From NCBI GenBank assembly GCA_035601835.1, contig DATNNM010000016.1:62001-126000 (forward strand): a stretch of DNA of 64,000 bases, read 5' to 3'. The stretch's first letter is position 1. Each line of letters starts with the position of its first letter. Both the position numbers and the translations under genes were made by a program. This DNA is from Candidatus Tumulicola sp. (GTDB lineage Bacteria > Vulcanimicrobiota > Vulcanimicrobiia > Eremiobacterales > Eremiobacteraceae). Shown here in pieces: positions 1 to 64,000 of the stretch. Below the pieces are notes generated by a model that saw only the letters and a list, made by a program, of their open reading frames with translations, did not search any database and had not been told where the DNA came from.

Positions 1-505
1 ACCAGTCGGTCCGCATCGCGACGAAAGCGTGCTGCGGGACGGAGCCGTGCCTGGTCTCCCACGCCTTGACGTCGTCGACCGAAAGGACGTAGTCGGGATC
101 GCGCGCGACCTTCTCGTGTACGTCGAGGACGACGAAAGGCATCACCATTTCCTTCGGGTCAATCTTGTCGACGGTGCGGCCGCCCTCGACGAAGTGCGCG
201 GGCGGATCGACGTGCGTGCCCCACTGGCCGACGTGACAGAATTGTTGTGCGAAGAATCCGGATCCGCGCGTTCCGGGCTTCGGGTCGTACCAATACAGCG
301 TCCGAACGGTCTCTTTGTCGAAGCCCTTCCAATGTGGCGTGTCGGGAGAGAAACTGTGCGTGAGATCGACGAACTGCTTGCTCGCGATCGTGGCATACGC
401 TTCCGCCAGCGACTGGGCTTGCGGTTTCGCTTCGCGCACGCTTGCTACGAATACGAGCGTCGAGATGGCCACGATGGTGGAGATTGCAGCGAGCCTCGTG
501 ATCAT
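1..505 (-). CDS. Cyclase family protein (kynurenine formamidase-like), 3' end outside window
   Basis: Reading leftward from ATG at 505, an open frame runs off the window edge with about 168 codons visible. After a hydrophobic N-terminus (an export signal, about residues 1-22) come DLTHSFSPDTPHW and WGTHVDPPAHF. These match the cyclase/KynB-type metal-hydrolase family (PF04199), whose HxGTHxDxPxHF motif binds the metal. An AAGGAG lies about 8 nt upstream of the ATG and supports the start. Family members hydrolyse arylformamides or similar cyclic amides; the substrate here cannot be named. The signal peptide suggests a periplasmic enzyme. It is transcribed away from the VIT gene on its right, which is also on the minus strand. 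Confidence 0.8.
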   Translation of the reverse strand, partial: MITRLAAISTIVAISTLVFVASVREAKPQAQSLAEAYATIASKQFVDLTHSFSPDTPHWKGFDKETVRTLYWYDPKPGTRGSGFFAQQFCHVGQWGTHVDPPAHFVEGGRTVDKIDPKEMVMPFVVLDVHEKVARDPDYVLSVDDVKAWETRHGSVPQHAFVAMRTDW

Positions 506-545
506 GTGTGGTTGCTCCTTATCGACTCAGGGCGGGTTAGCCGGG

Positions 546-1244
546 CTAGCCGGAGATCAGGCGCGCCAAACCAAAGGCCGCCGCGGCGGCTAGGCCGCCC
601 ACGAACAGCGTCTGTAACCCCGAAAGGACCACATTCTGGCCGGTAAAACGACCCTTGAAGAATCCGAAAATGAACAACGCAGCGCCGGTCACGCCGATGG
701 AGCACAGCAGCGCCGGCGCCAACGAAGGGAAGATGAAATAAGGTAACAGCGGGATGAGACCGCCGGCCACGTACGACAGGCCGATCGTCGTCGAGCTGGA
801 AAGCGCGCGACCCGCTGCGGGCTTTTCCAATCCGAGTTCAAAACGCATCATGAAGTCGACCCAGGCCTCCGGGTTGGCTTGCATCACGGCGATGATGGGA
901 GCGGTGTGAGCCTTGCTCAGACCGTACGAGGCGAAGATGCCTTCGGTTTCTTCGACCTCCGCTTGCGTCTTGGTCTTGACTTCCTCTCGCTCGCGCTGCT
1001 GCTCGCTCGCGTAATGATCGACGTCGCTGCGCGCGGCCAGAAACCCGCCGAGACCCATGGCGATCGCGCCCGCGGCGATCTCGGCCAAGCCCGCGATCAC
1101 CACTACGTGCGTCGAGTTCACCGCCCCCGATAGACCTGCGGTGAGCGCGAAGGGAACCGTCAACCCGTCCGACATGCCGATCACGATGTCGCGGATGGTA
1201 TCGCTGGCGGTGAAATGATGTTCGAGATGCGGCGTCTGCGGCAT
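546..1244 (-). CDS. VIT1/CCC1-family Fe2+/Mn2+ transporter
   Basis: A 232-residue membrane protein. The N-terminal DGLTVPFALTAGLSGA is the typical first-helix motif of the VIT1/CCC1 family, which exports ferrous iron or manganese from the cytosol. A charged cytosolic stretch (about residues 75-130, rich in E, K and Q) follows the first two helices, as in family members with a metal-binding cytosolic domain. Three hydrophobic segments follow (about 150-230). Length is normal for the family. An AAGGGGG about 5 nt before the ATG supports the start. It probably handles metal detoxification; iron versus manganese cannot be decided from sequence alone. Confidence 0.88.
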   Translation of the reverse strand: MPQTPHLEHHFTASDTIRDIVIGMSDGLTVPFALTAGLSGAVNSTHVVVIAGLAEIAAGAIAMGLGGFLAARSDVDHYASEQQREREEVKTKTQAEVEETEGIFASYGLSKAHTAPIIAVMQANPEAWVDFMMRFELGLEKPAAGRALSSSTTIGLSYVAGGLIPLLPYFIFPSLAPALLCSIGVTGAALFIFGFFKGRFTGQNVVLSGLQTLFVGGLAAAAAFGLARLISG

Positions 1245-1267
1245 GCGCTTCCCCCTTATGCCAGAGC

Positions 1268-2593
1268 CTAGTGCGTGAGTTTCAAGAGTTGCGACGTCGC
1301 CGCGCGCAGCGTCTGCCGGTCGCCGGATTTCGCAGATAGCGCGACGGCGGTCCGGACGTCGCCCACGGCTCCGCTTGAGTCGCCGAGCCGCGACCGGACG
1401 AGTCCCCGAGTGAGAAAGGCGATGGCGTCGTTTGGCGCCATGCTGACCGCCTTGTTGAGGTCCGTCAGCGCGCCGGTGTAATCGCGCATGGCGAAGCGCG
1501 TGATGCCGCGGTGCCGATAGTACTCTTCTACTTTCGGGTTGAGCGCGATGGCTGCCGTGAAGTCGGCAAGGGCGCCCGGCGCGTCGTTCAGTTTCGCCTT
1601 CGCGGCGCCCCGCCCGTCGTGCGCGCGCGAACTATTGGGATAGAGCGCGACCGCAGCGCCATAATCGGTGATCGCTCCGCGGTAGTCGGCGAGGTGAAAG
1701 CGGGCGAGGCCTCGGTTGACCACGGCGAAAAAATCTCGTGGATCAAGCGCGATGGCGGTGTCGAAGTCCGCGGCGGCTCGCTTGTAATCGCCCAGCGCCT
1801 CGAACGCCGACCCTCGCGCGGAGATGGCGGCTTCGTCGCCTGGACTGGCTCGAAGAGTTTTGTCGAGTTCGGTGATTGCCGTTTTGAAGTCGCCCTTGGC
1901 GATGAGCAGCGTCGCGCGGAATCGATGCGCCTCGGCAGATTCGGGATTCGCGCGCAGCGCTGCGTCGATGTCGGCGAGAGCGCCCGGCATGTCGCGCAGC
2001 GCCCGCTTCGCGACCGCCCGGTTGAGGTAGTTGCGCGCGTCCTGGTCGTTGAGCGCGATCGCTTTGGTGAAATCGTCGATCGCGCCTTTGTAATCCTTGA
2101 GCCAGCCGCGCGCTATGCCGCGGCTGGTGAAGTACGTCGAATTCTGCGGTTGCAGTTCGATGGCTTTGCTGAGGTCTTGCACGGCGGCGCTGTGCCGGCC
2201 GGCTTCGTCGCGGATGCGGCCTCGGTCGGCCCACGCCTCATCGTAATCGGGCTTCAACGCGATTGCCTGGCTATATGCGTCGATGGCGCCGGGCTTGTCG
2301 CCCAAATAGTAGCGGCAACTCGCCAGGACGAAATTGGCGGTCGGCGCGTTGACGCTGTGCGGATCCATCGCGATGCCGCGCTCGAGCGCCTTCACAGCCT
2401 CCGCGCAGTTGCCCGCGTTCGCTTTGTCGATGCCGTCGCGGAGAATCTCGATCGCTTGCGAAGCCGCGGGCGTCAACGAGCTTGAGGACGAGGGGGTTGG
2501 TGATGGCGCCGGGGTGGGCGGAGCACTGGTGAGAGCCAGACTAAAGTCTGGCATACCACAAACCAATAAAAAACAGACCAAGACGTGCTTCAT
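1268..2593 (-). CDS. Exported TPR-repeat protein; signal peptide contains a REP palindrome
   Basis: A 441-residue protein with a hydrophobic leader, then a Pro/Ser/Thr-rich linker (about residues 22-45), then roughly ten tandem 34-residue TPR units to the C-terminus. The units share the pattern A..D...AI.L.P....Y..RG. TPR arrays are protein-binding scaffolds; nothing identifies the partner. The start codon overlaps the acyl-CoA synthetase stop as ATGA, implying translational coupling. The leader is unusual: residues around VCGMPDFSLAL are encoded by a REP-like palindrome (2535-2552) plus its tail, so part of the export signal comes from a repeat insertion. It is the last gene of the ftsE-to-acs run. 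The repeat architecture is certain; the function is unknown. Confidence 0.85.
   Translation of the reverse strand: MKHVLVCFLLVCGMPDFSLALTSAPPTPAPSPTPSSSSSLTPAASQAIEILRDGIDKANAGNCAEAVKALERGIAMDPHSVNAPTANFVLASCRYYLGDKPGAIDAYSQAIALKPDYDEAWADRGRIRDEAGRHSAAVQDLSKAIELQPQNSTYFTSRGIARGWLKDYKGAIDDFTKAIALNDQDARNYLNRAVAKRALRDMPGALADIDAALRANPESAEAHRFRATLLIAKGDFKTAITELDKTLRASPGDEAAISARGSAFEALGDYKRAAADFDTAIALDPRDFFAVVNRGLARFHLADYRGAITDYGAAVALYPNSSRAHDGRGAAKAKLNDAPGALADFTAAIALNPKVEEYYRHRGITRFAMRDYTGALTDLNKAVSMAPNDAIAFLTRGLVRSRLGDSSGAVGDVRTAVALSAKSGDRQTLRAATSQLLKLTH
2535..2560 (-). repeat. REP-like palindrome, GCCAGAC arm variant, inside a CDS
   Basis: GCCAGACT-AA-AGTCTGGC is a perfect 8+2+8 palindrome followed by ATACCACA. 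It has the same centre and layout as the CCGGGGCT copies elsewhere, but with different arms. The related copy at 10367-10384 has arms GCCGGACT and the same TGTGGTAT tail. It lies within the signal-peptide codons of the TPR gene. Confidence 0.85.
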
Positions 2594-4527
2594 CGGGCGG
2601 CGTCGATCGCTTCCAGTGCGGCGGGGTTTTCCAGCGCTGAAAGATCCCCCAGACTCTCCGCTTTGAGATAACGCGCACGCGCGACGCGGCGCATCATCTT
2701 GGCGTTGCGCGTGCGCGGCAGATCGTCGACGAATTGGATGCGCTTGGGCGCCAAGGCTTTGCCGAGCGTCGTGCTCACGAGTTTGGTGAGTTCATCGCGC
2801 AAAGCTTCGCTTTCCACCGTGCCCGGGCGCACGATCACCAGACAGACCACCGCCTCACCCTTGAGTTCGTCCGGCACGGATATCGCCGCCGCCTCGCGCA
2901 CACCGCGGTGCGACACCAGCGCGCTTTCGTACTCGGCGGGGCCCACACGCTTGCCGGCGACGTTGATCGTGTCGTCGGACCTGCCGTGGATATACCAATA
3001 GCCCTCGGCATCGACGCTCGCCCAATCGCCATGAACCCATACGTTCGGGAAACGCGACCAATACGTGTTGAGATAGCGCTCGTCGTCATGCCAGAAACCC
3101 ATCGTCATGCCGGGCCACGGCTGGCGCACCACGAGCTCGCCGACGTGCCCGTCGCGCAGCGACCGGCCCTGTTCGTCGACCACATCGGCGTCCATGCCGG
3201 CGACCGGCCCATGAAAGCTGCACGCCGTCAACGGCTTGATCGGATAGCAGCCCAGAATGCCGCCGCTGATCTCCGTGCCGCCCGAATAGTTGATGATGGG
3301 CACCTGCCCGCCGCCAACGACGCTCGCGAACCACTTATACGGTTCGGGATTCCACGCTTCGCCGGACGAGCCCAGAATCCGCAGATTTGAAAGGTCGTGT
3401 TTGCGCGGCAGGTCATCGCCGTGCACCATCAGCGATCGGATCGCCGTCGGCGCGATGCCCAGATGCGTGACCTTGTGGCGCGCCACCACTTCCCACAGTC
3501 GGTCGGGCTTCGGGTAGTCGGGCGTGCCCTCGTAGAGCATGATGCTCGCGCCCAACCCCAGCGCGCCGAGCACCAGAAACGGGCCCATCATCCAACCCAT
3601 GTCGGTGAACCACAACATGCGATCGCCCGGCTTGACGTCGAAGCACAGGTATTGGTCGATCTGGACTTTCACCGGAAACGTGGCGTGGCCGTGTACCGCG
3701 CCCTTCGGCTTGCCGGTCGAACCGGAGGTGTACAAAAGCAGATACGGTTCGTCCGAAGCTGTCTGCTCGGCCGGCATGAAATCGTCCTCGAGCGCCACTT
3801 CGGCCGCCCAGTCGAGATCGCGGCCCGTGGTCCACGGGACTTCATCACCCGTGCGCCGGTATACCAACACCTTTTTTACGCTGGGGACCTGGCGCAGCGC
3901 CTCATCGGCGGTCGTCTTCATGATGACGTTCTTGCCGCGCCGCGGCGCGCCGTCGACCGTCAACAGCATCGCAGCGTTGGCGTCGGCTAAGCGCGTGGCC
4001 AGCGCGGGCGCGCCGTATCCGGAAAATGCGGGCGCTGCGATGGCGCCGATGCGCCCGAGCGCCAGCAAAGCGATCGCCGTCTCGGGCAAGAGCGGCATGT
4101 AGATGCCGACGACGTCGCCTCGCTTCGTCCCAAGCCTGCGCAAAGCTGCGCTGAGCTTGCACACTTCCGCGAGCAGGTGGTCGAACGTGAACTGCCGCAC
4201 CGCCCCGTCTTCGCCTTCCCACACCAGCGCGGTTTCGCCGCCGCGGCCCGCCTGGATCCACTTATCAAGGCAGTTGTACGTCGCGTTGTAGCGGCCGTTC
4301 ACGAACCAGCGCGCGAACGGCGCGCCCTTGGAGAGATCGAGCGTCGTCTCGTAAGGCGCGAACCACGCGAGCCCCATCGCGGAGACAAGTTCGTGATAGA
4401 AGCGCGCGATGTCCGCGCGCGCGTAGTCGAAGAGCTTTTCGAGCGATGCGCAGCCGACGCGCTTCATGAACGCGGTCACGTTGGCGCGCTCGATGCATTC
4501 GGGGCTAGGAGTCCAGACGCGTTCCAC
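2590..4527 (-). CDS. Acyl-/acetyl-CoA synthetase, AMP-forming (Acs-like)
   Basis: A 645-residue ANL-superfamily enzyme that activates a carboxylic acid with ATP to the acyl-AMP and then the acyl-CoA. The P-loop YTSGSTGKPKGAVHGHA lies near residue 260, NYSGGTEISGG is the A5-type region, VHGDWASVD is the A7 region, and the C-terminal hinge reads PRTRNAKMMRR (about residue 607), keeping the catalytic lysine although the usual SGK is NAK. Length and the N-terminal acetyl-CoA-synthetase-like domain match the Acs/propionyl group (about 650 residues); chain-length preference is undetermined. It lies 40 bp downstream of an S41 peptidase on the same strand, and its stop overlaps the TPR start by 4 nt. 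Confidence 0.85.
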   Translation of the reverse strand: MERVWTPSPECIERANVTAFMKRVGCASLEKLFDYARADIARFYHELVSAMGLAWFAPYETTLDLSKGAPFARWFVNGRYNATYNCLDKWIQAGRGGETALVWEGEDGAVRQFTFDHLLAEVCKLSAALRRLGTKRGDVVGIYMPLLPETAIALLALGRIGAIAAPAFSGYGAPALATRLADANAAMLLTVDGAPRRGKNVIMKTTADEALRQVPSVKKVLVYRRTGDEVPWTTGRDLDWAAEVALEDDFMPAEQTASDEPYLLLYTSGSTGKPKGAVHGHATFPVKVQIDQYLCFDVKPGDRMLWFTDMGWMMGPFLVLGALGLGASIMLYEGTPDYPKPDRLWEVVARHKVTHLGIAPTAIRSLMVHGDDLPRKHDLSNLRILGSSGEAWNPEPYKWFASVVGGGQVPIINYSGGTEISGGILGCYPIKPLTACSFHGPVAGMDADVVDEQGRSLRDGHVGELVVRQPWPGMTMGFWHDDERYLNTYWSRFPNVWVHGDWASVDAEGYWYIHGRSDDTINVAGKRVGPAEYESALVSHRGVREAAAISVPDELKGEAVVCLVIVRPGTVESEALRDELTKLVSTTLGKALAPKRIQFVDDLPRTRNAKMMRRVARARYLKAESLGDLSALENPAALEAIDAAR

Positions 4528-4566
4528 GGGCGGCCGGTTTTCGCGTGGACGCGAGAGGCGACCTGG

Positions 4567-5919
4567 TTAGTGCGTTACGGGGGCTGGGGCCGGCGGCGTG
4601 AGTTGGTCGCGCACGAACGACACCGCGCGCTGCAATTGCGAGTCGAGCAGCAGATTGCCGATGTTCTCCACCTTGACGTCGGGCACTTCGATGTCCGGCT
4701 TGATGCCGATCGTATTGATGTCGCGTCCGCTCGGCGTGAGGTAGCGCGCGGTCGTGATCTTGATGGCGCTGCCGTCCGGCAGCGGGTAGATCGTCTGCAC
4801 TTCACCCTTGCCGTAGGTCTTCGTGCCGATGAGCACGCCCGTACCCGAATCCTGGATCGCCCCGGAGGCGATCTCCGATGCGCTGGCGGTGTAGCCGTTG
4901 ACCAGCACCGCGAGCGGCCGCGACGCCACGGCGCTGTCTTGAGCGTTGATGGTCGTCAGGGGTTTTTGGCGCTGGTCGATCTCCACGATCGGCCCGTCAG
5001 CGACGAATTTGGACGCCACGTCGATCGCCGCGTTCAAATAGCCGCCGCCGTTGTTGCGCAGGTCGAGGATGTAAGCCTTGACCCCCTGTTTCTCCAGGCC
5101 CGCGAGCGCCCGCGTGATCTCGTCGCCGGTGGTCGTGCCGAAGACCAGCACGCGCACGTAGCCGACGTGGTCGTCGATCATGCGAGTCAGGACGCTCGGC
5201 TCGTGGATGAAATCGCGCGTGACTGAAAACACCAGTTGCTTGTCCGCGCCGACGCGCTGCACGACCAGCTGCACCTTCGTGCCGGCTTTGCCGCGGATGA
5301 GTTTGCTGTCGTCGACGGTGCTCAGGCCTTTGGTCGGTGTTCCGTCGATCGTCAGGATGACGTCACCAGGCTGCATGCCCGCCTTTGCGGCCGGGCCGCC
5401 GTCGAGCACTTGCACGATCAGCAGCGATTTCGTCGCCGGGTCCACATCGATGACGACGCCGACGCCAGGGAAGCCGCCGCCCTCAAGGTTTTCGTTGAGG
5501 CTGCGGTACTCTTGGGGCGTCATGAACACGGTCCAGCGATCGCGCAGCGACTGCATCATGCCGGAGATGGCGCCGTACGCGAGCTCGCGCTCGCCGACGG
5601 TGCGCCCGTACTCGCGATTGACGACTTTCAGCTCTTCATTGAGCGCCGCGATATCGGCGCTGTCACTGCCCAGGTGGCGGACCACCGGCACGTGGGTGGG
5701 ATCACCGCCCTTGTTCTTCACCGCGGTCTTGAAGCCGGATACGGCGCCGTCCAGCAGCGCCTGATAGTCGACCTGTTTGTAGAAATCGATCGTGGCGCGC
5801 AGGAACGAGTAGTCCAGCATGGACTTGTTGACGTCGTCTGCAGCGCGCGCGGGCGCTGCGAGCAACGAAACGCCGGCGAGGATCGCGGCGAAGAGCGTGC
5901 CGGTGATGAGTTTTTTCAT
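4567..5919 (-). CDS. S41-family carboxyl-terminal processing peptidase, second copy
   Basis: A 450-residue exported serine peptidase. An N-terminal signal peptide (about residues 1-26, ending APARAAD) is followed by a helical region, a PDZ domain starting near GVGVVIDVD (about 155-235), and the S41 catalytic core. The nucleophile Ser is in GYTASASEI (about 345) and the general-base Lys in TKTYGKG (about 368). Members trim C-termini of periplasmic proteins or control peptidoglycan hydrolases. The start overlaps the stop of the preceding paralogue as TAATG. The two copies share much of the active-site region and look like a tandem duplication, but their N-terminal regions differ, so substrates may differ. 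Confidence 0.92.
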   Translation of the reverse strand: MKKLITGTLFAAILAGVSLLAAPARAADDVNKSMLDYSFLRATIDFYKQVDYQALLDGAVSGFKTAVKNKGGDPTHVPVVRHLGSDSADIAALNEELKVVNREYGRTVGERELAYGAISGMMQSLRDRWTVFMTPQEYRSLNENLEGGGFPGVGVVIDVDPATKSLLIVQVLDGGPAAKAGMQPGDVILTIDGTPTKGLSTVDDSKLIRGKAGTKVQLVVQRVGADKQLVFSVTRDFIHEPSVLTRMIDDHVGYVRVLVFGTTTGDEITRALAGLEKQGVKAYILDLRNNGGGYLNAAIDVASKFVADGPIVEIDQRQKPLTTINAQDSAVASRPLAVLVNGYTASASEIASGAIQDSGTGVLIGTKTYGKGEVQTIYPLPDGSAIKITTARYLTPSGRDINTIGIKPDIEVPDVKVENIGNLLLDSQLQRAVSFVRDQLTPPAPAPVTH

Positions 5920-7364
5920 TATGGGTTCCTAGTGTCGAGCGCGATCTGCTTGCGCAGGTAATCGACCGCAGCTTGGAGCTGGACGTCCTTGCCTTGGAGG
6001 CCGACAATCTTCGGATCCATCGGCACTCTGATGTTGGGCTCGATACCGCGCTTGTCGATGTCGCGGCCGTCGGGCGTGAGGTAGCGCGCGGTCGTGATCT
6101 TGATGGCGCTGTTACCGGGCAAATCGTAGATGGTCTGCACGACGCCCTTGCCGTAGGTCTTGGTGCCGAGCAGCACGCCCACGCGCGAGTCCTGGATGGC
6201 GCCCGCCGTGATCTCCGAGGCGCTGGCCGAATACTGGTTCACCAGCACGACGAGCGGCTTGGGCTGGATCGCGTCCTGATACGCGTCTTGGGTCTCCACT
6301 TGGCCGCGACGGTTGACCGTCGAGACGATCGGCCCGTCGGCGATGAACTTGGACGACACCTGCACCGCCGCGTCGAGCAAGCCGCCGCCGTTATTGCGCA
6401 GATCGAAGACGATCGCTTTTGCGCCCTTGGCCAAAAGTTTGTCCAGCGCATCGGTGACTTCGCGTTCGGAGGTGTCGCCGAAGTCATAGAGTTGCACGTA
6501 GCCGACGTCTTTACCGATGAGATGGTAGGACACCGACGGCACGTGGATCTGCTCGCGCACGACGGTGTACGTCTTTCGCGCCGAGCCCTTGCGTTCGATG
6601 TCGAGTCTGACGGCCGTGCCGACCTTGCCGCGGATCAGCCCCATGACCGAGTCGAGGTCGATAGGCTTGGTCTCGTGCCCGTCGACGGCGACGATGATGT
6701 CGAGCGGTTTCAGACCGGCGCGCGACGCCGGGGTGCCTTCAATCGGGTTGAGGACTTCGACGTCTTTGGTCTTGGGGTCTTTGCCGATATAGATGCCGAT
6801 GCCGCCGAAGTCGCCGCCGCGCATGAGCTCGTTCAACGATCTCACTTCGCGCGGGCTCAAGAAGACGGTGTATGGATCGGAAAGCGTTCCGAGCATGCCG
6901 CTGACGGCGGCCGTGGTCAGATCGTCAAGACTGACGCGCGCGCCGTAGCGGTCAAATGCGGCGTTGAGGATCTTGTTGGCGGCCGCCGCGTCGGTGTCGG
7001 GATCACCCGTGGCGGCATCGGGCTGCGGCAGCTGGCCGTCGATCTTCTTCTTCTTCAAGAACGCGAGCAGGCCGCGCCGTTCGCCCGTGAGCAAGCCGGC
7101 GTCGCTCACCGGCTTGTAGAAATTATCGTTGACGCGCTTGAGCGAAAGGTCAAGGATCTGCAGATCTTGACTGCGGTCTTGGGGGTTTGCCGGATTCGCG
7201 CCGATGGTGAAATCGTGGCGCTCGTTTCCGAGTCTGAACGCCAGCAGGGGATACTGCGAAGCTGACGGGCGCGGCAGCACATTGGCGCGCTCGGCGACCA
7301 GCACTGCGCCGGCGAGGATGACAACGGCTGCTAAAACGGTAGCGGCAAGGCGGGTGAAGGACAC
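5919..7364 (-). CDS. ctpA: S41-family carboxyl-terminal processing peptidase (CtpA-like)
   Basis: A 481-residue enzyme beginning at GTG, with AAAGGA immediately upstream. The N-terminus has one hydrophobic segment (about residues 8-25), acting as signal or anchor. A PDZ domain follows at about 190-270 (GIGIYIGKD onward). The S41 dyad is Ser in QYSASASEI (about 380) and Lys in TKTYGKG (about 404). It lies directly downstream of the EnvC-like gene, a common neighbourhood for CtpA proteases that regulate cell-wall hydrolases. The 141-bp gap upstream probably carries its promoter; no clear -35/-10 pair could be assigned. Confidence 0.9.
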   Translation of the reverse strand: MSFTRLAATVLAAVVILAGAVLVAERANVLPRPSASQYPLLAFRLGNERHDFTIGANPANPQDRSQDLQILDLSLKRVNDNFYKPVSDAGLLTGERRGLLAFLKKKKIDGQLPQPDAATGDPDTDAAAANKILNAAFDRYGARVSLDDLTTAAVSGMLGTLSDPYTVFLSPREVRSLNELMRGGDFGGIGIYIGKDPKTKDVEVLNPIEGTPASRAGLKPLDIIVAVDGHETKPIDLDSVMGLIRGKVGTAVRLDIERKGSARKTYTVVREQIHVPSVSYHLIGKDVGYVQLYDFGDTSEREVTDALDKLLAKGAKAIVFDLRNNGGGLLDAAVQVSSKFIADGPIVSTVNRRGQVETQDAYQDAIQPKPLVVLVNQYSASASEITAGAIQDSRVGVLLGTKTYGKGVVQTIYDLPGNSAIKITTARYLTPDGRDIDKRGIEPNIRVPMDPKIVGLQGKDVQLQAAVDYLRKQIALDTRNP

Positions 7365-7505
7365 GGGTTCCTTTCAGGCGTTTCTTTTTTCGGGACGCCG
7401 TTGTACTCTAGAACGTGTAGAAAGTCTGTATTGTTCTGTTAGACCTGATTCCCTGTTCGCTGTTGCAAAACCGCCTTCTGTCGCTCAATGTCGCTCATCG
7501 GCCGC

Positions 7506-8744
7506 TCACAATCGGCTCAGTGGATTCACAGGAACGCCGTTGACGCGGATCTCAAAATGCAGGTGCGGCCCTGTGGCATAGCCCGTCGCCCCGACCCGGC
7601 CGATCAGCTGTCCTCGTTGGACGTTCATGCCCTTGCTGACGAGCATCGACGAACAGTGCGCGTACAGCGTGGATAGCCCGTTGCCGTGCGCCACCACGAT
7701 CGCTTCGCCGTATCCGCCATACCAATCGGCCATGATGACGGTGCCGTCGTCCGAGGCGACGATCGGGTCGCCGTAGGAGGCCGCGATGTCGATGCCCGTG
7801 TGCATGCGATAGCCGCCGAGAATCGGATGCCAGCGCATGCCGAATCCCGACACGACCGGACCATTGACGGGCCATATGAAGTGGCCCGAGCCTTCAAGCG
7901 GCTCTTTCGGAACGGGCAAGCCTGCGGCGATGGCGGCTGCGCGGCGCGCTTGCCACGCGGCGAGTTTCGCTCGGCGAATGGCTTCTTGCGCTTGACGCTC
8001 TTGCTCGCGGATGAGGTCTTGCAAGCGCGCTTCTTCGGCTGCCGTCAGTTCTTCGAGCTGGTTCACCTGCTCGGCTATCTGATTGCGCTGGACCTGCGCG
8101 GCATACAGCAGCTCGCGACGCCGATCGGCCAACTGCGCCAGCTGTCCGCGCTTGGTCTCCTGGTCCTGGCGCTGCGCGTTCAGATCGGCCTGGGTTTGGG
8201 TGAGATCCGCGACGATCTTCCGATAGCGCTGCTCCTCGGCGTCGATGCGCGAGATGAGCGCCGTATCGGCGCGCACCACCATGGTCAAGAAATCCCAGCG
8301 CTCGATGAAATCGTCGAACGAGGTGGCGCTGAGCAGCACGTCGAGATACGAGGTCGCGCCGCGCTCGTACATGTCGACCATGCGGCGGTCAAGCGCCCCG
8401 GTGTGGCGGTCGAGGCTGGCGCGCGTCGCCGCGAGTTGGCCTTGACGGACGGCCAGCCGTTTCTCGGTGAGCGCGATCTGGCCGTCGAGGTCGCCCAGCG
8501 CCGAGGTCACGCGCGTGATGGCGCCGTTGGTGTCGTCCAGTTGCGATGAGATCGTCTGCACTTTGTAGCGCGCCTGGTGCAGCTGACCGCGTTTTTGCTG
8601 CAGCTTGTGACGCGTGGCCTCGATCAGCTGCTGTTTCTGCTTGATTTTCTCGGAGAGCGGCACCGGCGGTTGCTTCGGGGCCGCGGCATCGCCGGGCCTC
8701 GGGATCAGCAGCAGGAGCGCGAGGGCGAGGACGACCCGCTTCAC
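7506..8744 (-). CDS. envC: EnvC-like murein hydrolase/activator (coiled coil + M23 LytM domain)
   Basis: A 412-residue exported protein. The preferred start is GTG at 8744, which overlaps the ftsX stop as GTGA and is followed directly by a signal peptide (RVVLALALLLLIPRPGDA); the open frame upstream of it has no protein character. Long heptad-rich coiled coil covers about residues 30-270, then an M23 domain. Zinc-ligand motifs are present: HTGIDI and GPHLHFEI, plus YAH. E. coli EnvC has lost these ligands and only activates amidases, so this copy may be a catalytically active endopeptidase. Its position after ftsEX fits gating of septal wall cleavage by FtsEX. Confidence 0.9.
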   Translation of the reverse strand: MKRVVLALALLLLIPRPGDAAAPKQPPVPLSEKIKQKQQLIEATRHKLQQKRGQLHQARYKVQTISSQLDDTNGAITRVTSALGDLDGQIALTEKRLAVRQGQLAATRASLDRHTGALDRRMVDMYERGATSYLDVLLSATSFDDFIERWDFLTMVVRADTALISRIDAEEQRYRKIVADLTQTQADLNAQRQDQETKRGQLAQLADRRRELLYAAQVQRNQIAEQVNQLEELTAAEEARLQDLIREQERQAQEAIRRAKLAAWQARRAAAIAAGLPVPKEPLEGSGHFIWPVNGPVVSGFGMRWHPILGGYRMHTGIDIAASYGDPIVASDDGTVIMADWYGGYGEAIVVAHGNGLSTLYAHCSSMLVSKGMNVQRGQLIGRVGATGYATGPHLHFEIRVNGVPVNPLSRL

Positions 8745-9625
8745 GCGGTCTCTACGAAGCGGCTGACCGAGATCCAACTCGAGAACATGCCGATGAGTCC
8801 GCCGATGAGGAGCAGTTCCAATGCGATGTGCCCGACGGGCACCGCCGAGAGGTCGAGCGGGAGGAACGGCAGATTCAGGGCAAGCTTGGGAACCAGCGCA
8901 TGGTAGGTCGGCCATAACACCGCCAGCCCCACGGCGGCGCCGATCAATCCTGACAGCACGCCTTCGAGCACGAACGGCCATCGGATGGTCCAGCGCGTCG
9001 CGCCCACCAAGTGCATGATATTGATCTCGCGTTGGCGCGCGAACACGGTGAGCCGGATGGTGTTGTAGATGATCAGCGCGTTCGCGATCAGCAGCAGCAC
9101 GATGATGCCGATACCGATGTAGCCGAAGACCGTCTCTGCGCGCAATAATTTCTGCGTGTGCTGACTGCCATAGTTCACATACGATACTTCGGGCCGGCTC
9201 GTGAATTCTTGCGCGACGACCGGCACGTTCTCGGGATCGATCGTATGGATGATGATCGAGTTGGGCAGCGGGTTGCTGTTGATCAGCCCGAGATCGACCT
9301 GACCGTGCAGGCGTTTGCGCAGATCCGCGAGCGCCTGATTCTTGCTGACGAAGCGCGCGCTGTCCACGCGTGGATCGATCTGCAGCGCGTGGAGCATCGC
9401 GGTGATGGTCGGGCCCTCGACTTCATCCTTGAGATAGACCGCGATCTCGAGCTTGCTGACCACGCTCTTCATGACGATGTCGGACGAACTGCGCAGGAAC
9501 AGGAAGACGCCGAGGACGATGATCGAGATGGCGACCGTGCCGATAGCGGTGACGGCCATGGCGGCGTTGCGGGTGAAGTTCTGAGCGACCTCGCTCCAGA
9601 AAAAGCGGACTTTACCCCAATCCAA
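8741..9625 (-). CDS. ftsX: Cell-division protein FtsX
   Basis: A 294-residue polytopic protein with FtsX topology: cytosolic N-terminus, first membrane helix (about residues 22-46), a periplasmic loop of about 120 residues, then three C-terminal helices (about 165-195, 220-245, 265-290). The periplasmic loop is the part that docks the EnvC-type activator encoded next. The cytoplasmic loop RQREINIMHLVGAT is the family's coupling-helix region that contacts FtsE. Its ORF overlaps the ftsE stop by 14 nt and the envC start by 4 nt, so the three are translationally coupled. Confidence 0.95.
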   Translation of the reverse strand: MDWGKVRFFWSEVAQNFTRNAAMAVTAIGTVAISIIVLGVFLFLRSSSDIVMKSVVSKLEIAVYLKDEVEGPTITAMLHALQIDPRVDSARFVSKNQALADLRKRLHGQVDLGLINSNPLPNSIIIHTIDPENVPVVAQEFTSRPEVSYVNYGSQHTQKLLRAETVFGYIGIGIIVLLLIANALIIYNTIRLTVFARQREINIMHLVGATRWTIRWPFVLEGVLSGLIGAAVGLAVLWPTYHALVPKLALNLPFLPLDLSAVPVGHIALELLLIGGLIGMFSSWISVSRFVETA

Positions 9626-10301
9626 CGTGGTACCGGCCCCGTTCTTCGTCGTGCGCGATGCGCCCGTGGATGAGGCGCACGACGCGGCGGCGCATGCGAT
9701 CGACGCTGGCCTGATTGTGGGTGGCGACGACGACGGTCGTGCCTTTGGCGTTGATGCGCGCCAAAAGCGCCATGATCTCGCTGGAGGTCTCCGGATCGAG
9801 GTTACCCGTCGGTTCGTCGCACAGCATGATCAGCGGATTGTTCACGAGCGAGCGCGCGATGGCGGTGCGTTGCTGCTCGCCGCCCGACAACTCGTGCTGG
9901 AACATCTTGCTCTTGTGCGCGATGCCGACCAGTTCGAGCGCGCGCGGCACGCGGCGCATGACGTCGCGCGAACTGGCGCCCGTCACCTGTAGCGCGTAGG
10001 CGACGTTCTCCCACACCGTTTTTTGGCGCAGCAGCTTGAAGTCTTGAAAGACGACGCCGACTTTGCGGCGCAAGAACGGGACCTGCGATTCAGGTAGACG
10101 GGACAGAGGGCGGCCGTCAACGGTCACATCGCCCGCAGTGGGACGGACTTCGCGATAGATGAGCTTGAGGATGCTCGACTTGCCCTGTCCGGTGCTGCCG
10201 ACGAGAAAAAGAAATTCGCCTCGATTTATTTGGAGGTTGATGTCGGAGAGGGCGTGGACGCCGTTAGGGTAGACCAGCTTGACGTCCTCAAACAGAATCA
10301 C
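9612..10301 (-). CDS. ftsE: Cell-division ATP-binding protein FtsE
   Basis: An ABC ATPase of about 229 residues partnering FtsX. Walker A GSTGQGKSS, signature LSGGEQQR, Walker B LIMLCDEPTG and the H-loop VATHNQ are all present. The start is taken as GTG at 10301 because the protein then begins VILFEDVKLVYPNG, matching FtsE N-termini. The frame is open further upstream to 10445, but that extension is encoded by a REP element and has no family counterpart; an ATG at 10346 is the alternative. It heads the ftsEX-envC-ctp operon, with the REP cluster at 10359-10398 in its promoter region, shared with the divergent acyl-CoA dehydrogenase. Confidence 0.93.
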   Translation of the reverse strand: MILFEDVKLVYPNGVHALSDINLQINRGEFLFLVGSTGQGKSSILKLIYREVRPTAGDVTVDGRPLSRLPESQVPFLRRKVGVVFQDFKLLRQKTVWENVAYALQVTGASSRDVMRRVPRALELVGIAHKSKMFQHELSGGEQQRTAIARSLVNNPLIMLCDEPTGNLDPETSSEIMALLARINAKGTTVVVATHNQASVDRMRRRVVRLIHGRIAHDEERGRYHVGLG

Positions 10302-10358
10302 TCTGGAGTCTATGTTTCGCGGTCGGGTTCCGCCGCCCTGTGGCATGCCAGGCTTGTA

Positions 10359-10398
10359 TGTGGTATGCCGGACTTTAGTCCGGCTCGAGCGAAGCTCG
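10359..10398 (+). repeat. Compound REP in the divergent ftsE / acyl-CoA dehydrogenase promoter region
   Basis: The tail TGTGGTAT is followed by the perfect palindrome GCCGGACTTTAGTCCGGC (10367-10384) and then a second hairpin, CGAGC-GAA-GCTCG (10386-10398). The first is the arm variant also seen at 2535-2552. The second resembles the TTCCGAGC-GAA-GCTCGGAA family at 29541-29595. It ends 8 bp before the dehydrogenase ATG and occupies the only intergenic space between two divergent genes. Confidence 0.85.
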
Positions 10399-10406
10399 AC
10401 GCGGCC

Positions 10407-11555
10407 ATGGACTTCGATCTGACGTCCGATCAACTGGATGTGCAAAAACTATGTCGCGACTTCGCGGAGGGCGAGGTCGCGCCGCACGCGCAGGAGTGGG
10501 ATGAGCAGTCGCGCTTCCCGCTCGACGTCGTGCAAAAGATGGCCAAGCTCGGGCTCATGGGCCTGCCGTTTCCTGAGAAATACGGCGGCGCCGGCGCCGA
10601 CACGGTTTCGTACGCGCTGGCGGTGATGGAGATCGGGCGAGCGGATGCGTCGGTCGGCATCACCCTTGCCGCGCACGTGTCGCTTGGCACCGCTCCGTTC
10701 TTCATGTTCGGTTCTGAGAAGCAGCGTCAGGAGTATCTGCCGCGGCTGACCTCCGGGGAATCGTTGTGGGCGTTCGGACTCACCGAACCGCAGGCGGGCT
10801 CCGACGCCGGTGCGACCAAGACCACTGCGACGTTGAACGGCGGCGCGTGGGTCATCAACGGCTCGAAGTGCTTCATCACCAATGCGGGGACGCCGATCAC
10901 AGGCGGAGTCACGATCACCGCGGTGACCGGGCGCGGCGACGGCGACCGGCCGGAGATCTCGAACATCATCGTGCCGACGGACACGCCGGGTTATTCGCGC
11001 GCCAAAGCCTATAAGAAGATGGGCTGGCGCGCCTCGGACACGCGCGAGTTGACGTTTCAGGACGCGCGCGTGCCCGAAGAGAACGTGCTCGGCCAGCTCG
11101 GTCAGGGCTTTCGACAGTTCTTGGACGTGCTCGACGGCGGGCGCATCAGCGTCGGGGCGCTTTCGGTCGGGCTGGCGCAAGCCTGTTACGACGCGGCGAG
11201 CAAGTATGCGAAAGAACGCCAGCAGTTCGGCCAGCCGATCTCCAAGTTCCAGGCCATACAATTTCAACTCGTGGACATGGCCGTGGAGATCGAGTTGGCG
11301 CGCACCGCGGTGCTCAAGGCCGCATGGCTCAAGGATCGCGGCCGCGAGTTCGCGCTCGCGGCGGCCATGTCCAAGCTCTACTCAGGTGAAGTGTCGCGCC
11401 GCTGCGCCAACGCCGCCGTGCAGATCCATGGTGGTTACGGCTTTATGGACGAGTATCCGGTGTCGCGCTACTGGCGCGATTGCAAGATCAACGAGATCGG
11501 CGAAGGCACGAACGAAGTGCAGCGCATGGTGATCGCCCGCCTCCTGGGTTTCTAA
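10407..11555 (+). CDS. Acyl-CoA dehydrogenase
   Basis: A 382-residue FAD enzyme that oxidises acyl-CoA to trans-2-enoyl-CoA and passes electrons to ETF. The start MDFDLTSDQL is chosen because it is the standard family N-terminus; the upstream open frame runs through a REP. Family motifs: FGLTEPQAGSDA (FAD/substrate contacts), the helical C-terminal domain with RQQFGQPISKFQAIQF, and IHGGYGFMDEYPVSRYWRD followed by EIGEGTNEVQ, whose Glu is the usual catalytic base position. Length is typical. It stands alone on the plus strand, divergent from ftsE. A second acyl-CoA dehydrogenase is at 19447-20667. Short/branched-chain specificity is likely but not shown. Confidence 0.93.
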   Translation: MDFDLTSDQLDVQKLCRDFAEGEVAPHAQEWDEQSRFPLDVVQKMAKLGLMGLPFPEKYGGAGADTVSYALAVMEIGRADASVGITLAAHVSLGTAPFFMFGSEKQRQEYLPRLTSGESLWAFGLTEPQAGSDAGATKTTATLNGGAWVINGSKCFITNAGTPITGGVTITAVTGRGDGDRPEISNIIVPTDTPGYSRAKAYKKMGWRASDTRELTFQDARVPEENVLGQLGQGFRQFLDVLDGGRISVGALSVGLAQACYDAASKYAKERQQFGQPISKFQAIQFQLVDMAVEIELARTAVLKAAWLKDRGREFALAAAMSKLYSGEVSRRCANAAVQIHGGYGFMDEYPVSRYWRDCKINEIGEGTNEVQRMVIARLLGF

Positions 11556-11570
11556 TTGTAAGCGCCAGGT

Positions 11571-11665
11571 TTGTAGTGCCAGGTTTGTAGTGCCGGGGCT
11601 TTAGCCCCGGTTCTTGTGCTGCCGCGTCTGTAATGCTTGTTGTAGTGCCGGGGCTTGAGCCCCGG
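11571..11665 (+). repeat. Cluster of REP copies left of the RAYT gene
   Basis: It contains a partial tail copy (TTGTAGTGCCAGG, 11571-11583), a full REP with tail TGTAGTG and palindrome CCGGGGCTTTAGCCCCGG (11586-11610), and a second full copy (11641-11665) whose centre is TTGA instead of TTTA. Both full copies point the same way. The GTAG in the tail is the tetranucleotide typical of RAYT-recognised REPs. The last copy ends 8 bp before the RAYT stop codon. Confidence 0.93.
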
Positions 11666-11672
11666 TATATCC

Positions 11673-12128
11673 CTAATACCACGGGTCGAGGATCCCAGAA
11701 TACGGGTAATCGCGAAAGTCTACAACAAGCCCGGCGCGAATCGGATTCTCGAGCGTGTACCGAATGGTCGCGTCGCTCTTCTCATATTCCCGCACGATGT
11801 GGTCGTGATAGCCGCGTTGCCATAAGAATGAGTGACCCGACATTCTGCACCTATGCAAGATTGTGGCCTTGAGGGTGCCGACGATATCGCTGAGAGGGCG
11901 TGAATCGCTTTGCAGCCGGGCCACCATGTGGATGTGGTCGGGCATGACGCAATATGCGTGGAGGCCGTACCACTCGCGTTCACGGTACCTCAAGATATGG
12001 TCGCAGGCGATGATCGCGGCCGCGGGCGTGCGGAAGATCGGCTGCCGGTTGCTGACGCGAAACGTTATAAAGTACGAACCCGGAGTCGTATAATCGAAGC
12101 CCTTCAGCCGAGGACTGCCGTCAGCCAT
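11673..12128 (-). CDS. REP-associated tyrosine transposase (RAYT, IS200-like Y1)
   Basis: About 151 residues from ATG at 12128 (MADGSPRLKG); an in-frame ATG at 12146 is an alternative. The fold is the Y1 transposase family (PF01797). GSYFITFRVSNRQPIF forms the first strand, YCVMPDHIHMV carries the HUH metal-binding histidines, and FLWQRGYHDHIVRE carries the region of the nucleophilic tyrosine. These enzymes nick and join single-stranded DNA at REP palindromes. RAYTs are usually single-copy domesticated genes rather than selfish insertion sequences. It is flanked by inverted REP copies (11586-11665 and 12173-12197), the expected gene-plus-substrate layout, which strongly supports the call. Confidence 0.93.
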   Translation of the reverse strand: MADGSPRLKGFDYTTPGSYFITFRVSNRQPIFRTPAAAIIACDHILRYREREWYGLHAYCVMPDHIHMVARLQSDSRPLSDIVGTLKATILHRCRMSGHSFLWQRGYHDHIVREYEKSDATIRYTLENPIRAGLVVDFRDYPYSGILDPWY

Positions 12129-12172
12129 GGTTCGTTCTTCAAGCAACGCGGTATCGTTGTCAAGGGGTTGAA

Positions 12173-12197
12173 CCGGGGCTAAAGCCCCGGCACTACA
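12173..12197 (-). repeat. REP right of the RAYT gene, inverted relative to the left copies
   Basis: CCGGGGCTAAAGCCCCGG plus CACTACA, the reverse complement of the left-hand copies. The RAYT is thus enclosed between outward TGTAGTG tails, as in REPIN/RAYT loci. It sits 44 bp upstream of the RAYT start, within its probable promoter region. Confidence 0.93.
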
Positions 12198-12248
12198 ATT
12201 AGCCCGTCGATCGCGAATGCGACGAAGCGAACAGGGGAGGTCTTGGCG

Positions 12249-13298
12249 TTAGTGTGTGGTGTCCAGGAACAGGCCGAAGCCGCTCAGCGACACTTGCGCG
12301 TCAAAGATCACGCGACGATTGGGGATCGCGTTAAAGGCGCCGCTCGCGGTGGTCGCGTTCGGCAGCACGTCGACCGCCTGCGCGTCGTAGACGAACAGCA
12401 AGTCGCGAACCGCGTCGTACGCGAGCCCGAGCGGACCCGCGAAGTTGGTGATCGTCTGCGCGTGCGAGGCCGAGCCATTCAGGGTGCTGGCCGTCATGAG
12501 CACGTCGACTTGCAGGTGCGATCGCTCTGCGACCCACAGAACATCCGTCGTCGGATTGTAGGCAAGACCGTCGGGTGAGAACAGGCCGGTGATCTGGCGG
12601 TTCGCGGTCGCCGCATAGTTGGTGTGTGCGATCGCAGCGGCGTTTGCGCCGGCGCCAAAGGCGTCAAAAACGCCGATGACGCAGCCATTGTCGCTCACGA
12701 ACAGCCGGTCGTGCACGGGGTCGTAATACATCTCTTGCGGGCGCGGCGCGCCCGATACGCAGCCGTCGGTCATAGTGAGCGTCGCGGTGCCGGCCGGCGT
12801 GGTGTTGCCGCCTTGCCCGAGGGTCGAAGCGCTTGCGTAGATCTGTACCGTATTGCTGGTGTTCTGCGCGACGATCAGCAGGTTGTGCGTGACATCGAAC
12901 GTGGCCGCGCCTTCCTGGTTCGTCAGCGGCACGGTGAAGTCCGGATTCACGTTGGTCTTGGTCAATGCCGTCGTCCAGACCGAAATCCGATTGTTGGTCT
13001 GGTCCGGGTACCACAAGACGTCCGCGGCGATTCCGTAGATGATGTCCGGGTTGGCGATGTCCGCGGTCGGGTACACGTTGCTGGCAAGAGCTCCGCCGTT
13101 AATTCCCGACGCTCCCTTATATGCGCGCACCGTGCGCGACGTCGCATCTTGCACGTACAGCGTGTCGGGCGCCACCGTCGCCGACGAGGTCGGGGTCGGA
13201 GTCGGCACGGGGGGCGTCGTGGTCTTGGAGCACCCGGCGATGACGAGCACGGCCAGCATGCCGGCGGAGAGCATGGCAAAACCCAGACGCGGACTCAT
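12249..13298 (-). CDS. Lipoprotein with beta-propeller-like repeats
   Basis: About 349 residues from ATG (MSPRLGFAML). A hydrophobic leader ends in the lipobox LVIAGCSK, so the mature protein should be acylated on Cys. A Pro/Thr-rich linker follows, then repeating segments such as YYDPVHDRLFVSDN, AYNPTTDVLWVAE and AYDAVRDLLFVYD, each like one NHL/YVTN propeller blade. No catalytic motif is visible, so it is probably a binding or scaffold protein in the periplasm or cell surface. AAGGAG is 12 nt upstream, a little distant. The open frame extends upstream to 13352 but starts best at the leader. It lies 228 bp after the TonB receptor on the same strand, separated by a strong terminator. Confidence 0.7.
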   Translation of the reverse strand: MSPRLGFAMLSAGMLAVLVIAGCSKTTTPPVPTPTPTSSATVAPDTLYVQDATSRTVRAYKGASGINGGALASNVYPTADIANPDIIYGIAADVLWYPDQTNNRISVWTTALTKTNVNPDFTVPLTNQEGAATFDVTHNLLIVAQNTSNTVQIYASASTLGQGGNTTPAGTATLTMTDGCVSGAPRPQEMYYDPVHDRLFVSDNGCVIGVFDAFGAGANAAAIAHTNYAATANRQITGLFSPDGLAYNPTTDVLWVAERSHLQVDVLMTASTLNGSASHAQTITNFAGPLGLAYDAVRDLLFVYDAQAVDVLPNATTASGAFNAIPNRRVIFDAQVSLSGFGLFLDTTH

Positions 13299-13429
13299 CA
13301 AGCGGGCGATCTCCTTAGCTGTTGAAGAGGTTGAAGCGGGGCTGGAACGCACGTGCGCCGGCTCGATTCGGCCGGCGGCGCACCCCGCGCGTGATGTCCG
13401 GGGCTTCGACCAGAAGCACGGGGCGACCT

Positions 13430-13454
13430 CCGGGGCTAAAGCCCCGGCACTACA
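13430..13454 (-). repeat. REP copy between TonB receptor and lipoprotein gene
   Basis: A perfect CCGGGGCTAAAGCCCCGG palindrome with a CACTACA tail. About 32 bp to its left, CCGGGGCTTCGACC (13398-13411) looks like a decayed half copy. Both lie in the 228-bp gap, on the lipoprotein-promoter side of the receptor terminator. Confidence 0.93.
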
Positions 13455-13477
13455 AACGTTGAGGCGATCTAAATTGG

Positions 13478-13504
13478 AAAGGCCGCCGGGCGAACCCGGC
13501 GGCC
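13478..13504 (-). terminator. Rho-independent terminator of the TonB receptor gene
   Basis: A perfect 10-bp stem, GGCCGCCGGG/CCCGGCGGCC, with loop CGAA (13481-13504). On the minus strand it is followed by TTTCCAATTT. It starts 22 bp after the receptor stop. The short, interrupted U-tract makes it strong in stem but modest in tail. Confidence 0.8.
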
Positions 13505-13526
13505 TTCGATTGTGAGCTCTGTTGCT

Positions 13527-16500
13527 TTAGAGCTTGACGTTGACGTTGAGCGACGCGTTGAACGGCGACGTCGCCACGTTCGGCAGATACGGGTACTTCA
13601 CCAGCGGTTGCAACACGTTACCGGGGTTGTAGAAGTTGCCGACCGACGGGACGTTGCCGCTGATCACGCCGTACGAACACCAGTGGCGATCATTGTTCAC
13701 CCACGCCTGCTTCGATCCGCCGAAGCAGGTGTTGATGACGTTCGCCAGGTTCAACTGGTACGACACGCGTGACGTCGCGTCATAGCTGATCGCGAAGTGG
13801 CCAGAGAACTGGCTGGGCTCCGTGAACGAGCCAGGCGCGTCGAACACGTGCGTCGACGTATCGGGAATGATCAGGAAGTTGGAGCAGTTGGTTGCGTCTG
13901 CCGCCGTTCCCGTGCCGCCGTACGGATAGCGCGGGTCGGTGGGGGCGACTGCACCCAATGTCGACGCTCCGCAGGTGTTCGGATCGAATCCGACGGTGCC
14001 TTCCGGAGCGCCGTACTTCGTCCCCGAGTGGAACTGGAACGCGGGGATGAACGCCCATTTGTCGTGCTTCATCTGCAGCACCAGCGACGCCACGTGCGGC
14101 GTGATGAAGCTCACCTCGGAGAGCTGGATGCCCGCCGGGATGATGTCGTACGGCGTGTAGGAGCCGTTCGGATCGAACAGCTTCTGCGCCGGGGCGTTGA
14201 AGTACGGATTCGCGATACCACCGGGGGTCGCATTCGCGTTGACGCCGCCGTCGACGCCGCACATGCTCGTCGCGTTCGTCGATGAGACCGCGCCGACGCA
14301 TGCCGACGTGAACGAGTTGTAGTGTTGGATGTCGCTATTGATCGAGGCCAGCACCGTCGAGCCGTTGGGCAGCGGTGAGTACTTGATCAGGCTGTGCGTA
14401 AAGGTGTACGAGAACTGGCCCGCCCAGCCGTTGTTGTTGAAGTTGCCGAAGTTCAGCTCGAACTCGACGCCGCTCGTCGTTTGTTTTCCGGCGTTGAGGC
14501 CGGAGACGAACGCCGTCTTCGGGTCGATGAAGAGCTGCTGCACCTGGTCAGAAGTCGCACGGTAGAACGGCGTCAACTTGAACGACGTCTGCGTGTTCTT
14601 GAAGTGGTGCTCCAGCGACAGGTCGTAGTTGTACGAGATGGAGGGCCGGATGGTATGGTTCGGCGAGTTGTAGCCGAACTTGAAGAACAGTCCCCCGATG
14701 AGCTGACCGAACAGGTTTTGCTCCAGCGTGTTGTACTGCTGGAAGGCGGCGTTCGCGGGCTGCGAATACCGGCCTGCCGAGAAGCGCAACACGTCGTCCG
14801 GGTTCAGCGTGTAGGTCCCGCCGATGCGGGGTTCAGTTTCCGGATACGTCACCGAACCGCCGTTGGCCGTTCCGTTGACCATGGTCGCCGGGATGAACGG
14901 GTTGCCGCCGGCAGACGCGACGAGCGTCGAGCACGGCTGCGTGATGGAGATCGCCCCGACCACTCCGACAGGCGGGTTTGTTTTGTCAAACGGCTGTCCG
15001 CCTTGGAACGTCGGCGCGTAGCACTGCGACGCGTTCCACGCGGCAAGCCAGAAGTCGCGAGCCCCTCCGCCCGTAGGCGTGAACTCGAACTTGTAGACGT
15101 TTTCCCGCAGACCGAGGTTGAGCGTCAGTCTGTCGGTTGGCTTCCACGTGTCCTGGATCGACGCCGCGTAGTAGCGCGGTGTGACCGTGTTGAACGTCGC
15201 CCACGGACCGGTTTCGCCGGCGATCCAGGCGCAAGCGCCGGCGCAGGCCCCACCAGTGTTCGGATTCGGGAGGCCGCTCGCCGCGATGTTGTCGAGCTCG
15301 AGGCTTACGCCCGTGTCATCGGTATTCTCGCACGAGCGCGCGATGCCGCCGAAGTAGCAGATGCCGGTCAGCGGATTGGCTGCATTGACCCTGAAGGCCG
15401 CCTGTTGGCGTGCACCGCTGAACGAGTTCCTCTGCTGCGTGTTGTTGTCGCGCACGGTGCTCGCCGTCGAGTACCCTACGTCCACGTTGAGGAGATGTTT
15501 CGGCGAAAGCTGACTCACGTACGAGACGGAGCCGCCGCGCGTGTGCGTCCACAGTTCGTAGTCGTCCGGACAGCAGCCCACATAGTCATTGTTCAATGTC
15601 AGTGGACCGTGCAAGAACCACCACGAGTAGAAGATGTAGCCGTAGACGCGCAGGTACGAGTTGGTGCCGATGTTGCGCTGATACTGCAGTTTGTAGATGC
15701 CCTGGCCGTTGTCCGCAGTGTCACGCTTGTTGTCCGGCACGTTGCCGCCCAGGCCCGCTTGGCCTTCGCTCGGATACGCGTAGGGTACGACATTACCGGC
15801 TTGGGTAGGATCGGCGCCCAAGAAGAGCTGGCCTGGCGCCACGTTGTTCCACTGGCGAGCTATGCCGGGAGTGAACGCAGCCTGACCGTTGTTGCCGAAG
15901 CCCGGGCCGCCGTCAAACGTGTTGCCAACGTTATTGGCGAAGAAACTCGGGCCGCCCCAGTCGTTCGTCGAGCTGTAGTAGTACGTGTACAGTTGGAACA
16001 CGTCGTACAGCAGCTGGATGTCGTCTTTGCCGCTGTCACGATGGTGCGGGATGCCGATGTGGAAGTTGAACACGTTCTCGCGATCGGTCAACTTCGCCGG
16101 AAATGTCATCGTGTACGGGCCCATGACGTAGCCGCCGGGGCCGACTGGGAATGCCCCGAAGTACGCTCTGTTCGCATAGCAGCCGGAGAACCCGCTGCCC
16201 GTGCCACCGGGGCCGGTAGTGCAACCTGCGCCGTCATTGGTGCCGTCCCACGGCACGCCGTAGCTCTGCGTGATGCTGGCGCCGTTGCTGTTGTCGAAAT
16301 ACCGCGGGCCGGAGTCGACGAGACCGATGCCCACGTAGTACGAGAAGTTGCGGTTGGGCGTGGCCCCACCGAACTCGATGTTGGCCTTGTTGTAAAGACT
16401 CGGCCCGCCGATGCCAAAGCTCGCGCTTGCGAAGCCTGGATACGTGCCGCTCTTGATCACTTGGTTGATGTAGCCGGCGAGGCCCTGCGACTCTGAGTTG

Positions 16501-17189
16501 GCGGGCGACGCGCCCGTGTACAACTGCAGTTCCTGTTGGCCGAGCGCCGAAAGATTGGTGGTCGGATAGTTATCGAACGACCGGTTGACCGGCACGCCGT
16601 CAAACTCATAGCCGACTTGGTCGTAGTCTCCGCCGCGGATGTAGACGGTCTGATACCAGCCCGACTGTCCGGGAGGAACGTACGCGCCGGGGAGCGCTGC
16701 GATCGCGGAATAACCTTGATCGCCGCCGCCGCCGCCGCCGAGCACCGCCGTACGCGCTTGCGCCTTCTCGTTCACCGAGTAGACGTCGGCGGTCGTGCCG
16801 GGCTTGACGAGGTCTGCAGACGAGCGACTGGTGATAACGCCGAGAGTCCGGACGAACTTCTTCGCTTGAAGATTGACCGTCTGGGTGTTGTCGGCGAATA
16901 CCGTGACGCCGCGTTGCACGAGAGTCTCGATCACGTTCTCTTCCGATACCGTCACGGTGTACGTGTCCGGCACCAGAGAGATCATCGAGAAGTGACCTCC
17001 ATTGTCCGTGGTCGCCGTTAGGGTTTGACTCGGCGACGAGGCGGTCACTTTGGCATTGGCGACTGGTGTCGTCGTGCCCTCAAGGAACACCGTGCCTGAT
17101 AGCGATCCGGTTGTGCCCGCCAGTGCCCATGTTCCCTGGCATAGCAAAACCGCTAAAGCTAAGAAGGCAATTCTCAAATAACCTTTCAT
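13527..17189 (-). CDS. TonB-dependent outer-membrane receptor with N-terminal carboxypeptidase-regulatory domain
   Basis: A 1220-residue Oar/SusC-like receptor. It has a signal peptide (about residues 1-25), then a carboxypeptidase-regulatory-like Ig domain (about 28-108, GTVFLEGTTTPVANAKV and the TTDNGGHFSMI turn). A plug follows (about 130-250, with IRGGDYDQVGYEFDGVPVNRS), then a long beta-barrel ending NASLNVNVKL. The Gly6 run near residue 150 comes from a short GCC microsatellite. Such receptors import large substrates by TonB-driven transport; the ligand is unknown. A 188-bp leader separates it from sucD, and a terminator follows. There is no adjacent SusD homologue, so it is not a classical polysaccharide locus. 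Confidence 0.92.
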   Translation of the reverse strand: MKGYLRIAFLALAVLLCQGTWALAGTTGSLSGTVFLEGTTTPVANAKVTASSPSQTLTATTDNGGHFSMISLVPDTYTVTVSEENVIETLVQRGVTVFADNTQTVNLQAKKFVRTLGVITSRSSADLVKPGTTADVYSVNEKAQARTAVLGGGGGGDQGYSAIAALPGAYVPPGQSGWYQTVYIRGGDYDQVGYEFDGVPVNRSFDNYPTTNLSALGQQELQLYTGASPANSESQGLAGYINQVIKSGTYPGFASASFGIGGPSLYNKANIEFGGATPNRNFSYYVGIGLVDSGPRYFDNSNGASITQSYGVPWDGTNDGAGCTTGPGGTGSGFSGCYANRAYFGAFPVGPGGYVMGPYTMTFPAKLTDRENVFNFHIGIPHHRDSGKDDIQLLYDVFQLYTYYYSSTNDWGGPSFFANNVGNTFDGGPGFGNNGQAAFTPGIARQWNNVAPGQLFLGADPTQAGNVVPYAYPSEGQAGLGGNVPDNKRDTADNGQGIYKLQYQRNIGTNSYLRVYGYIFYSWWFLHGPLTLNNDYVGCCPDDYELWTHTRGGSVSYVSQLSPKHLLNVDVGYSTASTVRDNNTQQRNSFSGARQQAAFRVNAANPLTGICYFGGIARSCENTDDTGVSLELDNIAASGLPNPNTGGACAGACAWIAGETGPWATFNTVTPRYYAASIQDTWKPTDRLTLNLGLRENVYKFEFTPTGGGARDFWLAAWNASQCYAPTFQGGQPFDKTNPPVGVVGAISITQPCSTLVASAGGNPFIPATMVNGTANGGSVTYPETEPRIGGTYTLNPDDVLRFSAGRYSQPANAAFQQYNTLEQNLFGQLIGGLFFKFGYNSPNHTIRPSISYNYDLSLEHHFKNTQTSFKLTPFYRATSDQVQQLFIDPKTAFVSGLNAGKQTTSGVEFELNFGNFNNNGWAGQFSYTFTHSLIKYSPLPNGSTVLASINSDIQHYNSFTSACVGAVSSTNATSMCGVDGGVNANATPGGIANPYFNAPAQKLFDPNGSYTPYDIIPAGIQLSEVSFITPHVASLVLQMKHDKWAFIPAFQFHSGTKYGAPEGTVGFDPNTCGASTLGAVAPTDPRYPYGGTGTAADATNCSNFLIIPDTSTHVFDAPGSFTEPSQFSGHFAISYDATSRVSYQLNLANVINTCFGGSKQAWVNNDRHWCSYGVISGNVPSVGNFYNPGNVLQPLVKYPYLPNVATSPFNASLNVNVKL

Positions 17190-17377
17190 GGTTTTTTGGG
17201 TTCCCTCTTATTCAATTACGAAGGGTGATACGTTCGGCGAGCGACCAGAGGCCGCCCGTGAACTGCCAAGCCAGCTTGCCGCCGGGGCGACAAGCTTGCA
17301 TGTCCCAGGGTTACGCGATTCATGCTGCCTTAACCTTGCCGGGCCCGGGCTGCGCCGTCCCAGCGTTCAGCAGATTT
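17190..17377. other. 188-bp intergenic leader between sucD and the TonB receptor
   Basis: This GC-rich stretch contains the hairpin-forming segments ggcaagctggcttggc and gacaagcttgcatgtc on the receptor side and a ggcccgggc block near sucD. It probably holds the sucD 3' end, the receptor promoter and a structured 5' leader. I looked for cobalamin, TPP and c-di-GMP riboswitch cores and found no convincing match. A GAGGG lies about 15 nt before the receptor ATG, too far to be a strong ribosome site. Confidence 0.4.
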
Positions 17378-18262
17378 TCAGGCCCGCGCGTGCGCTCGGA
17401 ACGCTACATCCACAAGTCCGGGAATGTCGGCCGGGCTGTCCGCTACGGGGACGCCCACCTTCCGGAACGCCTCGATTTTCGCTTTAGCCGTGCCGCCGCT
17501 GCCGCTCACGATGGCGCCGGCGTGACCCATGCGCTTTCCTTCGGGCGCCGAACGGCCGCCGATGAACGCGATGAGCGATTTGGTGAATTCGCGCCGCTGG
17601 ATCATCGCCGCCGCGTCTTCTTCATCCGTGCCGCCGATCTCACCGACCAGCACCACGGCTTCGGTCGCGGGGTCGGACTGGAAATCGGCCAGACAATCCA
17701 CGAAGACGGTGCCGATGATCGGATCGCCGCCGATGCCCACGCACGTGCTTTGCCCGATGCCCGCGCGCGTCAGCTGATCGACGATCTCATAGGTGAGCGT
17801 GCCGCTGCGCGAGATCAGACCCACCCGGCCTTGCGAAAACACGTGGCCCGGCATGATGCCGGCAAGCGACTCGCCGGGAGTGACGACGCCCGGGCAGTTG
17901 GGGCCGATGACGCGCACGCCTTTCGGTATGACGGCCATGACCTTGAGCATATCGTGCACCGGGATGCCTTCGGTGATGCAGATGATCAATGCTATGCCGG
18001 CATCGGCCGCTTCCAAGATCGCGTCCGCCGCCGCCGGCGGCGGAACGAAGATGACGCTGGCGTTCGCGCCGGTCTTGGCGCGCGCCTGAGCTACGCTATC
18101 GAAAACGGGGAATTGATCGACGGTCTGACCGCCCTTGCCGGGCGTGACGCCGCCGGCGAGCTTCGTGCCGTACGCGCGCATCCGGTTCGCGTGATACAAT
18201 CCCTCGCGCCCGGTGATCCCCTGCACGATGACGATGCTGTCTTTGTTGAGGTAGATCGACAA
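17378..18262 (-). CDS. sucD: Succinyl-CoA synthetase alpha subunit
   Basis: A 294-residue CoA-binding subunit that forms succinyl-CoA from succinate with SucC in the TCA cycle. The N-terminal Rossmann CoA domain contains [12 protein letters not shown], and the phosphohistidine is in [13 protein letters not shown]. The start is TTG at 18262 ([15 protein letters not shown]), backed by GGAGGA about 7 nt upstream; a nearby ATG is out of frame. The last codons (VAFRAHARA) overlap a TGCGCTCGGAACGCTACA repeat remnant at 17391-17408, so the C-terminal tail was probably rewritten by a REP. It is separated from sucC by a REP at 18280-18304. Confidence 0.95.
17391..17408 (-). repeat. Half copy of the TGTAGCG-tailed hairpin repeat in the sucD 3' coding end
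   Basis: TGCGCTCGGAACGCTACA matches the right half and tail of the hairpin repeat at 29541-29565. Here it encodes the last residues of SucD. The partner arm is missing or degenerate. Confidence 0.55.
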
Positions 18263-18279
18263 AACATTTCCTCCGGGAT

Positions 18280-18304
18280 CCGGGGCTAAAGCCCCGGCAC
18301 TACA
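18280..18304 (-). repeat. REP copy between sucC and sucD
   Basis: CCGGGGCTAAAGCCCCGG with a CACTACA tail. It fills most of the 51-bp sucC-sucD gap, just before the sucD ribosome site. In the transcript it would form a hairpin between two subunits needed at 1:1, so it may stabilise the upstream part or modulate coupling. Confidence 0.93.
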
Positions 18305-18313
18305 TTTTCTATA

Positions 18314-19447
18314 TCATTTAGCGAGGGCGACGGCTTGGCGCGCTCCTTCATTCATCGTCTCAACCGACCGGATGGCGTTGGCCTCGAGCACGGCGCGGCC
18401 TTCCTTCTCATTAGTGCCGGTGAGACGGATGACGAGTTTGTCCTTGCTCCAGGAGCCTCCGCCAAGCGCTTCCACGAGGCCCTTTGCGACTTCATCGCCG
18501 CGCGTGATGCCGCCGAAGATGTTGATGAAGAGCGATTTGACCTTCGGGTCGGCGGTGACGATGCCGACCGCCTCGCGCACGATATCCGCTTTGGCGCCGC
18601 CGCCCACGTCCAGAAAATTAGCCGGCTCGCCGCCCGCGGCTTTGACGGCATCGAGCGTCCCCATCACGAGACCGGCGCCGTTGCCGATGATGCCGACGTT
18701 GCCGTCCAGATGCACGTACGCGAGGCCGGCTTTGCGCGCCCGCTCTTCAAGCGGATCGCTGGGCAGATCCGTTTTCCACGCTTCGAGTTCTTTGTGGCGG
18801 AAGAGCCCGTTATCGTCGATGTCGACCTTCGCGTCCGAGGCGATGAGGTGCCCGTCGCGCGTGACCGCGAGCGGGTTGATCTCGACCAGCATGGCCCCGA
18901 CGTCGAAGAACAGCGCGTAGAGCTTGCCGAGGATGGCCACGAATTCGCCCATGACCTCCTTCGGAATGCCCGCTTCAAAGGCGACCCGGCGGCCGACGAA
19001 CGGCCAGTAGCCCATGGCCGGATCGATGCGGTACTTGGCGATCGCCGACGAATCGGTGGCCGCCACTTCTTCGATGTCCATGCCGCCCATCGCCGACGCG
19101 ATGACGATCGGGCGCTTGCTCTGCCGATCGACGGTGATCGAGAGATACAGCTCGCGCGCGATGTCCACGCGCTGCTCGATCCAGATGCGCTTCGCGATCT
19201 CGCCCTTGATGTCCATGCCGAGGATGGCTTTGGCGGGCTCGACTACGTCCTCAGCGTTGCTGCAGAACTTGATGCCGCCCGCCTTGCCTCTTCCGCCGAT
19301 GAGCACTTGCGCCTTGACCACGGAGGGCGCGGGATTGTCGCGCATGATGGCGACAGCCTCCTCGACGCTGCTCGCGACCTTACCCTTGGGCACGGGAATG
19401 CCGGCCGCCGCAAAAAGTTCTTTGCCTTGATATTCGAGCAGTCGCAT
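18314..19447 (-). CDS. sucC: Succinyl-CoA synthetase beta subunit
   Basis: A 377-residue ATP-grasp subunit carrying nucleotide and succinate binding. The start MRLLEYQGKELFAAAGIPVPKG is the canonical family N-terminus. IGGRGKAGGIKF, DVGAMLVEINPL and GNGAGLVMGTLD with NFLDVGGGA match ATP-grasp and succinate-loop signatures. The ATG overlaps the stop of the preceding acyl-CoA dehydrogenase (TGATG), coupling it to fatty/branched-chain acyl oxidation genes rather than to other TCA genes. The frame is open well upstream, but that part is a shadow of the dehydrogenase. Confidence 0.96.
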   Translation of the reverse strand: MRLLEYQGKELFAAAGIPVPKGKVASSVEEAVAIMRDNPAPSVVKAQVLIGGRGKAGGIKFCSNAEDVVEPAKAILGMDIKGEIAKRIWIEQRVDIARELYLSITVDRQSKRPIVIASAMGGMDIEEVAATDSSAIAKYRIDPAMGYWPFVGRRVAFEAGIPKEVMGEFVAILGKLYALFFDVGAMLVEINPLAVTRDGHLIASDAKVDIDDNGLFRHKELEAWKTDLPSDPLEERARKAGLAYVHLDGNVGIIGNGAGLVMGTLDAVKAAGGEPANFLDVGGGAKADIVREAVGIVTADPKVKSLFINIFGGITRGDEVAKGLVEALGGGSWSKDKLVIRLTGTNEKEGRAVLEANAIRSVETMNEGARQAVALAK

Positions 19448-20667
19448 CAGGTCTTGTTTTTCTCTCGCTCTTGCGCCGGCGCGCCGTTGCTGGCGCGACG
19501 CGGCCGGTCGGTAGACGTGCGCTCGTCGAGCCGCCCGAGCAGCTCGCGCGCGATGACGATGCGTTGGATTTCGGACGTGCCTTCGTAGATCTCGGTGATC
19601 TTGGCATCGCGGTAGTAGCGCTCGGCCGGGAATTCCGTCGTGTACCCGTAGCCGCCCAGGATCTGCACGCACTCGGCGGCATGCCGGCGCGCCGCCGTTG
19701 AAGCGAACAGCTTCGCCTTCGAGGACGCCTCGACCACGCGCCGCCCCTTGTCCTTGAGCGATGCCGCGCGATAAAGCAACAGCCGCGCCGCATCGAGGTC
19801 GACGGCCATATCTGCGACTTTGAATGAGACGGCTTGAAACGCGCCGATCGGTCGCCCGAACTGGTGGCGATCGAGCGCGTAGCGCACGGAGGTGTCGAGG
19901 CACGCTGCCAGGATGCCGACGGCTTGTGCAGCGATGCCGATGCGCCCGACCGCGAGATTTGCCAGCGCGACCTTGTAGCCCTCACCCTCGCCCGCGAGCA
20001 GTTGAGACGCGGGCACGGGCGTTTCTTCAAAGACGAGATCGACTGTGTCGGAGGTCCGAATGCCCAGCTTGTCGGTGGGTCGGCCGACCGAAAACCCGGC
20101 TGTGTCGCGATCCACCAAGAACGCGGAGATGCCCTTCGGGCCTACACCGCCGGTGCGCGCGAAAACCACGAATGCCTTGGCGTGACTGCCGTTCGTGCAC
20201 CACTGTTTGGTGCCGGTGAGAAAATAGGTGTCGCCGCGCCGCGGGGCACGCGTGTTGATCCCGGACGCGTCCGAGCCCGCCTCGGCTTCGGTGAGCGCAA
20301 ACGCCCCCAGCCATTCGCCGGTGCACATCTTCGGAAGATAGCGGCGCTTGAGCTCATCGGATGCGAACTGCTCGATGATCCGGGTGACGAGCCCGGCGTG
20401 CACCGACACGGTGACGCCGAGGCCGGCATCGGCTCGGCTTAGCTCTTCGATGGCGATCGCCACGCTGACCGAGTCCATGGCCGCGCCGCCGTACGCATCG
20501 GACACCGACATCGCCATCACGCCGATGTCGCCGAGCTTGCGCATGAGGCCGATCGGGAAGGTCTGCTCGCGGTCCCATTGCGCGACGTGCGGCGCGATCT
20601 CGCGAGCCGCAAAGGCCGCCACGGTTTTGCGGACGGCGCGCTGTTCTTCGGTTAGTTCAAAATCCAT
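19447..20667 (-). CDS. Acyl-CoA dehydrogenase (second copy)
   Basis: A 406-residue FAD enzyme starting MDFELTEEQRAVRK. It has FALTEAEAGSDAS, GTKQWCTNG, RHQFGRPIGAFQAVSF, LGGYGYTTEFPAERYYRDAK and EIYEGTSEIQR with the catalytic-base Glu, as in short-chain/butyryl and isovaleryl enzymes. A charged C-terminal extension of about 25 residues (ERTSTDRPRRASNG...) goes beyond the usual family end. Its ATG overlaps the hbd stop (TAATG), and its stop overlaps the sucC start. The pairing with a 3-hydroxyacyl-CoA dehydrogenase suggests short-chain acyl-CoA beta-oxidation feeding succinyl-CoA metabolism. Confidence 0.93.
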   Translation of the reverse strand: MDFELTEEQRAVRKTVAAFAAREIAPHVAQWDREQTFPIGLMRKLGDIGVMAMSVSDAYGGAAMDSVSVAIAIEELSRADAGLGVTVSVHAGLVTRIIEQFASDELKRRYLPKMCTGEWLGAFALTEAEAGSDASGINTRAPRRGDTYFLTGTKQWCTNGSHAKAFVVFARTGGVGPKGISAFLVDRDTAGFSVGRPTDKLGIRTSDTVDLVFEETPVPASQLLAGEGEGYKVALANLAVGRIGIAAQAVGILAACLDTSVRYALDRHQFGRPIGAFQAVSFKVADMAVDLDAARLLLYRAASLKDKGRRVVEASSKAKLFASTAARRHAAECVQILGGYGYTTEFPAERYYRDAKITEIYEGTSEIQRIVIARELLGRLDERTSTDRPRRASNGAPAQEREKNKT

Positions 20668-21506
20668 TAATAATGATAGAAGCCGCGACCGGACTTCTTG
20701 CCCAGATAGCCCGCGGCGACCATCTTCTTCAACAGCGGACATGGGCGATACTTCGCGTCGGAAAAGCCTTCGTACAGGACTTGCATGATAGCCAAGCACG
20801 TGTCCAGACCGATGAAGTCTGCGAGTTCGAGCGGTCCCATCGGATGATTCATGCCGAGCTTCATGACGGTGTCGATGTCCTCGGCGCTCGCGACGCCCTC
20901 CATGCGCGCGAAAATGGCCTCGTTGATCATGGGCATGAGCACGCGGTTGCTGACAAAGCCGGGGTAGTCGTTGACCTCCACGGGCGTCTTGCCGAGTCCC
21001 TCGGCGAGTTTTTTGGTGAATGCGAAGGTGGCGTCCGAGGTGGCGAAGCCGCGAATGATCTCGACCAGCTTCATGACGGGTACCGGATTCATGAAGTGCA
21101 TCCCGATGACGTTCGGCGCGCGCTTGGTGGCCGCCCCTAGCTTCGTGATGGAGATCGATGAGGTGTTGCTGGCCAGAACCGTCTCCGGCGCAGTCACGCC
21201 GTCCAGCGTTGCGAACAGCGCTTTTTTGAGAGACTCGTCCTCGCTGGCCGCTTCGATCGCGATGGCGACGTCGATCGGCGTGCGCAGATCCGCGTGTGGG
21301 ATGATGCGCGACAACGCCGCGTCCGCGTCCGCGCGCGAGGTCTTCCCCTTGTCGACCGCGCGCGCCAAATTCTTTTCGATGCCGGATCTGCCGCGCTCGA
21401 TCGCTGCGGCGTCGACGTCGTTGAGTGCGACGTCGTGGCCGGCGGCGGCGCAGACATGCGCGATGCCGGCGCCCATTTGACCGGCGCCGACCACGAGTAT
21501 TTTCAT
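20667..21506 (-). CDS. hbd: 3-hydroxybutyryl-CoA dehydrogenase
   Basis: A 279-residue NAD(P)-dependent enzyme interconverting 3-hydroxyacyl-CoA and 3-oxoacyl-CoA. The Rossmann motif VVGAGQMGAGIAHVCA is at the N-terminus. SNTSSISIT and GMHFMNPVPVMKLVEII contain the catalytic His region, and NDYPGFVSNRVLMPMINEA with the C-terminal FIGLDT...GKKSGRGFYHY completes the family signature. It is the first gene of hbd-acd-sucC-sucD. No strong ribosome site precedes the ATG. The small-RNA/terminator unit at 21545-21714 ends about 40 bp upstream, leaving little space for a separate promoter; readthrough of that terminator could drive the operon. Confidence 0.95.
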   Translation of the reverse strand: MKILVVGAGQMGAGIAHVCAAAGHDVALNDVDAAAIERGRSGIEKNLARAVDKGKTSRADADAALSRIIPHADLRTPIDVAIAIEAASEDESLKKALFATLDGVTAPETVLASNTSSISITKLGAATKRAPNVIGMHFMNPVPVMKLVEIIRGFATSDATFAFTKKLAEGLGKTPVEVNDYPGFVSNRVLMPMINEAIFARMEGVASAEDIDTVMKLGMNHPMGPLELADFIGLDTCLAIMQVLYEGFSDAKYRPCPLLKKMVAAGYLGKKSGRGFYHY

Positions 21507-21544
21507 TTGGCGGATATACGTCGCGTCAGACGGCCGGCCTTTAT

Positions 21545-21573
21545 AAAAAAAAAGGCCGCCCCTTCGGGCGGCC
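21545..21573 (-). terminator. Rho-independent terminator of the small RNA
   Basis: An 8-bp GC stem GGCCGCCC/GGGCGGCC with loop CTTC, followed on the minus strand by nine uninterrupted Ts (21545-21553). It is the best intrinsic terminator in the window and lies 40 bp before the hbd start. Confidence 0.9.
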
Positions 21574-21714
21574 CATCATTGCGGACAAGAGTCTGCGGCG
21601 CTACTTCGTTTGTGACCGCTTGGTGCCGCGAGGCCGGACCCCCCAAAGCCTGCTCTGGAGGGGAGTCTCCGCAGACCCGGCCTCATCGGCCGAACGCCGA
21701 CGACTAGAATCCGC
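21545..21714 (-). ncRNA. Structured small RNA, 6S-like rod
   Basis: A rod-shaped RNA of about 165 nt. The 5' end (21714 down to 21695) pairs with 21581-21600 in an interrupted closing stem: GCGGA/TCCGC, then AGTC/GACT, then CGGCG/CGCCG. Inside, GAGGCCGG/CCGGCCTC and GACTCCCC/GGGGGGTC form a long terminal hairpin, leaving a large asymmetric central bubble. A closing stem, central bubble and terminal hairpin is the 6S RNA plan. At 134 nt between closing-stem ends it is shorter than typical 6S RNA. No SRP, tmRNA or RNase P core sequence is visible. Alternatives are a transcription-attenuating leader of hbd or an unrelated sRNA. Confidence 0.55.
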
Positions 21715-21720
21715 TCCACG

Positions 21721-21750
21721 AGAATAGCATCGGGCTCTCTGGCCCCACAA
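21721..21750 (-). promoter_or_regulatory. Promoter of the small RNA
   Basis: On the minus strand, -35 TTGTGG (21745-21750), an 18-nt spacer, then an extended -10 TGC-TATTCT (hexamer 21721-21726). The predicted start falls at about 21714, exactly the first paired base of the RNA closing stem, so promoter and structure support each other. Confidence 0.5.
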
Positions 21751-21801
21751 GCCAACGGGTGTTCGAGGAAACGATATCACTTGTCCCGCGGTACGGGAAA
21801 T

Positions 21802-22410
21802 TTACGGACCGATTGTCCACGCCCGCAGCGGTCCGAGCTTGAGCAGCACCGCCGTCGCCATCAATGCGAAAAAGACCAAGGTGATCACTTCGGCCCGCGC
21901 TATCACCGCGCTGCTCCACTTTCCCGTCTGCCCGCTGCGCGGCAGGCCTGCGCCGCGCGGAAAAATGCGCGGCACCGTGACCATGTATGCGCTGTACTGC
22001 GGAAAAGTCTTCGCCAGGTAGCGTTCTTCATGCGGGATGATGACGCCGTAGACGCCGCCGACCGCCGCGAGCACGAAGATCAGCAGCAGCGCGGCCAGCC
22101 GCCACGGCAGCGCGCCGGCGAAAGCGAACCAGAACCCGAGCGCGATGATCGCGTTGCCGAGATACAGCGGGTTGCGCACGATCGCGTAGGGGCCGGCGGT
22201 GACGAGCGCGGGCGCGGTGACCACTTCTGCGCGAGTGGTGACGCCGGAATAACCGACGGCCCAGATGCGCAGCGCTTCGCCCATGAGCGCGACGCAAATC
22301 CCCACCAGCGCGCTCACGCCGCTCGGCCGGCCGAAGACCAAGAGGGCGAGCGCGACGGAAACGAGCAACGCGCCGCGATTTTTGAAGACCACATCGCGCC
22401 AATCCGTCAT
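21802..22410 (-). CDS. Isoprenylcysteine carboxyl methyltransferase-like membrane protein
   Basis: About 202 residues, starting at the ATG that overlaps the rmd stop (ATGA). Four to five hydrophobic helices are present, with GPYAIVRNPLYLGNAIIALG and PHEERYLAKTFPQYSAY. These match the ICMT/PEMT-type phospholipid methyltransferase family, which binds SAM through the RNPxY...E..L motif at the C-terminal side. The acceptor is unknown. Being last in an operon with gmd and rmd, it may methylate a lipid or sugar-linked product, but that is inference. Confidence 0.75.
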   Translation of the reverse strand: MTDWRDVVFKNRGALLVSVALALLVFGRPSGVSALVGICVALMGEALRIWAVGYSGVTTRAEVVTAPALVTAGPYAIVRNPLYLGNAIIALGFWFAFAGALPWRLAALLLIFVLAAVGGVYGVIIPHEERYLAKTFPQYSAYMVTVPRIFPRGAGLPRSGQTGKWSSAVIARAEVITLVFFALMATAVLLKLGPLRAWTIGP

Positions 22411-23363
22411 GCTTGACCCAAGAACCACTCGTAGAGATCTTGCAAGGTGCGCAGCCACGGAATCGTCGCCTGCCAGCCGGTGTCGCTGCGAAGTGCGCCG
22501 GCGTCGCCGACGATCATGGGCGTATCGACCGCGCGCACGAGCGCCGGATCTTCTCGGATCTCGACCGCTGCTCCGGACAGGTGCGACAAGTCGTCGACCA
22601 CCTCGCGCATGCTGATCGCGTGCCCGCTGCTCACGTTGTAGGCCTTACCGGACGTCCCTTTTCGCGCGAGCAGCCGGTAGGCTGCGACCACGTCGCGCAC
22701 GTCGAGGAAATCCCGTCGCGGCGTCAGGTTTCCGACGGCGAGAACCGCAGGCGACTTACCCTTGCGCATGTCGGCGAATTGTTTGGCAAACGCCGCCACC
22801 GCAAACGCCGTGCTTTGGCCGGGTCCGGTGTGATTGAACGAGCGCGTCGCCACGACGTTCAGCCAGCCTGCTCGGGCATATTGCAGCGCCATCATCTCGG
22901 CGGCGGCTTTGCTTGCCGCGTACGGGTTGTTCGGCACGAGCGGCGCGTCCTCGCGCAGCGGCAGCTTCGCGGGATCGACCGCGCCATACGCCTCCGCGGA
23001 ACCGACCGCCAGCAGCGTCGCGCCGGGCGTCTCCGTCCTCGCGGCTTCGAGCAGCGCGGCCGTTCCGAGCGCGTTCGTGGTCAGCGTGTCGATCGGATCC
23101 TCAAAGCTCGCCCTCACGGAAGCCTGGCCGGCGAGGTGGTAGATGACGTCGGGCCGCACCGTGCGAAGCGCCTGGCCGAGCGCCACGCCATCGCGGATGT
23201 CAGCCGCGAGCCACTGCACGGCCGCGGCGCTTTTTTGATCGAGCGTGGTCAGCGACGGCGTCACCGCGCGGCTTAAGCCGGCCACTTCGTCGCCGTCTCG
23301 AAGCAATGCTTTCACGAGCCATTGACCGGCGAACCCGTCTGCGCCGGTGACCAGAGCGCGCAT
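22407..23363 (-). CDS. rmd: GDP-4-dehydro-6-deoxy-D-mannose reductase (GDP-D-rhamnose synthesis)
   Basis: A 318-residue extended SDR. The start [16 protein letters not shown] overlaps the gmd stop as TAATG. It has the TGxxGxxG nucleotide loop, a Ser/Tyr/Lys catalytic set around VGSAEAYG and PYAASKAA, and RSFNHTGPGQ, which is characteristic of RMD/GMD relatives. The product order gmd then rmd indicates conversion of GDP-mannose to GDP-D-rhamnose. GDP-fucose synthase is less likely by motif, and GDP-talose reductase cannot be excluded. Confidence 0.85.
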   Translation of the reverse strand: MRALVTGADGFAGQWLVKALLRDGDEVAGLSRAVTPSLTTLDQKSAAAVQWLAADIRDGVALGQALRTVRPDVIYHLAGQASVRASFEDPIDTLTTNALGTAALLEAARTETPGATLLAVGSAEAYGAVDPAKLPLREDAPLVPNNPYAASKAAAEMMALQYARAGWLNVVATRSFNHTGPGQSTAFAVAAFAKQFADMRKGKSPAVLAVGNLTPRRDFLDVRDVVAAYRLLARKGTSGKAYNVSSGHAISMREVVDDLSHLSGAAVEIREDPALVRAVDTPMIVGDAGALRSDTGWQATIPWLRTLQDLYEWFLGQA

Positions 23364-24334
23364 TAGCGGCTTTGCTTGGTCACCGCGGCGATGTCGGCGT
23401 CGACCATTTCGGCGATCATGCTGTCGAACGAGATCTGCGGCTCCCAGCCGAGCTGGCGTTTCGCCTTGCCGGCGTCGCCGACGAGCACGTCCACCTCGGC
23501 GGGCCGAAGAAACTGCTTGTCCGTCACGACGAATTTCCGCCAATCCAATCCGGCGTGCGCGAACGCCGACTCGAGCAGCTCCTGCACGGAACGCGTTCGG
23601 CCGCTTGCGATTACGAAGTCGTCGGGCTTTTCCTGTTGCAGCATGAGCCACATCGCCCGCACGTAGTCTTTCGCGTGACCCCAGTCGCGGCGCGCTTCGA
23701 GGTTGCCCATGCGCAGTTCTTTGGCAAGCCCAAGCTTGATGCGCGCCACGCCGTCGGAGACTTTGCGCGATACGAACTCGAGCCCCCGACGCGGCCCCTC
23801 GTGGTTGAACGCTATTCCCGAGCAAGCATAAAGATCATACGACTCGCGGTAGTTCACCGTGATCCAATGGCCGTAGACCTTCGCCACGCCGTATGGACTG
23901 CGCGGGTAGAACGGCGTGTGCTCGTTCTGCGGCGTCTCTGTCACTTTGCCGAACATCTCGCTGCTTGACGCTTGATAGAAGCGCGCGTCCGGTTTCACCG
24001 CGCGCATCGCTTCGAGCATGCGCGTGACGCCGACGGCGGTGAACTCCGCGGTGAGCACCGGCTGCGCCCAGGACGTCGGCACGAAACTCTGAGCCGCCAG
24101 GTTGTAGACCTCATCCGGCTTGGCTTCGCGCAGCGCGCTGGCCAGCGAGTGCTCGTCGAGCAGATCGCCGGAGAGCAGGGTGATCTTGTCGATGATATGC
24201 GCGATGCGATCGAACGAGTTCGTGCTCGAGCGGCGCGTCATGCCGAAAACGGTGTAGCCCTTTTCGAGCAGCAGTTCGGCCAAGTACGATCCGTCCTGGC
24301 CGGTTATGCCGGTGATCAGGGCTCGCTTTGCCAT
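23363..24334 (-). CDS. gmd: GDP-mannose 4,6-dehydratase
   Basis: A 323-residue SDR converting GDP-mannose to GDP-4-keto-6-deoxymannose. It has the N-terminal [55 protein letters not shown] with the catalytic Tyr and Lys, and [16 protein letters not shown], all canonical for GMD. It overlaps the upstream EamA gene by 19 nt and the downstream rmd by 1 nt. Confidence 0.96.
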
Positions 24335-25239
24335 GCCGTAGGCTTACCTGTTGGATTAGCGCCGGACCTTTCGTTAGCGTAGGCGACGATGCCGATGCCG
24401 GCGAGCGCGACCAGCCCGCCGAGCACCGTCGTCGCCACGAGCGCTTGGTGCAGGAACGCGAGCGCGAAGAGCGATGCCAGCAGCGGCTGCGCCAAGAACG
24501 ATACCGCGACGACCGCTGCGGGCATGTAGCCCAGCGATTGCGAGACGAGGGTGTGGCCGAGCACCGTGGCGATGAGCGCCAAGGCAAAGCACCACACGAG
24601 ATCGTGCGCCGAGATGACCAGAGAATTGCCGCCGGCGAGCGCCGCGATCAGCACCGCCACGGCGCACGTCGCATAGACCACCGACGCGTAACGCGGCGCG
24701 TCGATGCGTTGACGCACGTGGCGTCCGAACAAGAGGTAACCCGTTTCGGCCAGCGCCGCGAGCAGGGCCAGCCCGTCGCCGAACAGCGCGCGGCCTGACA
24801 CGCGCAGATCCTGCGCGCCCACGATCACGATCCCGAGGATGCCAAGCGCGATGCCGGCGAGCATCAGCGGCGTCGGCCGCTCGCGCAAGAACGCCCATGC
24901 CAGCAGCGCGACGAAGATCGGATGCATGCTGACGAAGAGCGCAGCACTGGCGACGCTGGTAAATTTGAGGCTCATGGCCCACACGGTGAGATCGATCGCG
25001 AAGAGCAGCCCGGAACCCATCGAGGCGACGACGTCGGCGCGTTCGAAACGCGAGCGCGTTTGCGCGCCGCCGCTCGCGCGCACGGCAAACGCCAGCGGCA
25101 CGACCAGCAGCGTCGCCATCAGCATGCGATAGGCCACGATCACGACGACCGGTGCCGACGCGAAGGCGTAAAAAATGCCGGCCATCGAAAGACCGGCGAT
25201 GCCCAGCGTCAGCAGCCCGTAGCGGGCATACCACTTCAT
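24316..25239 (-). CDS. EamA-family (DMT) transporter
   Basis: A 307-residue protein with ten predicted hydrophobic helices in two EamA repeats, giving the usual drug/metabolite transporter fold. No residue identifies the cargo. It lies between a thioesterase (4-nt overlap at the start) and gmd (19-nt overlap at the stop), so it is in one transcription unit with GDP-rhamnose genes. Export of a small metabolite is likely, but a direct link to the sugar pathway is unproven. Confidence 0.85.
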
Positions 25240-25751
25240 TGTTCGTGCAGCGCTCGCTCCTGCTCGCGCAGTTCCTTACGGTGGCGATAGCGCAACGCGG
25301 CTTGGCGATGGCGCAGTTTCTCAGCTGAAGTCTCGGGCAGGATGGGCGGTACCGGCGTCGGCCGGCATTGCTCGTCTAGCGCCACGAAGATGAGAATCGC
25401 GGTTGCGACGTGACGTGTCTCACGGGTAGCCAGCGTCTCGGCTTCGACTCGAACGCCTACTTCCATGGACGTGCGATGCGTGTAGTTGATCGAAGACTTG
25501 AACGTCACCATATCGCCGACGTGCACCGGATTGAAAAAATCGAGCCTGTCCACGCTCACGGTGACGCAGATGTGACCGGCATGGCGAATCGCTGCCGCGG
25601 CTGCCGCCTGGTCGACCAGCTTCATGAGCACCCCGCCATGCACGTTTCCCATAGGGTTGGCGTCGGCCGGCTCCATGAGGTTGGCCAGGGTGGTGGAGGA
25701 CTCGGAAACCGGCTTGGGATCAAGCTTTGATGGGCCTTGGGACTGCTTCAT
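25236..25751 (-). CDS. Acyl-CoA thioesterase, hotdog fold
   Basis: A 171-residue protein starting MKQSQGPSKLDPKPVSES. NPMGNVHGGVLMKLVDQAA is the core helix motif of YciA/ACOT-type thioesterases, with HAGHICVTVSVDRLDFFNPVHVGD next; the Asn/Asp near this helix is catalytic in the family. It hydrolyses acyl-CoAs; chain length is unknown. A basic C-terminal helix (RHRQAALRYRHRKELREQER) extends beyond the fold. It is the first gene of the thioesterase-EamA-gmd-rmd-methyltransferase run, divergent from the sigma factor promoter. Confidence 0.88.
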   Translation of the reverse strand: MKQSQGPSKLDPKPVSESSTTLANLMEPADANPMGNVHGGVLMKLVDQAAAAAAIRHAGHICVTVSVDRLDFFNPVHVGDMVTFKSSINYTHRTSMEVGVRVEAETLATRETRHVATAILIFVALDEQCRPTPVPPILPETSAEKLRHRQAALRYRHRKELREQERALHEQ

Positions 25752-25779
25752 TGGCGCGGGCTTTCGCCGGGGCCGTCCC

Positions 25780-25809
25780 GAAACTTTTTCGCGAGGATTT
25801 GTGTATAAG
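25780..25809 (+). promoter_or_regulatory. ECF-type promoter in front of the sigma factor gene
   Basis: GAAACTTTTT (from 25780) and GTATAAG (25803-25809) are 17 nt apart when counted from the end of GAAACT. A GAAC/GAAAC-type -35 with T-rich spacing is typical of autoregulated ECF sigma promoters. The start site would be near 25815, just before a GGGAGG (25818-25823). Confidence 0.5.
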
Positions 25810-25842
25810 TCATCAACGGGAGGTTCGACGATCAACGCTGGG

Positions 25843-26466
25843 GTGCCGGACGAGGCGCTGGTAGGCCTCGTCCTCCAAGGGAACTCTGGTGCGTTTGAGC
25901 CGCTCGTCGAGCGGCATAAGCGGGGCATCGTGAACTTCCTCTACGGTTGCGTGCGGTCAGCCGAAGACGCCAACGATCTGGCACAGGAGACTTTCATCCG
26001 AGCATATGCGCACTTGCGAACCTTCAACCCCCAATTGGCGAAGTTCTCGACATGGCTCTACCAGATCGCGCGCAACACGGCGCGCACTCATATCGGCAAG
26101 GACCGGCGTCGACCGCAGATCGAGGAATTGTACGAAGACGAAACGCTGGAGCAGCGGCTCCCGGATACGCGGCGTGAGGCCGCTCCCGAAGCCATGATCC
26201 TCGCTGAGGACGAACAGAAAACCGTGCGCGAGGCGCTTGCGGCTGTGCCCGAGCGGATGCGCACGGCGCTCGCGTTCCGCTACTACAAGCATATGGAATA
26301 TCAAGAGATCGCCGACGCCATGGGGGTGTCGCTCGGCAACGTCAAGACCCTGATCCATCGCGGCAAGGCGGCGCTGGCGCGCACGCTCGGCCGCACGCGC
26401 GATTTTGAAGCGATCGCGACGCATCAAACTCCGGAGGTAGGCGGACATGAAGTGCTCTGCCTGTGA
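25843..26466 (+). CDS. ECF-type RNA polymerase sigma factor
   Basis: About 207 residues from GTG at 25843. Region 2 is RGIVNFLYGCVRSAEDANDLAQ and TFIRAYAHL...FSTWLYQIARNTAR; region 4 is ALAFRYYKHMEYQEIADAMGVSLGNVKTLIHRGKAAL, with a clear helix-turn-helix. It should direct transcription with the anti-sigma factor encoded next. The start is uncertain: GGGAGG is 19 nt before this GTG but 7 nt before an in-frame ATC at 25831, while an in-frame GTG at 25801 lies inside the likely -10. The stop overlaps the anti-sigma start by 20 nt. Confidence 0.92.
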   Translation: MPDEALVGLVLQGNSGAFEPLVERHKRGIVNFLYGCVRSAEDANDLAQETFIRAYAHLRTFNPQLAKFSTWLYQIARNTARTHIGKDRRRPQIEELYEDETLEQRLPDTRREAAPEAMILAEDEQKTVREALAAVPERMRTALAFRYYKHMEYQEIADAMGVSLGNVKTLIHRGKAALARTLGRTRDFEAIATHQTPEVGGHEVLCL

Positions 26467-26980
26467 GGCGCGCCTCCCGGCGTACCTCGACAACGATTGT
26501 GCACCGCGTGAAGCCGAAGCGCTCGCGCAGCATCTGACTTCGTGCGCGGACTGCCGCGCACAGGCGGAGCGGCTGCGCGCCGTTGAGCTGCGGCTGGCGC
26601 GCGTGCGCGGCATCGAGCCGCGCGCCGACTTCACGCACGCGGTGATGGCGCACATCGCCGTCATGCCGGCGCCGGTCGCGCGGCGCGCGCCGCTGTGGCT
26701 GCTCTTCTTGTACGTTCCGGCCGCATGGGCGGTGCTGTTCGCACTCACCGCGCTGCGCATCATCGACTGGCAGCGCGTCACTGCCGGCCTCTCGGTTTTC
26801 TCGGGCAAGCTCGGCGTCGCCGCCGAGACGCTCTACCACGTCGTCCAACACTTCCATCTCACCGCGTACGCGCTGTCCGGCGCGACGCTGGAAATAGCGC
26901 TGCTTGCGCTGGCCGTCGCCGTCGCTCGCATCTATCTGTTGAATATGCCAAGCTGGGGACTAGGAGCACGAGTACGATGA
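26447..26980 (+). CDS. Zinc-finger anti-sigma factor, membrane-anchored
   Basis: A 177-residue protein. The N-terminal domain has CSACEARL and HLTSCADC, the His-Cys-Cys zinc-binding pattern of ZAS/zf-HC2 anti-sigma factors. Two hydrophobic segments follow (about residues 85-105 and 145-170). It probably holds the sigma factor at the membrane until a signal arrives. Its start lies inside the sigma gene, and its stop overlaps the next start as ATGA, so the three genes form one coupled unit. Confidence 0.9.
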   Translation: MKCSACEARLPAYLDNDCAPREAEALAQHLTSCADCRAQAERLRAVELRLARVRGIEPRADFTHAVMAHIAVMPAPVARRAPLWLLFLYVPAAWAVLFALTALRIIDWQRVTAGLSVFSGKLGVAAETLYHVVQHFHLTAYALSGATLEIALLALAVAVARIYLLNMPSWGLGARVR

Positions 26981-28002
26981 GGATTCAAGACACGACGGCC
27001 CCCGCTCAGGCATCGGCGAGATGGTGGTTCTTGCTGCAGGCCATCGCAGCGATAATGGTGCTGGCGACGCCCGTCTTTGCGAGAAGTCACGGCGGCTACA
27101 GCGACGTCGTCCAATTCGGCAGCAGTGTCGTCATCGGCGAGGGCGAGGACGTCGCCGACGTGGTCGTGTTCGGCGGCGACGTGGCCGTGCATGGCCACGT
27201 CCACGGCGATGCGGTCGTCTTCGGCGGCGATCTGCATGTCTACCCGGAGGGCCAAGTGGACGGGGACGGCGTCGTCTTCGGCGGCTCCCGCATCAATGAT
27301 TCCAAGACTCGCAAACCCCACGTGGTTCCCACGCCTATGGGAACCGGCGAGCCGACGGAAACGCCGAACATGTCGGGGTCCGACAACGGCGGCAGCTATG
27401 TGGCGAACGATTTCAGCGCCGGCCTGCATTGGATCAACTTCGTGATCGCTGACGCCATACTCGCATTCCTGGCGTTCCTGCTGTTCCCGATACGCGCGCG
27501 GATCACGCTCGATCACATGACCGCGCAGCCGCTCGTTTCGGTGCTCTTGGGCTTCTTCGCGCCGATCCTGCTGGCGCTCGTCATGCTCGTGATGGTCGTG
27601 ACCGTCATCGGCATTCCGCTCGTGCCCGTCGTGGCCGTCGCCTTCCTGCTCGCCTACCTCATCGGCAAAGCCACGATCGGGGCATTCGTGGGCCGGCGCC
27701 TGCTCGAAGTCGCAAAAGTCGTCGAACCGAATCCGCTTGCCGCGGTGGCGCTCGGCTTGCTCATCATGGTGGTGGTGTGCGGCGTGACGCCGCATTGGTT
27801 CGGCGTCCTCATCTTCATCGCAATCGGCGCGCTTGCATCGGGTGCAGCGCTTCTCGGCCTCATGCGCGTGCGTGCGGGGCTCACTGGTCCGCCGCCGCCG
27901 AGCGGCTACGTGCCGGTGCCGGTCGGAGGCTATCCGCCGAGCGGGTATCCGCCGGGCGGTTATCCGCCTCCACCGCCCTCCGGACCACCCGCGGTCCCAT
28001 AA
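26977..28002 (+). CDS. Exported bactofilin-like/membrane protein with Pro-rich C-terminus
   Basis: A 341-residue protein. It has a signal-like helix (about residues 20-36), then a hydrophobic-Gly repeat region (VVFGGDVAVHGHVHGDAVVFGGDLHV), which reads like a bactofilin/polymer-forming beta-helix. About four membrane helices follow (about 150-280), then a GYPPSGYPPGGYPP tail. A TAGGAG precedes the ATG. As the third gene of the sigma/anti-sigma unit it is a likely regulon member or part of the sensing arm. Function is unknown; the polymer-forming reading is inference from the repeat pattern. Confidence 0.75.
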   Translation: MRIQDTTAPAQASARWWFLLQAIAAIMVLATPVFARSHGGYSDVVQFGSSVVIGEGEDVADVVVFGGDVAVHGHVHGDAVVFGGDLHVYPEGQVDGDGVVFGGSRINDSKTRKPHVVPTPMGTGEPTETPNMSGSDNGGSYVANDFSAGLHWINFVIADAILAFLAFLLFPIRARITLDHMTAQPLVSVLLGFFAPILLALVMLVMVVTVIGIPLVPVVAVAFLLAYLIGKATIGAFVGRRLLEVAKVVEPNPLAAVALGLLIMVVVCGVTPHWFGVLIFIAIGALASGAALLGLMRVRAGLTGPPPPSGYVPVPVGGYPPSGYPPGGYPPPPPSGPPAVP

Positions 28003-28005
28003 CAG

Positions 28006-28025
28006 CACGGACCTAAAGGTCCGTG
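28006..28025. repeat. REP-like palindrome, CACGGACC arm variant, between convergent genes
   Basis: CACGGACCTAAAGGTCCGTG has perfect 9-bp arms around AA. It shares the CTAAAG centre with the other copies but has entirely different arms. It lies between the stop of the bactofilin-like gene (28002) and the stop of the serine hydrolase (28040) and could act as a bidirectional terminator hairpin. Confidence 0.8.
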
Positions 28026-28039
28026 GGTACGGTCTAGGG

Positions 28040-29488
28040 TTATTTCAGCGAGGCCAGCAGCTCGCCGTAGACGATCTCGAACTTCTGCTCGTCCAGCGAC
28101 TTGCGATCGTTCCACGTCGCCGACACGCAATAGCTCGCGCCGTTCGCGGCGGTCACCATCGTCGTCAGATTGAGCACGCCGGGCTCCGAGCCGCCTTTGA
28201 ATGCGATGCGCTTCCATTGCGCCCGATTGGCGACGCCTGGGTTGATGCCCATCAGCGGCAGATCAGCGACGCCTTTCATCAGCGCGCATAATTCATGCGT
28301 CGTGAAGAACCACTCGACGTCGGTCGCGAGCGGCATGCCGGTGAATATCGCCACGGAGGGCAGGGGACGCTTGAGCGTCGCAGCCACCGCCGCGCGCCGT
28401 TCCGCCACGTCGCCCTTACGGTAGCGTACCAACAGATCCGCATTGGCCGGCGCCTTCAAGATGAACGCCTCGCGGGTTGTGAGATACGGACGATTGCGCG
28501 TTTCGCCGTACGCCTCGACCGCCGCGCGCCCCACAAGATGCGCGAGCGTGTCGGCAGCGGTGTTGTCGCTCTGAGAGATCATGAGCGCGGCCAGCGAATA
28601 GATCGTCAGCTGCGCATCGACTGGCCAGGTCTGTAAGATGCCCGAGGGCAGGCTTTTCCACTCGGGGCGCAAGCGCACGGTCTCACCCCACGCGTGCTTG
28701 CCGGTCGCGATCTGCGCGCGCAGCGCGTTGAGCACCGCCAGCTTGAAAGCCGAGCCGACCGCGAGAGCCGCGCCGGGGTTGGCCGCGACCACGTCGCTGC
28801 CATCTCGCAAAACAAGAACGCTCACCGTGCCGGGGAGCGCCTTGAACTGCTCGAGGGCCTGTTTGACGCCGCTGCCCTTCAGGACCGGTGGCTTGAAGAA
28901 CAACTGGACGATACGCCCGTCGGCGTCGAGCCCGATCGTGCTCGGCACGGAGCCGCGCTCGAATTCGACGGAGAACGCGCCGCCGTCTTCCGTCACGGCC
29001 TTATACGCGCCAAGATTCGACTTGAATTGATCGACGATCGCCTGGAGTTGGGAGAGCGGTACTTGCCCGAGAACCGACGCCGCAAACCATTCCGGCTGCA
29101 GCTTGTCGCTCACGAAAAGGCGCTCGAGCGCCGCCTTGGGAGTCAGCCCGCCGTTGAGCACCGCCGGCCGGAAGAACAGCCCGTCGATGCGGCCCTGGTC
29201 GTCGAGATGGATGGTGGCCGGCACGCTGCCTTTTTCGAAGACCACGGAGAAGCTGTTCGTGGCGGGCAGCTCCACGCGCTGGTATTTGCCGAGCTGACCA
29301 CCGAGCTGCGTCACGATAGCCTTGACTTGATCGACGCTCACCTGCGCGAGGAACACCGGCGCGAACCATTCTTGTTTGACGGCATCGCTCGCGAACAGCC
29401 GCTCGAGCGCGGCCTTCGGTGTGATCGTGTCCGCGCGGCTGGGCACTGCGATCATGACTAGCAGGAGCGCAAGCAGGAAGCGTTTCAT
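28040..29488 (-). CDS. Exported serine hydrolase (class A beta-lactamase fold) with a duplicated N-terminal domain
   Basis: A 482-residue protein from ATG (MKRFLLALLL, signal peptide about 1-20). Two tandem copies of an ~90-residue unit follow: TPKAALERLF...EWFA...SVPATI.LDDQGRI..LFFRPAVL and a second similar copy. The C-terminal penicillin-binding fold has GSAFKLAVL (Ser and Lys of SxxK, about residue 244), SDNTAAD (SxN) and FKGGSEPG in place of KTG. The architecture resembles LpqF/ORF12-type hydrolases, which have one N-terminal NTF2-like domain. Activity could be esterase, peptidase or lactamase; a classical beta-lactamase is not established. Confidence 0.82.
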   Translation of the reverse strand: MKRFLLALLLVMIAVPSRADTITPKAALERLFASDAVKQEWFAPVFLAQVSVDQVKAIVTQLGGQLGKYQRVELPATNSFSVVFEKGSVPATIHLDDQGRIDGLFFRPAVLNGGLTPKAALERLFVSDKLQPEWFAASVLGQVPLSQLQAIVDQFKSNLGAYKAVTEDGGAFSVEFERGSVPSTIGLDADGRIVQLFFKPPVLKGSGVKQALEQFKALPGTVSVLVLRDGSDVVAANPGAALAVGSAFKLAVLNALRAQIATGKHAWGETVRLRPEWKSLPSGILQTWPVDAQLTIYSLAALMISQSDNTAADTLAHLVGRAAVEAYGETRNRPYLTTREAFILKAPANADLLVRYRKGDVAERRAAVAATLKRPLPSVAIFTGMPLATDVEWFFTTHELCALMKGVADLPLMGINPGVANRAQWKRIAFKGGSEPGVLNLTTMVTAANGASYCVSATWNDRKSLDEQKFEIVYGELLASLK

Positions 29489-29515
29489 CGGTTCGCCCTT
29501 CACTCCGAGCTCGAA

Positions 29516-29595
29516 CCGGGGCTAAAGCCCCGGCACTACATCCGAGCTTCGCTCGGAACGCTACATTTTTTCCGAGCTTCGCTCGGAACGCTGCA
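29516..29595 (-). repeat. Array of three REPs between serine hydrolase and M3 peptidase
   Basis: One copy of CCGGGGCTAAAGCCCCGG-CACTACA (29516-29540) is followed at once by TCCGAGC-TTC-GCTCGGAACGCTACA (29541-29565). A second copy follows (29571-29595), ending GCTGCA. The last two have 7-bp arms and share the tail TGTAGCG. They fill almost the whole gap between the hydrolase start and the peptidase stop. Confidence 0.92.
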
Positions 29596-29597
29596 TG

Positions 29598-31667
29598 TTA
29601 TTTCGTGATGCCGATATCTTTGTAGAACGCATCGAAGCTGACCGGGCGGCCCAAGAATTTCTGCATCAGTTGATCCGGCTCTTCGGTGGCCCCAGGCTCC
29701 AAGATATCCGTGCGATATTGCATGCCGACGACCGGGCTCTCCAGCCCGCCGGCCTGGAACTTCGTGAACATGTCCTGCGCGAATACCTTCGACCACATGT
29801 AGCTATAATAACCGGCGTCGTAGCCGCCCATGAGGTGACCGAAGCTCGCCTGCGGATAGGTGCCGGGAATGGCGCTGAACGCGGTGAGCTTGCTCCGCAG
29901 ATCGAACCACGTCTTGGTCGTGTCGACGTGCGCGCCCGCGCTGTGGATCGTCATGTCGAACGTCGCGTAGAAGTCTTGCGTGGTCCATTGCACGCCGTCG
30001 TCCACGTGCTTGAGCGCGATCATCTTCGCGATGAGCGCGTCGGGGAGCGGGGCGCCCGTCTTCACGTTGCTCGATACTTCTTTGAGGATCGAGGGCTGCC
30101 ACATCCAATTCTCGAGCATTTGCGAGGGCGCTTCCACGAAATCGGTGCGCACGTTCGTGCCGTACAGCGTTTCGTATTTCGCCTTGGACAGCGTGCCGTG
30201 CATGCAGTGGCCGAACTCGTGGAAGAACGTCACCACCTCATCGTGGCTGAGCAGCGCGGGTTTGCCCGCTTCGGGCAGCGGCCAATTGCCGACGATGGAG
30301 GATACCGGCCTCTGATACGATCCGTCGGGCAGCACGCGTCCTGGGCGCAACCCGAAATTGGCGAAGTGCCCGTACTTGCCGGGGCGCGGATACAGGTCGA
30401 GATAGAACCAGCCGATCGGCGTTCCCGATGCCGCATCAACGATCGAGAACTCTTTGACCTCCGGAGCCCACGCGTCGGGCGGCGTGATCTCCTGGAACCT
30501 CACGCTCAACATCTTCTGGTAGATGCCGAGCACGGCCGCTATCACTTTCTCGACCGGGAAATACTGGCGCACCTCGGCATCGTCCACCGCGTACTTGGAT
30601 TTCACGAGTTTGCGCTCGTAGTAGCTGTAATCCCACGGCCGGAACGGGCTTCGATCGCCACGTGAGCGCTTGAGCGCGGCGAGCACCGCGATCTCCGATT
30701 TGGCCTTCGTCAGCAGCTTGGCGTCGATGTTGCTCAAGAACGCCGTGACGCGCTCGGGCGTCTTCGCCATCTTGGCATCGAGCCCGTATGCAGCCCACGT
30801 GGGAAAGCCGAGCAGGTGGGCGAGCTGATCGCGCACGGCGATCGCCTCTTCGAGGCGCTGCACGTTCTTTTGGCCGCCGCGCATGTAGTACGCGCGATAG
30901 TAACGCTGACGCGCCGCCCCCGAAGTCTCGTTGGGAAGGAATTGGTCGATGGAGCCTTCGTTCACCGGAACGAGGTAGCCGGAGCCGCTCGCCGTTAGGG
31001 TCGCCAAGAACGAGTGGGGCAGCGAAGCCGCCTCGGCCTTGGAGATGGCGATCGTGGTCTTGTCCTCAGCCAGCGCGACGCCGAAATCCCGCTGGAGATC
31101 GTTCAGGTGATCGAAGAGCTTGGTGACTTGGGCTCGCGTCGCGTCGTCAAGTCCCGCGCCCGAGCGGCGGCCGGCGTCGACATACAGTTCGACCAGTTTG
31201 CGGTCGGCCTCGCTCGTCAGGGCCGCATTCACGTGTTGCTTCTCTGCCATCGCATAGATCTTCGGATCCGCTCCGAGCTCGACGCCGAAATTGGCGGCCT
31301 GCTGGTTGCATGCGTTCGACGCGTCGCGCACGGCTTTGTCGGCCGCCGTTTGGCTCAGGAAGCTTTGCGCGATGAGCGTGTCGTTAAGATCGGCGGCGAC
31401 CACCTCGACCGCGGCCACGCCGCTTGCCAAGGTGCTCTGGCCGGCGGCCTGCGCGTCGATCGTCTTGATCTTGTCGCCGGCGGTCTTGAGTGCGGCCGCG
31501 CAACTCGTCTTGATGTCGTCGGGGCTGAGTTTCCAGCTGATGCCGGTGTTCGCCGGCAGCGGCGCCCCGGCAGGCGGCGGCGCGTCCGCGAACAGCGGCG
31601 CGGGGATGGAGCTAAGCGAAAAAATGGCCGCCAACGTGGTCGCGGCGAGACGATAAGTACGGGTCAC
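29598..31667 (-). CDS. M3-family oligopeptidase (thimet/oligopeptidase A-like), exported
   Basis: A 689-residue zinc metallopeptidase with a signal peptide (about residues 1-27, ending PAPLFA). The active-site HEFGH lies in VTFFHEFGHCMHG (about residue 480); the third ligand Glu is in FVEAPSQMLENW. C-terminal helices include GYDAGYYSYMWSKVFAQDMF, typical of M3A enzymes. These degrade short peptides; a periplasmic location is unusual for the cytosolic OpdA/Dcp group. It could be a Dcp- or OpdA-like enzyme; specificity is unproven. A REP at 31696-31720 lies just upstream. Confidence 0.92.
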   Translation of the reverse strand: MTRTYRLAATTLAAIFSLSSIPAPLFADAPPPAGAPLPANTGISWKLSPDDIKTSCAAALKTAGDKIKTIDAQAAGQSTLASGVAAVEVVAADLNDTLIAQSFLSQTAADKAVRDASNACNQQAANFGVELGADPKIYAMAEKQHVNAALTSEADRKLVELYVDAGRRSGAGLDDATRAQVTKLFDHLNDLQRDFGVALAEDKTTIAISKAEAASLPHSFLATLTASGSGYLVPVNEGSIDQFLPNETSGAARQRYYRAYYMRGGQKNVQRLEEAIAVRDQLAHLLGFPTWAAYGLDAKMAKTPERVTAFLSNIDAKLLTKAKSEIAVLAALKRSRGDRSPFRPWDYSYYERKLVKSKYAVDDAEVRQYFPVEKVIAAVLGIYQKMLSVRFQEITPPDAWAPEVKEFSIVDAASGTPIGWFYLDLYPRPGKYGHFANFGLRPGRVLPDGSYQRPVSSIVGNWPLPEAGKPALLSHDEVVTFFHEFGHCMHGTLSKAKYETLYGTNVRTDFVEAPSQMLENWMWQPSILKEVSSNVKTGAPLPDALIAKMIALKHVDDGVQWTTQDFYATFDMTIHSAGAHVDTTKTWFDLRSKLTAFSAIPGTYPQASFGHLMGGYDAGYYSYMWSKVFAQDMFTKFQAGGLESPVVGMQYRTDILEPGATEEPDQLMQKFLGRPVSFDAFYKDIGITK

Positions 31668-31695
31668 TTGAGGATCCTTTCGGCGCCCTAGAGAT

Positions 31696-31720
31696 CCGGG
31701 GCTAAAGCCCCGGCACTACA
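31696..31720 (-). repeat. REP copy between gctB and the M3 peptidase
   Basis: A perfect CCGGGGCTAAAGCCCCGG palindrome with a CACTACA tail, 19 bp after the gctB stop and in the promoter region of the M3 peptidase. Confidence 0.93.
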
Positions 31721-31738
31721 AATGAGGCGATACATGGG

Positions 31739-32473
31739 TTAGAGATACAGGTGGTCCGGGTCCAATACGTCGCGCAACAGGTGCAGTTCCTCGGCGCTGG
31801 GCGGCTCCACGGTAACCAGATCGCGCCTCACCCGCAACGGCCAGCCGACTTTCTGTTTGACGTCCTCGGCCTTCACGCCCGGGTAGATCGCCACCAATTC
31901 GAGCTCTCCATCCTCGAGCGAAGGCGCAAGAATGCCGACGTCGGTCACGATGCGCACGGGCCCGCCGCCCGGCAAGTCGAGCGAACGCCGCGTGCCATAT
32001 TTGTTGACTTGACCGGGCGAGGTCAGAAAATCCACGTCTTTGGGGAAGGTGCGTGCCGACAGCGGCGCGACCACGATGACGCGCTTGGCGTGGATCGCGA
32101 TCTCGCAGGCGCCGCCGCTGCCGGGCAATCTCACCTTTGGATGCGCGTACGGCCCGATGACGGTCGAGTTGATGTTGCCGAAGCGATCGATCTGGGCGCC
32201 GCCGAGAAACCCGACTTGGATGCGCCCGCCCTGCAAGTACCACTGGAACACTTCGGACATAGAGGCGACGCCCAGCGAATCGGTGACGAGCGCCGGATCG
32301 CCGATGGAGACCGGCAGGCGCTCGGGCTTTGCGCCCACCGCACCCGATTCGTAGATCAGGACCAGATTGGGGGCGTGCGTGGCGCGCGCCAAGTTGCACG
32401 CCAGATTCGGCAGCCCGATGCCGACGAAGACGACGTCGCCGTCGTGCAGTTCGCGCGCGGCCCGCACCGCCAT
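31739..32473 (-). CDS. gctB: CoA-transferase subunit B (glutaconate/3-oxoadipate type)
   Basis: A 244-residue class I CoA-transferase beta subunit. VVFVGIGLPNLACNLAR begins the fold, and the catalytic Glu is in LIYESGAVGA, with GRIQVGFLGGAQIDRFGN following. It moves CoA between carboxylates with GctA. Homologues usually begin with Y-T-x-x-E-L-M before the helix. Here AYTNAEL precedes the ATG in frame, but no ATG, GTG or TTG start precedes it because a REP occupies the sequence immediately upstream (32496-32522). The protein therefore probably starts at ATG 32473, about eight residues short. Confidence 0.88.
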   Translation of the reverse strand: MAVRAARELHDGDVVFVGIGLPNLACNLARATHAPNLVLIYESGAVGAKPERLPVSIGDPALVTDSLGVASMSEVFQWYLQGGRIQVGFLGGAQIDRFGNINSTVIGPYAHPKVRLPGSGGACEIAIHAKRVIVVAPLSARTFPKDVDFLTSPGQVNKYGTRRSLDLPGGGPVRIVTDVGILAPSLEDGELELVAIYPGVKAEDVKQKVGWPLRVRRDLVTVEPPSAEELHLLRDVLDPDHLYL

Positions 32474-32495
32474 CAGTTCGGCGTTGGTGTAAGCA

Positions 32496-32522
32496 GCGGG
32501 ATCTAAAGATCCCGCTCCACTA
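32496..32522 (-). repeat. REP-like palindrome, GCGGGATC arm variant, at the gctA stop / gctB start
   Basis: GCGGGATCTAAAGATCCCGC is a perfect 9+2+9 palindrome with tail TCCACTA. Read on the gene strand, the tail is TAGTGGA, and its TAG is the gctA stop codon; GGAG is the other typical RAYT tetranucleotide. It separates the two CoA-transferase subunits. Confidence 0.85.
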
Positions 32523-33428
32523 GTAACCGTAGTTGACTCCGGCGGAGATACGCGGCTTTGCGCTCAGGCGTGCCACGGTTTCGCTCCCCAATCGCTTGAC
32601 GTACTCGGCACGATCCGCGACCCCATACACCCATTCTTTGAACCAGCGTTCGAGCCGCTCAGTTTCGCGCGACTGCTCGTCCCATGCGACGTAGTACTCG
32701 TTGTCTCGATCGTAATAGCCTTGCGCGTACGAAGGATGCGCGCCCCACGGCTCGTGCACGACGGCGTCCACGATAAAGCCTGGGAACACCGTGCGGTTCG
32801 GGTCGGCGCGGATCACGCTCTCTTCGACGATCTCCTCCACCACGACGATCACGCGCTTGGCGGCGAACGCGGCCTCCTTCTGCACCCCGTACAGTCCCCA
32901 GATCTGCGTGTCGCCCGACGCATCAGCGCGCTGCGCGTGGACGATGGTCACGTCCGGGTTGAGCGCCGGCACGGTGGCCAGGGCTTCGCCGGTGTAGGGG
33001 CACTCGACCGTTCGGATCTGCGGGTTGACGGCCGGCAGATCGCTGCCGCGATAATTGCGCAGCGGCCAGAATGGAAGGTTGGCAGCGCCGGCCGACATGC
33101 GCGCGACGAGTCCGAAATGCGAATACTCTTCGAGCTCGAGCGGTGCGGGCTCGGCCCGTTCGACCGCTCTGCGCAGCGCATGCAGCGAACCGAGGCCCGG
33201 GTTGCCGGCCCAAGAAAAAATAAGCTTGCGCGCGCAGCCGGCGGCGATGAGCTGATCGTAGATGAGGTCGGGTGTGAGCCGGCAGAGCGTCAGATCGCGG
33301 CGCTTTTGGCGGATGATCTCGTGCGCCGCTGCGAAACAGATGAGGTGCGTGAAGCCCTCGATCACGACGAGGTCGCCGTCATGCACGAAGCGCGAGATCG
33401 CCTCGCGCATCGTCATGACTTTGTTCAA
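32520..33428 (-). CDS. gctA: CoA-transferase subunit A
   Basis: A 302-residue alpha subunit paired with GctB. It has TMREAISRFVHDGDLVVIEGFTHLICFAAAHEIIRQ, IYDQLIAAGCARKLIFSWAGNPGLG and DVTIVHAQRADASGDTQIWG, typical of class I CoA-transferase A subunits. A TTG at 33428 would overlap the aminotransferase stop (TTGA); ATG at 33416 (MTMREA) is a good alternative. The stop codon lies in the tail of the adjoining REP. Neighbouring aminotransferases and an aldehyde dehydrogenase suggest a role in catabolism of amino-acid-derived carboxylates; the substrate is unknown. Confidence 0.9.
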   Translation of the reverse strand: MNKVMTMREAISRFVHDGDLVVIEGFTHLICFAAAHEIIRQKRRDLTLCRLTPDLIYDQLIAAGCARKLIFSWAGNPGLGSLHALRRAVERAEPAPLELEEYSHFGLVARMSAGAANLPFWPLRNYRGSDLPAVNPQIRTVECPYTGEALATVPALNPDVTIVHAQRADASGDTQIWGLYGVQKEAAFAAKRVIVVVEEIVEESVIRADPNRTVFPGFIVDAVVHEPWGAHPSYAQGYYDRDNEYYVAWDEQSRETERLERWFKEWVYGVADRAEYVKRLGSETVARLSAKPRISAGVNYGY

Positions 33429-34765
33429 GCGGGAACGCGCAGGCTCGTCAGCGCCTCCTCGAAGATGCGCAGCCCCGTGTTGACGTCTTCTTCGTCGATC
33501 AGGAGCGGCGGCGCGATGCGGATCGTGCTTTGCCCGCAGCCGAGCAGCAGCAGCCCGCGCTTGAACGCCGCTTCTTCGATTTGGGGAACGATGCCATGAT
33601 AGTGCTCTTTGGTCGTTCGATCGCGGACGAACTCGACGCCGATCATGAGTCCGGCGCCGCGCACGTCTCCGATGAATTCGTGCGCGGCCTGAAGCTTGCG
33701 CAGACCTGCGAGCAGCAAAGCGCCCATGCGCGATGCGTTCGCCATGAGGCCCTGCTCCACGAGGTCCAACGTGGCCAGCGCCGCGGCACAGGACACGGGG
33801 TTACCGCCGAACGTGCTGCCGTGGCTGCCGCGCTCCCAGGTCATCGCGGATTCCTTCGCGACGATCGCGCCGATCGGCATGCCCGAACCAAGCCCCTTGG
33901 CCGCCAAGATGACGTCGGGGACGACTTCGAACAGATCCGCAGCCCACATGGACCCGGTGCGTCCGACGCCCGACTGCACTTCGTCGAAGATCAGCAGCGC
34001 GCCGTGCTGGTCGCAGAAATTGCGCCAGTAGTGCAGAAAATCGCGCGGCGGCATGACGTAGCCGCCTTCGCCGAGGATCGGCTCGACGATGACCGCCGCG
34101 ACCTCGTCCGGCGCCAGCCGATGATGGAACAGACTATCGGCGAGGCGCGACCAACACTCGCACGCTTCATCGCACTGCGTCGTGGGGAGTCCGATCGAGC
34201 AGCGGTACGGATTCGCGTAGGGCAGATGGTACACGCCCGGCATGAACGGGCCGAAATGGTGCCGGTGCCTCAGCTTGCTCGCGTTCAGCGACAACGCGCC
34301 CATGGAGCGACCGTGAAACGCGCCTTCGAAGGCGATGACGTTGTAGCGACCGGTGCGCTGGCGCGCGAGCTTGATCGCGCCCTCGACCGCTTCCGTGCCG
34401 GAATTGGTCAAGAAGACGCGCTTTGGCTCTTTGCCGGGCGCGAGCGCGGCGAGGCGCTCGGCCAATTCGGTGTACTGCGGATAGTAAAAATCCGTCGCGC
34501 AGATGTGCATGAACTTGCGCGCGGTCTCTTCGATGGCGGCGACGACTTTGGGGTGTGCGTAGCCCGTCGCCGACACGGCGATGCCCGCCATGAAGTCGAG
34601 ATAGCGGTTGCCGTCGACGTCCTCGATCATCGCACCCGCGCCGCGCTCGATGGCGAGCGGATACTCCTTGATGAGCGACGTCGATGCGACGCGCGAATCG
34701 CGCGCGATGAGCGCCTTCGCCTTAGGCCCTGGCGGCGGCGTGACGATATGCGGATAATTCTTCAT
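33425..34765 (-). CDS. Class III aminotransferase (GABA/ornithine type)
   Basis: A 446-residue PLP enzyme. LTNSGTEAVEGAIKLAR binds the cofactor phosphate, FHGRSMGALSL is the substrate region, and LIFDEVQSGVGRTG leads to the PLP lysine in ILAAKGLGSGMPIGA, followed by HGSTFGGNPVSCAAALATL. This suits GABA transaminase or archaeal-type ornithine/acetylornithine aminotransferases. Its stop overlaps the gctA start by 4 nt, so an amino-group acceptor pathway is coupled to CoA activation. The 102-bp gap upstream holds the inverted repeat at 34809-34827. Confidence 0.87.
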   Translation of the reverse strand: MKNYPHIVTPPPGPKAKALIARDSRVASTSLIKEYPLAIERGAGAMIEDVDGNRYLDFMAGIAVSATGYAHPKVVAAIEETARKFMHICATDFYYPQYTELAERLAALAPGKEPKRVFLTNSGTEAVEGAIKLARQRTGRYNVIAFEGAFHGRSMGALSLNASKLRHRHHFGPFMPGVYHLPYANPYRCSIGLPTTQCDEACECWSRLADSLFHHRLAPDEVAAVIVEPILGEGGYVMPPRDFLHYWRNFCDQHGALLIFDEVQSGVGRTGSMWAADLFEVVPDVILAAKGLGSGMPIGAIVAKESAMTWERGSHGSTFGGNPVSCAAALATLDLVEQGLMANASRMGALLLAGLRKLQAAHEFIGDVRGAGLMIGVEFVRDRTTKEHYHGIVPQIEEAAFKRGLLLLGCGQSTIRIAPPLLIDEEDVNTGLRIFEEALTSLRVPA

Positions 34766-34808
34766 ATTAGAAAAGTTCCGGCCACGACCGGATTTCTCCT
34801 TAGGCCGG

Positions 34809-34827
34809 CTCCGAAAGACGTTCGGAG
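34809..34827. repeat. Inverted repeat upstream of the class III aminotransferase
   Basis: CTCCGAA-AGACG-TTCGGAG, a perfect 7-bp stem, followed by GCGCAAGCGTGCGC. It resembles the TCCGAGC hairpin family in part but lacks the TGTAG tail. It is probably a transcript-end or spacer hairpin after the P5C-type dehydrogenase (stop at 34868). Confidence 0.45.
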
Positions 34828-34867
34828 CGCAAGCGTGCGCCCACGCGTTTGCCTTATAAAAATGGGT

Positions 34868-36457
34868 TTAGAGCATTCTGGTGCGGGATTGCTCGCGCAT
34901 GAACTGGGCCACGTAGTACGGACCGCAACCGCCCTTGCCGGTGATGCCCGACCCCTTCCAACCGCAAAACGATTGCACGCCCGGCCACGCGCCGGTCGTG
35001 GCGCCGCTGCGCCGATTGACGTAGAGCACGCCCGCCTCCATGTCGTTGTAGAAGCGTTCGATCTCTTTCTCGTCGTTGGAGAACAGACCGCCGGTGAGAC
35101 CGAGGTGCGAGCGGTTGGCCTCGGCGAGCGCCGCGTCGAAGTCGGACACGATGCCGATCGAGAGAAACGGTAAGAAGAGCTCGCGCTGGAACAGCTCGTG
35201 CTCGAGCGGCAGCTTGGCGATCGTCGGCGCGACGTAGTTGCCTTTGTCGAGCGGCTGGCCGGTCAGCCGTTCGCCGCCCAGCAGCACCGAACCGTCGCGC
35301 TTGGCTTCCGCGGCGCTGGCGTCGTACTTCTTCGCCGCTTCTTCGCTGATGAGCGGGCCGAGATAGACGTCGCGTTTGGTGGGATCGCCTATCGCGATCG
35401 CCTTGCTCTTGGTCACGAGCAGTTCGAGGAACTTGTCGGCCACGCGTGCGTCGACGTACGCGCGCGAACATGCGCTGCACTTCTGGCCTTGCAAGCCGAA
35501 CGCCGAACGCATGATGCCGTCGGCCGCCATGTCGAGATCGGCGCTCGGCGTGACGATGGCGGCGTTCTTGCCGCCCAGCTCGCCGAGAATGGGTTTGGCG
35601 AAATCGCCGCCGGCGCCGACCTCGCGCAACATCTGCATGCCGACTTCGTGCGACCCGGTGAACGCGATGCCGTCGACGCCTGGGTGGCGCAGCAGCGGCT
35701 GTCCGACTTCCTCGCCGCCGCCGTAGACAAGATTGAAGGTGCCGGCCGGCACGCCCGAGGCGGCGTATATCTGTGCCAACTCCGTGCCGGTGAGGCTGGC
35801 CATCACCGAAGGCTTGAAGACGACGGCGTTGCCGGCCAGCATGGCTGCGCTCGACATGCCGGTGGAAAGCGCGAGCGGAAAATTGAACGGCGCGATCACC
35901 GCGAAGACGCCGTATGGGCGAAGCACGTCATGGGTCTGCTCGTTCGGCGCCAACTGGCCGAGCGGCCGGGAGAAACCGTCCGCCGCTTCGACCTGGTCGG
36001 CGTAGTAGTCGATGAGATCGGCGGACTCCTCAGCGTCGCCAAGCGATTCGAGCCGGTTCTTGCCCACCTCGATGCTCATGATCGCCGCCAGCTCGTAGCG
36101 ATGATGCCGGATATTCTCGGCAGCGCGGCGCATGATCACCACCCGCTCACGCCATGGCAGAGCGGCCCAGCTGTGCTGCGCGGCCTTCGCCGCGGCGACG
36201 GCTTCGTCGATCTGCGCCGGCGAGACGCTTTCGAACGTGCCGACCACAACCGAGCGATCGATCGGTGAGCGCCATTCAAAAACTCGGCCGGCCCCGCTCA
36301 CTTCCTTTCCGGCGATGACCGGATGGTGGCGCTTGCCCAGATAGCGGTCGCGCACTTTTGCAAGCGCAGCGTCGAACTCGGCGTGGACTTCGTCCATATT
36401 GGCGCCGATGGCGGAGTACGTGATCTTCGGCTGCTTAGCCGGCGTGCGTACGCTCAT
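34868..36457 (-). CDS. 1-pyrroline-5-carboxylate dehydrogenase-like aldehyde dehydrogenase
   Basis: A 529-residue ALDH starting at ATG 36457 (MSVRTPAKQPK), with GAGAGGA just upstream; the longer frame is not needed. GKNAAIV (Glu in LGELGGKNA) and QKCSACSRAYV hold the catalytic Glu and Cys. NVVFGGGEEVG-type motifs appear as LVYGGGEEVGQ, and N-terminal FEWRSPIDRS fits the RocA/PutA P5CDH group. It oxidises glutamate semialdehyde (from proline/arginine) to glutamate with NAD. Between two class III aminotransferases it fits ornithine/proline or GABA-like breakdown. The start overlaps the upstream aminotransferase stop by 23 nt. Confidence 0.88.
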   Translation of the reverse strand: MSVRTPAKQPKITYSAIGANMDEVHAEFDAALAKVRDRYLGKRHHPVIAGKEVSGAGRVFEWRSPIDRSVVVGTFESVSPAQIDEAVAAAKAAQHSWAALPWRERVVIMRRAAENIRHHRYELAAIMSIEVGKNRLESLGDAEESADLIDYYADQVEAADGFSRPLGQLAPNEQTHDVLRPYGVFAVIAPFNFPLALSTGMSSAAMLAGNAVVFKPSVMASLTGTELAQIYAASGVPAGTFNLVYGGGEEVGQPLLRHPGVDGIAFTGSHEVGMQMLREVGAGGDFAKPILGELGGKNAAIVTPSADLDMAADGIMRSAFGLQGQKCSACSRAYVDARVADKFLELLVTKSKAIAIGDPTKRDVYLGPLISEEAAKKYDASAAEAKRDGSVLLGGERLTGQPLDKGNYVAPTIAKLPLEHELFQRELFLPFLSIGIVSDFDAALAEANRSHLGLTGGLFSNDEKEIERFYNDMEAGVLYVNRRSGATTGAWPGVQSFCGWKGSGITGKGGCGPYYVAQFMREQSRTRML

Positions 36458-37829
36458 GGGTATCCTCTCTGGCATTGCGAGGCAGGGCGGCGACCGTCGC
36501 TTCGACGGCTGCGCCCAACAATCCGACCAACTCGCCTGTCTCTTCATTAGATATTGTCAGCGGCGGGGCGATGAGCACCAGGTCCCCGTTGACCCCGTCC
36601 GCGTGTCCGACGTTGGGCCACAGGACGAGCCCTTGCTCGCGCGCCGTCGCGACCAGCGTTTCCGCCAGTTTGGCTGAGCGTGGGAACGGCCGCTTGGTCT
36701 TCACATCCGCGACCAACTCGACCGCGGCTAGCATCCCGATGCCGCGGACGTCGCCGACGATACTGCTCGCCCCCGGGCCGGAAAGCCCGGAGCGGATCGC
36801 CTTCAGCAGAGCCAGCCCGGTGCTCGCCGCGCGCTCCACAAGCTGATGCTGCTCGATGTAACCCAGCACTGCGAGCGCAGCGGCTGCGGCCACCGGGTGG
36901 TGCGAGTACGTCTGCGCGTGCACGAGACCGCCGAATTTGCCGCGCTCGAGCGTTTGGACGATCGTACGCTTGGCGATCAGCGCGGAAAGCGGCGCGTAGC
37001 CGCCGTTGAGCCCCTTGCCCAACGTGATGATGTCGGGCGCTATCGGCTGCCCCATCCGGTCTTTGAAATGTTCGAGTGCGAAGAATTTTCCGGTACGCCC
37101 GGCGCCGGTCAGCACTTCGTCGGCGATGAAAAGCACGCCGTACCGATCGCAGATCTCGCGAATGCGGGCGTAGTGACCCGGCGGCGGCACCGAAGCTCCG
37201 GTAGACGAACCGCCGATCGGTTCGGCGATGAAGGCCGCCACGCGCTCCGCTCCGATGCGCTGGATCGCTTGCTCGAGCGCCTCGCCGGTCATGGCGGGCG
37301 CCGCCTCGCCTAGCGGACCCGCGCGATACGGATATGGTGCGTCGATCATCGCGACATCGAGCAGCCACGGAGCGTAAACCGCTTTGTAGTGCGGCCGCGC
37401 CGACGCGGAAAGGGCAAGCAAGGTGTTGCCGTGGTATCCGGGCGTGCGCGCGATGATATGCGTGCGAGCGCTGTCGCCGCGTTCGACGTGATATTGCCGC
37501 GCCAGCTTGAGCGAGGCTTCCACGGCCTCCGAGCCGCTGCACAGGAAGTAGGCGAGATCGACGCCGGGCGGCGCCTTGGCGGCAAGCGCGGCTGCGAGCG
37601 CTTCAACGGGTTCGTTGGTGAAGGCGGTGCCGTTGACGTAAGCGACCTTTTTCGCTTGGGTGGCCATCGCCTCGGCGATCTGTTCCACGCCGTGGCCGAT
37701 GCTCGTCACCATCGCGCCGCCGCATGCGTCGAGATAACGCTTGCCATGCTCGTCGTACAAATACACGCCTTTGGCGCGCACGATTTTCGGCAGCGCATGC
37801 CCGAGCTTGCGATAGAAGACGTTGCTCAT
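36435..37829 (-). CDS. Class III aminotransferase (omega-amino acid:pyruvate type)
   Basis: A 464-residue PLP enzyme from ATG 37829 (MSNVFYRKLG). LCSGSEAVEASLKLAR, TPGYHGNTLLALS and FIADEVLTGAGRTGKFFALEHF lead to the PLP lysine in IITLGKGLNGGYAPL, and HAQTYSHHPVAAAAALAVL follows. It is distinct from the 33425-34765 enzyme, with a shape close to beta-alanine/omega-amino acid transaminases. It lies 14 bp after the flippase gene on the same strand and overlaps the P5CDH start by 23 nt. Substrate is unassigned. Confidence 0.87.
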   Translation of the reverse strand: MSNVFYRKLGHALPKIVRAKGVYLYDEHGKRYLDACGGAMVTSIGHGVEQIAEAMATQAKKVAYVNGTAFTNEPVEALAAALAAKAPPGVDLAYFLCSGSEAVEASLKLARQYHVERGDSARTHIIARTPGYHGNTLLALSASARPHYKAVYAPWLLDVAMIDAPYPYRAGPLGEAAPAMTGEALEQAIQRIGAERVAAFIAEPIGGSSTGASVPPPGHYARIREICDRYGVLFIADEVLTGAGRTGKFFALEHFKDRMGQPIAPDIITLGKGLNGGYAPLSALIAKRTIVQTLERGKFGGLVHAQTYSHHPVAAAAALAVLGYIEQHQLVERAASTGLALLKAIRSGLSGPGASSIVGDVRGIGMLAAVELVADVKTKRPFPRSAKLAETLVATAREQGLVLWPNVGHADGVNGDLVLIAPPLTISNEETGELVGLLGAAVEATVAALPRNAREDTHERTHAG

Positions 37830-37843
37830 GGGGATGCTTAGAG

Positions 37844-39127
37844 TTACGCCTTGGCCGTCGCTTGCGCCTGCGGCGCGCCCGCCAGCGTCTTGGCCGTGTA
37901 CCACGCGATCGCGGGCAGCAGCGCTGCATTCACCGCAATGGCGATATAGAGCAAACGCGGTGCGGTGGTGCCGAAAAGCGCCATAGCGACCGCCTCGATG
38001 ATGCAGGCGACGAGCAGATACGGTGCGACGGAATAGTTGCCGACCGCCAGGAGGTAACCGGCGGCCAAACCGTCCAGCGCGAGCAACGCGCCGTCGATAC
38101 CGTAGAGCTGCAGCAGTGGAGCTGCGGCCAGGTATTGTTTGCCGAACGCGAGCCCTAGCAGGAAGCGCGGAAACAGAGCGGTGACCGCGACCGCGAGCAC
38201 CGCAAGCGCGACTCCGGCTCCGAACGCCACCGCCAACAGATGTTTCAGCGTGGCGCGACTGATGTGATAGGCAGCCGCGGCGCGCGGATTAGCGACGAGC
38301 GAGATGAGGCCGACGCCGAAGGGTATGGTACGCGCCATCGTTCCGGCGGCGCCGTACAGTCCGGCCTCGGTGCCGCTGAGGTAGTGCTTGGCGAAGAACA
38401 AATCAAGGAAGACGAGCGCGGTAAGCGCCGCCTGCACTGAGAACACCGCCGCGGCGCGGCCGCCGAGATGCAAGTGACCGTGATCGGGATGCGGGTCCCC
38501 GTCACCTCGCGAGAGCGGCACGGCGATGATTAGCATGCCGGCGAGCGCGCCCACCAGCACGCCGCCCATGGCGCCGACGACCTGCCATCCGATGGCTACC
38601 AGCGCCACGGCCACGGTCAGCTTCACCACCGTCTCGGCCACGAACGACGCCCCGAAAAGCCCAAAGCGACGGGCGCCTTGCGAGGCGCCGCGCAGGAACG
38701 CGACGTACACGCCGATCGCCACCGATGCGGCGAACACGCCCCAGACGAGCCACGACACGATGTGAAGGTAGCGCCCGAACAGGAAACTGCCGGCGAACAG
38801 CACGGCGCCCATCGCTGCGCCGACGCCCAGCGCCGCCAAGCCGGTGTGTCTCACGAAAGCACCCACGCGCCGTTCGACGCCGACCGCCCACAGCTTCGCG
38901 GACTCTTGCATCGCGACCATCGAGACAGAGTTGCCGATGACGCCGACCATCGAGATCGCGGCCAGCAGCGTGGCGAGCGTGCCGTAGTCGTCTGGCCCGA
39001 GCCGGCGCGACAGCACGAAATGGTAGACGTAGTTGAACACGTTCGCGACGAGGGCGCCGCCGATCGCCAGGCCCGCGTCGCTTGCAAGCGAGCGCAGCGT
39101 GAACGCACCGCGTCCGACCTGGGGCAC
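37844..39127 (-). CDS. Polysaccharide flippase (Wzx/MATE-like)
   Basis: About 427 residues from GTG at 39127, 9 bp after the larE stop; the upstream open frame is a shadow of larE. Twelve or more hydrophobic helices in two bundles match oligosaccharide flippases; SRRLGPDDYGTLATLLA is the N-terminal signature of this superfamily. A cytosolic His-rich loop (DPHPDHGHLHLGG, about residue 228) is unusual. It would flip a lipid-linked glycan. Location among larE and aminotransferase genes is odd, since no glycosyltransferase is adjacent. It is expressed with larBCE by position. Confidence 0.8.
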   Translation of the reverse strand: MPQVGRGAFTLRSLASDAGLAIGGALVANVFNYVYHFVLSRRLGPDDYGTLATLLAAISMVGVIGNSVSMVAMQESAKLWAVGVERRVGAFVRHTGLAALGVGAAMGAVLFAGSFLFGRYLHIVSWLVWGVFAASVAIGVYVAFLRGASQGARRFGLFGASFVAETVVKLTVAVALVAIGWQVVGAMGGVLVGALAGMLIIAVPLSRGDGDPHPDHGHLHLGGRAAAVFSVQAALTALVFLDLFFAKHYLSGTEAGLYGAAGTMARTIPFGVGLISLVANPRAAAAYHISRATLKHLLAVAFGAGVALAVLAVAVTALFPRFLLGLAFGKQYLAAAPLLQLYGIDGALLALDGLAAGYLLAVGNYSVAPYLLVACIIEAVAMALFGTTAPRLLYIAIAVNAALLPAIAWYTAKTLAGAPQAQATAKA

Positions 39128-39135
39128 ATCGAAGC

Positions 39136-39948
39136 TCAGCGGTTGTGACCCTCGTTCAGGCTCCCCGTGCGATAGCCGCGATCGTCGATCTCGATGTTCC
39201 GGTAGCCCACTTCGGCAAGCACGCCGGCGACGCGCGTCTCTTCTCGGCGCAGCCGCTCGAGTTGTTCTTTGGCCACCTCGATGCGCGCGGTCGCGCCGTG
39301 ATGACGGACGCGCACGACATCGTAGCCGCGCGCGCGCAGGTAACGTTCGGCCAGGTCGATACGGCGCAGGTCGTCCAACTCGATGCGCGTGCCATACGGC
39401 ACGCGCGAGGACAAGCATGGAGTTGCGGGCTTATCCCATACCGGCAGATCCAAGCGGCGTGCAAGCGCGCGGACGTCGGCTTTGACCATGCCGGCTTCCG
39501 CCAACGGGCTGCGCACTCCGAGAGCGAGCGCGGCGCGCCGGCCCGGTCGCACATCAAGGGGCGCCTTTCCGTCGTCCGCGTTGAATCCGTCGGCGACGTG
39601 CGCGAAGCCGCGATCGCGCGCCAGAGCGCAAAGGCGCGCGAACAGCTCGTCCTTGCAATAGAAGCAGCGATCGTTCGGATTGGCGCGATAGGCCGGGTTG
39701 TCGAACTCGCGCGTGTCGACGATCTCGTGGGCGACGCCGATGCGCTGCGCCAGGCCGATCGCGGCCTCGAGCTCGCCTTCGGCGACCGACGGCGAGCGGC
39801 CGGTCACTGCCAGCGCGCGATGCCTGAGTTCTTGACGCGCGACGGCCGCGAGCACCGCGCTATCCACGCCGCCGGAATAGGCGATCACGACGCTGCTCAA
39901 CGCGCGGACGATGCGGCGCAATTCATCGACCGGGGCTAAAAGGGTCAT
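39136..39948 (-). CDS. larE: LarE: sacrificial sulfur transferase for the nickel-pincer cofactor
   Basis: A 270-residue PP-loop enzyme: VVIAYSGGVDSAVLAAVA is the ATP pyrophosphatase loop, and ATPCLSSRVPYG contains the cysteine whose sulfur is donated (single-Cys type). It thiolates the pyridinium biscarboxylate made by LarB, giving the pincer scaffold into which LarC puts nickel. Start at ATG 39948 overlaps the larC stop by 4 nt. The N-terminal MTLLAPVDE is partly encoded by half a REP (39930-39940). Confidence 0.92.
   Translation of the reverse strand: MTLLAPVDELRRIVRALSSVVIAYSGGVDSAVLAAVARQELRHRALAVTGRSPSVAEGELEAAIGLAQRIGVAHEIVDTREFDNPAYRANPNDRCFYCKDELFARLCALARDRGFAHVADGFNADDGKAPLDVRPGRRAALALGVRSPLAEAGMVKADVRALARRLDLPVWDKPATPCLSSRVPYGTRIELDDLRRIDLAERYLRARGYDVVRVRHHGATARIEVAKEQLERLRREETRVAGVLAEVGYRNIEIDDRGYRTGSLNEGHNR
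39930..39940 (-). repeat. Degenerate half REP in the 5' codons of larE
   Basis: CCGGGGCTAAA (39930-39940) matches the left arm and centre of the common REP; the right arm is replaced by AGGGTC. It encodes LLAPV near the LarE start, the same LAPV reading as in the pyrimidine phosphorylase copy. Confidence 0.5.
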
Positions 39949-41168
39949 CGGGTCTTCAGCCACACACTCACCTCGGCGTCCACCTGCCGCATGACTTCGG
40001 CCAAGGGTCGCCCGGTGCGCTGCGAAATCGCCTTGCAGTCCTCGTATTCGGCGCGCGCGCGGACGCCCGAGGGTGACTCCACGACTTTGACATGCACGCT
40101 CCCCAGCGACGTCTCGACCGGATGCGTCTGCCGCGGCAGCGTCACGCGCTGCGCGGGCCAGCGGCGCACGCCGAGCGTGGTCGTCTCCGCCAGCAGCACC
40201 GCGGCGACCGCGTCGGCACGTTCGCTCTCCGAAAGCGTCGAGAGGACCACGCCCGGGCGGCCCTTCTTCATCTGGACGCTCTGCGTCCACACGTCGAGCG
40301 CGCCCGCGGCGAACAGCCGCTCCATCACATGCTCGTAGAGTTGCGGGTTCATGTCGTCGATGTTCGTCTCCATCTGCACGACGCCGTTCGGACCGCTGGC
40401 GTCGCGCGCAGGTTCGGCCGACTGCGGCCCGATCAAGACGCGTAGGACGTTGGGGAAGGGAAACTCCGAGCGCCCGCTGCCGTACCCGATGCGTTCGATC
40501 GTCATCGGCGGACGCAGTGAGAAATCCGCGACGCTCGTCAGAATCGCTGCGCCGGTCGGCGTCACCAATTCGGCTTCGATATCGAGCGCGTACGTCGGCA
40601 CGCCGCGAAGGAGTTCCAACGTGGCCGGCGCGGGTGAGGGCATGTCGCCGTGCGCGCAATGAACGGTGCCCCGCCCGCACGGCAACGGCGAGCAATACGC
40701 GCGCTCGATGCCCAACATGTGCAGGCCGAGCGCGGCGCCGGCGACGTCGAGGATTGCGTCGATCTGGCCGACTTCGTGGAACAATACTTCTTCCGTCGTC
40801 GTGCGGTGCATTCGCGCCTCGGCTTCGGCGAGGCGCGCAAACGCGGAGGCCGCGGTGCGCTCGACTGCTTCCGGATAGTGCGCCGCGTGCAGGACCTCGA
40901 GCACGTCGCGAAGCCGGCGGTGCGCTGTGCCCTCATGCCGGTGCTCCCCGGGCTCGTGCGCGTGATGATCTTCGCCCGGCACTTCGAAGTCGAGATACAG
41001 CGCGGCAAGTCCATGCTGGTGCACCGGCTGCGCGCGCAACGTCCACCCGTGCACCGGCAACTTGCGCAGCTCGCGCTCGAGCGCGTCGAGGCTCAAGCCC
41101 GCATCCACCAGCGCGCCGAGGATCATGTTGCCGCTCGCGCCGGCAAAGCAATCGAAATAGGCGATCAT
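39945..41168 (-). CDS. larC: LarC: nickel-inserting cyclometallase (single-frame)
   Basis: A 407-residue protein from ATG 41168 (MIAYFDCFAGASGNMILGALVDAG), the typical LarC N-terminus. It has a His-rich stretch at about residues 70-85 (PGEDHHAHEPGEHRH), plausible metal binding, then LFHEVGQIDAILDVAGAALGL and QMETNIDDMNPQLYEHVMERLF. The L. plantarum gene requires a frameshift to make full-length LarC; here it is one continuous frame. The start overlaps the larB stop as ATGA. It inserts Ni into the pincer cofactor in a CTP-dependent way in known homologues. Confidence 0.94.
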   Translation of the reverse strand: MIAYFDCFAGASGNMILGALVDAGLSLDALERELRKLPVHGWTLRAQPVHQHGLAALYLDFEVPGEDHHAHEPGEHRHEGTAHRRLRDVLEVLHAAHYPEAVERTAASAFARLAEAEARMHRTTTEEVLFHEVGQIDAILDVAGAALGLHMLGIERAYCSPLPCGRGTVHCAHGDMPSPAPATLELLRGVPTYALDIEAELVTPTGAAILTSVADFSLRPPMTIERIGYGSGRSEFPFPNVLRVLIGPQSAEPARDASGPNGVVQMETNIDDMNPQLYEHVMERLFAAGALDVWTQSVQMKKGRPGVVLSTLSESERADAVAAVLLAETTTLGVRRWPAQRVTLPRQTHPVETSLGSVHVKVVESPSGVRARAEYEDCKAISQRTGRPLAEVMRQVDAEVSVWLKTR

Positions 41169-41923
41169 CGGAGCGTGAGGTGGTTGATGCGCGAGGCCAC
41201 GCACGCCGCGCCAAAACCGTTGTCGATGTTGACGACCGCCACGCCGCCGGCGCACGCGTTGAGCATGGTGAGCAGCGCCGCAAGGCCGCCGAAGGAAGCG
41301 CCGTAGCCGACGCTTGTCGGAACCGCGACCACGGGGCGATCGGTGAGTCCGGCGATGACGCCTGGTAGCGCGCCGTCCATGCCGGCGATCGCGACGATCG
41401 CGTTCGCCGTGCGCAGCGCGCCGACGTGCCCGAGCACCCGATGCAGTCCGGCCACGCCGACGTCCTCGATCCGCGCGACCGCATTCCCCATGACCTCAAG
41501 TGAAAGCGAGGCCTCGGCGGCTATCGGGCGGTCGGCGGTGCCGGCCGATACCACGCACACCAAACCGACGCGCGGAAGCGGCTCGCGCTCGTACACGATG
41601 GCTCTGGCGTCTTCGTCGTAACGCGCGTCGGGCAGCAGCTCTTGTAATGCGTGGTATGCGGAAACGGGCGCGCGCGTGGCCAGCAGCCGGCCGCTGCGCT
41701 GCGCGAGCGCGACGCCGATCGACGCGATCTGCTGGTCCGTTTTCCCCGGGCAGTACACCACTTCTGGAAACCCGGTGCGCTCCGCGCGCAAATGATCGAG
41801 CGTCGCGCCTTCCACGGCCGTCGCCTCGCTATCGCGGATATAGGAAAGCGCTTCATCCACCGAGACGCTCCCGGCAGCGATGGCGTCAATAAGGCCTCTC
41901 AAGGGGTCGCTCATGTTTCTCAT
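41165..41923 (-). CDS. larB: LarB: NaAD carboxylase/hydrolase for the nickel-pincer cofactor
   Basis: About 252 residues; start at ATG 41923 (MRNMSDPLR) or 41914, neither with a strong ribosome site. The C-terminal two-thirds match AIR-carboxylase-like LarB: VVYCPGKTDQQIASIG, VVSAGTADRPIAAEA, GMDGALPGVIAGLTDRPVVAVPTSVGYG. It carboxylates nicotinic acid adenine dinucleotide at C5 and hydrolyses it, making the first precursor. It is the first gene of larBCE and lies divergent to the aminotransferase at 42004. No larA-type apo-racemase is in the window. Confidence 0.94.
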   Translation of the reverse strand: MRNMSDPLRGLIDAIAAGSVSVDEALSYIRDSEATAVEGATLDHLRAERTGFPEVVYCPGKTDQQIASIGVALAQRSGRLLATRAPVSAYHALQELLPDARYDEDARAIVYEREPLPRVGLVCVVSAGTADRPIAAEASLSLEVMGNAVARIEDVGVAGLHRVLGHVGALRTANAIVAIAGMDGALPGVIAGLTDRPVVAVPTSVGYGASFGGLAALLTMLNACAGGVAVVNIDNGFGAACVASRINHLTLR

Positions 41924-42003
41924 GCTATTCTGTGGCGTTTCGCAGGCGCCCCGCCGAGGGGAGAAAGGTGGTAGCCGCGCAGAAACCCCGTGGGGAGGTG
42001 CGA

Positions 42004-43245
42004 ATGTCTCTCGCCGCATCGGATGTCAAGCTGGATCCTCAGGTTTTTCGTTTCTCGAAGCGCATGGCGGGGCTTAAGGCCAGCGCTATTCGCGAGATCC
42101 TCAAAGTCACCGAACTCCCTGACGTCATCTCCTTCGCCGGCGGCTTGCCGGCTCCCGAACTCTTCCCCGTGCGCGAGTTCGCCCAAGCCTGCCAAGAAGT
42201 GCTCGACCAAGAGGGCGCGGCGGCCTTACAGTACAGCATCACCGAGGGCTTTTACCCGCTGCGCCAATGGATCAGCGAATACTTGCTGCGGGTCAACAAC
42301 ATCAAGTGCACCCCCGAGCAAATCCTCATCATCAGCGGTTCGCAGCAGGGGCTCGATCTCATCGGCAAGGTGCTGCTCGATCCGGGCGATCATGTCGTCA
42401 TCGAGAATCCGGCCTACCTCGGCGCGATCCAAGCCTTCGACGCTTACGAGGCGCAATATCTCAACGTCGCCACCGACGACGACGGCATGCGCACGGACGA
42501 CCTCGTGCGCGTGCTGCGCGCCGCGAAGATCAAGCCGAAGCTGCTCTATCTGGTTCCGAATTTCGAGAATCCGACCGGCATCACGCTCTCGCTCGAGCGG
42601 CGCAAACAGCTCATCGCGATCTGCTCGGAGTACGGCGTGCCGATCTTCGAGGACGACCCGTACGGCCGCTTGCGCTATTCCGGCGACTCGTTGCCCTCGC
42701 TCATGGCGCTGGCGGCAGGCCGCAATTGCATCTATATGAGCACGGTCAGCAAGATCATCGCGCCGGGGATGCGCGTCGCCTGGCTCGTCATCCCGGAGCC
42801 GTCGCTGTATGAAAAGGTCGTGCCCGCCAAACAGGCCGCCGACCTGCATACCTCGAGCTTCACGCAGCGCGCCGTCTATGCGTACGCGCGCAAGCCGGGG
42901 CAGATCGAAGACCACATCAAGGAGATGTTGCCGGTCTACTCGCGCAGGCGCGACCTGATGCTGCAGACGCTGCAATCCTCCATGCCCGATGGCTGCTCGT
43001 GGACGCATCCGGATGGCGGCCTGTTCCTGTGGGCGCGCATGCCCGAGTCCGTGGACACGCAAGAGCTGCTCGTCGTCGCGGCCGCGAAAAAAGTCGCGTT
43101 CGTTCCAGGCGCACCGTTCTGGGTCAATCGCGACGTGCGCAACACCATGCGCTTGAATTTCAGCAACGCGTCTGAAGAGCACTTGATCGAGGGCATCAAT
43201 CGCCTCGGCGGGCTGGTGAAGGACTATCTCGCGAGTCGGCGTTAA
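42004..43245 (+). CDS. Class I/II aminotransferase (2-aminoadipate/LysN-like)
   Basis: A 413-residue PLP enzyme from ATG 42004 (MSLAASDVKLD) with GGGGAGG about 6 nt upstream. VISFAGGLPAPELFP, the PLP-binding QQGLDL region, NPTGITLS and STVSKIIAPGMRVAW (PLP lysine) with RLNFSNAS at the C-terminus match multisubstrate LysN/AAT-like transaminases. It could act in lysine, leucine or aromatic amino-acid metabolism. Immediately after its TAA an ATG (TAAATG) begins, which may be the original start of the LptD-like gene. Confidence 0.9.
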   Translation: MSLAASDVKLDPQVFRFSKRMAGLKASAIREILKVTELPDVISFAGGLPAPELFPVREFAQACQEVLDQEGAAALQYSITEGFYPLRQWISEYLLRVNNIKCTPEQILIISGSQQGLDLIGKVLLDPGDHVVIENPAYLGAIQAFDAYEAQYLNVATDDDGMRTDDLVRVLRAAKIKPKLLYLVPNFENPTGITLSLERRKQLIAICSEYGVPIFEDDPYGRLRYSGDSLPSLMALAAGRNCIYMSTVSKIIAPGMRVAWLVIPEPSLYEKVVPAKQAADLHTSSFTQRAVYAYARKPGQIEDHIKEMLPVYSRRRDLMLQTLQSSMPDGCSWTHPDGGLFLWARMPESVDTQELLVVAAAKKVAFVPGAPFWVNRDVRNTMRLNFSNASEEHLIEGINRLGGLVKDYLASRR

Positions 43246-43288
43246 ATGGGCGCGTAGTCTTTCGGGAGCGGTCGCATCCGCGATCGTC

Positions 43289-44821
43289 GTGCTCGCGGCG
43301 TCGCCCGGCGCCGCCCATACCGTTCGCACTGCCGTGACCTTGAACGGCGATTCCGTCGACCTTTACGCCGGTCACCTCACGCTTGCCGCCGAGGGCCACG
43401 CCTACCTCGATGACGACACGCTGCACGTGTGGGCCGATCGCATCGTCCTGGACCTGCGCAACGATCACTACGTCGCCATCGGCAACGTCAAAGTGCGCGG
43501 GCGGCAAGATTTCAGCGGCGATGTCCTCGGCGTCGACATCGACTCGCGCACCGGCGTGCTGGTCGGGGTCGATCCTGAGCCGACGATCCGCTCCATCGCG
43601 GGCGGCGACATCGGCGCGCAGACAGCGCCTGCGAGCACCGTAAGCGAACCGCTCGCGCTGCCTGACCTCGGCGGCGAAGCGCCTTACGTCGTCGCGACGC
43701 ACGCAGTCGCGCATCTCGGCGGCGACGTGCGCCTGACCAACGCGCGCGTGCTGGTGCCGAGCGCGCGGGCGGTGTTCTTGCCTTCGTACGTGTACACGTA
43801 CTCGTCGGATCCCGGCTACGTCGTCAGCAACGTGGCCGGTTCCGGCGAAGACGTGCCGATCTTCATCGGGAGCACGCGGGATTCGATCCTCGGTCTGCAC
43901 TTCATGTACAATCCGGTGACGAAGGTGGGCATCGGGATCGACGAACACATCATCTCAGGCCGCAAAGGCTACAGCTTGATCTCCGCGGCGCCGCTCATCG
44001 GCCCGACGCACACGATCAACTATACCTGGCAAGAACAGGTCAATGACCACACGTCTTCGACCTTCACTTCGTCGACCTTCACCTCGTTCGGCACGGTCAA
44101 CAACTATGACTTGCGCGACTCCGTCCATCGCTCGTATTTCGAACTCTCCGCGACGGGCGAGCCGCAGTTCTTGGCCGGCAGGTTCGCGTGGCAGGGATTC
44201 GACGAAGCCGCCGGATCTCGCGGGCTGCTGTCCGACCTTCGCTTCCACCTGCGCACGGAGTACGGCATCGACCACACGTCACCGCAAGCGCCATTCGCAC
44301 CGTTCCCGCCCAGCGCCGTCATACCGCAGACCGTGTCGCATGTCGGCGCCGAGCTCTACGCGGCAGCGGTACCATGGCAGATCGGCTCGCGTTCGACGCT
44401 CAATCTTTCCGCAGACGTGCGCGGCACGCGCGACACGCTGCCGCACGAACAGATCATCGAGACCTTCAGCGCCAGCCTCACGCGGCATTGGAACCGATAT
44501 GTCACCACGAGCCTCTCCGACAGTGTGCTCCCCATCCGCGACTTCTATCCATCGCAGACCACCACGTTTGTCACCAACACCGCGGTGCAGTCGCTCGGCG
44601 TCAACTATTCCAATGCCAATGCTTTCTCGCTCTTCGTCGTGCTGTCGCATGCCACCGGTTCCACGACCGCGCCATCCACGCTGATCATCCAGCCGTGGTT
44701 CGCGAGCGCCGACGTGCGCTTCCGCCTCACGCCCTCGCTCGCGCTGGAGCTGAGCAGGTCCTACTCGTTCGGATTCGAAGGCCAACGCTTTGGATCGCTC
44801 GGCTTCCAGATTTTCCCGTAA
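43289..44821 (+). CDS. LptD/OstA-like outer-membrane LPS-assembly protein, N-terminus frameshifted
   Basis: A 510-residue protein as read from GTG 43289. An OstA/LptA-type beta-jellyroll (about residues 10-90; TAVTLNGDSVDLYAG, LTLAAEGHAYLDD) is followed by a long beta-strand barrel ending SLGFQIFP, with the C-terminal Phe-x-x-Pro common in outer-membrane proteins. In the same frame, sequence upstream of the GTG reads as a signal peptide (ARSLSGAVASAIVVLAASPGAAH) but has no start codon. The nearby ATG at 43246 is one base out of frame and hits a TAG after three codons. One base removed near 43253 would join them. Confidence 0.78.
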   Translation: MLAASPGAAHTVRTAVTLNGDSVDLYAGHLTLAAEGHAYLDDDTLHVWADRIVLDLRNDHYVAIGNVKVRGRQDFSGDVLGVDIDSRTGVLVGVDPEPTIRSIAGGDIGAQTAPASTVSEPLALPDLGGEAPYVVATHAVAHLGGDVRLTNARVLVPSARAVFLPSYVYTYSSDPGYVVSNVAGSGEDVPIFIGSTRDSILGLHFMYNPVTKVGIGIDEHIISGRKGYSLISAAPLIGPTHTINYTWQEQVNDHTSSTFTSSTFTSFGTVNNYDLRDSVHRSYFELSATGEPQFLAGRFAWQGFDEAAGSRGLLSDLRFHLRTEYGIDHTSPQAPFAPFPPSAVIPQTVSHVGAELYAAAVPWQIGSRSTLNLSADVRGTRDTLPHEQIIETFSASLTRHWNRYVTTSLSDSVLPIRDFYPSQTTTFVTNTAVQSLGVNYSNANAFSLFVVLSHATGSTTAPSTLIIQPWFASADVRFRLTPSLALELSRSYSFGFEGQRFGSLGFQIFP

Positions 44822-44852
44822 CGGCGTAATGAGAAAAATGTAGTGTTCCTAA

Positions 44853-44877
44853 TGTAGTGCCGGGGCTTTAGCCCCGG
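44853..44877 (+). repeat. REP copy between the LptD-like gene and the epimerase
   Basis: TGTAGTG-CCGGGGCTTTAGCCCCGG in the forward orientation. A bare TGTAGTG (44839-44845) just upstream is a tail-only remnant. The REP ends 21 bp before the epimerase ATG. Confidence 0.93.
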
Positions 44878-44897
44878 AAAACTCTGATGGAGACTTG

Positions 44898-45977
44898 ATG
44901 AAAATCTTGGTGACCGGCGGCGGCGGCTACATCGGCGCGGTGCTGTGCGACCGCTTATTGCAGGCCGGCCACCACGTGCGGGTGCTGGATCGCCTCTATT
45001 GGGGGTGCGAGCCGCTTGCCAAAGTGCTCGATCGGATCGAGCTGGTCCAAGGCGACGTGCGCGCCTTTGACGCGAGCGTGCTCGACGGCGTCGACGGCGT
45101 GGCGCATCTCGCGGGTCTCTCGAATGATCCGACCGCGGAATACAACCCCGAGGCGAACTGGGAGATGAACGCTACCGCGACCGAGGCGCTCGCGGCTGCG
45201 TGCAAGGCCCGCGGTGTGAAGCGCTTCACGTTCGGCTCGAGCGCTTCCATCTACGACGGCCTTGGGGACGGTCCGTTCGACGAGGATTCGGAGGTATCGC
45301 CGCGTGGCGCGTACTCGCGCTCGAAGTTCGCCGCCGAGCGTTCACTGCTCGCGCTCGCCGGGAAAGACTTCTCTCCCGTCATCTTGCGCCAGGGCACCGT
45401 CTACGGTCACAGCCCGCGCATGCGTCTTGACCTGGTGGTCAACACGTTCATCAAAGACGCGCTGCTGCGCGGCACGCTCTTCCTGCACGGCGGCGGTTGG
45501 ATGTGGCGCCCCTTGGTCGACGTCAGCGACGTCGCCGAAGTGCATCTGCGCTGCTTGGAACTGGAACCGGGTGAGATCGGCGGCGAGATCTTCAACGTGG
45601 TGCACGATAACTTTCAGATCCGCCAGCTTGCCATGCTCGTATCGGGCTCGCTCTCGATGCACCAACGTCATGTGACGCTCGAAGATGCGCCGCTGCCGGC
45701 GATCAATCGCAACTATCGCTGCACGAATCGCAAGCTCGAAAAGCGCATCGGCTTCACGCCGCGCGTGACCGTGCTCGAATCCATCGAACGCATGCTGAGC
45801 TTCTTGCCCATCGACGATCCTATCGAACTCGCGCATCCGCGCTATTACAACATCAAATGGATGACGTTGCTGGAAGACGTGACTGCATCGCAGCGGCCGT
45901 TCAGCTCGGTCTGGAGCCTCGACGCCGCAGCGCTTGGGGTCGATTCACAGACCGTGTCGTCCCGGCATACGGTATAA
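44898..45977 (+). CDS. NAD-dependent sugar-nucleotide epimerase/dehydratase
   Basis: A 359-residue extended SDR from ATG 44898; GGAG is 5 nt upstream. ILVTGGGGYIGAVLCDRL is the NAD loop; SSASIYDGL and AYSRSKFAAE give the catalytic Ser, Tyr and Lys. RQGTVYGHSPRMRLDLVVN and a C-terminal region of about 100 residues support the sugar-nucleotide group. It could be a 4-epimerase or a reductase; the substrate is not resolved. Its stop is followed directly by the AT-rich promoter region of the HTH/nucleotidyltransferase cassette. Confidence 0.88.
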   Translation: MKILVTGGGGYIGAVLCDRLLQAGHHVRVLDRLYWGCEPLAKVLDRIELVQGDVRAFDASVLDGVDGVAHLAGLSNDPTAEYNPEANWEMNATATEALAAACKARGVKRFTFGSSASIYDGLGDGPFDEDSEVSPRGAYSRSKFAAERSLLALAGKDFSPVILRQGTVYGHSPRMRLDLVVNTFIKDALLRGTLFLHGGGWMWRPLVDVSDVAEVHLRCLELEPGEIGGEIFNVVHDNFQIRQLAMLVSGSLSMHQRHVTLEDAPLPAINRNYRCTNRKLEKRIGFTPRVTVLESIERMLSFLPIDDPIELAHPRYYNIKWMTLLEDVTASQRPFSSVWSLDAAALGVDSQTVSSRHTV

Positions 45978-46050
45978 TACCAACATTAGTTGCTATACCA
46001 TACAATGCCCATAGTATAACTCTGCAACATAGCTTATAATAACAACTGCC
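45970..46050 (+). promoter_or_regulatory. AT-rich promoter/operator of the HTH-nucleotidyltransferase cassette
   Basis: Much AT-richer than either side. It contains the palindrome GGTATAATACC (45970-45980) and a perfect TATAAT (46035-46040). A near-symmetric element also occurs, with AGTTGCTATAC on the left and AGTATAACT on the right of a spacer. The TATAAT ends 10 nt before the HTH ATG, so the transcript would be nearly leaderless. The palindromes are good operator candidates for the encoded HTH protein. Confidence 0.5.
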
Positions 46051-46440
46051 ATGTCATTGAATCTTGCGCCATCCATTTTCGGCTCACCCCTTCGAACGCG
46101 GATTCTTGTGCTGACCGCGCTGCTCAACGAGACCTACCCAAGTGAACTTGCGAGGCTCGTGAAAGCCTCCCCCTACTCGGTCGGGCTGGCGGTCGATCGT
46201 TTAGAACGCGAGCGCTTGGTGGCCACGCGTCGTTGGGGAAATGAGCGCCGCGTTACCCTGAACCCCACAACGGCTTACGGTCGCGAACTGCGCGCCCTTT
46301 TATTGCGGCTCGCCGAAACCATGCCCGAATATGAAGAGTCCATCAGGTCAATGCGCAAACGGCCTCGTCGCCGCGGAAAGCCGATGGAACCTGCAGACAT
46401 CGAAGACACAGCACGTGCGCGGAAGCTGGCAACCCGGTAA
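46051..46440 (+). CDS. Small winged-helix DNA-binding protein
   Basis: A 129-residue protein. A winged helix-turn-helix covers about residues 18-75 (LTALLNETYPSELARLVKASPYSVGLAVDRLERERLVATRRWGNERRVTL in outline), like MarR/ArsR-type or AbiEi-like regulators. The C-terminus is basic, with RKRPRRRGKP. No ribosome site is visible, consistent with a leaderless message from the TATAAT 10 nt upstream. It is 3 nt before the nucleotidyltransferase-like gene, in the same direction. It probably autoregulates the pair; an antitoxin role is inference. Base composition is more AT-rich than that of flanking genes. Confidence 0.75.
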   Translation: MSLNLAPSIFGSPLRTRILVLTALLNETYPSELARLVKASPYSVGLAVDRLERERLVATRRWGNERRVTLNPTTAYGRELRALLLRLAETMPEYEESIRSMRKRPRRRGKPMEPADIEDTARARKLATR

Positions 46441-46443
46441 GCG

Positions 46444-46998
46444 ATGATCGGGCGAGACTCGACACTGGTGGACGTGTGCTTTGCCATCTGCACCGAGTTA
46501 GGCGCACGAGCCTTAAAGGTGGTTCTGACCGGCGGCAGCGCAGCGACGTTTTACGCACCACAATCGTATCAATCCTACGACGCGGACTTCGTGGCGGTTT
46601 TTGCCGTCGATGAGGAGAGCCAGCGCCAACTGGTTGCCGCCATGAGCGATCTTGGCTACGACTTGGACGGCCGGAGAATATTTCAAAATCGAAACGGCAA
46701 TCCGTTCGCCGTTGAATTTCCAAAGGGCCCTTTGGCGGTTGGCGGAGATTACATCCAGCGTTACGACACGGTCCGTCGCGGCGAGGAAATGCTCAATGTC
46801 ATCACGGCGACCGATAGTGTGCGCGACCGACTTGCCGCCTATTATTCTTGGGATGACCGTTCTTCTTTGCAAACGGCCGTGAGCGTGTGCCTGGCGGTGC
46901 CCGAAAAGGTCGACCTGACAAACGTGGAAGGTTGGAGCAGGCGAGAAGGGCAGCTTGATAAGCATGCCGAGTTTGTGCGGCTTTTGTCCCCGCGTTAG
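46444..46998 (+). CDS. Nucleotidyltransferase-fold protein
   Basis: A 184-residue protein. VVLTGGSAATFYAPQSYQSYDADFVAVF in outline gives the GGS-then-D-x-D pattern of the pol-beta-like nucleotidyltransferase superfamily, with YDADF supplying two acidic residues. It resembles AbiEii/DUF6036-like and MNT-like proteins, which pair with a DNA-binding partner in toxin-antitoxin or phage-defence modules. The third acidic position cannot be fixed by eye. No strong ribosome site precedes it; coupling to the HTH gene 3 nt upstream is likely. The substrate (tRNA, protein or DNA) is unknown. Confidence 0.7.
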   Translation: MIGRDSTLVDVCFAICTELGARALKVVLTGGSAATFYAPQSYQSYDADFVAVFAVDEESQRQLVAAMSDLGYDLDGRRIFQNRNGNPFAVEFPKGPLAVGGDYIQRYDTVRRGEEMLNVITATDSVRDRLAAYYSWDDRSSLQTAVSVCLAVPEKVDLTNVEGWSRREGQLDKHAEFVRLLSPR

Positions 46999-47007
46999 GA
47001 GACCAAG

Positions 47008-47529
47008 ATGAAAAAAGTTCTGATCTCACTGTTATTGCCTGCGCTCGGATTCGTCCTGTCGTTCGGCGGATCGTCGCGACCTGCCGGCGCCGCGGTGCAA
47101 TACCGGGAGTCGGATTTCAATTTTGTCAGGATAGAGATGCAAGGCGAGTCCAACGACGACAAGCACAAAGGCGTGCTCGAAATCCCGTCGGTTGCCCTGC
47201 CCGCGCCGGCGGGCGGCAAACAGACGAAGACCTTTCAGGACGTCAAATGCAGCGACATCGTCGTCTCGGTCGCGATGACCGACGGATCCGTACTGCCCGC
47301 GAAGTACGATCCGGACGCGCGCGGCGGCTGCCGCTATTCGTTTCTGCTCGCCCGCCAAGCGCCCGGTCGCGTGAAGGTGCGATTCCCGTGGTTGCCCGGC
47401 CGCGGTGACTGGAGCGTGGACTCGCCGCCGCTAACGCTGCTCCCGCACGGCACGGTCGACGGCTCGATCACCGCGAGCCAGGGAAATTTGACCTTCAAGT
47501 GGAGTCAAGTGGCAGGACCGTTGACTTAA
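47008..47529 (+). CDS. Secreted hypothetical protein
   Basis: A 173-residue protein with a signal peptide (about residues 1-28, ending PAGAAV) and a mature beta-rich domain of about 145 residues. Two cysteines (in VKCSDIV and GGCRYSF) could form a disulfide. TAGGAG about 7 nt upstream of the ATG supports the start. I recognise no family. Its stop overlaps the convergent DUF5069 stop within TTAA. It is separate from the HTH/nucleotidyltransferase cassette, having a normal composition and its own ribosome site. Confidence 0.7.
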   Translation: MKKVLISLLLPALGFVLSFGGSSRPAGAAVQYRESDFNFVRIEMQGESNDDKHKGVLEIPSVALPAPAGGKQTKTFQDVKCSDIVVSVAMTDGSVLPAKYDPDARGGCRYSFLLARQAPGRVKVRFPWLPGRGDWSVDSPPLTLLPHGTVDGSITASQGNLTFKWSQVAGPLT

Positions 47530-47960
47530 GGGGCGCGTCTGAAGGTCCGGACCAAGGCGGATGTCGGCCATTCGAGCGCGCGGATGAGCAGGAGCCCGGC
47601 GCGGTTCATGAGGTTCGGCTTGACGTAGCCTTCGTCTAAGTCCCATATCGGGATAAACCAGCGGAACGTTCGAGGAAATCGCTCCGACCAGCGCTGCATC
47701 CGCGCTTGGTCAAAGCCGCGCTGCCGCAGAGCGGCGAGCACGGCGGCATCGTCCGCCGAGGCTTTGACGATCGTCTCGAACTCGGCCGTCGTGACGTTCA
47801 AGCGCTTCATCAAGCTCGCGTCGACCGGCGAGTGGCCGAGCAGGTAGATCCCAAGCTGTCCTTGTTGTTGCATCCGAGCTTTGTCGATCATGCGCGGCAG
47901 CCACACGATCCCGTCGACTGCCTCGCTCCAGCGGCGCGGACAGTGTGCGGCTACGCTCAC
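47526..47960 (-). CDS. DUF5069 family protein
   Basis: About 144 residues from GTG 47960 (VSVAAHCPRRWSEAVDGI), whose GTGA overlaps the rmlD stop. VWLPRMIDKARMQQQGQLGIYLLGHSPVDASLMKRLNV in outline matches DUF5069, a small uncharacterised family. No catalytic motif is known. The open frame upstream of the GTG is a shadow of rmlD. It is the last gene of murJ-punA-deoA-rmlD-DUF5069; its role with those genes is unknown. Confidence 0.75.
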   Translation of the reverse strand: MSVAAHCPRRWSEAVDGIVWLPRMIDKARMQQQGQLGIYLLGHSPVDASLMKRLNVTTAEFETIVKASADDAAVLAALRQRGFDQARMQRWSERFPRTFRWFIPIWDLDEGYVKPNLMNRAGLLLIRALEWPTSALVRTFRRAP

Positions 47961-48826
47961 GCGATGTGTCCTTTCGCAAGCAGGTAGTCGTGCAGGCCGG
48001 CGCGCCACGGGCGCGCTGCAAGTCCCAGCGCGGCGAGTTTTTCGCTCGCGAGAACCGAGTAGGCCGGCCGCGGCGAGCGCGCCACGTGCTCCGCGCTCTT
48101 CACCGGGGTCGCGCGAAGCGACGAACCGCTCTCTTCGAAAATGGCATCCGCGAACTCCAGCCACGAGCACCCGCCTTCGTTCGCCAGGTGATACGTACCG
48201 GGCGCTGCGCGCAGTTCGATGAGCTCCACCAGCAGGCGGGCCGCGTCACGCGCGCTGGTCGGAGACATCACGATGTCGGAGACGACTCGTGGCCGCTTGC
48301 CTTCGCGCGCGAGTCGCAGCATCGTCTCCACAAAGTTGCCGCCTTTGCCGCTGCTCCCGGCCACGCCGAACACACTTGAGAGGCGCGCCACATAGTGAAG
48401 CGGGTTGGTCGCGGCGACCAGCGCTTCCCCCGCCGCCTTGGTGGCGCCATACACGCCAAGCGGGCGAGGCGCATCGCTTTCGACGTATGGCGTGCTCTTG
48501 ACGCCCTCGAACACGAAATCGGTGCTGATGTAGGCGATCGCGGCACCGCGCTCGCGCGCCGCGTTCGCGCATGCGAACGCGCCCGACGCGTTGACGCGCA
48601 CCGCGAGATCAGGGTGGTGCTCGCACTCGTCGGTGCGATGGAATGCGGCGGTATTCACGACGACGTCGCCTTCGCTCAGGCTCGCAAACGCACGCGCGAG
48701 GCTCTTCGGATCCGTGACGTCGCAGTCCGCGCGCGTGAGCGCGAGCACCGTCATGCGCGCGTCCTTTGCTGCGCCGACGATCTCGCTGCCGACCTGACCG
48801 TTGGCACCGATGACGGCGATCTTCAT
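47957..48826 (-). CDS. rmlD: dTDP-4-dehydrorhamnose reductase-like SDR
   Basis: A 289-residue reductase: KIAVIGANGQVGSEIV is the NAD(P) loop, VNTAAFHRTDECEHHPDLAVRVNA and YISTDFVFEG are RmlD motifs, and YGATKAAGE holds the catalytic Tyr and Lys. It would make dTDP-L-rhamnose, but no rmlA-C is adjacent, so it may act on another sugar nucleotide. Its start overlaps the pyrimidine phosphorylase stop by 4 nt. Confidence 0.85.
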   Translation of the reverse strand: MKIAVIGANGQVGSEIVGAAKDARMTVLALTRADCDVTDPKSLARAFASLSEGDVVVNTAAFHRTDECEHHPDLAVRVNASGAFACANAARERGAAIAYISTDFVFEGVKSTPYVESDAPRPLGVYGATKAAGEALVAATNPLHYVARLSSVFGVAGSSGKGGNFVETMLRLAREGKRPRVVSDIVMSPTSARDAARLLVELIELRAAPGTYHLANEGGCSWLEFADAIFEESGSSLRATPVKSAEHVARSPRPAYSVLASEKLAALGLAARPWRAGLHDYLLAKGHIA

Positions 48827-50073
48827 GACAATGCCCGAACCAGCTGCCGCGATGCCGGCGGATCGTCGCCGAGCGTCAGCGACGCCGCGAGCCGCTCGAG
48901 ATCGAGAAGAGCCGCTCCGGTTTCGAAGACGTCGATGACCGGCTCGCCGCGCTCGACCTTGTCACCCGGCCGCTTGCGCAATCGCAATCCGGTACGGCGC
49001 GCCTGTTCGATGGGCAAGCCTGCCTTGCCCGCCGCGACGAGCTCGCCCAGCGTTCGCGGGTCAATGCTTCGGACGTAGCCGCTGCTCGGCGCCGCGATGA
49101 AGCGCGCCGGCTTGAAGGCGCGGTCGAACTCGTCCAGACGTCCGCCCTGCGCCGCCGCCATCTCGGCGAACTTCCGAAGGCCGGAGACCGGGGCTAAAGC
49201 CCCGGCACTACATCCGGCACATTCGAGCATCGCGGCGGCGATCGCGTGCGCCACCGAGCGCAAACGCGGTGACCCGCCGCCGCTCAAAGCCGCAAGGGCT
49301 TCGTCAAGCTCCAGCGCATCGCCGACGGAGTCCGCAAGCGGCTCGTTCATGTCGGTCAAGACCACGCGCACGCGCTTGCCCAAGCGCTCGCCGACGTCGC
49401 GCATGACGCGGCCCAGCTCCTCCGCCTCCGCGGGCGTCTTCATGAACGCTCCAGCGCCGTGCTTCACGTCGAGCACGATGGCAGGCGCCCCGCCCGCGAT
49501 CTTCTTGGAGAGGATGGACGCGGCGATGAGCGGCACGCTCGCGATCGTCGCGGTGCGGTCGCGCAAGGCGTAGAACTTCTTGTCGGCCGGCGCGAGCGAG
49601 GCCGTGGCAGCCGCCACGGCGCAACCGACGCGCAGCACCTGTGACTTGAACTCCTCCAAGCCCAGGTCGACGCGCAATCCGGGAATGCACTCAAGTTTGT
49701 CGAGCGTGCCGCCGGTGTGGCCAAGCGCTCGGCCGGACAATTTCGCGACCTTCGCGCCCGCCTCGGCTGCCAGCGGCACCGCGACCAGCGTCACGGCGTC
49801 ACCGACACCGCCCGTCGAATGCTTGTCCACCACGGATGCGGCGCCCCACACAAGCGTATCGCCCGATGCCGCCATTGAGGCGGTGAGGTGCGCCGTCTCC
49901 GCAAGCGTCATGCCGGTCATGCAGACCGCCATCAACCAGGCGGCGACAGGAGCGTCATCGATCTCGCCGCGGGTGAAAGCGGAGACCAACGCTTCGATCT
50001 CCTCACGCGAGTGCTCTAGGCCCGCCCGTTTTTTTTCGATGAGCGAGCGCATAGCGGCCGCGGAGAGCGTCAC
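48823..50073 (-). CDS. deoA: Pyrimidine-nucleoside (thymidine) phosphorylase with in-frame REP
   Basis: A 416-residue enzyme that splits thymidine/uridine with phosphate to base and (deoxy)ribose-1-phosphate. SVVDKHSTGGVGDAVTL, KLSGRALGHTGGTLDKLE and DVKHGAGAFMKT are the family's signature motifs. Between AAAMLECAG and LRKFAEMAAAQGG, residues [11 protein letters not shown] are encoded by a REP (49188-49212); known homologues have about 25 variable residues here, so the repeat replaced part of a surface segment rather than the active site. The frame is intact. It overlaps its neighbours punA and rmlD by 4 nt at each end. Confidence 0.92.
   Translation of the reverse strand: MTLSAAAMRSLIEKKRAGLEHSREEIEALVSAFTRGEIDDAPVAAWLMAVCMTGMTLAETAHLTASMAASGDTLVWGAASVVDKHSTGGVGDAVTLVAVPLAAEAGAKVAKLSGRALGHTGGTLDKLECIPGLRVDLGLEEFKSQVLRVGCAVAAATASLAPADKKFYALRDRTATIASVPLIAASILSKKIAGGAPAIVLDVKHGAGAFMKTPAEAEELGRVMRDVGERLGKRVRVVLTDMNEPLADSVGDALELDEALAALSGGGSPRLRSVAHAIAAAMLECAGCSAGALAPVSGLRKFAEMAAAQGGRLDEFDRAFKPARFIAAPSSGYVRSIDPRTLGELVAAGKAGLPIEQARRTGLRLRKRPGDKVERGEPVIDVFETGAALLDLERLAASLTLGDDPPASRQLVRALS
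49188..49212 (-). repeat. REP copy inside the pyrimidine phosphorylase gene, in frame
   Basis: CCGGGGCTAAAGCCCCGG with the CACTACA tail, unaltered, within coding sequence. The complete palindrome plus tail reads CSAGALAPV with no stop, because this reading frame is one of those open through the element. Confidence 0.95.
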
Positions 50074-50903
50074 TGCGCCGATCGCTCCGCCAGATTTTCC
50101 ACGAGTGCCCGCACGCGCGGCACCGCTGCTTCAACCGCGCGCTGCACGGCCTCGTGCGTGAGAGCGGGCTCGCCGTGCGCGTGCGGCGACGCTTCGTTCG
50201 CGATGACGGAGAGGCCCAGCACGCGCATGGAGACGTGGCGTGCGACCAGCACTTCGGGCACGGTGGACATGCCGACCGCATCGGCCCCGAGCGTCGCCAG
50301 CATACGCAGCTCCGCGTCGGTCTCATACGCTGGACCCGACAACGCCGCGTAGACGCCGTCGTGCAGCTTGAGGCCCAGCTTCTTACCCAACTCGCGTACG
50401 ACCGTGCGCAGCTCTGCATCGTAGGCATCGCGCGTGGATGGAAAGCGCGGACCGAGCTTCGCTCCTGCTTTGCCCATCAGCGGACTATCGCCCATGAGAT
50501 TGAGATGATCTCCGATGATCATGATGTCGCCGGCGTCAAGCGCGGCGTTGATGCCTCCGGCAGCGTTGGTGACGACAAGGGTCTCGACGCCCAGGCGATG
50601 CAGTAGGTAGACGGGCAGCGCCACGTCGTCCATCGAGCGGCTTTCGTAGTAGTGAGCGCGGCCTTGCATCACCGCAGCGGGCGTGCCCTTGATCGTCCCC
50701 AACAGCAAGCGACCGGCATGGCCCTCCACTGAAGTGGAGACGAATCCCGGGATCTCTGAATATTCGAACACGCGCGGTTTCTCAACCGCGTCGGCCACTT
50801 TCGCAAGCCCCGAGCCTAAGATCAAACCCAGGCGCGGCCGCAGTTCGCTGCGCGCACGCACGTACTGCAGCGCGGCTTCGAGCCGGTCGACGAGATCGCT
50901 CAC
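50070..50903 (-). CDS. punA: Purine nucleoside phosphorylase (class I)
   Basis: A 277-residue trimer-type PNP from GTG 50903 (overlapping the murJ stop as GTGA). LGLILGSGLAKVADAV is the phosphate loop; GRAHYYESRSMDDVALPVYLLHRLGVETLVVTNAAGG and GPAYETDAELRMLATLGADAVGMSTVPEV in outline are the class I PNP motifs. It degrades inosine and guanosine (and deoxy forms). Together with deoA it forms a nucleoside salvage pair. Confidence 0.92.
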   Translation of the reverse strand: MSDLVDRLEAALQYVRARSELRPRLGLILGSGLAKVADAVEKPRVFEYSEIPGFVSTSVEGHAGRLLLGTIKGTPAAVMQGRAHYYESRSMDDVALPVYLLHRLGVETLVVTNAAGGINAALDAGDIMIIGDHLNLMGDSPLMGKAGAKLGPRFPSTRDAYDAELRTVVRELGKKLGLKLHDGVYAALSGPAYETDAELRMLATLGADAVGMSTVPEVLVARHVSMRVLGLSVIANEASPHAHGEPALTHEAVQRAVEAAVPRVRALVENLAERSAQ

Positions 50904-52510
50904 GTTTGGGCCGCGGACACGGCGCGGCGCCCGACGTAGTTCGCCGCCAATGCCAGCAGTTTCGCGAGTTCGCGCACTCGCAGTTTCGTGCCCACCGCGA
51001 CGAACACGATGCCGCCGACCAGAATCGCGGCGATCAGCGTCGCGGCATGCTGGAACAGTGTGCCCGCATCGTGCCACAGCAGGGCTTCCACGCCCCAAGC
51101 CGCTGCGGCCATCACCAGCGACGTGATGCCCACGCGCAGGATGCACGAGCCGATGAGGTCATCTTCGGCGCCGATGCGCCGGTTCAGGAGCGCGAACAGC
51201 ACCAGCGCCTCGGTGAGTGAGGCTAACGAGTTGGATGCGGCGAGCCCGTTGACGCCGTACGGCTGGACGAGGAGCGCGCACGCAACGACGTTGAGCACCA
51301 TGACGCAGGCGGCGACGATGACCGGCGTGCGCGAGTCGCGCATGGCGAAGAAACAGCGCGTCAGCACGATGCTGGCCGCCAAGCCGAGCAGGCCGGCCGC
51401 GTAGAACTGCATCGCGCCGGCGGTGCGCACTACGTCGCCCTGGCTGAACTCGCCGCGCTCGAACAACACGCTGATGATCGGCCGCGCCAACACGATCAGG
51501 CCCACCGCCGCTGGCACGGTGATGAGCGCCGTCATGCGCAAGCCGGACGAGGCGGTGAGGCGCAGCGACGGCATTTCTTTGGTCGCGAATTGCGCCGAGA
51601 GGACCGGGAACAGCACGGTGGCGATCGCGGCTGCGAACAGTTGCTGCGGGAAGCCGACGACCTTCGTCGCGTATTGCATGGCTGCGATGGCGCCGGCCGC
51701 CAGCGTCGAACCGAAGTACTTGTCGACCAGCAAGTTCACCTGACCGACCGCCGAGCCGATGACGATCGGACCCATGATGACGAACAGCGAGTTGAGGCCC
51801 GGATGACGCAGGTCGATGACGGGGCGGTACTTGCAGCGCCGGAAGTAGCTCGGCAACTGCACGAGCAGCTGCGCGAACAATCCCGCGGCCGTGCCGAAGA
51901 CCAGCGCGTAGATGCCGTACTGGCGGAAGAACAGCAGCACGACCGCGATGGTGCAGACGTTGAGCGCGACGCCCTGCAACGCGGCCGCGCGATAACGGCG
52001 CTGCGCGTTGAGCAGCGCCTGCATGACGCCGGCGATGGACGTCGCGATGATCGTCGGCATCATGATACGCGTCATGCGGATGGTCTCGAGCGCATGGTCT
52101 TGCGGAAAGCCCTTTGCCACGAGGTGCACGATCCACGGCGCCGCCGCCCAACCCACGAAGGCGCCGAACGCGAGCACCACGACCAGCACGTTGATGACGG
52201 TGCTCGACAAGCGCCACGCTTCTTCAGCCTTGTCCGAACTGAAGTAGTCGGAGAAAATGGGCACGAGCGCGCTGACGAGCGCGCCGTTGAAGACCCCGAA
52301 GACGAGCGTCGGGATGATCGCCGCGACGATGAACGCATCGAGCTCCCAGCGTTCGCCGAAATATTGCGCGTTGACGACCTCACGCCCGAACCCGAGCACC
52401 ATGCTGGCGAGCGTCGCCAGCATGACGGCGAGCGTCGAACCCGCGAGTATGCGGGGCGCTTCCTCCTGAACCGGCGTTTGCGCCGGCGCCGGTCGCTCTG
52501 CGAGAGCCAT
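50900..52510 (-). CDS. murJ: Lipid II flippase MurJ
   Basis: A 536-residue MVF-family protein with about 14 membrane helices. SMVLGFGREVVNAQYFGERWELDAFIVA and GVFNGALVSALVPIFSDYF are MurJ signatures; the central cavity helices and LDKYFGSTL-type region are present (VDKYFGSTLAAGAIAAMQYA). It moves lipid II across the inner membrane for wall synthesis. It is the first gene of the operon running into nucleoside phosphorylases and rmlD, and is divergent from metF across a repeat-bearing 86-bp gap. Confidence 0.95.
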   Translation of the reverse strand: MALAERPAPAQTPVQEEAPRILAGSTLAVMLATLASMVLGFGREVVNAQYFGERWELDAFIVAAIIPTLVFGVFNGALVSALVPIFSDYFSSDKAEEAWRLSSTVINVLVVVLAFGAFVGWAAAPWIVHLVAKGFPQDHALETIRMTRIMMPTIIATSIAGVMQALLNAQRRYRAAALQGVALNVCTIAVVLLFFRQYGIYALVFGTAAGLFAQLLVQLPSYFRRCKYRPVIDLRHPGLNSLFVIMGPIVIGSAVGQVNLLVDKYFGSTLAAGAIAAMQYATKVVGFPQQLFAAAIATVLFPVLSAQFATKEMPSLRLTASSGLRMTALITVPAAVGLIVLARPIISVLFERGEFSQGDVVRTAGAMQFYAAGLLGLAASIVLTRCFFAMRDSRTPVIVAACVMVLNVVACALLVQPYGVNGLAASNSLASLTEALVLFALLNRRIGAEDDLIGSCILRVGITSLVMAAAAWGVEALLWHDAGTLFQHAATLIAAILVGGIVFVAVGTKLRVRELAKLLALAANYVGRRAVSAAQT

Positions 52511-52568
52511 GTGCGATGCCTTCTCACCGTTGGGGGCGCGCGCCTACCAAACCTCGAGGCTAGGGTTC

Positions 52569-52593
52569 TCCGCGCTTCGTTCGGAACGCTACA
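52569..52593 (-). repeat. TGTAGCG-tailed hairpin repeat abutting metF
   Basis: TCCGCGC-TTC-GTTCGGA followed by ACGCTACA, a slightly mutated version of the family at 29541-29595. The tail ends 3 bp before the metF GTG, so the repeat may have supplied or displaced the start region. No ribosome site is visible between them. Confidence 0.6.
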
Positions 52594-52596
52594 ACG

Positions 52597-53535
52597 GTGA
52601 GGATCAGCGACATCCTGCGGGATAAGCGCCCCTGTTTTTCCTTCGAATTTTTTCCGCCGCGAAGCGACGAAGGCGTCGCGGCCCTGCTCGACACGGTCGC
52701 GACGTTGCGCGCTTTGGATCCCGGATTCGTGTCCGTCACCTACGGCGCCGGCGGCAGCACGCGCGAAAGAACGCTGGAAGTCGTGACTTCCATCAAGTCC
52801 AGACTCGGGCTTGAGGCCATGGCGCACTTGACGTGCGTCGGCGCGAGCGTGGATGAACTACGCGACGTGATGGCGCGTGTCGCAGAGGCCGGCATCGACA
52901 ACGTGCTCGCATTGCGCGGCGATCCGCCGCGCGGCTTCGAGGAATTCCGGATGCCGCCGGGCGGCCTGCGCCACGCCGCGGATCTCGTGCGTCTCGCGCG
53001 CGCAGAATTCTCTTTCTGCATCGGCGGCGCGTGCCATCCGGAGACGCACCTCGAAGCGCCGGATGCCGCGACCGACCTGCGCTACCTTGCGACGAAGGTA
53101 GAGGCGGGGGCCGAATTTCTGATCACGCAGCTGTTCTTCGACAATGAGATCTATTTCGAGTTCGTGGAGCGCGCGCGGCGCGCGGGCATCGGCGTTCCTA
53201 TCATCCCGGGCATCATGCCGATCACCAGCGCCGAACAGATCGCGCGCTTCACGCGCATGTGCGGAGCCAGCATTCCGGCCTCGCTGTTGGCCGAACTTGA
53301 GGCGCGCAAAGATCAGCCCGAGGCGGTGCAGGACCTCGGGGTCGCCTTCGCCACGCTGCAATGCGCGGACTTGCTCGCGCGCGGCGCCCCGGCCATACAC
53401 TTCTATACGCTGAACAAATCGCCGGCCGCACGCGCGGTCGTGTCCGCGCTGCTCGCCGCCCGTCCCTGGGAGACGTCGGGCGCCACCCGTTACGAGAGCG
53501 AGCGCCCCACGATGCCGAAGAAAATTCCCAGTTAG
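52597..53535 (+). CDS. metF: 5,10-methylenetetrahydrofolate reductase
   Basis: A 312-residue FAD TIM-barrel from GTG 52597. FEFFPPRSDEGVAAL, SVTYGAGGSTRERTLEV, LALRGDPPRGFEEF and FLITQLFFDNEIYFEFV are the canonical motifs; the Glu in FEFFPP is catalytic. It provides methyl-THF for methionine synthesis. The C-terminal extension of about 25 residues is basic and not conserved. The start has no ribosome site because a repeat ends 3 bp upstream; an in-frame GTG/ATG further in is possible but would lose the FEFFPP strand. Confidence 0.94.
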   Translation: MRISDILRDKRPCFSFEFFPPRSDEGVAALLDTVATLRALDPGFVSVTYGAGGSTRERTLEVVTSIKSRLGLEAMAHLTCVGASVDELRDVMARVAEAGIDNVLALRGDPPRGFEEFRMPPGGLRHAADLVRLARAEFSFCIGGACHPETHLEAPDAATDLRYLATKVEAGAEFLITQLFFDNEIYFEFVERARRAGIGVPIIPGIMPITSAEQIARFTRMCGASIPASLLAELEARKDQPEAVQDLGVAFATLQCADLLARGAPAIHFYTLNKSPAARAVVSALLAARPWETSGATRYESERPTMPKKIPS

Positions 53536-53622
53536 GACGGTTTCACCGAAAATAGTTCAGGGTCGGGCGGTATTTCGTCTTTTTGTGCACAGGAGTACCA
53601 CGTCTTGCGCGTTGCGCGGTGC

Positions 53623-53628
53623 TAAAAT
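53623..53628 (+). promoter_or_regulatory. Extended -10 element upstream of the GT2 gene
   Basis: TGC-TAAAAT (hexamer 53623-53628) is an extended -10. No good -35 lies at 16-18 nt, which an extended -10 can tolerate. It would start transcription near 53635, giving an 80-nt leader with hairpins before the GT2 ATG. Confidence 0.35.
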
Positions 53629-53650
53629 GAGGGCAACCGGGGCGCTCTGA

Positions 53651-53696
53651 GGTCGCAGCGTTCAGCCAAAGCGTCTGCGACCCCAAGACATGGGGT
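53651..53696 (+). promoter_or_regulatory. Two overlapping hairpins in the GT2 leader
   Basis: Stem 1: GGTCGCAG (53651-53658) with CTGCGACC (53675-53682). Stem 2: ACCCCA (53680-53685) with TGGGGT (53691-53696). They share bases 53680-53682, so they cannot both form fully. This could be an attenuator-like switch or a mere RNA fold; no U-run follows stem 2. Confidence 0.35.
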
Positions 53697-53714
53697 TTGT
53701 AGGGACTTCTGGCG

Positions 53715-54530
53715 ATGCACGACCGATCGCTTGTCCGCGGCCCGTACACGAAAACCGGCGTCTTCGGACATCGCCCCAAAACTGGCGAGCCTGACCGTTC
53801 GAAGCGCCCGGATGGATTGAAGCGGCCTTCCGCACCATTTGTGTCAGTGATCGTTCCGCTTTATAACGAACAAAAAATCCTCGTCGACTTGGTAAAGACG
53901 CTTCGGGAACAGAGCGCTGCCCTTCCGTTTGAAACGGAACTCCTCTTGTGTGAGAACGGCAGCCTCGACCACACCCGGGACGTTGCCAATCACCTCGTCG
54001 CGGAGACCCCAAACGTTCGCCTCGTAACCATCAATAAACCGTCCTATGGCGCCGCGATCAAGATGGGAATCTTAGAGGCCCATGCGGACCTCGTCGTAAT
54101 TTTCAACGCCGACTTGTGGTGTCCGCGTTTTTTCCGTGACGCAGTGTCGCTCTTGCAGAACGGCTTTGACCTAGTGATCTCCTCGAAGCGGCACCCTGCG
54201 TCGGTCGATCGCCGACCGCCCCTGCGGCGCTTCATCACGTGGTCGTTCAACACGTTTCTGAGAGCTGCGTTCGCGTTTGAAGGTACCGATACGCATGGCA
54301 TGAAGGCGTTCCGAAGATCGCGCGTTGTTGATATCGTATCTCAGTGCCGCACGGAGCGCGAGGTGTTCGATACTGAGCTTGTGCTGAGGTGTCAACGCGC
54401 GGGTCTTAAGATGCGTGAGCTGCCCGTTGAAGTGCGAGAAAACCGGGCGCCCCGACTTGGGCTCCTTAAGCGTATCCCGAGCACCGCTCGAGATATGTTC
54501 GTGATCTGGTCGACATTAGACCGCGCATAG
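53715..54530 (+). CDS. Family 2 glycosyltransferase
   Basis: A 271-residue cytosolic GT2. A ~40-residue basic N-terminal extension precedes APFVSVIVPLYNEQKILVDLV; ELLLCENGSLDHTRDVA follows, and the metal-binding region reads VVIFNADLWC, where the usual D-x-D is N-A-D. It resembles dolichyl-phosphate-type transferases but lacks membrane helices. The acceptor is unknown. It opens the glycan region in the plus direction and faces the minus-strand FkbM-like gene. Confidence 0.85.
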   Translation: MHDRSLVRGPYTKTGVFGHRPKTGEPDRSKRPDGLKRPSAPFVSVIVPLYNEQKILVDLVKTLREQSAALPFETELLLCENGSLDHTRDVANHLVAETPNVRLVTINKPSYGAAIKMGILEAHADLVVIFNADLWCPRFFRDAVSLLQNGFDLVISSKRHPASVDRRPPLRRFITWSFNTFLRAAFAFEGTDTHGMKAFRRSRVVDIVSQCRTEREVFDTELVLRCQRAGLKMRELPVEVRENRAPRLGLLKRIPSTARDMFVIWSTLDRA

Positions 54531-54553
54531 TCACTCATCGCTTCCAGTCGGAT

Positions 54554-55372
54554 TCAGCCTTGGGATTGTTGTTGGGGAGGCGGTCTCTTGTCACTCGCGA
54601 GACCAAAAAATGCAAAACGAGGACGATGATAAGCCTCAGCGGCTGTTAGCTCAGGGAAATTGACGCGTTTTAGAACATCTCTTCTGACGAAAAATGCGTT
54701 CACACCGCGACTCTCGGTGCCGATCAATGCGTAACCTAACCGATCTCCAAGCAGTTTGAGCGACTGAAGGCTGGCGCCAAACGCCATTCTTTCTATGGCT
54801 GTGGGGTTGTCATACGGCATGACCCACTCTTCGGGGGGAGGAATGGCGGCATTATATTCGATCACAACGATGCGTGGACGATGGTTAGTCAATGCTGCCC
54901 ATACCCAATAGTCATTACCATCGATATCTATCGAGAGCAAATCGAGCTCTACCGGGACCAGCGCTGCCTGAAAAATGCTCTCGATGTTGTCAGCCGAGAC
55001 TGTGCGATTTAGGGTCGTTACCTTCGTATGCTTGTAAAGTTGGCTCAAACAATCGTACTTGACAGTGTCAGATTCAAGCATCAAACCTTGCCAAGAGTAC
55101 TGGCGGGCCAACAAGGCGGTGTTGCATTCTTCCCCTGTGCCAACGCCGAACTCTACAAAATAGCGATGCTGGACGCCGATCCTGAAGATGAGCTCTTTAA
55201 TAATGCCATCTTCCCCGTTTTGTGAATAAATTGACTTCTCATAACGATTGAGGTGCTGTAGATGAAGCAGTTCGCGACTTTTTCTATAGTGTCGCAGCAA
55301 ATCGAGAGCGTGCGCGCCGCCGTTATCGGCAATAAATCGCAAAGTGCGCTGAATCAAACCGCGCAAATTCAA
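54554..55372 (-). CDS. FkbM-type/related methyltransferase-like protein
   Basis: A 272-residue protein. YSQNGEDGIIKELIFRIG, RYFVEFGVGTGEECNTALLA and DLLSIDIDGNDYWVW form the pattern seen in FkbM-like SAM-binding proteins found in glycan clusters: an FVEFGxGxG SAM loop and SIDIDGND. It is probably an O-methyltransferase of a sugar or lipid-linked intermediate. The C-terminus is Pro/Gln-rich. It abuts the small lipoprotein gene with no gap. Confidence 0.7.
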   Translation of the reverse strand: MNLRGLIQRTLRFIADNGGAHALDLLRHYRKSRELLHLQHLNRYEKSIYSQNGEDGIIKELIFRIGVQHRYFVEFGVGTGEECNTALLARQYSWQGLMLESDTVKYDCLSQLYKHTKVTTLNRTVSADNIESIFQAALVPVELDLLSIDIDGNDYWVWAALTNHRPRIVVIEYNAAIPPPEEWVMPYDNPTAIERMAFGASLQSLKLLGDRLGYALIGTESRGVNAFFVRRDVLKRVNFPELTAAEAYHRPRFAFFGLASDKRPPPQQQSQG

Positions 55373-55780
55373 TCACCTGCCAGCATGGGTTAATGTCGCC
55401 GAAAGCAACCGCGTCTGTTTTCCAGTAGCGCGCTCCTGAAAGTAGATCACGATCGAGTCGTTTGCAAACGCAGATGGCCGGAGTGAATTCGGCGTAAGCG
55501 TGAAATCCTGACTTCCGTTGGCTCGCAGTACCGCAAAGGTGCGCTTTGGGTCCCAGTTGGAGAGGGCCAGGGAGTCGTCGAGCAGCAGAAAGTCCCCTTC
55601 CAATTCCTCTCTGGTTGGGTTCACTTCGTGAATAGTGATCGAGTTCACAACGCCGGTATTTGAATCGATATTCGTAGAGAGGATGGTCGCATACGGCGCA
55701 CTTGCAGCATCGCGAGCGCAACCAGTCAGCATCAGAAGCGCCACCGAAATCGTAGCTTTCAGAATACTACAAGCCCTCAC
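55373..55780 (-). CDS. Small hypothetical lipoprotein
   Basis: About 135 residues from GTG 55780 (VRACSILKATISVALLMLTGC), which overlaps the methyltransferase stop as GTGA. The signal ends at lipobox LMLTGC. The mature part of about 115 residues has no recognisable domain. It sits in the middle of a glycan operon and may be a periplasmic accessory, but that is a guess. Confidence 0.6.
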   Translation of the reverse strand: MRACSILKATISVALLMLTGCARDAASAPYATILSTNIDSNTGVVNSITIHEVNPTREELEGDFLLLDDSLALSNWDPKRTFAVLRANGSQDFTLTPNSLRPSAFANDSIVIYFQERATGKQTRLLSATLTHAGR

Positions 55781-56532
55781 TGAATGATCGGCTGGCGCGC
55801 GTGACACACCAGGTTTTCGCACCAATCAAGGTCGAGGGGCGCGGTCATGACGATTCGCGGAATCAATCCGAGGATGTGAGTTTCCGATGTCGCATAATGC
55901 ATCCGATAGATGTCGACCGATGCAAATGACAAGCGCATCAACGCGTAGAGATCGTACCATGGGTAGCCTTGAACGTGCGTCACGTCGCGAAAAATGGCCC
56001 CTGGCGAAAGAGCGTTCGGCGTTCCCAAGACCATCGCTGCGTCCGGTGCGAGCTTCCGCAGCACGGACGCCAAAATGCCGCCAAAGAAATCGTCTGCCGT
56101 CATGTGTTCAGCGACTTCGCTGGCGATGAGGAGATCAACGCCCGCGGGGACGGCCTCTGGTGACGGGATGCGATCGTAAGGACCTTCTACCGCCTCGTCG
56201 CGTTCTAGCGCGAAATAGCGCGCGATACGAGCACCGTATCGACGTTTGAGAAAAAATGCGAGGGAACCGGGGCCGGGACCGATCTCCAGCACGGTAAGCG
56301 CGCGCGTGCTAGCCCGCACGCATCGTTCGACGACCGCGAGGATCGGGGGATTGTCGCCGACATACACCGGGCCGAATTTCTTATACGGCATGTCGGGTTG
56401 GCGCAGCCCAATCGTCGGAAAGCTCACGCGAAACGGGGGTGCGCACACGTCGAAGACCGTTTGAGCCCTGTACTTTCGGAGGCCTTCGCGGCGCAGCTCG
56501 ATCAGCTTATGATAGCTATCGCCGATTGCCAC
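55777..56532 (-). CDS. SAM-dependent methyltransferase (class I)
   Basis: About 251 residues, with GTG 56532 preferred because GGAG lies 7 nt upstream; the overlap with the large GT-C-like gene is then 17 nt. LTVLEIGPGPGSLAFFLK is motif I, followed by LLIASEVAEHMTADDFF. It methylates an unknown substrate, probably a sugar or lipid in the glycan pathway. Confidence 0.8.
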   Translation of the reverse strand: MAIGDSYHKLIELRREGLRKYRAQTVFDVCAPPFRVSFPTIGLRQPDMPYKKFGPVYVGDNPPILAVVERCVRASTRALTVLEIGPGPGSLAFFLKRRYGARIARYFALERDEAVEGPYDRIPSPEAVPAGVDLLIASEVAEHMTADDFFGGILASVLRKLAPDAAMVLGTPNALSPGAIFRDVTHVQGYPWYDLYALMRLSFASVDIYRMHYATSETHILGLIPRIVMTAPLDLDWCENLVCHARQPIIQ

Positions 56533-59500
56533 GCACAACTCCAAGAATTCTGGGGCGGGACGCAAGGAGGATCCACACTGCAGCAATCGAGCAAAGAGCA
56601 AGCCCCGCTAGCAAAGCAGCGCGACCGTCATTTCCCCAGGCATACGAAAGCCGCAAGTCGTAGGTCCCGATGCCGCTAACCACCCACCCGTTTTCGAAGA
56701 GGTTCGCTTCGACGTGCGTCGCGTGGACGCCGGGAGGCGCGCTGATCTTCCAACCCTCGCTGAACGACGAGTTCATAACGAGCATGAACTCCTTTGGCGC
56801 ACGTTGGACATGGATTATCCAATCAGTCGATCCCGCCCGACGCGTTGTAATGCGCTGCGGCGTGGACAGCTTCATATTTGTAAGCCGCGTAACATATGTC
56901 GGCGAGACGTTAAGCATCTCAAGCGTCGCAACCCCGAGATCTGTCGACGTGTCCTCGTAATTCTCCGTACCTGTGTAAAAATAGGCGTCGAAGCCCTCTA
57001 CGTTTTCGGGTAATTGGAATTGCGTTCGGATCATCTGCAGACCTTGTCGACTGGCAACAAATGCTGTCGCTAGTCGTTGCCCGGTGTCCGAGTTAACCGC
57101 CACCGTCGCGCTATCGCCGCGGGTGCGCACAAGGGGTATCGTCAGCTCGTATGTCGCAGCCGGTAAAAGATGCGAAAAATGCGATCGCACATCCCAACCC
57201 GAGGCTTTGGTCTCTATGTGAAAATACTCTCGGCCGTTTGGGGAACGCAGTCGGTCGGCACGTACGCCGAAAACGCGGGCCGGCGGCTCGCCGACGGGCT
57301 CTGGGGCCTCCCACACCGCGGAGACGTCTGATATAGCTGATACTGCGGAACGAGTGTCGAGGGGCGTTACTGCTTTAATCGCAGCGAGCTGCGTAGCATT
57401 CTTGGCAAGAATGTCCGCGTTCGCAGCAAAGTACGGTGAGGTCGGGTAAAATCGCCCGGGGTCGCCAAGCAACTTCCACTCGTGGGAGCCGACAGCGTTG
57501 GCCACGATGATCCGCGTAAACGTCACGCATCCGGGGCGATCTGTGCCCTTTACCAACAGCCACAGGGCGAGTGACCTGTCCTCCGGGCTCGGTTGGAACA
57601 GCCGCATATAGGTGGTGTTTTGCGTGTTGGAAAGGAGCGCGACGGTGAAGCCGCGCTTCGTGCCGCTCACGTCATTCAGCAGCTTTAGGGCGGGCAACGC
57701 GGCGTCCGAGCTGTACGTAACAGCAATAATATTGATACCCTTGCGCAGTTGCGCTGAGTCGAGCGGCAATCGTTTTACCAGCACTCCGTAGGGATCGGCG
57801 CATAGCCGTTGCGGTGTATTCCATCTATCTACTGCACGAAGATCGATACGAACCGGCGGCGCATCGCCGTAAAGTAACGCGGACGGGGCCAGAGGGGTCG
57901 CGACATCCACAGACTGGTTGCCATAATCAAACAGTGTCAGCTCGCCCGGTCGATTGAACGGGCGCGGAACGGCGATCGCCTTGGAAACGATCGATGGTCT
58001 TTCCCAGGTGGCTGCCGAGATGCCAAAAGACTTCGCGGTCGCTGGAAAAGATGCGGCCGTGTCAAAAGTGAACGTCGTACAACAGTTGCTACCCAGCCTG
58101 CGGGTCGAATCTGAAGCGACGAACGCCACAGATTTACACGACCCGATGATGCGGCAAGCCATACCGATTTGTGGAACGTCCGTCGGCCCCGTCACTACGC
58201 GGGCCGGCGCATAGATAAATGGGTTCACAAACTGAGCGTCAATCTGGTAGACGTGAAGGCTGCCCTCGTTCAGCGCTGCTTTTAGCCCGCGCGGTGCAAC
58301 GCGAAGCTGGTCGGAAAATCCCGGGGCGAAAAAATCGAGATTGAAGGAGTCGTCTTGGACGACAAAACCAATGTGGTAAAGACCGAGGACGTCTGAAACT
58401 TGCGAATCACCGATGCCAGTCCGGAAGCGCTGAAACGCGTCGTCGATTGCGGTGTTCCCCTGGAGTCCTGAGTCATACAAGCGAGTCAGCAGCGGCCGAC
58501 CCACGAGATTCGCATGTATGCCCGCGCCAACGTATCCCCATTGATAGGTGTCCCAAAGCACCGGCGCTACCGGCAATTGAAGTGCGCGGTCGTCTCCAGG
58601 CTGCGCGTTGAGAAAGTTCGCGACGCGAACATAACTCGCAGGGATCTTCACGTAAAGCTGGCGCCAAAAAAGATCGCCGGTGAACATCGGATACGCTGCG
58701 ATGCCGAGAAGAATGAAGCTGCCCGCAGCGACGGGGATGCTCATTCTCGAAGTCCTCAAGCGAATACTGGACAGCGTAAGGCCAGCCAGGAGCGCATACC
58801 CGATGGCGACCAGCCACTCGAACTTATCGAACGAATTACGGAATGCTTGAAAGAGCGTAACGTGATCGGATAGCCATGCGAAGATGTTCCCAGCCGGCCA
58901 CGCGGTGCCTTTGGCAAAGAACAGAGCGATCGCGATCACCGACAGGATGATAATGGCACGCTTTCGGTAGCGCTGAAAGAAAAGCGAAGAGAGCGCGAGG
59001 ATCGGCAATGCCAAAGTGCCGGCGATAACCACCGGATTGGTCACGTATGACGGTCCTTCCGGAAGAAATAGCTGCGGGCCGACCTTATTGAAGAACGTGT
59101 ATTCGCCGACGAGCCGAACCGAATTGCCCAGCGAGCTGAACAGCGATGTAACGTGCAACGTGTCGAGTGAATACTGCGCTTGAGCGCTGACGAAGCCCAA
59201 GAGTGCGTGGCGCGTTGCAAGCGCGATCGGCAATCCGAACATCATGTTCAAGCCGACATAAAAAAGCCCGAGTTGCGCGAGCCGAGGTAGCGTCGCCGCA
59301 TCGAACCTCCTAAAGGCGAACAGCAGTGCAATCATTCCCATCAGGGGAATTTGTACCATAAAGACGGCCGGATTGACCCACCCGCACAACGCCACAACGT
59401 TATACAAGAAGAATTCCACTACCGCCATCGGCTTGCCGGTTAGAACGTAGCGAAGAAACGCTGCGACGATGCCCGGAAACGCTGCGCACGCAAGAAGCGT

Positions 59501-59953
59501 CGTTGGAAACAGACCATGGATCCAGATCAAGAAAAATGGATTGACGACGGCGGCGACGCCGACGAATACCTCTGCGGGCAATGCGCGATTGTCTGGGAAA
59601 AGCTGCCGAAAGAGCCGCAGCGTCAAGAGCGACTGCATCAGCGCGATGACGTAAATCCAGAAGTGGTTCACTGCAAGCGCCGACAGTCCGAGATTGCGCA
59701 GCAGCCAGTCCACGAAAATGATCGGGACGAGCAGTGGGCGCTGAAAAGCGCTTTCCGCGCCTAAACCAGCCGCATAGTTCCAACTGGAGAGGAGGCGGTG
59801 CAGTGCGAGAGAGGGATCCAACTCCGGCGTCATCGCATCCGCGCCAGTGATCAGCGCATGAGCAGGTAGTGAAATGCTCACGACGACAAGAACGACTGCT
59901 CCCACAATAAGATATGAGAGTTTGTCTGCGAAGATTCGGCGGAAGCTATTCAA
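56516..59953 (-). CDS. Large GT-C-like multi-membrane-spanning transferase
   Basis: A 1145-residue protein. The N-terminal half has about a dozen membrane helices with extracytoplasmic loops (the first loop after residue ~30 contains GADAMTPELDPSLALHR). The C-terminal half is a long periplasmic region (about residues 430-1110) rich in beta-strand-like sequence, then one last hydrophobic helix. This plan resembles GT-C transferases with a large soluble tail, such as the AftD-like family. The donor would be a polyprenyl-phosphate sugar. It is the largest gene of the glycan island and is coupled to a methyltransferase. Confidence 0.6.
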   Translation of the reverse strand: MNSFRRIFADKLSYLIVGAVVLVVVSISLPAHALITGADAMTPELDPSLALHRLLSSWNYAAGLGAESAFQRPLLVPIIFVDWLLRNLGLSALAVNHFWIYVIALMQSLLTLRLFRQLFPDNRALPAEVFVGVAAVVNPFFLIWIHGLFPTTLLACAAFPGIVAAFLRYVLTGKPMAVVEFFLYNVVALCGWVNPAVFMVQIPLMGMIALLFAFRRFDAATLPRLAQLGLFYVGLNMMFGLPIALATRHALLGFVSAQAQYSLDTLHVTSLFSSLGNSVRLVGEYTFFNKVGPQLFLPEGPSYVTNPVVIAGTLALPILALSSLFFQRYRKRAIIILSVIAIALFFAKGTAWPAGNIFAWLSDHVTLFQAFRNSFDKFEWLVAIGYALLAGLTLSSIRLRTSRMSIPVAAGSFILLGIAAYPMFTGDLFWRQLYVKIPASYVRVANFLNAQPGDDRALQLPVAPVLWDTYQWGYVGAGIHANLVGRPLLTRLYDSGLQGNTAIDDAFQRFRTGIGDSQVSDVLGLYHIGFVVQDDSFNLDFFAPGFSDQLRVAPRGLKAALNEGSLHVYQIDAQFVNPFIYAPARVVTGPTDVPQIGMACRIIGSCKSVAFVASDSTRRLGSNCCTTFTFDTAASFPATAKSFGISAATWERPSIVSKAIAVPRPFNRPGELTLFDYGNQSVDVATPLAPSALLYGDAPPVRIDLRAVDRWNTPQRLCADPYGVLVKRLPLDSAQLRKGINIIAVTYSSDAALPALKLLNDVSGTKRGFTVALLSNTQNTTYMRLFQPSPEDRSLALWLLVKGTDRPGCVTFTRIIVANAVGSHEWKLLGDPGRFYPTSPYFAANADILAKNATQLAAIKAVTPLDTRSAVSAISDVSAVWEAPEPVGEPPARVFGVRADRLRSPNGREYFHIETKASGWDVRSHFSHLLPAATYELTIPLVRTRGDSATVAVNSDTGQRLATAFVASRQGLQMIRTQFQLPENVEGFDAYFYTGTENYEDTSTDLGVATLEMLNVSPTYVTRLTNMKLSTPQRITTRRAGSTDWIIHVQRAPKEFMLVMNSSFSEGWKISAPPGVHATHVEANLFENGWVVSGIGTYDLRLSYAWGNDGRAALLAGLALCSIAAVWILLASRPRILGVVRGNRR

Positions 59954-59983
59954 TCTGGCTCCCGTTGGAGGTGGCTCGCTCTA

Positions 59984-61108
59984 TTATGCGGCTCGGTAAA
60001 TGGCCACGCAGTCCGCAGCCATACGCTCCCAAGAAAACGCATGTGCTCGGGCACGCCCCTTTGCGCGCAAGGCTTCTCGCTTCCCCGGATTCTCGATTAG
60101 ATCAATGAGCGCATGAGTTATGCCTTCAGTATCGAGGGGGTCGACGAGCACTGCCGCATCACCGGCGACCTCGGGTAACGAGGTCGTCGCCGAGGTCACA
60201 ACCGGCGCGCCGCAGGACATGGCTTCGAGAATCGGAAGGCCGAAGCCCTCATAAAGCGAGGGGTACAACATCACCTCTGCTGCGTTGTACAGCTCCACTA
60301 AGTCCTTTTCGCTTACAAACCCCAACAATCGCACACGGTCGCCAATCCCGAGCTGCTGACTGTAAGAGGCAAACCTGGCACGCGCGGAGTCATCCAAACC
60401 AAACAATATGAGTTGGTGCGTTGCGCCTGTACGACGTACGCATCGCGCGAACGCATCGATGACGCGTATCGTATTCTTGCGCGGATCAGCGGCGGCGGGC
60501 GCGACAAAATAACGATCGCTTCGGTAGCGCTGTTTCGCCGCGTCGCGTTCGGCGTCCGGCAATTCTCGGAAATGCTCTCCGGCCGCTAGCGCGACCGATC
60601 GAACTTTGGACGGCGACACGTCTACGTACTTGAGGATATCCCGGCGAGAAAACTCCGAGTCGGTGATGATCGCGCTCGCGCGCATGCTGGCAGCCGGCAC
60701 GCAAAGCCGATAATACAAACGCTGTGCGCGGAGCGACGCCGAAAGCGCGCCGGTGCCGCCGGACTCCTTTGCGAGAAAAATAACGTCGTGGACGGTGAGC
60801 ACGAGCCGAGTCCTACCCAGTGGCGTGATTGGCGCCGTATTTGCGGGGCAGTGGACGACGTCTATTCGATCGCGGCGAAGCTGCATGGGAAATGTCAACT
60901 GTTCCCACACCGGGTAGAATTTGGGCCAGATCAAGCGCGGCGTAAACGCGTCACATGCGGGAATCAGCTTGACCGCTTGCGGCGAATCCACGTAGATGAA
61001 GTACTCGTGCTCTTTGGGGAGGCGTGAAAGGCCGGTTAGCAGGCCTGCTATCGAGGTCCCGATCCCGCGTGGCACTCTCAGGAGACGGCCGTCGATGCCT
61101 ATGCGCAT
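59984..61108 (-). CDS. Family 4 (GT-B) glycosyltransferase
   Basis: A 374-residue glycosyltransferase. MRIGIDGRLLRVPRGIGTSIAGLL begins the N-terminal Rossmann domain; the C-terminal donor domain has LIPS-like YFVAPAAADPRKNTIRVI, YPSLYEGFGLPILEAMSCGAPVVTS (the GT4 E-x7-E motif) and DPLDTEGITHALIDL. The donor is probably an NDP-sugar, possibly mannose or glucose. It lies 1 nt after the next GT4 gene and 30 bp before the GT-C-like gene, on the same strand. Confidence 0.93.
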   Translation of the reverse strand: MRIGIDGRLLRVPRGIGTSIAGLLTGLSRLPKEHEYFIYVDSPQAVKLIPACDAFTPRLIWPKFYPVWEQLTFPMQLRRDRIDVVHCPANTAPITPLGRTRLVLTVHDVIFLAKESGGTGALSASLRAQRLYYRLCVPAASMRASAIITDSEFSRRDILKYVDVSPSKVRSVALAAGEHFRELPDAERDAAKQRYRSDRYFVAPAAADPRKNTIRVIDAFARCVRRTGATHQLILFGLDDSARARFASYSQQLGIGDRVRLLGFVSEKDLVELYNAAEVMLYPSLYEGFGLPILEAMSCGAPVVTSATTSLPEVAGDAAVLVDPLDTEGITHALIDLIENPGKREALRAKGRARAHAFSWERMAADCVAIYRAA

Positions 61109-61109
61109 G

Positions 61110-62300
61110 TTAGAGCGTCTCGTAGACCTCTCGAAGAGCCTTTACAACGTTTGGCCACGCCCTGCGCTCCCGCAGTTCGGACAGAAAGGCGCACGAGCGG
61201 CTCCGAAGACCATCCTCGTTGTCGAAAAATGCGTCGAGGGACTCGGCTAGAGCGCCGGGCTCGAGTTTAAAAAACGTCGGCGCGTGGGGGAATGAACGTT
61301 GGAATGCAGCGGAGAGCAACACCGGCAAGCCATAGCCGATCGCCAATGCCAATGGACCGCTCGACGACATCGCAATCGTGTAGGGCAAAACCAAGACGTC
61401 GGCAGCGGCGAAAAGGTTTGGGATTGCTGCGTCTGGGACGAAGCCCAAAAAGTGCACTCGGTCGCGCTCGACCGGCAGCCTTGTCAAGACGGTTTCTGGA
61501 TCCAAACTACCGCGCAACCGTTCGGGAATGCTGCCTGCGATCACTAGGTGCAAAGCCGGACGGCGTTGCAACATCCTCTGCAACTCCGCGAGGAGATATT
61601 CTATACCTTTGTAAGCCGCCAGATAACCGAAAAAGAGCGCTACCTCTGCCTCTGCGGGTAATCCGAAACGACGCCTCGCTTCCCCACGTTCTGGGGCCTT
61701 CGAGACGGTTTCGACGCCCAAAGGGATGACCGTGACGGGCGTCTTCGTGTCGTATTCCTTCACGAGCAAATCGCGCAAAAATGTCTCGTGCACGTGAATT
61801 CGGTCGCTGCACCGGGCTACGGCGCGAATCAATGTCCGCCACACGATGCGCGTAACTGCAGCGTTTCCTGGCATCCGGTTCGCGCGCACGAATTCATCCG
61901 ACACCTCCGAGAGCGGCATGATGCCGTGAATCGTGGTCACGATCTTGTAACCGCGAATGCGCAGATAGGCCAATGCGAAAGGCAACAAGATCGCATTCAA
62001 GAGGCCGCCGTATGCGAAAAGCTCGTGCTGAACGTGGACGATCGGGGCTCCCAGCTCCTGTATTCGTACGAGCGCCTGACCGATGGCACGAGACGATCCG
62101 CGAACGAATGACGGATAGACCGGGATCCCCCCATCGTTCCACATTTGCACACCGCCGTTGGTGGCGCGCGGGCCGACGATGCTAACAGAAACGGCCGCCG
62201 ATGCTAGTTCATGCGCTAGGCGGCGGCTGTACCAGTTCAGCGCCGAGTCACCGCCGCCGGACATTTCCGGGCCACCTTCAAGGCAGTACGGCGTCAGCAT
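61110..62300 (-). CDS. Family 4 (GT-B) glycosyltransferase, possible N-terminal frameshift
   Basis: A 396-residue GT4: LTPYCLEGGPEMSGGGDSAL and a GT4 donor motif near VLVLPYTIAMSSSGPLALAIGYGLPVLLS. A frame reading SDHLSKTVTMLTPYC extends upstream of the ATG at 62300 without a start codon, while an ATG at 62333-62335 (overlapping the next gene's TGA) is one base out of frame. An extra A in its AAA would join them, so the true N-terminus is probably longer. It lies 1 nt from the next GT4 gene. Confidence 0.9.
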   Translation of the reverse strand: MLTPYCLEGGPEMSGGGDSALNWYSRRLAHELASAAVSVSIVGPRATNGGVQMWNDGGIPVYPSFVRGSSRAIGQALVRIQELGAPIVHVQHELFAYGGLLNAILLPFALAYLRIRGYKIVTTIHGIMPLSEVSDEFVRANRMPGNAAVTRIVWRTLIRAVARCSDRIHVHETFLRDLLVKEYDTKTPVTVIPLGVETVSKAPERGEARRRFGLPAEAEVALFFGYLAAYKGIEYLLAELQRMLQRRPALHLVIAGSIPERLRGSLDPETVLTRLPVERDRVHFLGFVPDAAIPNLFAAADVLVLPYTIAMSSSGPLALAIGYGLPVLLSAAFQRSFPHAPTFFKLEPGALAESLDAFFDNEDGLRSRSCAFLSELRERRAWPNVVKALREVYETL

Positions 62301-62331
62301 CGTGACGGTCTTGCTCAGGTGGTCGGACCTT

Positions 62332-63078
62332 TCATGGACGTATTAGTCTGCACCACAAATTGCTGGCGAACACCCCACGCGCCGAGGGGATATGTTCGCG
62401 TAGCATTTGTCTCTTCAGCCAGGCCATGCCTGAATACGGCCGGTGGAGAACATGCTTGTGGAAATAGAAGAAGTTCGTGTCGAGCACTGTGAAAAGACCT
62501 CCAGTGAACTCAACATCCATGACACTGAGCGATTGCGCGCGCGCGATTTCCTCTAGACGATTGACCGAGTAGTGTCGATGCCCGAAGAACCAACTGGGGT
62601 CAAGCGGGTTCAACAGGTTTGCGACAGGCGTGCTGAGGATGATGCTCCCGTGCTTCTTAAGAACCCGAGCGGCCTCGGCGAGCAATAAGCCCTCGCTCCC
62701 GACGGGCACGTGCTCTATAATTTCGGTCAGCACCACGACATCGAACGAGCCGTCCGAAAAGGGCAAGGCCGAAACTGATTGAACCACCGCGAAGTTCGCT
62801 CCAGGGACCAATCGCCTTGCGGTTTCGACTGCCGGAGCGGCTGGCGCTATGTCGACGCCGGTATAGAAGCGGTGCAGGTCGGGCGGCAATTGCCGAGCCA
62901 GTTCGCCCTCCCAGCACCCCACGTCGAGTACTGCTCCGCCGCGCAAGTGCTGTTGAACCAATTGCGCTGCGCGGAGCAGTCGCAAAGGTGGATCCGGCGG
63001 CCTACCAGGAGACGGCGCAGTATACGTCATCTCGCCGCTCCGGCGCACGAGTTTCTGGAAGAGAGTGGGCGTCTTCAT
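62332..63078 (-). CDS. SAM-dependent methyltransferase (class I)
   Basis: A 248-residue class I methyltransferase. GGAVLDVGCWEGELARQLP is the SAM-binding motif I; FDVVVLTEIIEHVPVGSEGLLL is the motif-II/III region, followed by HGSIILSTPVANLLNPLDP, as in UbiE/methyltransf_11-type enzymes. It is probably part of the glycan cluster, methylating a sugar or lipid. It is the first gene of the minus-strand run. Confidence 0.88.
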   Translation of the reverse strand: MKTPTLFQKLVRRSGEMTYTAPSPGRPPDPPLRLLRAAQLVQQHLRGGAVLDVGCWEGELARQLPPDLHRFYTGVDIAPAAPAVETARRLVPGANFAVVQSVSALPFSDGSFDVVVLTEIIEHVPVGSEGLLLAEAARVLKKHGSIILSTPVANLLNPLDPSWFFGHRHYSVNRLEEIARAQSLSVMDVEFTGGLFTVLDTNFFYFHKHVLHRPYSGMAWLKRQMLREHIPSARGVFASNLWCRLIRP

Positions 63079-63361
63079 TGCGCTACTGGTCCCATCTGGA
63101 TCCGCACGTGTCTATCGCCACAGGGCTGGCGACGATGGCCTACGCGACACGGGCGTTGCGGGACGATGTGTAGTATTTCGCTTGCCGAAAAAGCTCATGC
63201 GCCTCAGCGAGCATGCGCCACCCATCTTATTCGGTCAAACTTCAGCGCGCCTTCTCCGGGTAGGACGCCCGGAACCTTGCTTGGCCCTAAAGGCATCGCA
63301 CTTCGTGGGTGGACGCAGCCAAAACGCCCTAGTCACGAGGTCTCCTTCAGGAATCGACAGT
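63079..63361. other. 283-bp divergent intergenic region
   Basis: Divergent promoter region between the methyltransferase and GT2. It contains the direct repeat CATGCGCC (two copies about 8 bp apart near 63197-63220) and a CCGGGtaggacgCCCGG hairpin. No -35/-10 pair could be assigned confidently, and no gene was recognised in it. Confidence 0.3.
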
Positions 63362-64000
63362 GTGATTCAAGAAGCAGAGCCTGTGAACGACGCCACCTTC
63401 GACGGCAGCGTCTCCGTCATAATGCCGGCGTACAACGAGGCGCGCAACATCGCCGGCAATCTGCGCGAAACGGTCGAGACGCTTTCCGCCATGGATTGCG
63501 ACTTCGAGGTCATTCTCGTCGACGACGGCAGCTCGGACCTGACCTATCTCCAAGCCGCCAAGACCATCGCCGTGAGTCCCACGCGCCTGCGCGTGATCCG
63601 CTACGACCGCAACCTCGGCAAAGGCAACGCGCTGATGTGCGGCTTCAGCTATGCGCGCGGCGAGTACATCGTGTTCCTCGACGCGGATATGGATCTCCAT
63701 CCGCGGCAGTTGCCGCGCTTTTTCCAAATCATGCAGGAACGGAGCGCCGACGCCGTCGTGGGCAGCAAGTTCCATCGCGAGTCGCGCGTCGAGTATCCGG
63801 CGGTGCGCCGCATGTACAGCACCGTGTACTACGGGCTCGTGCGGCTTCTCTTCGGTTTGCCGCTCAAAGATACGCAAACCGGCATCAAACTTTTCAAAGC
63901 TGAGCTCTTGCGCAGAGTCTTCGCGAAAGTGCTGGTCAAGCGTTTCGCGTTCGACATCGAGGTGCTCGCCAACGCGCACCGCTTGGGCTATCGGATCGTC
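63362..64000 (+). CDS. Family 2 glycosyltransferase (dolichyl-phosphate mannose synthase-like), truncated at window end
   Basis: At least 213 codons from GTG 63362, with AGGA about 9 nt upstream. SVIMPAYNEARNIAGNLRE, VILVDDGSSD and IVFLDADMDLHPRQLP (D-x-D) are classical GT2 motifs, then VVGSKFHRES and DTQTGIKLFKAEL, as in polyprenyl-phosphate mannose/glucose synthases. It would charge a lipid carrier used by the GT-C-like enzyme at 56516-59953. The composition returns to the high-GC host style. The remaining C-terminus is outside the window. Confidence 0.9.
   Translation, partial: MIQEAEPVNDATFDGSVSVIMPAYNEARNIAGNLRETVETLSAMDCDFEVILVDDGSSDLTYLQAAKTIAVSPTRLRVIRYDRNLGKGNALMCGFSYARGEYIVFLDADMDLHPRQLPRFFQIMQERSADAVVGSKFHRESRVEYPAVRRMYSTVYYGLVRLLFGLPLKDTQTGIKLFKAELLRRVFAKVLVKRFAFDIEVLANAHRLGYRIV

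Follow-up and report, generated by a model that had tools for sequence, protein, structure and literature searches.

An intact GTAG-type REP read in frame within a pyrimidine-nucleoside phosphorylase gene of Candidatus Tumulicola sp.

The deoA gene found in the analysed stretch of DNA (the window, 64,000 nucleotides) from the soil bacterium Candidatus Tumulicola sp. carries one of the genome's GTAG-type REPs, (T)GTAGTGCCGGGGCTTTAGCCCCGG, without a single mismatch; the element is translated without interruption as the nine residues CSAGALAPV. Very probably, the element landed in deoA recently and in frame, and is tolerated in a loop of a DeoA enzyme that is probably still active. The original prediction had described a perfect palindrome with a tail, read in frame between the conserved stretches AAAMLECAG and SGLRKFAEMAAAQGG; the element is real, the open reading frame around it is intact and the flanks are as claimed. 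Coordinates of all features are collected in Table 1.

Table 1. Genes and REP copies located in the window
Feature	Position	Strand	Basis and remarks
REP flanking RAYT gene	11587..11610	+	Pattern search
REP with 1 mismatch flanking RAYT gene	11642..11665	+	Pattern search
REP-associated tyrosine transposase (RAYT)	11673..12146	-	NF047646, 109.5 bits, cut-off 80
REP on the other side of RAYT gene, inverted	12173..12196	-	Pattern search
Intergenic REP	13430..13453	-	Pattern search
Intergenic REP	18280..18303	-	Pattern search
Intergenic REP	29516..29539	-	Pattern search
Intergenic REP	31696..31719	-	Pattern search
Intergenic REP between two same-strand genes	44854..44877	+	Pattern search
rmlD-like dTDP-4-dehydrorhamnose reductase, start overlaps deoA stop	47957..48826	-	TIGR01214 above cut-off, ORF list
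deoA/pdp-type pyrimidine-nucleoside (thymidine) phosphorylase, 416 aa, GTG start	48823..50073	-	Pfam, NCBIfam, fold
REP-coded stretch of deoA, codons 288-296, CSAGALAPV	49186..49212	-	ORF translation
REP element TGTAGTGCCGGGGCTTTAGCCCCGG in deoA	49188..49212	-	24/24 identical to 190-copy consensus; palindrome 49188-49205, GTAG head 49208-49211
Purine-nucleoside phosphorylase, upstream, stop overlaps deoA start, 5' end approximate	50070..50900	-	NF006054 above cut-off

The repeat family and its transposase gene

The deoA element comprises a GTAG head, two further bases and a perfect 18-nt palindrome, CCGGGGCTTTAGCCCCGG; the GTAGTG head extends it to position 49211 and is followed by a near-invariant T at 49212. 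Alignment of 120 copies revealed sharp edges, with (A/T)T before GTAG and A/T after CCGG and no clear conservation beyond, and GTAG stands at one end of the palindrome in nearly all of them. The outer 6-nt arms GCCGGA/TCCGGC, considered as part of the element, were rejected because the flanks vary among copies. Nine copies of the 20-mer GTAGTGCCGGGGCTTTAGCC (up to three mismatches) occur in the window against 0.00 expected from shuffles, eight of them intergenic and one inside a gene, deoA. In the genome, a draft of 18 contigs, 236 copies were counted at the same tolerance, 190 of them perfect, and the reversed control pattern gave none.

Only one Y1-type (Y1_Tnp) gene of this genome passes the search threshold. 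It encodes a RAYT with the HUH motif PDHIHMV and the motif YTLENPIRAGLV; its score above the NF047646 cut-off, the PDHIHM signature, the catalytic Tyr and YTLENPIRAGL place it in that family. REPs in both orientations lie on its two sides, and at 11573-11610 the head of the neighbouring REP is duplicated in tandem (GTTTGTAGTGCCAG GTTTGTAGTGCCGGGG). The GTAG head, the palindrome, the roughly 236 genomic copies and the REP-flanked cognate RAYT gene bear out the identification as a REP put forward originally. The length within 20-40 bp and the high copy number of dispersed elements, chiefly intergenic or near gene 3' ends, are likewise those of the GTAG class. The arrangement resembles RAYT/REP units, or REPtrons (PMC2817692, PMC8266576), in its single RAYT, inverted flanking REPs, GTAG head, GC-rich stem, high copy number and preference for gene 3' ends, but differs in that most copies are single units instead of inverted doublets and that the host lies outside the proteobacteria.

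Of 13 further genomes from the family, 12 contain no copy of the REP 24-mer, and the remaining one has 2-12 divergent copies. The REP expansion is thus almost private to this genome and therefore appears young, which suggests that the deoA copy is young as well. The association with the RAYT gene points to a recent spread driven by this putative transposase. In one genome of the same family, G006 (e.g. C93:6553-6576), about 12 related REPs carry altered stem bases (GTAGTGCCGCGGCTTTAGYCGCGG), some of the changes compensating one another, perhaps through co-evolution with that genome's own RAYT. A search for REP literature on Eremiobacterota returned nothing relevant.

The REP-coded segment of DeoA

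Family models, the predicted fold and the residues contacting phosphate and nucleoside identify DeoA as a phosphorylase. Its Pfam domains, Glycos_transf_3 and Glycos_trans_3N, score above cut-off, as does NF004490 (392 bits, cut-off 269), while TIGR02644 scores 396, just below its cut-off of 409, an effect that a missing helix might give. The family-invariant residues K84, H85, S86, R171, S186 and K190 are retained. The overlap of deoA with the genes on both sides suggests an arrangement as in an operon.

Comparison with relatives that lack the repeat, one of the checks originally suggested, was based on the segment from the Met of AAAML to the Phe of RKF. This segment contains 19 residues in the present DeoA, 28 in all five nearest relatives (about 55-60% identical; nearest named relative 58%), 31 in three further family members and 23-31 in nearly all others, so that the variable segment of homologues is longer, as had been proposed, and that of the present protein is the shortest of 109. 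Closer relatives were sought, and no second species of the genus was found. Among the roughly 109 homologues compared, no other DeoA has GALAP coding and none has a palindrome at this site; the same residues in a relative devoid of the palindrome, which would have spoken against the original prediction, were looked for in this set and not found. The copy in deoA is therefore that of an intragenic in-frame REP, lying in the coding sequence of a real gene whose relatives are free of it. The replacement of about 25 residues by 11, as first suggested, holds in its direction, that of shortening, and not in its sizes: nine REP-coded residues would now take the place of about 18 from the host, a short predicted helix among them, a net loss of nine. 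Loss of host residues may have preceded or followed the arrival of the REP, the nearest relative available for comparison being 58-60% identical.

Structure prediction, also among the checks suggested, yielded an AlphaFold2 model of DeoA with an intact fold (mean pLDDT 93.9), matching Bacillus PyNP (1brw) with a Z of 50.9 and an rmsd of 2.0 over 408 residues. The loop that connects helices 269-286 and 295-308 is made up of the REP residues, at a somewhat lower local confidence of 81. A relative without the REP (L062) displays an extra predicted helix, 298-306, at the REP site. In the models, the REP thus occupies the place of the relative's short helix and its linkers, and the remaining fold is like that of 1brw. 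With the reading frame, the catalytic residues and the predicted fold all preserved, the cell probably still produces an active enzyme.

In-frame copies across the genome and a proposed history of the deoA copy

Flanking sequence was read for 202 copies, among them every perfect one, and a copy was assigned to a gene on the basis of a simple codon model together with family models or clear homologues. Of the perfect copies, 14 fall within 13 genes, all in frame and without stops. The genes are deoA, cysS, pheT, mfd, ctaA, mutY and pbpC, those of a GT4 glycosyltransferase, an imuB-like polymerase, a UvrD/AddA-like helicase, an ETF-like protein and a phospholipase C-like phosphatase, and one for a lipoyl E2/2-oxoglutarate decarboxylase, which has two copies. 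Five copies are read as sense SAGALAP, seven as antisense GAKAPAL and two as PGLKPRHY, exactly the three of the six REP frames that are free of stops. Were frame and length random (1 in 6 per copy), 14 of 14 open, in-frame copies would arise with a chance of about 1e-11, and random placement would put about 167 of the 202 copies in ORFs (window coding fraction 0.83); the uniform frame and the deficit within genes are attributed to selection against damage. Weak read-through ORFs at L237, L188 and L196 and a stretch 5' of cmk at L153 were left out of the intragenic count. Among the copies read, no gene was found to be disrupted by its REP; at six candidate sites the coding frame differs between the two sides, and these proved to be boundaries between adjacent genes or weak antisense ORFs. 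The suggestion that REPs generate protein sequence is strengthened by these 14 cases.

In the history proposed here, a GTAG-class REP would have spread in the lineage aided by the one RAYT, as the association of the two suggests, and recently landed in deoA in the sole stop-free sense frame, within a variable connection between two helices. With its arrival, or through deletions around it, DeoA would have exchanged about 18 residues of the host, a nine-residue helix among them, for nine REP-coded residues in a loop. Insertion could occur anywhere, with survival only of in-frame copies in tolerant loops or linkers, and the same filter would account for the in-frame copies, at least 13 in number, in the 12 other genes.

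The element might instead merely look tolerated, deoA being dispensable and on its way to a pseudogene after a very recent insertion whose frame was luck (1 in 6). Pyrimidine salvage is often dispensable, the copy is perfect and hence young, and the helix of the relative has been lost. We consider this improbable, since the ORF is otherwise intact, its catalytic residues are kept, its start and stop overlap the neighbouring genes, all 14 intragenic copies are in frame, several of them in usually essential genes (cysS, pheT), and the copies read include no broken gene. A role as nucleic acid, in which the REP was kept as an mRNA hairpin, for gyrase or protein binding or for tuning the downstream rmlD gene and the peptide is incidental, would fit a hairpin that folds well both as DNA (z -5.6) and as RNA (z -2.1), and REPs are held to influence mRNA stability and to bind gyrase (PMC3733652). 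Such a role appears very unlikely: the intragenic copies are few and scattered over unrelated genes, and it would not by itself require all of them to be in frame. That the palindrome is native deoA coding sequence arisen by chance, and was never mobile, is hardly credible; the AL of the REP peptide does align with a conserved AL of the family, but the element is identical at 24 of 24 positions to a repeat of 190 copies, its residues occur in no homologue and the 24-mer is missing from 12 of 13 family relatives.

Known coding palindromes and the mode of integration

Recent, tolerated landing of a REP in deoA, the preferred reading, belongs to a rarely documented kind of event that is already known, since intragenic GTAG and CGTC REPs ("REP-decorated proteins") were described in several species in 2013 (PMC3733652); the present case is an unusually clear one. 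Those REPs also have GTAG heads, are read in frame in genes of known function, often for repair proteins and tRNA synthetases, and provide upstream genes with a TAG stop from their ends. Here, by contrast, the host is of another phylum (Eremiobacterota), every in-gene copy is perfect, and DeoA is shorter, with a helix lost, instead of longer; the sections of PMC3733652 consulted make no mention of net-shortening replacements. The classic case of in-frame palindromic insertion is that of the Rickettsia palindromic elements (PMC10969869), which likewise occupy in-frame positions in housekeeping genes that are unrelated to one another and show no evident inactivation. They differ in being about 150 bp long and adding long, conserved peptides, while the element described here has 25 bp, codes for 8-9 residues and is accompanied by a RAYT.

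The mode of REP spread has been described as poorly understood (PMC8266576). A plain insertion of 24-27 bp predicts a gain of 8-9 residues. The median net length change relative to homologues is +8 in PheT, +6 in Mfd, +5 in CtaA, +4.5 in GT4, 0 in CysS, -6 in ImuB and -9 in DeoA, and +2.5 in PbpC (two relatives); MutY (+7) and the helicase (-15.5) were not counted, their loops being too variable. Where it can be measured, in-gene copies rarely add 8-9 residues although they are perfect and hence young. It is conceivable, though unlikely, that REPs in this genome take the place of a comparable length of host sequence, for example through annealing of a single-stranded REP at a replication fork, and are not simply inserted. 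Coupling between REP arrival and loss of host sequence is only hinted at, since these loops are variable and the comparison is with distant relatives; comparison with an empty-site strain would address how REPs integrate. Fourteen natural insertions of the same 8-9 residues in 13 conserved genes, from one young repeat family, also allow one to ask where proteins tolerate foreign peptides and how selection filters REPs, and they caution annotators that "extragenic" palindromes may be coding.

Two dozen further copies supply the stop of a neighbouring gene, through the TAG of the GTAG head, as VVPGL-stop or from the opposite strand. The REP-derived C-terminal tail VVPGL-stop occurs at L014:1501-1524, L153, L163, L166, L189 and L201, and at L014 a partial and a full copy together yield NVVPGLGNVVPGL-stop. 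In the ETF-like gene (L173:1498-1588), the REP stands at the end of a tandem array, 3.7 copies of a 21-bp unit derived from the REP head (GTTTGTAGTGCCGGAGCCAAG), whose in-frame translation gives TLAPALQ repeats, a case of tandem growth of a coding REP. The two perfect antisense REPs of the E2/2-oxoglutarate decarboxylase gene (L028:1501-1617) lie 93 bp apart in the linker between the lipoyl and E3-binding domains. In the helicase ORF (L210, residues 520-540), the perfect in-frame REP, PGAKAPALH, has a decayed neighbour, AGAKAPAPQ, which may be an older coding REP.
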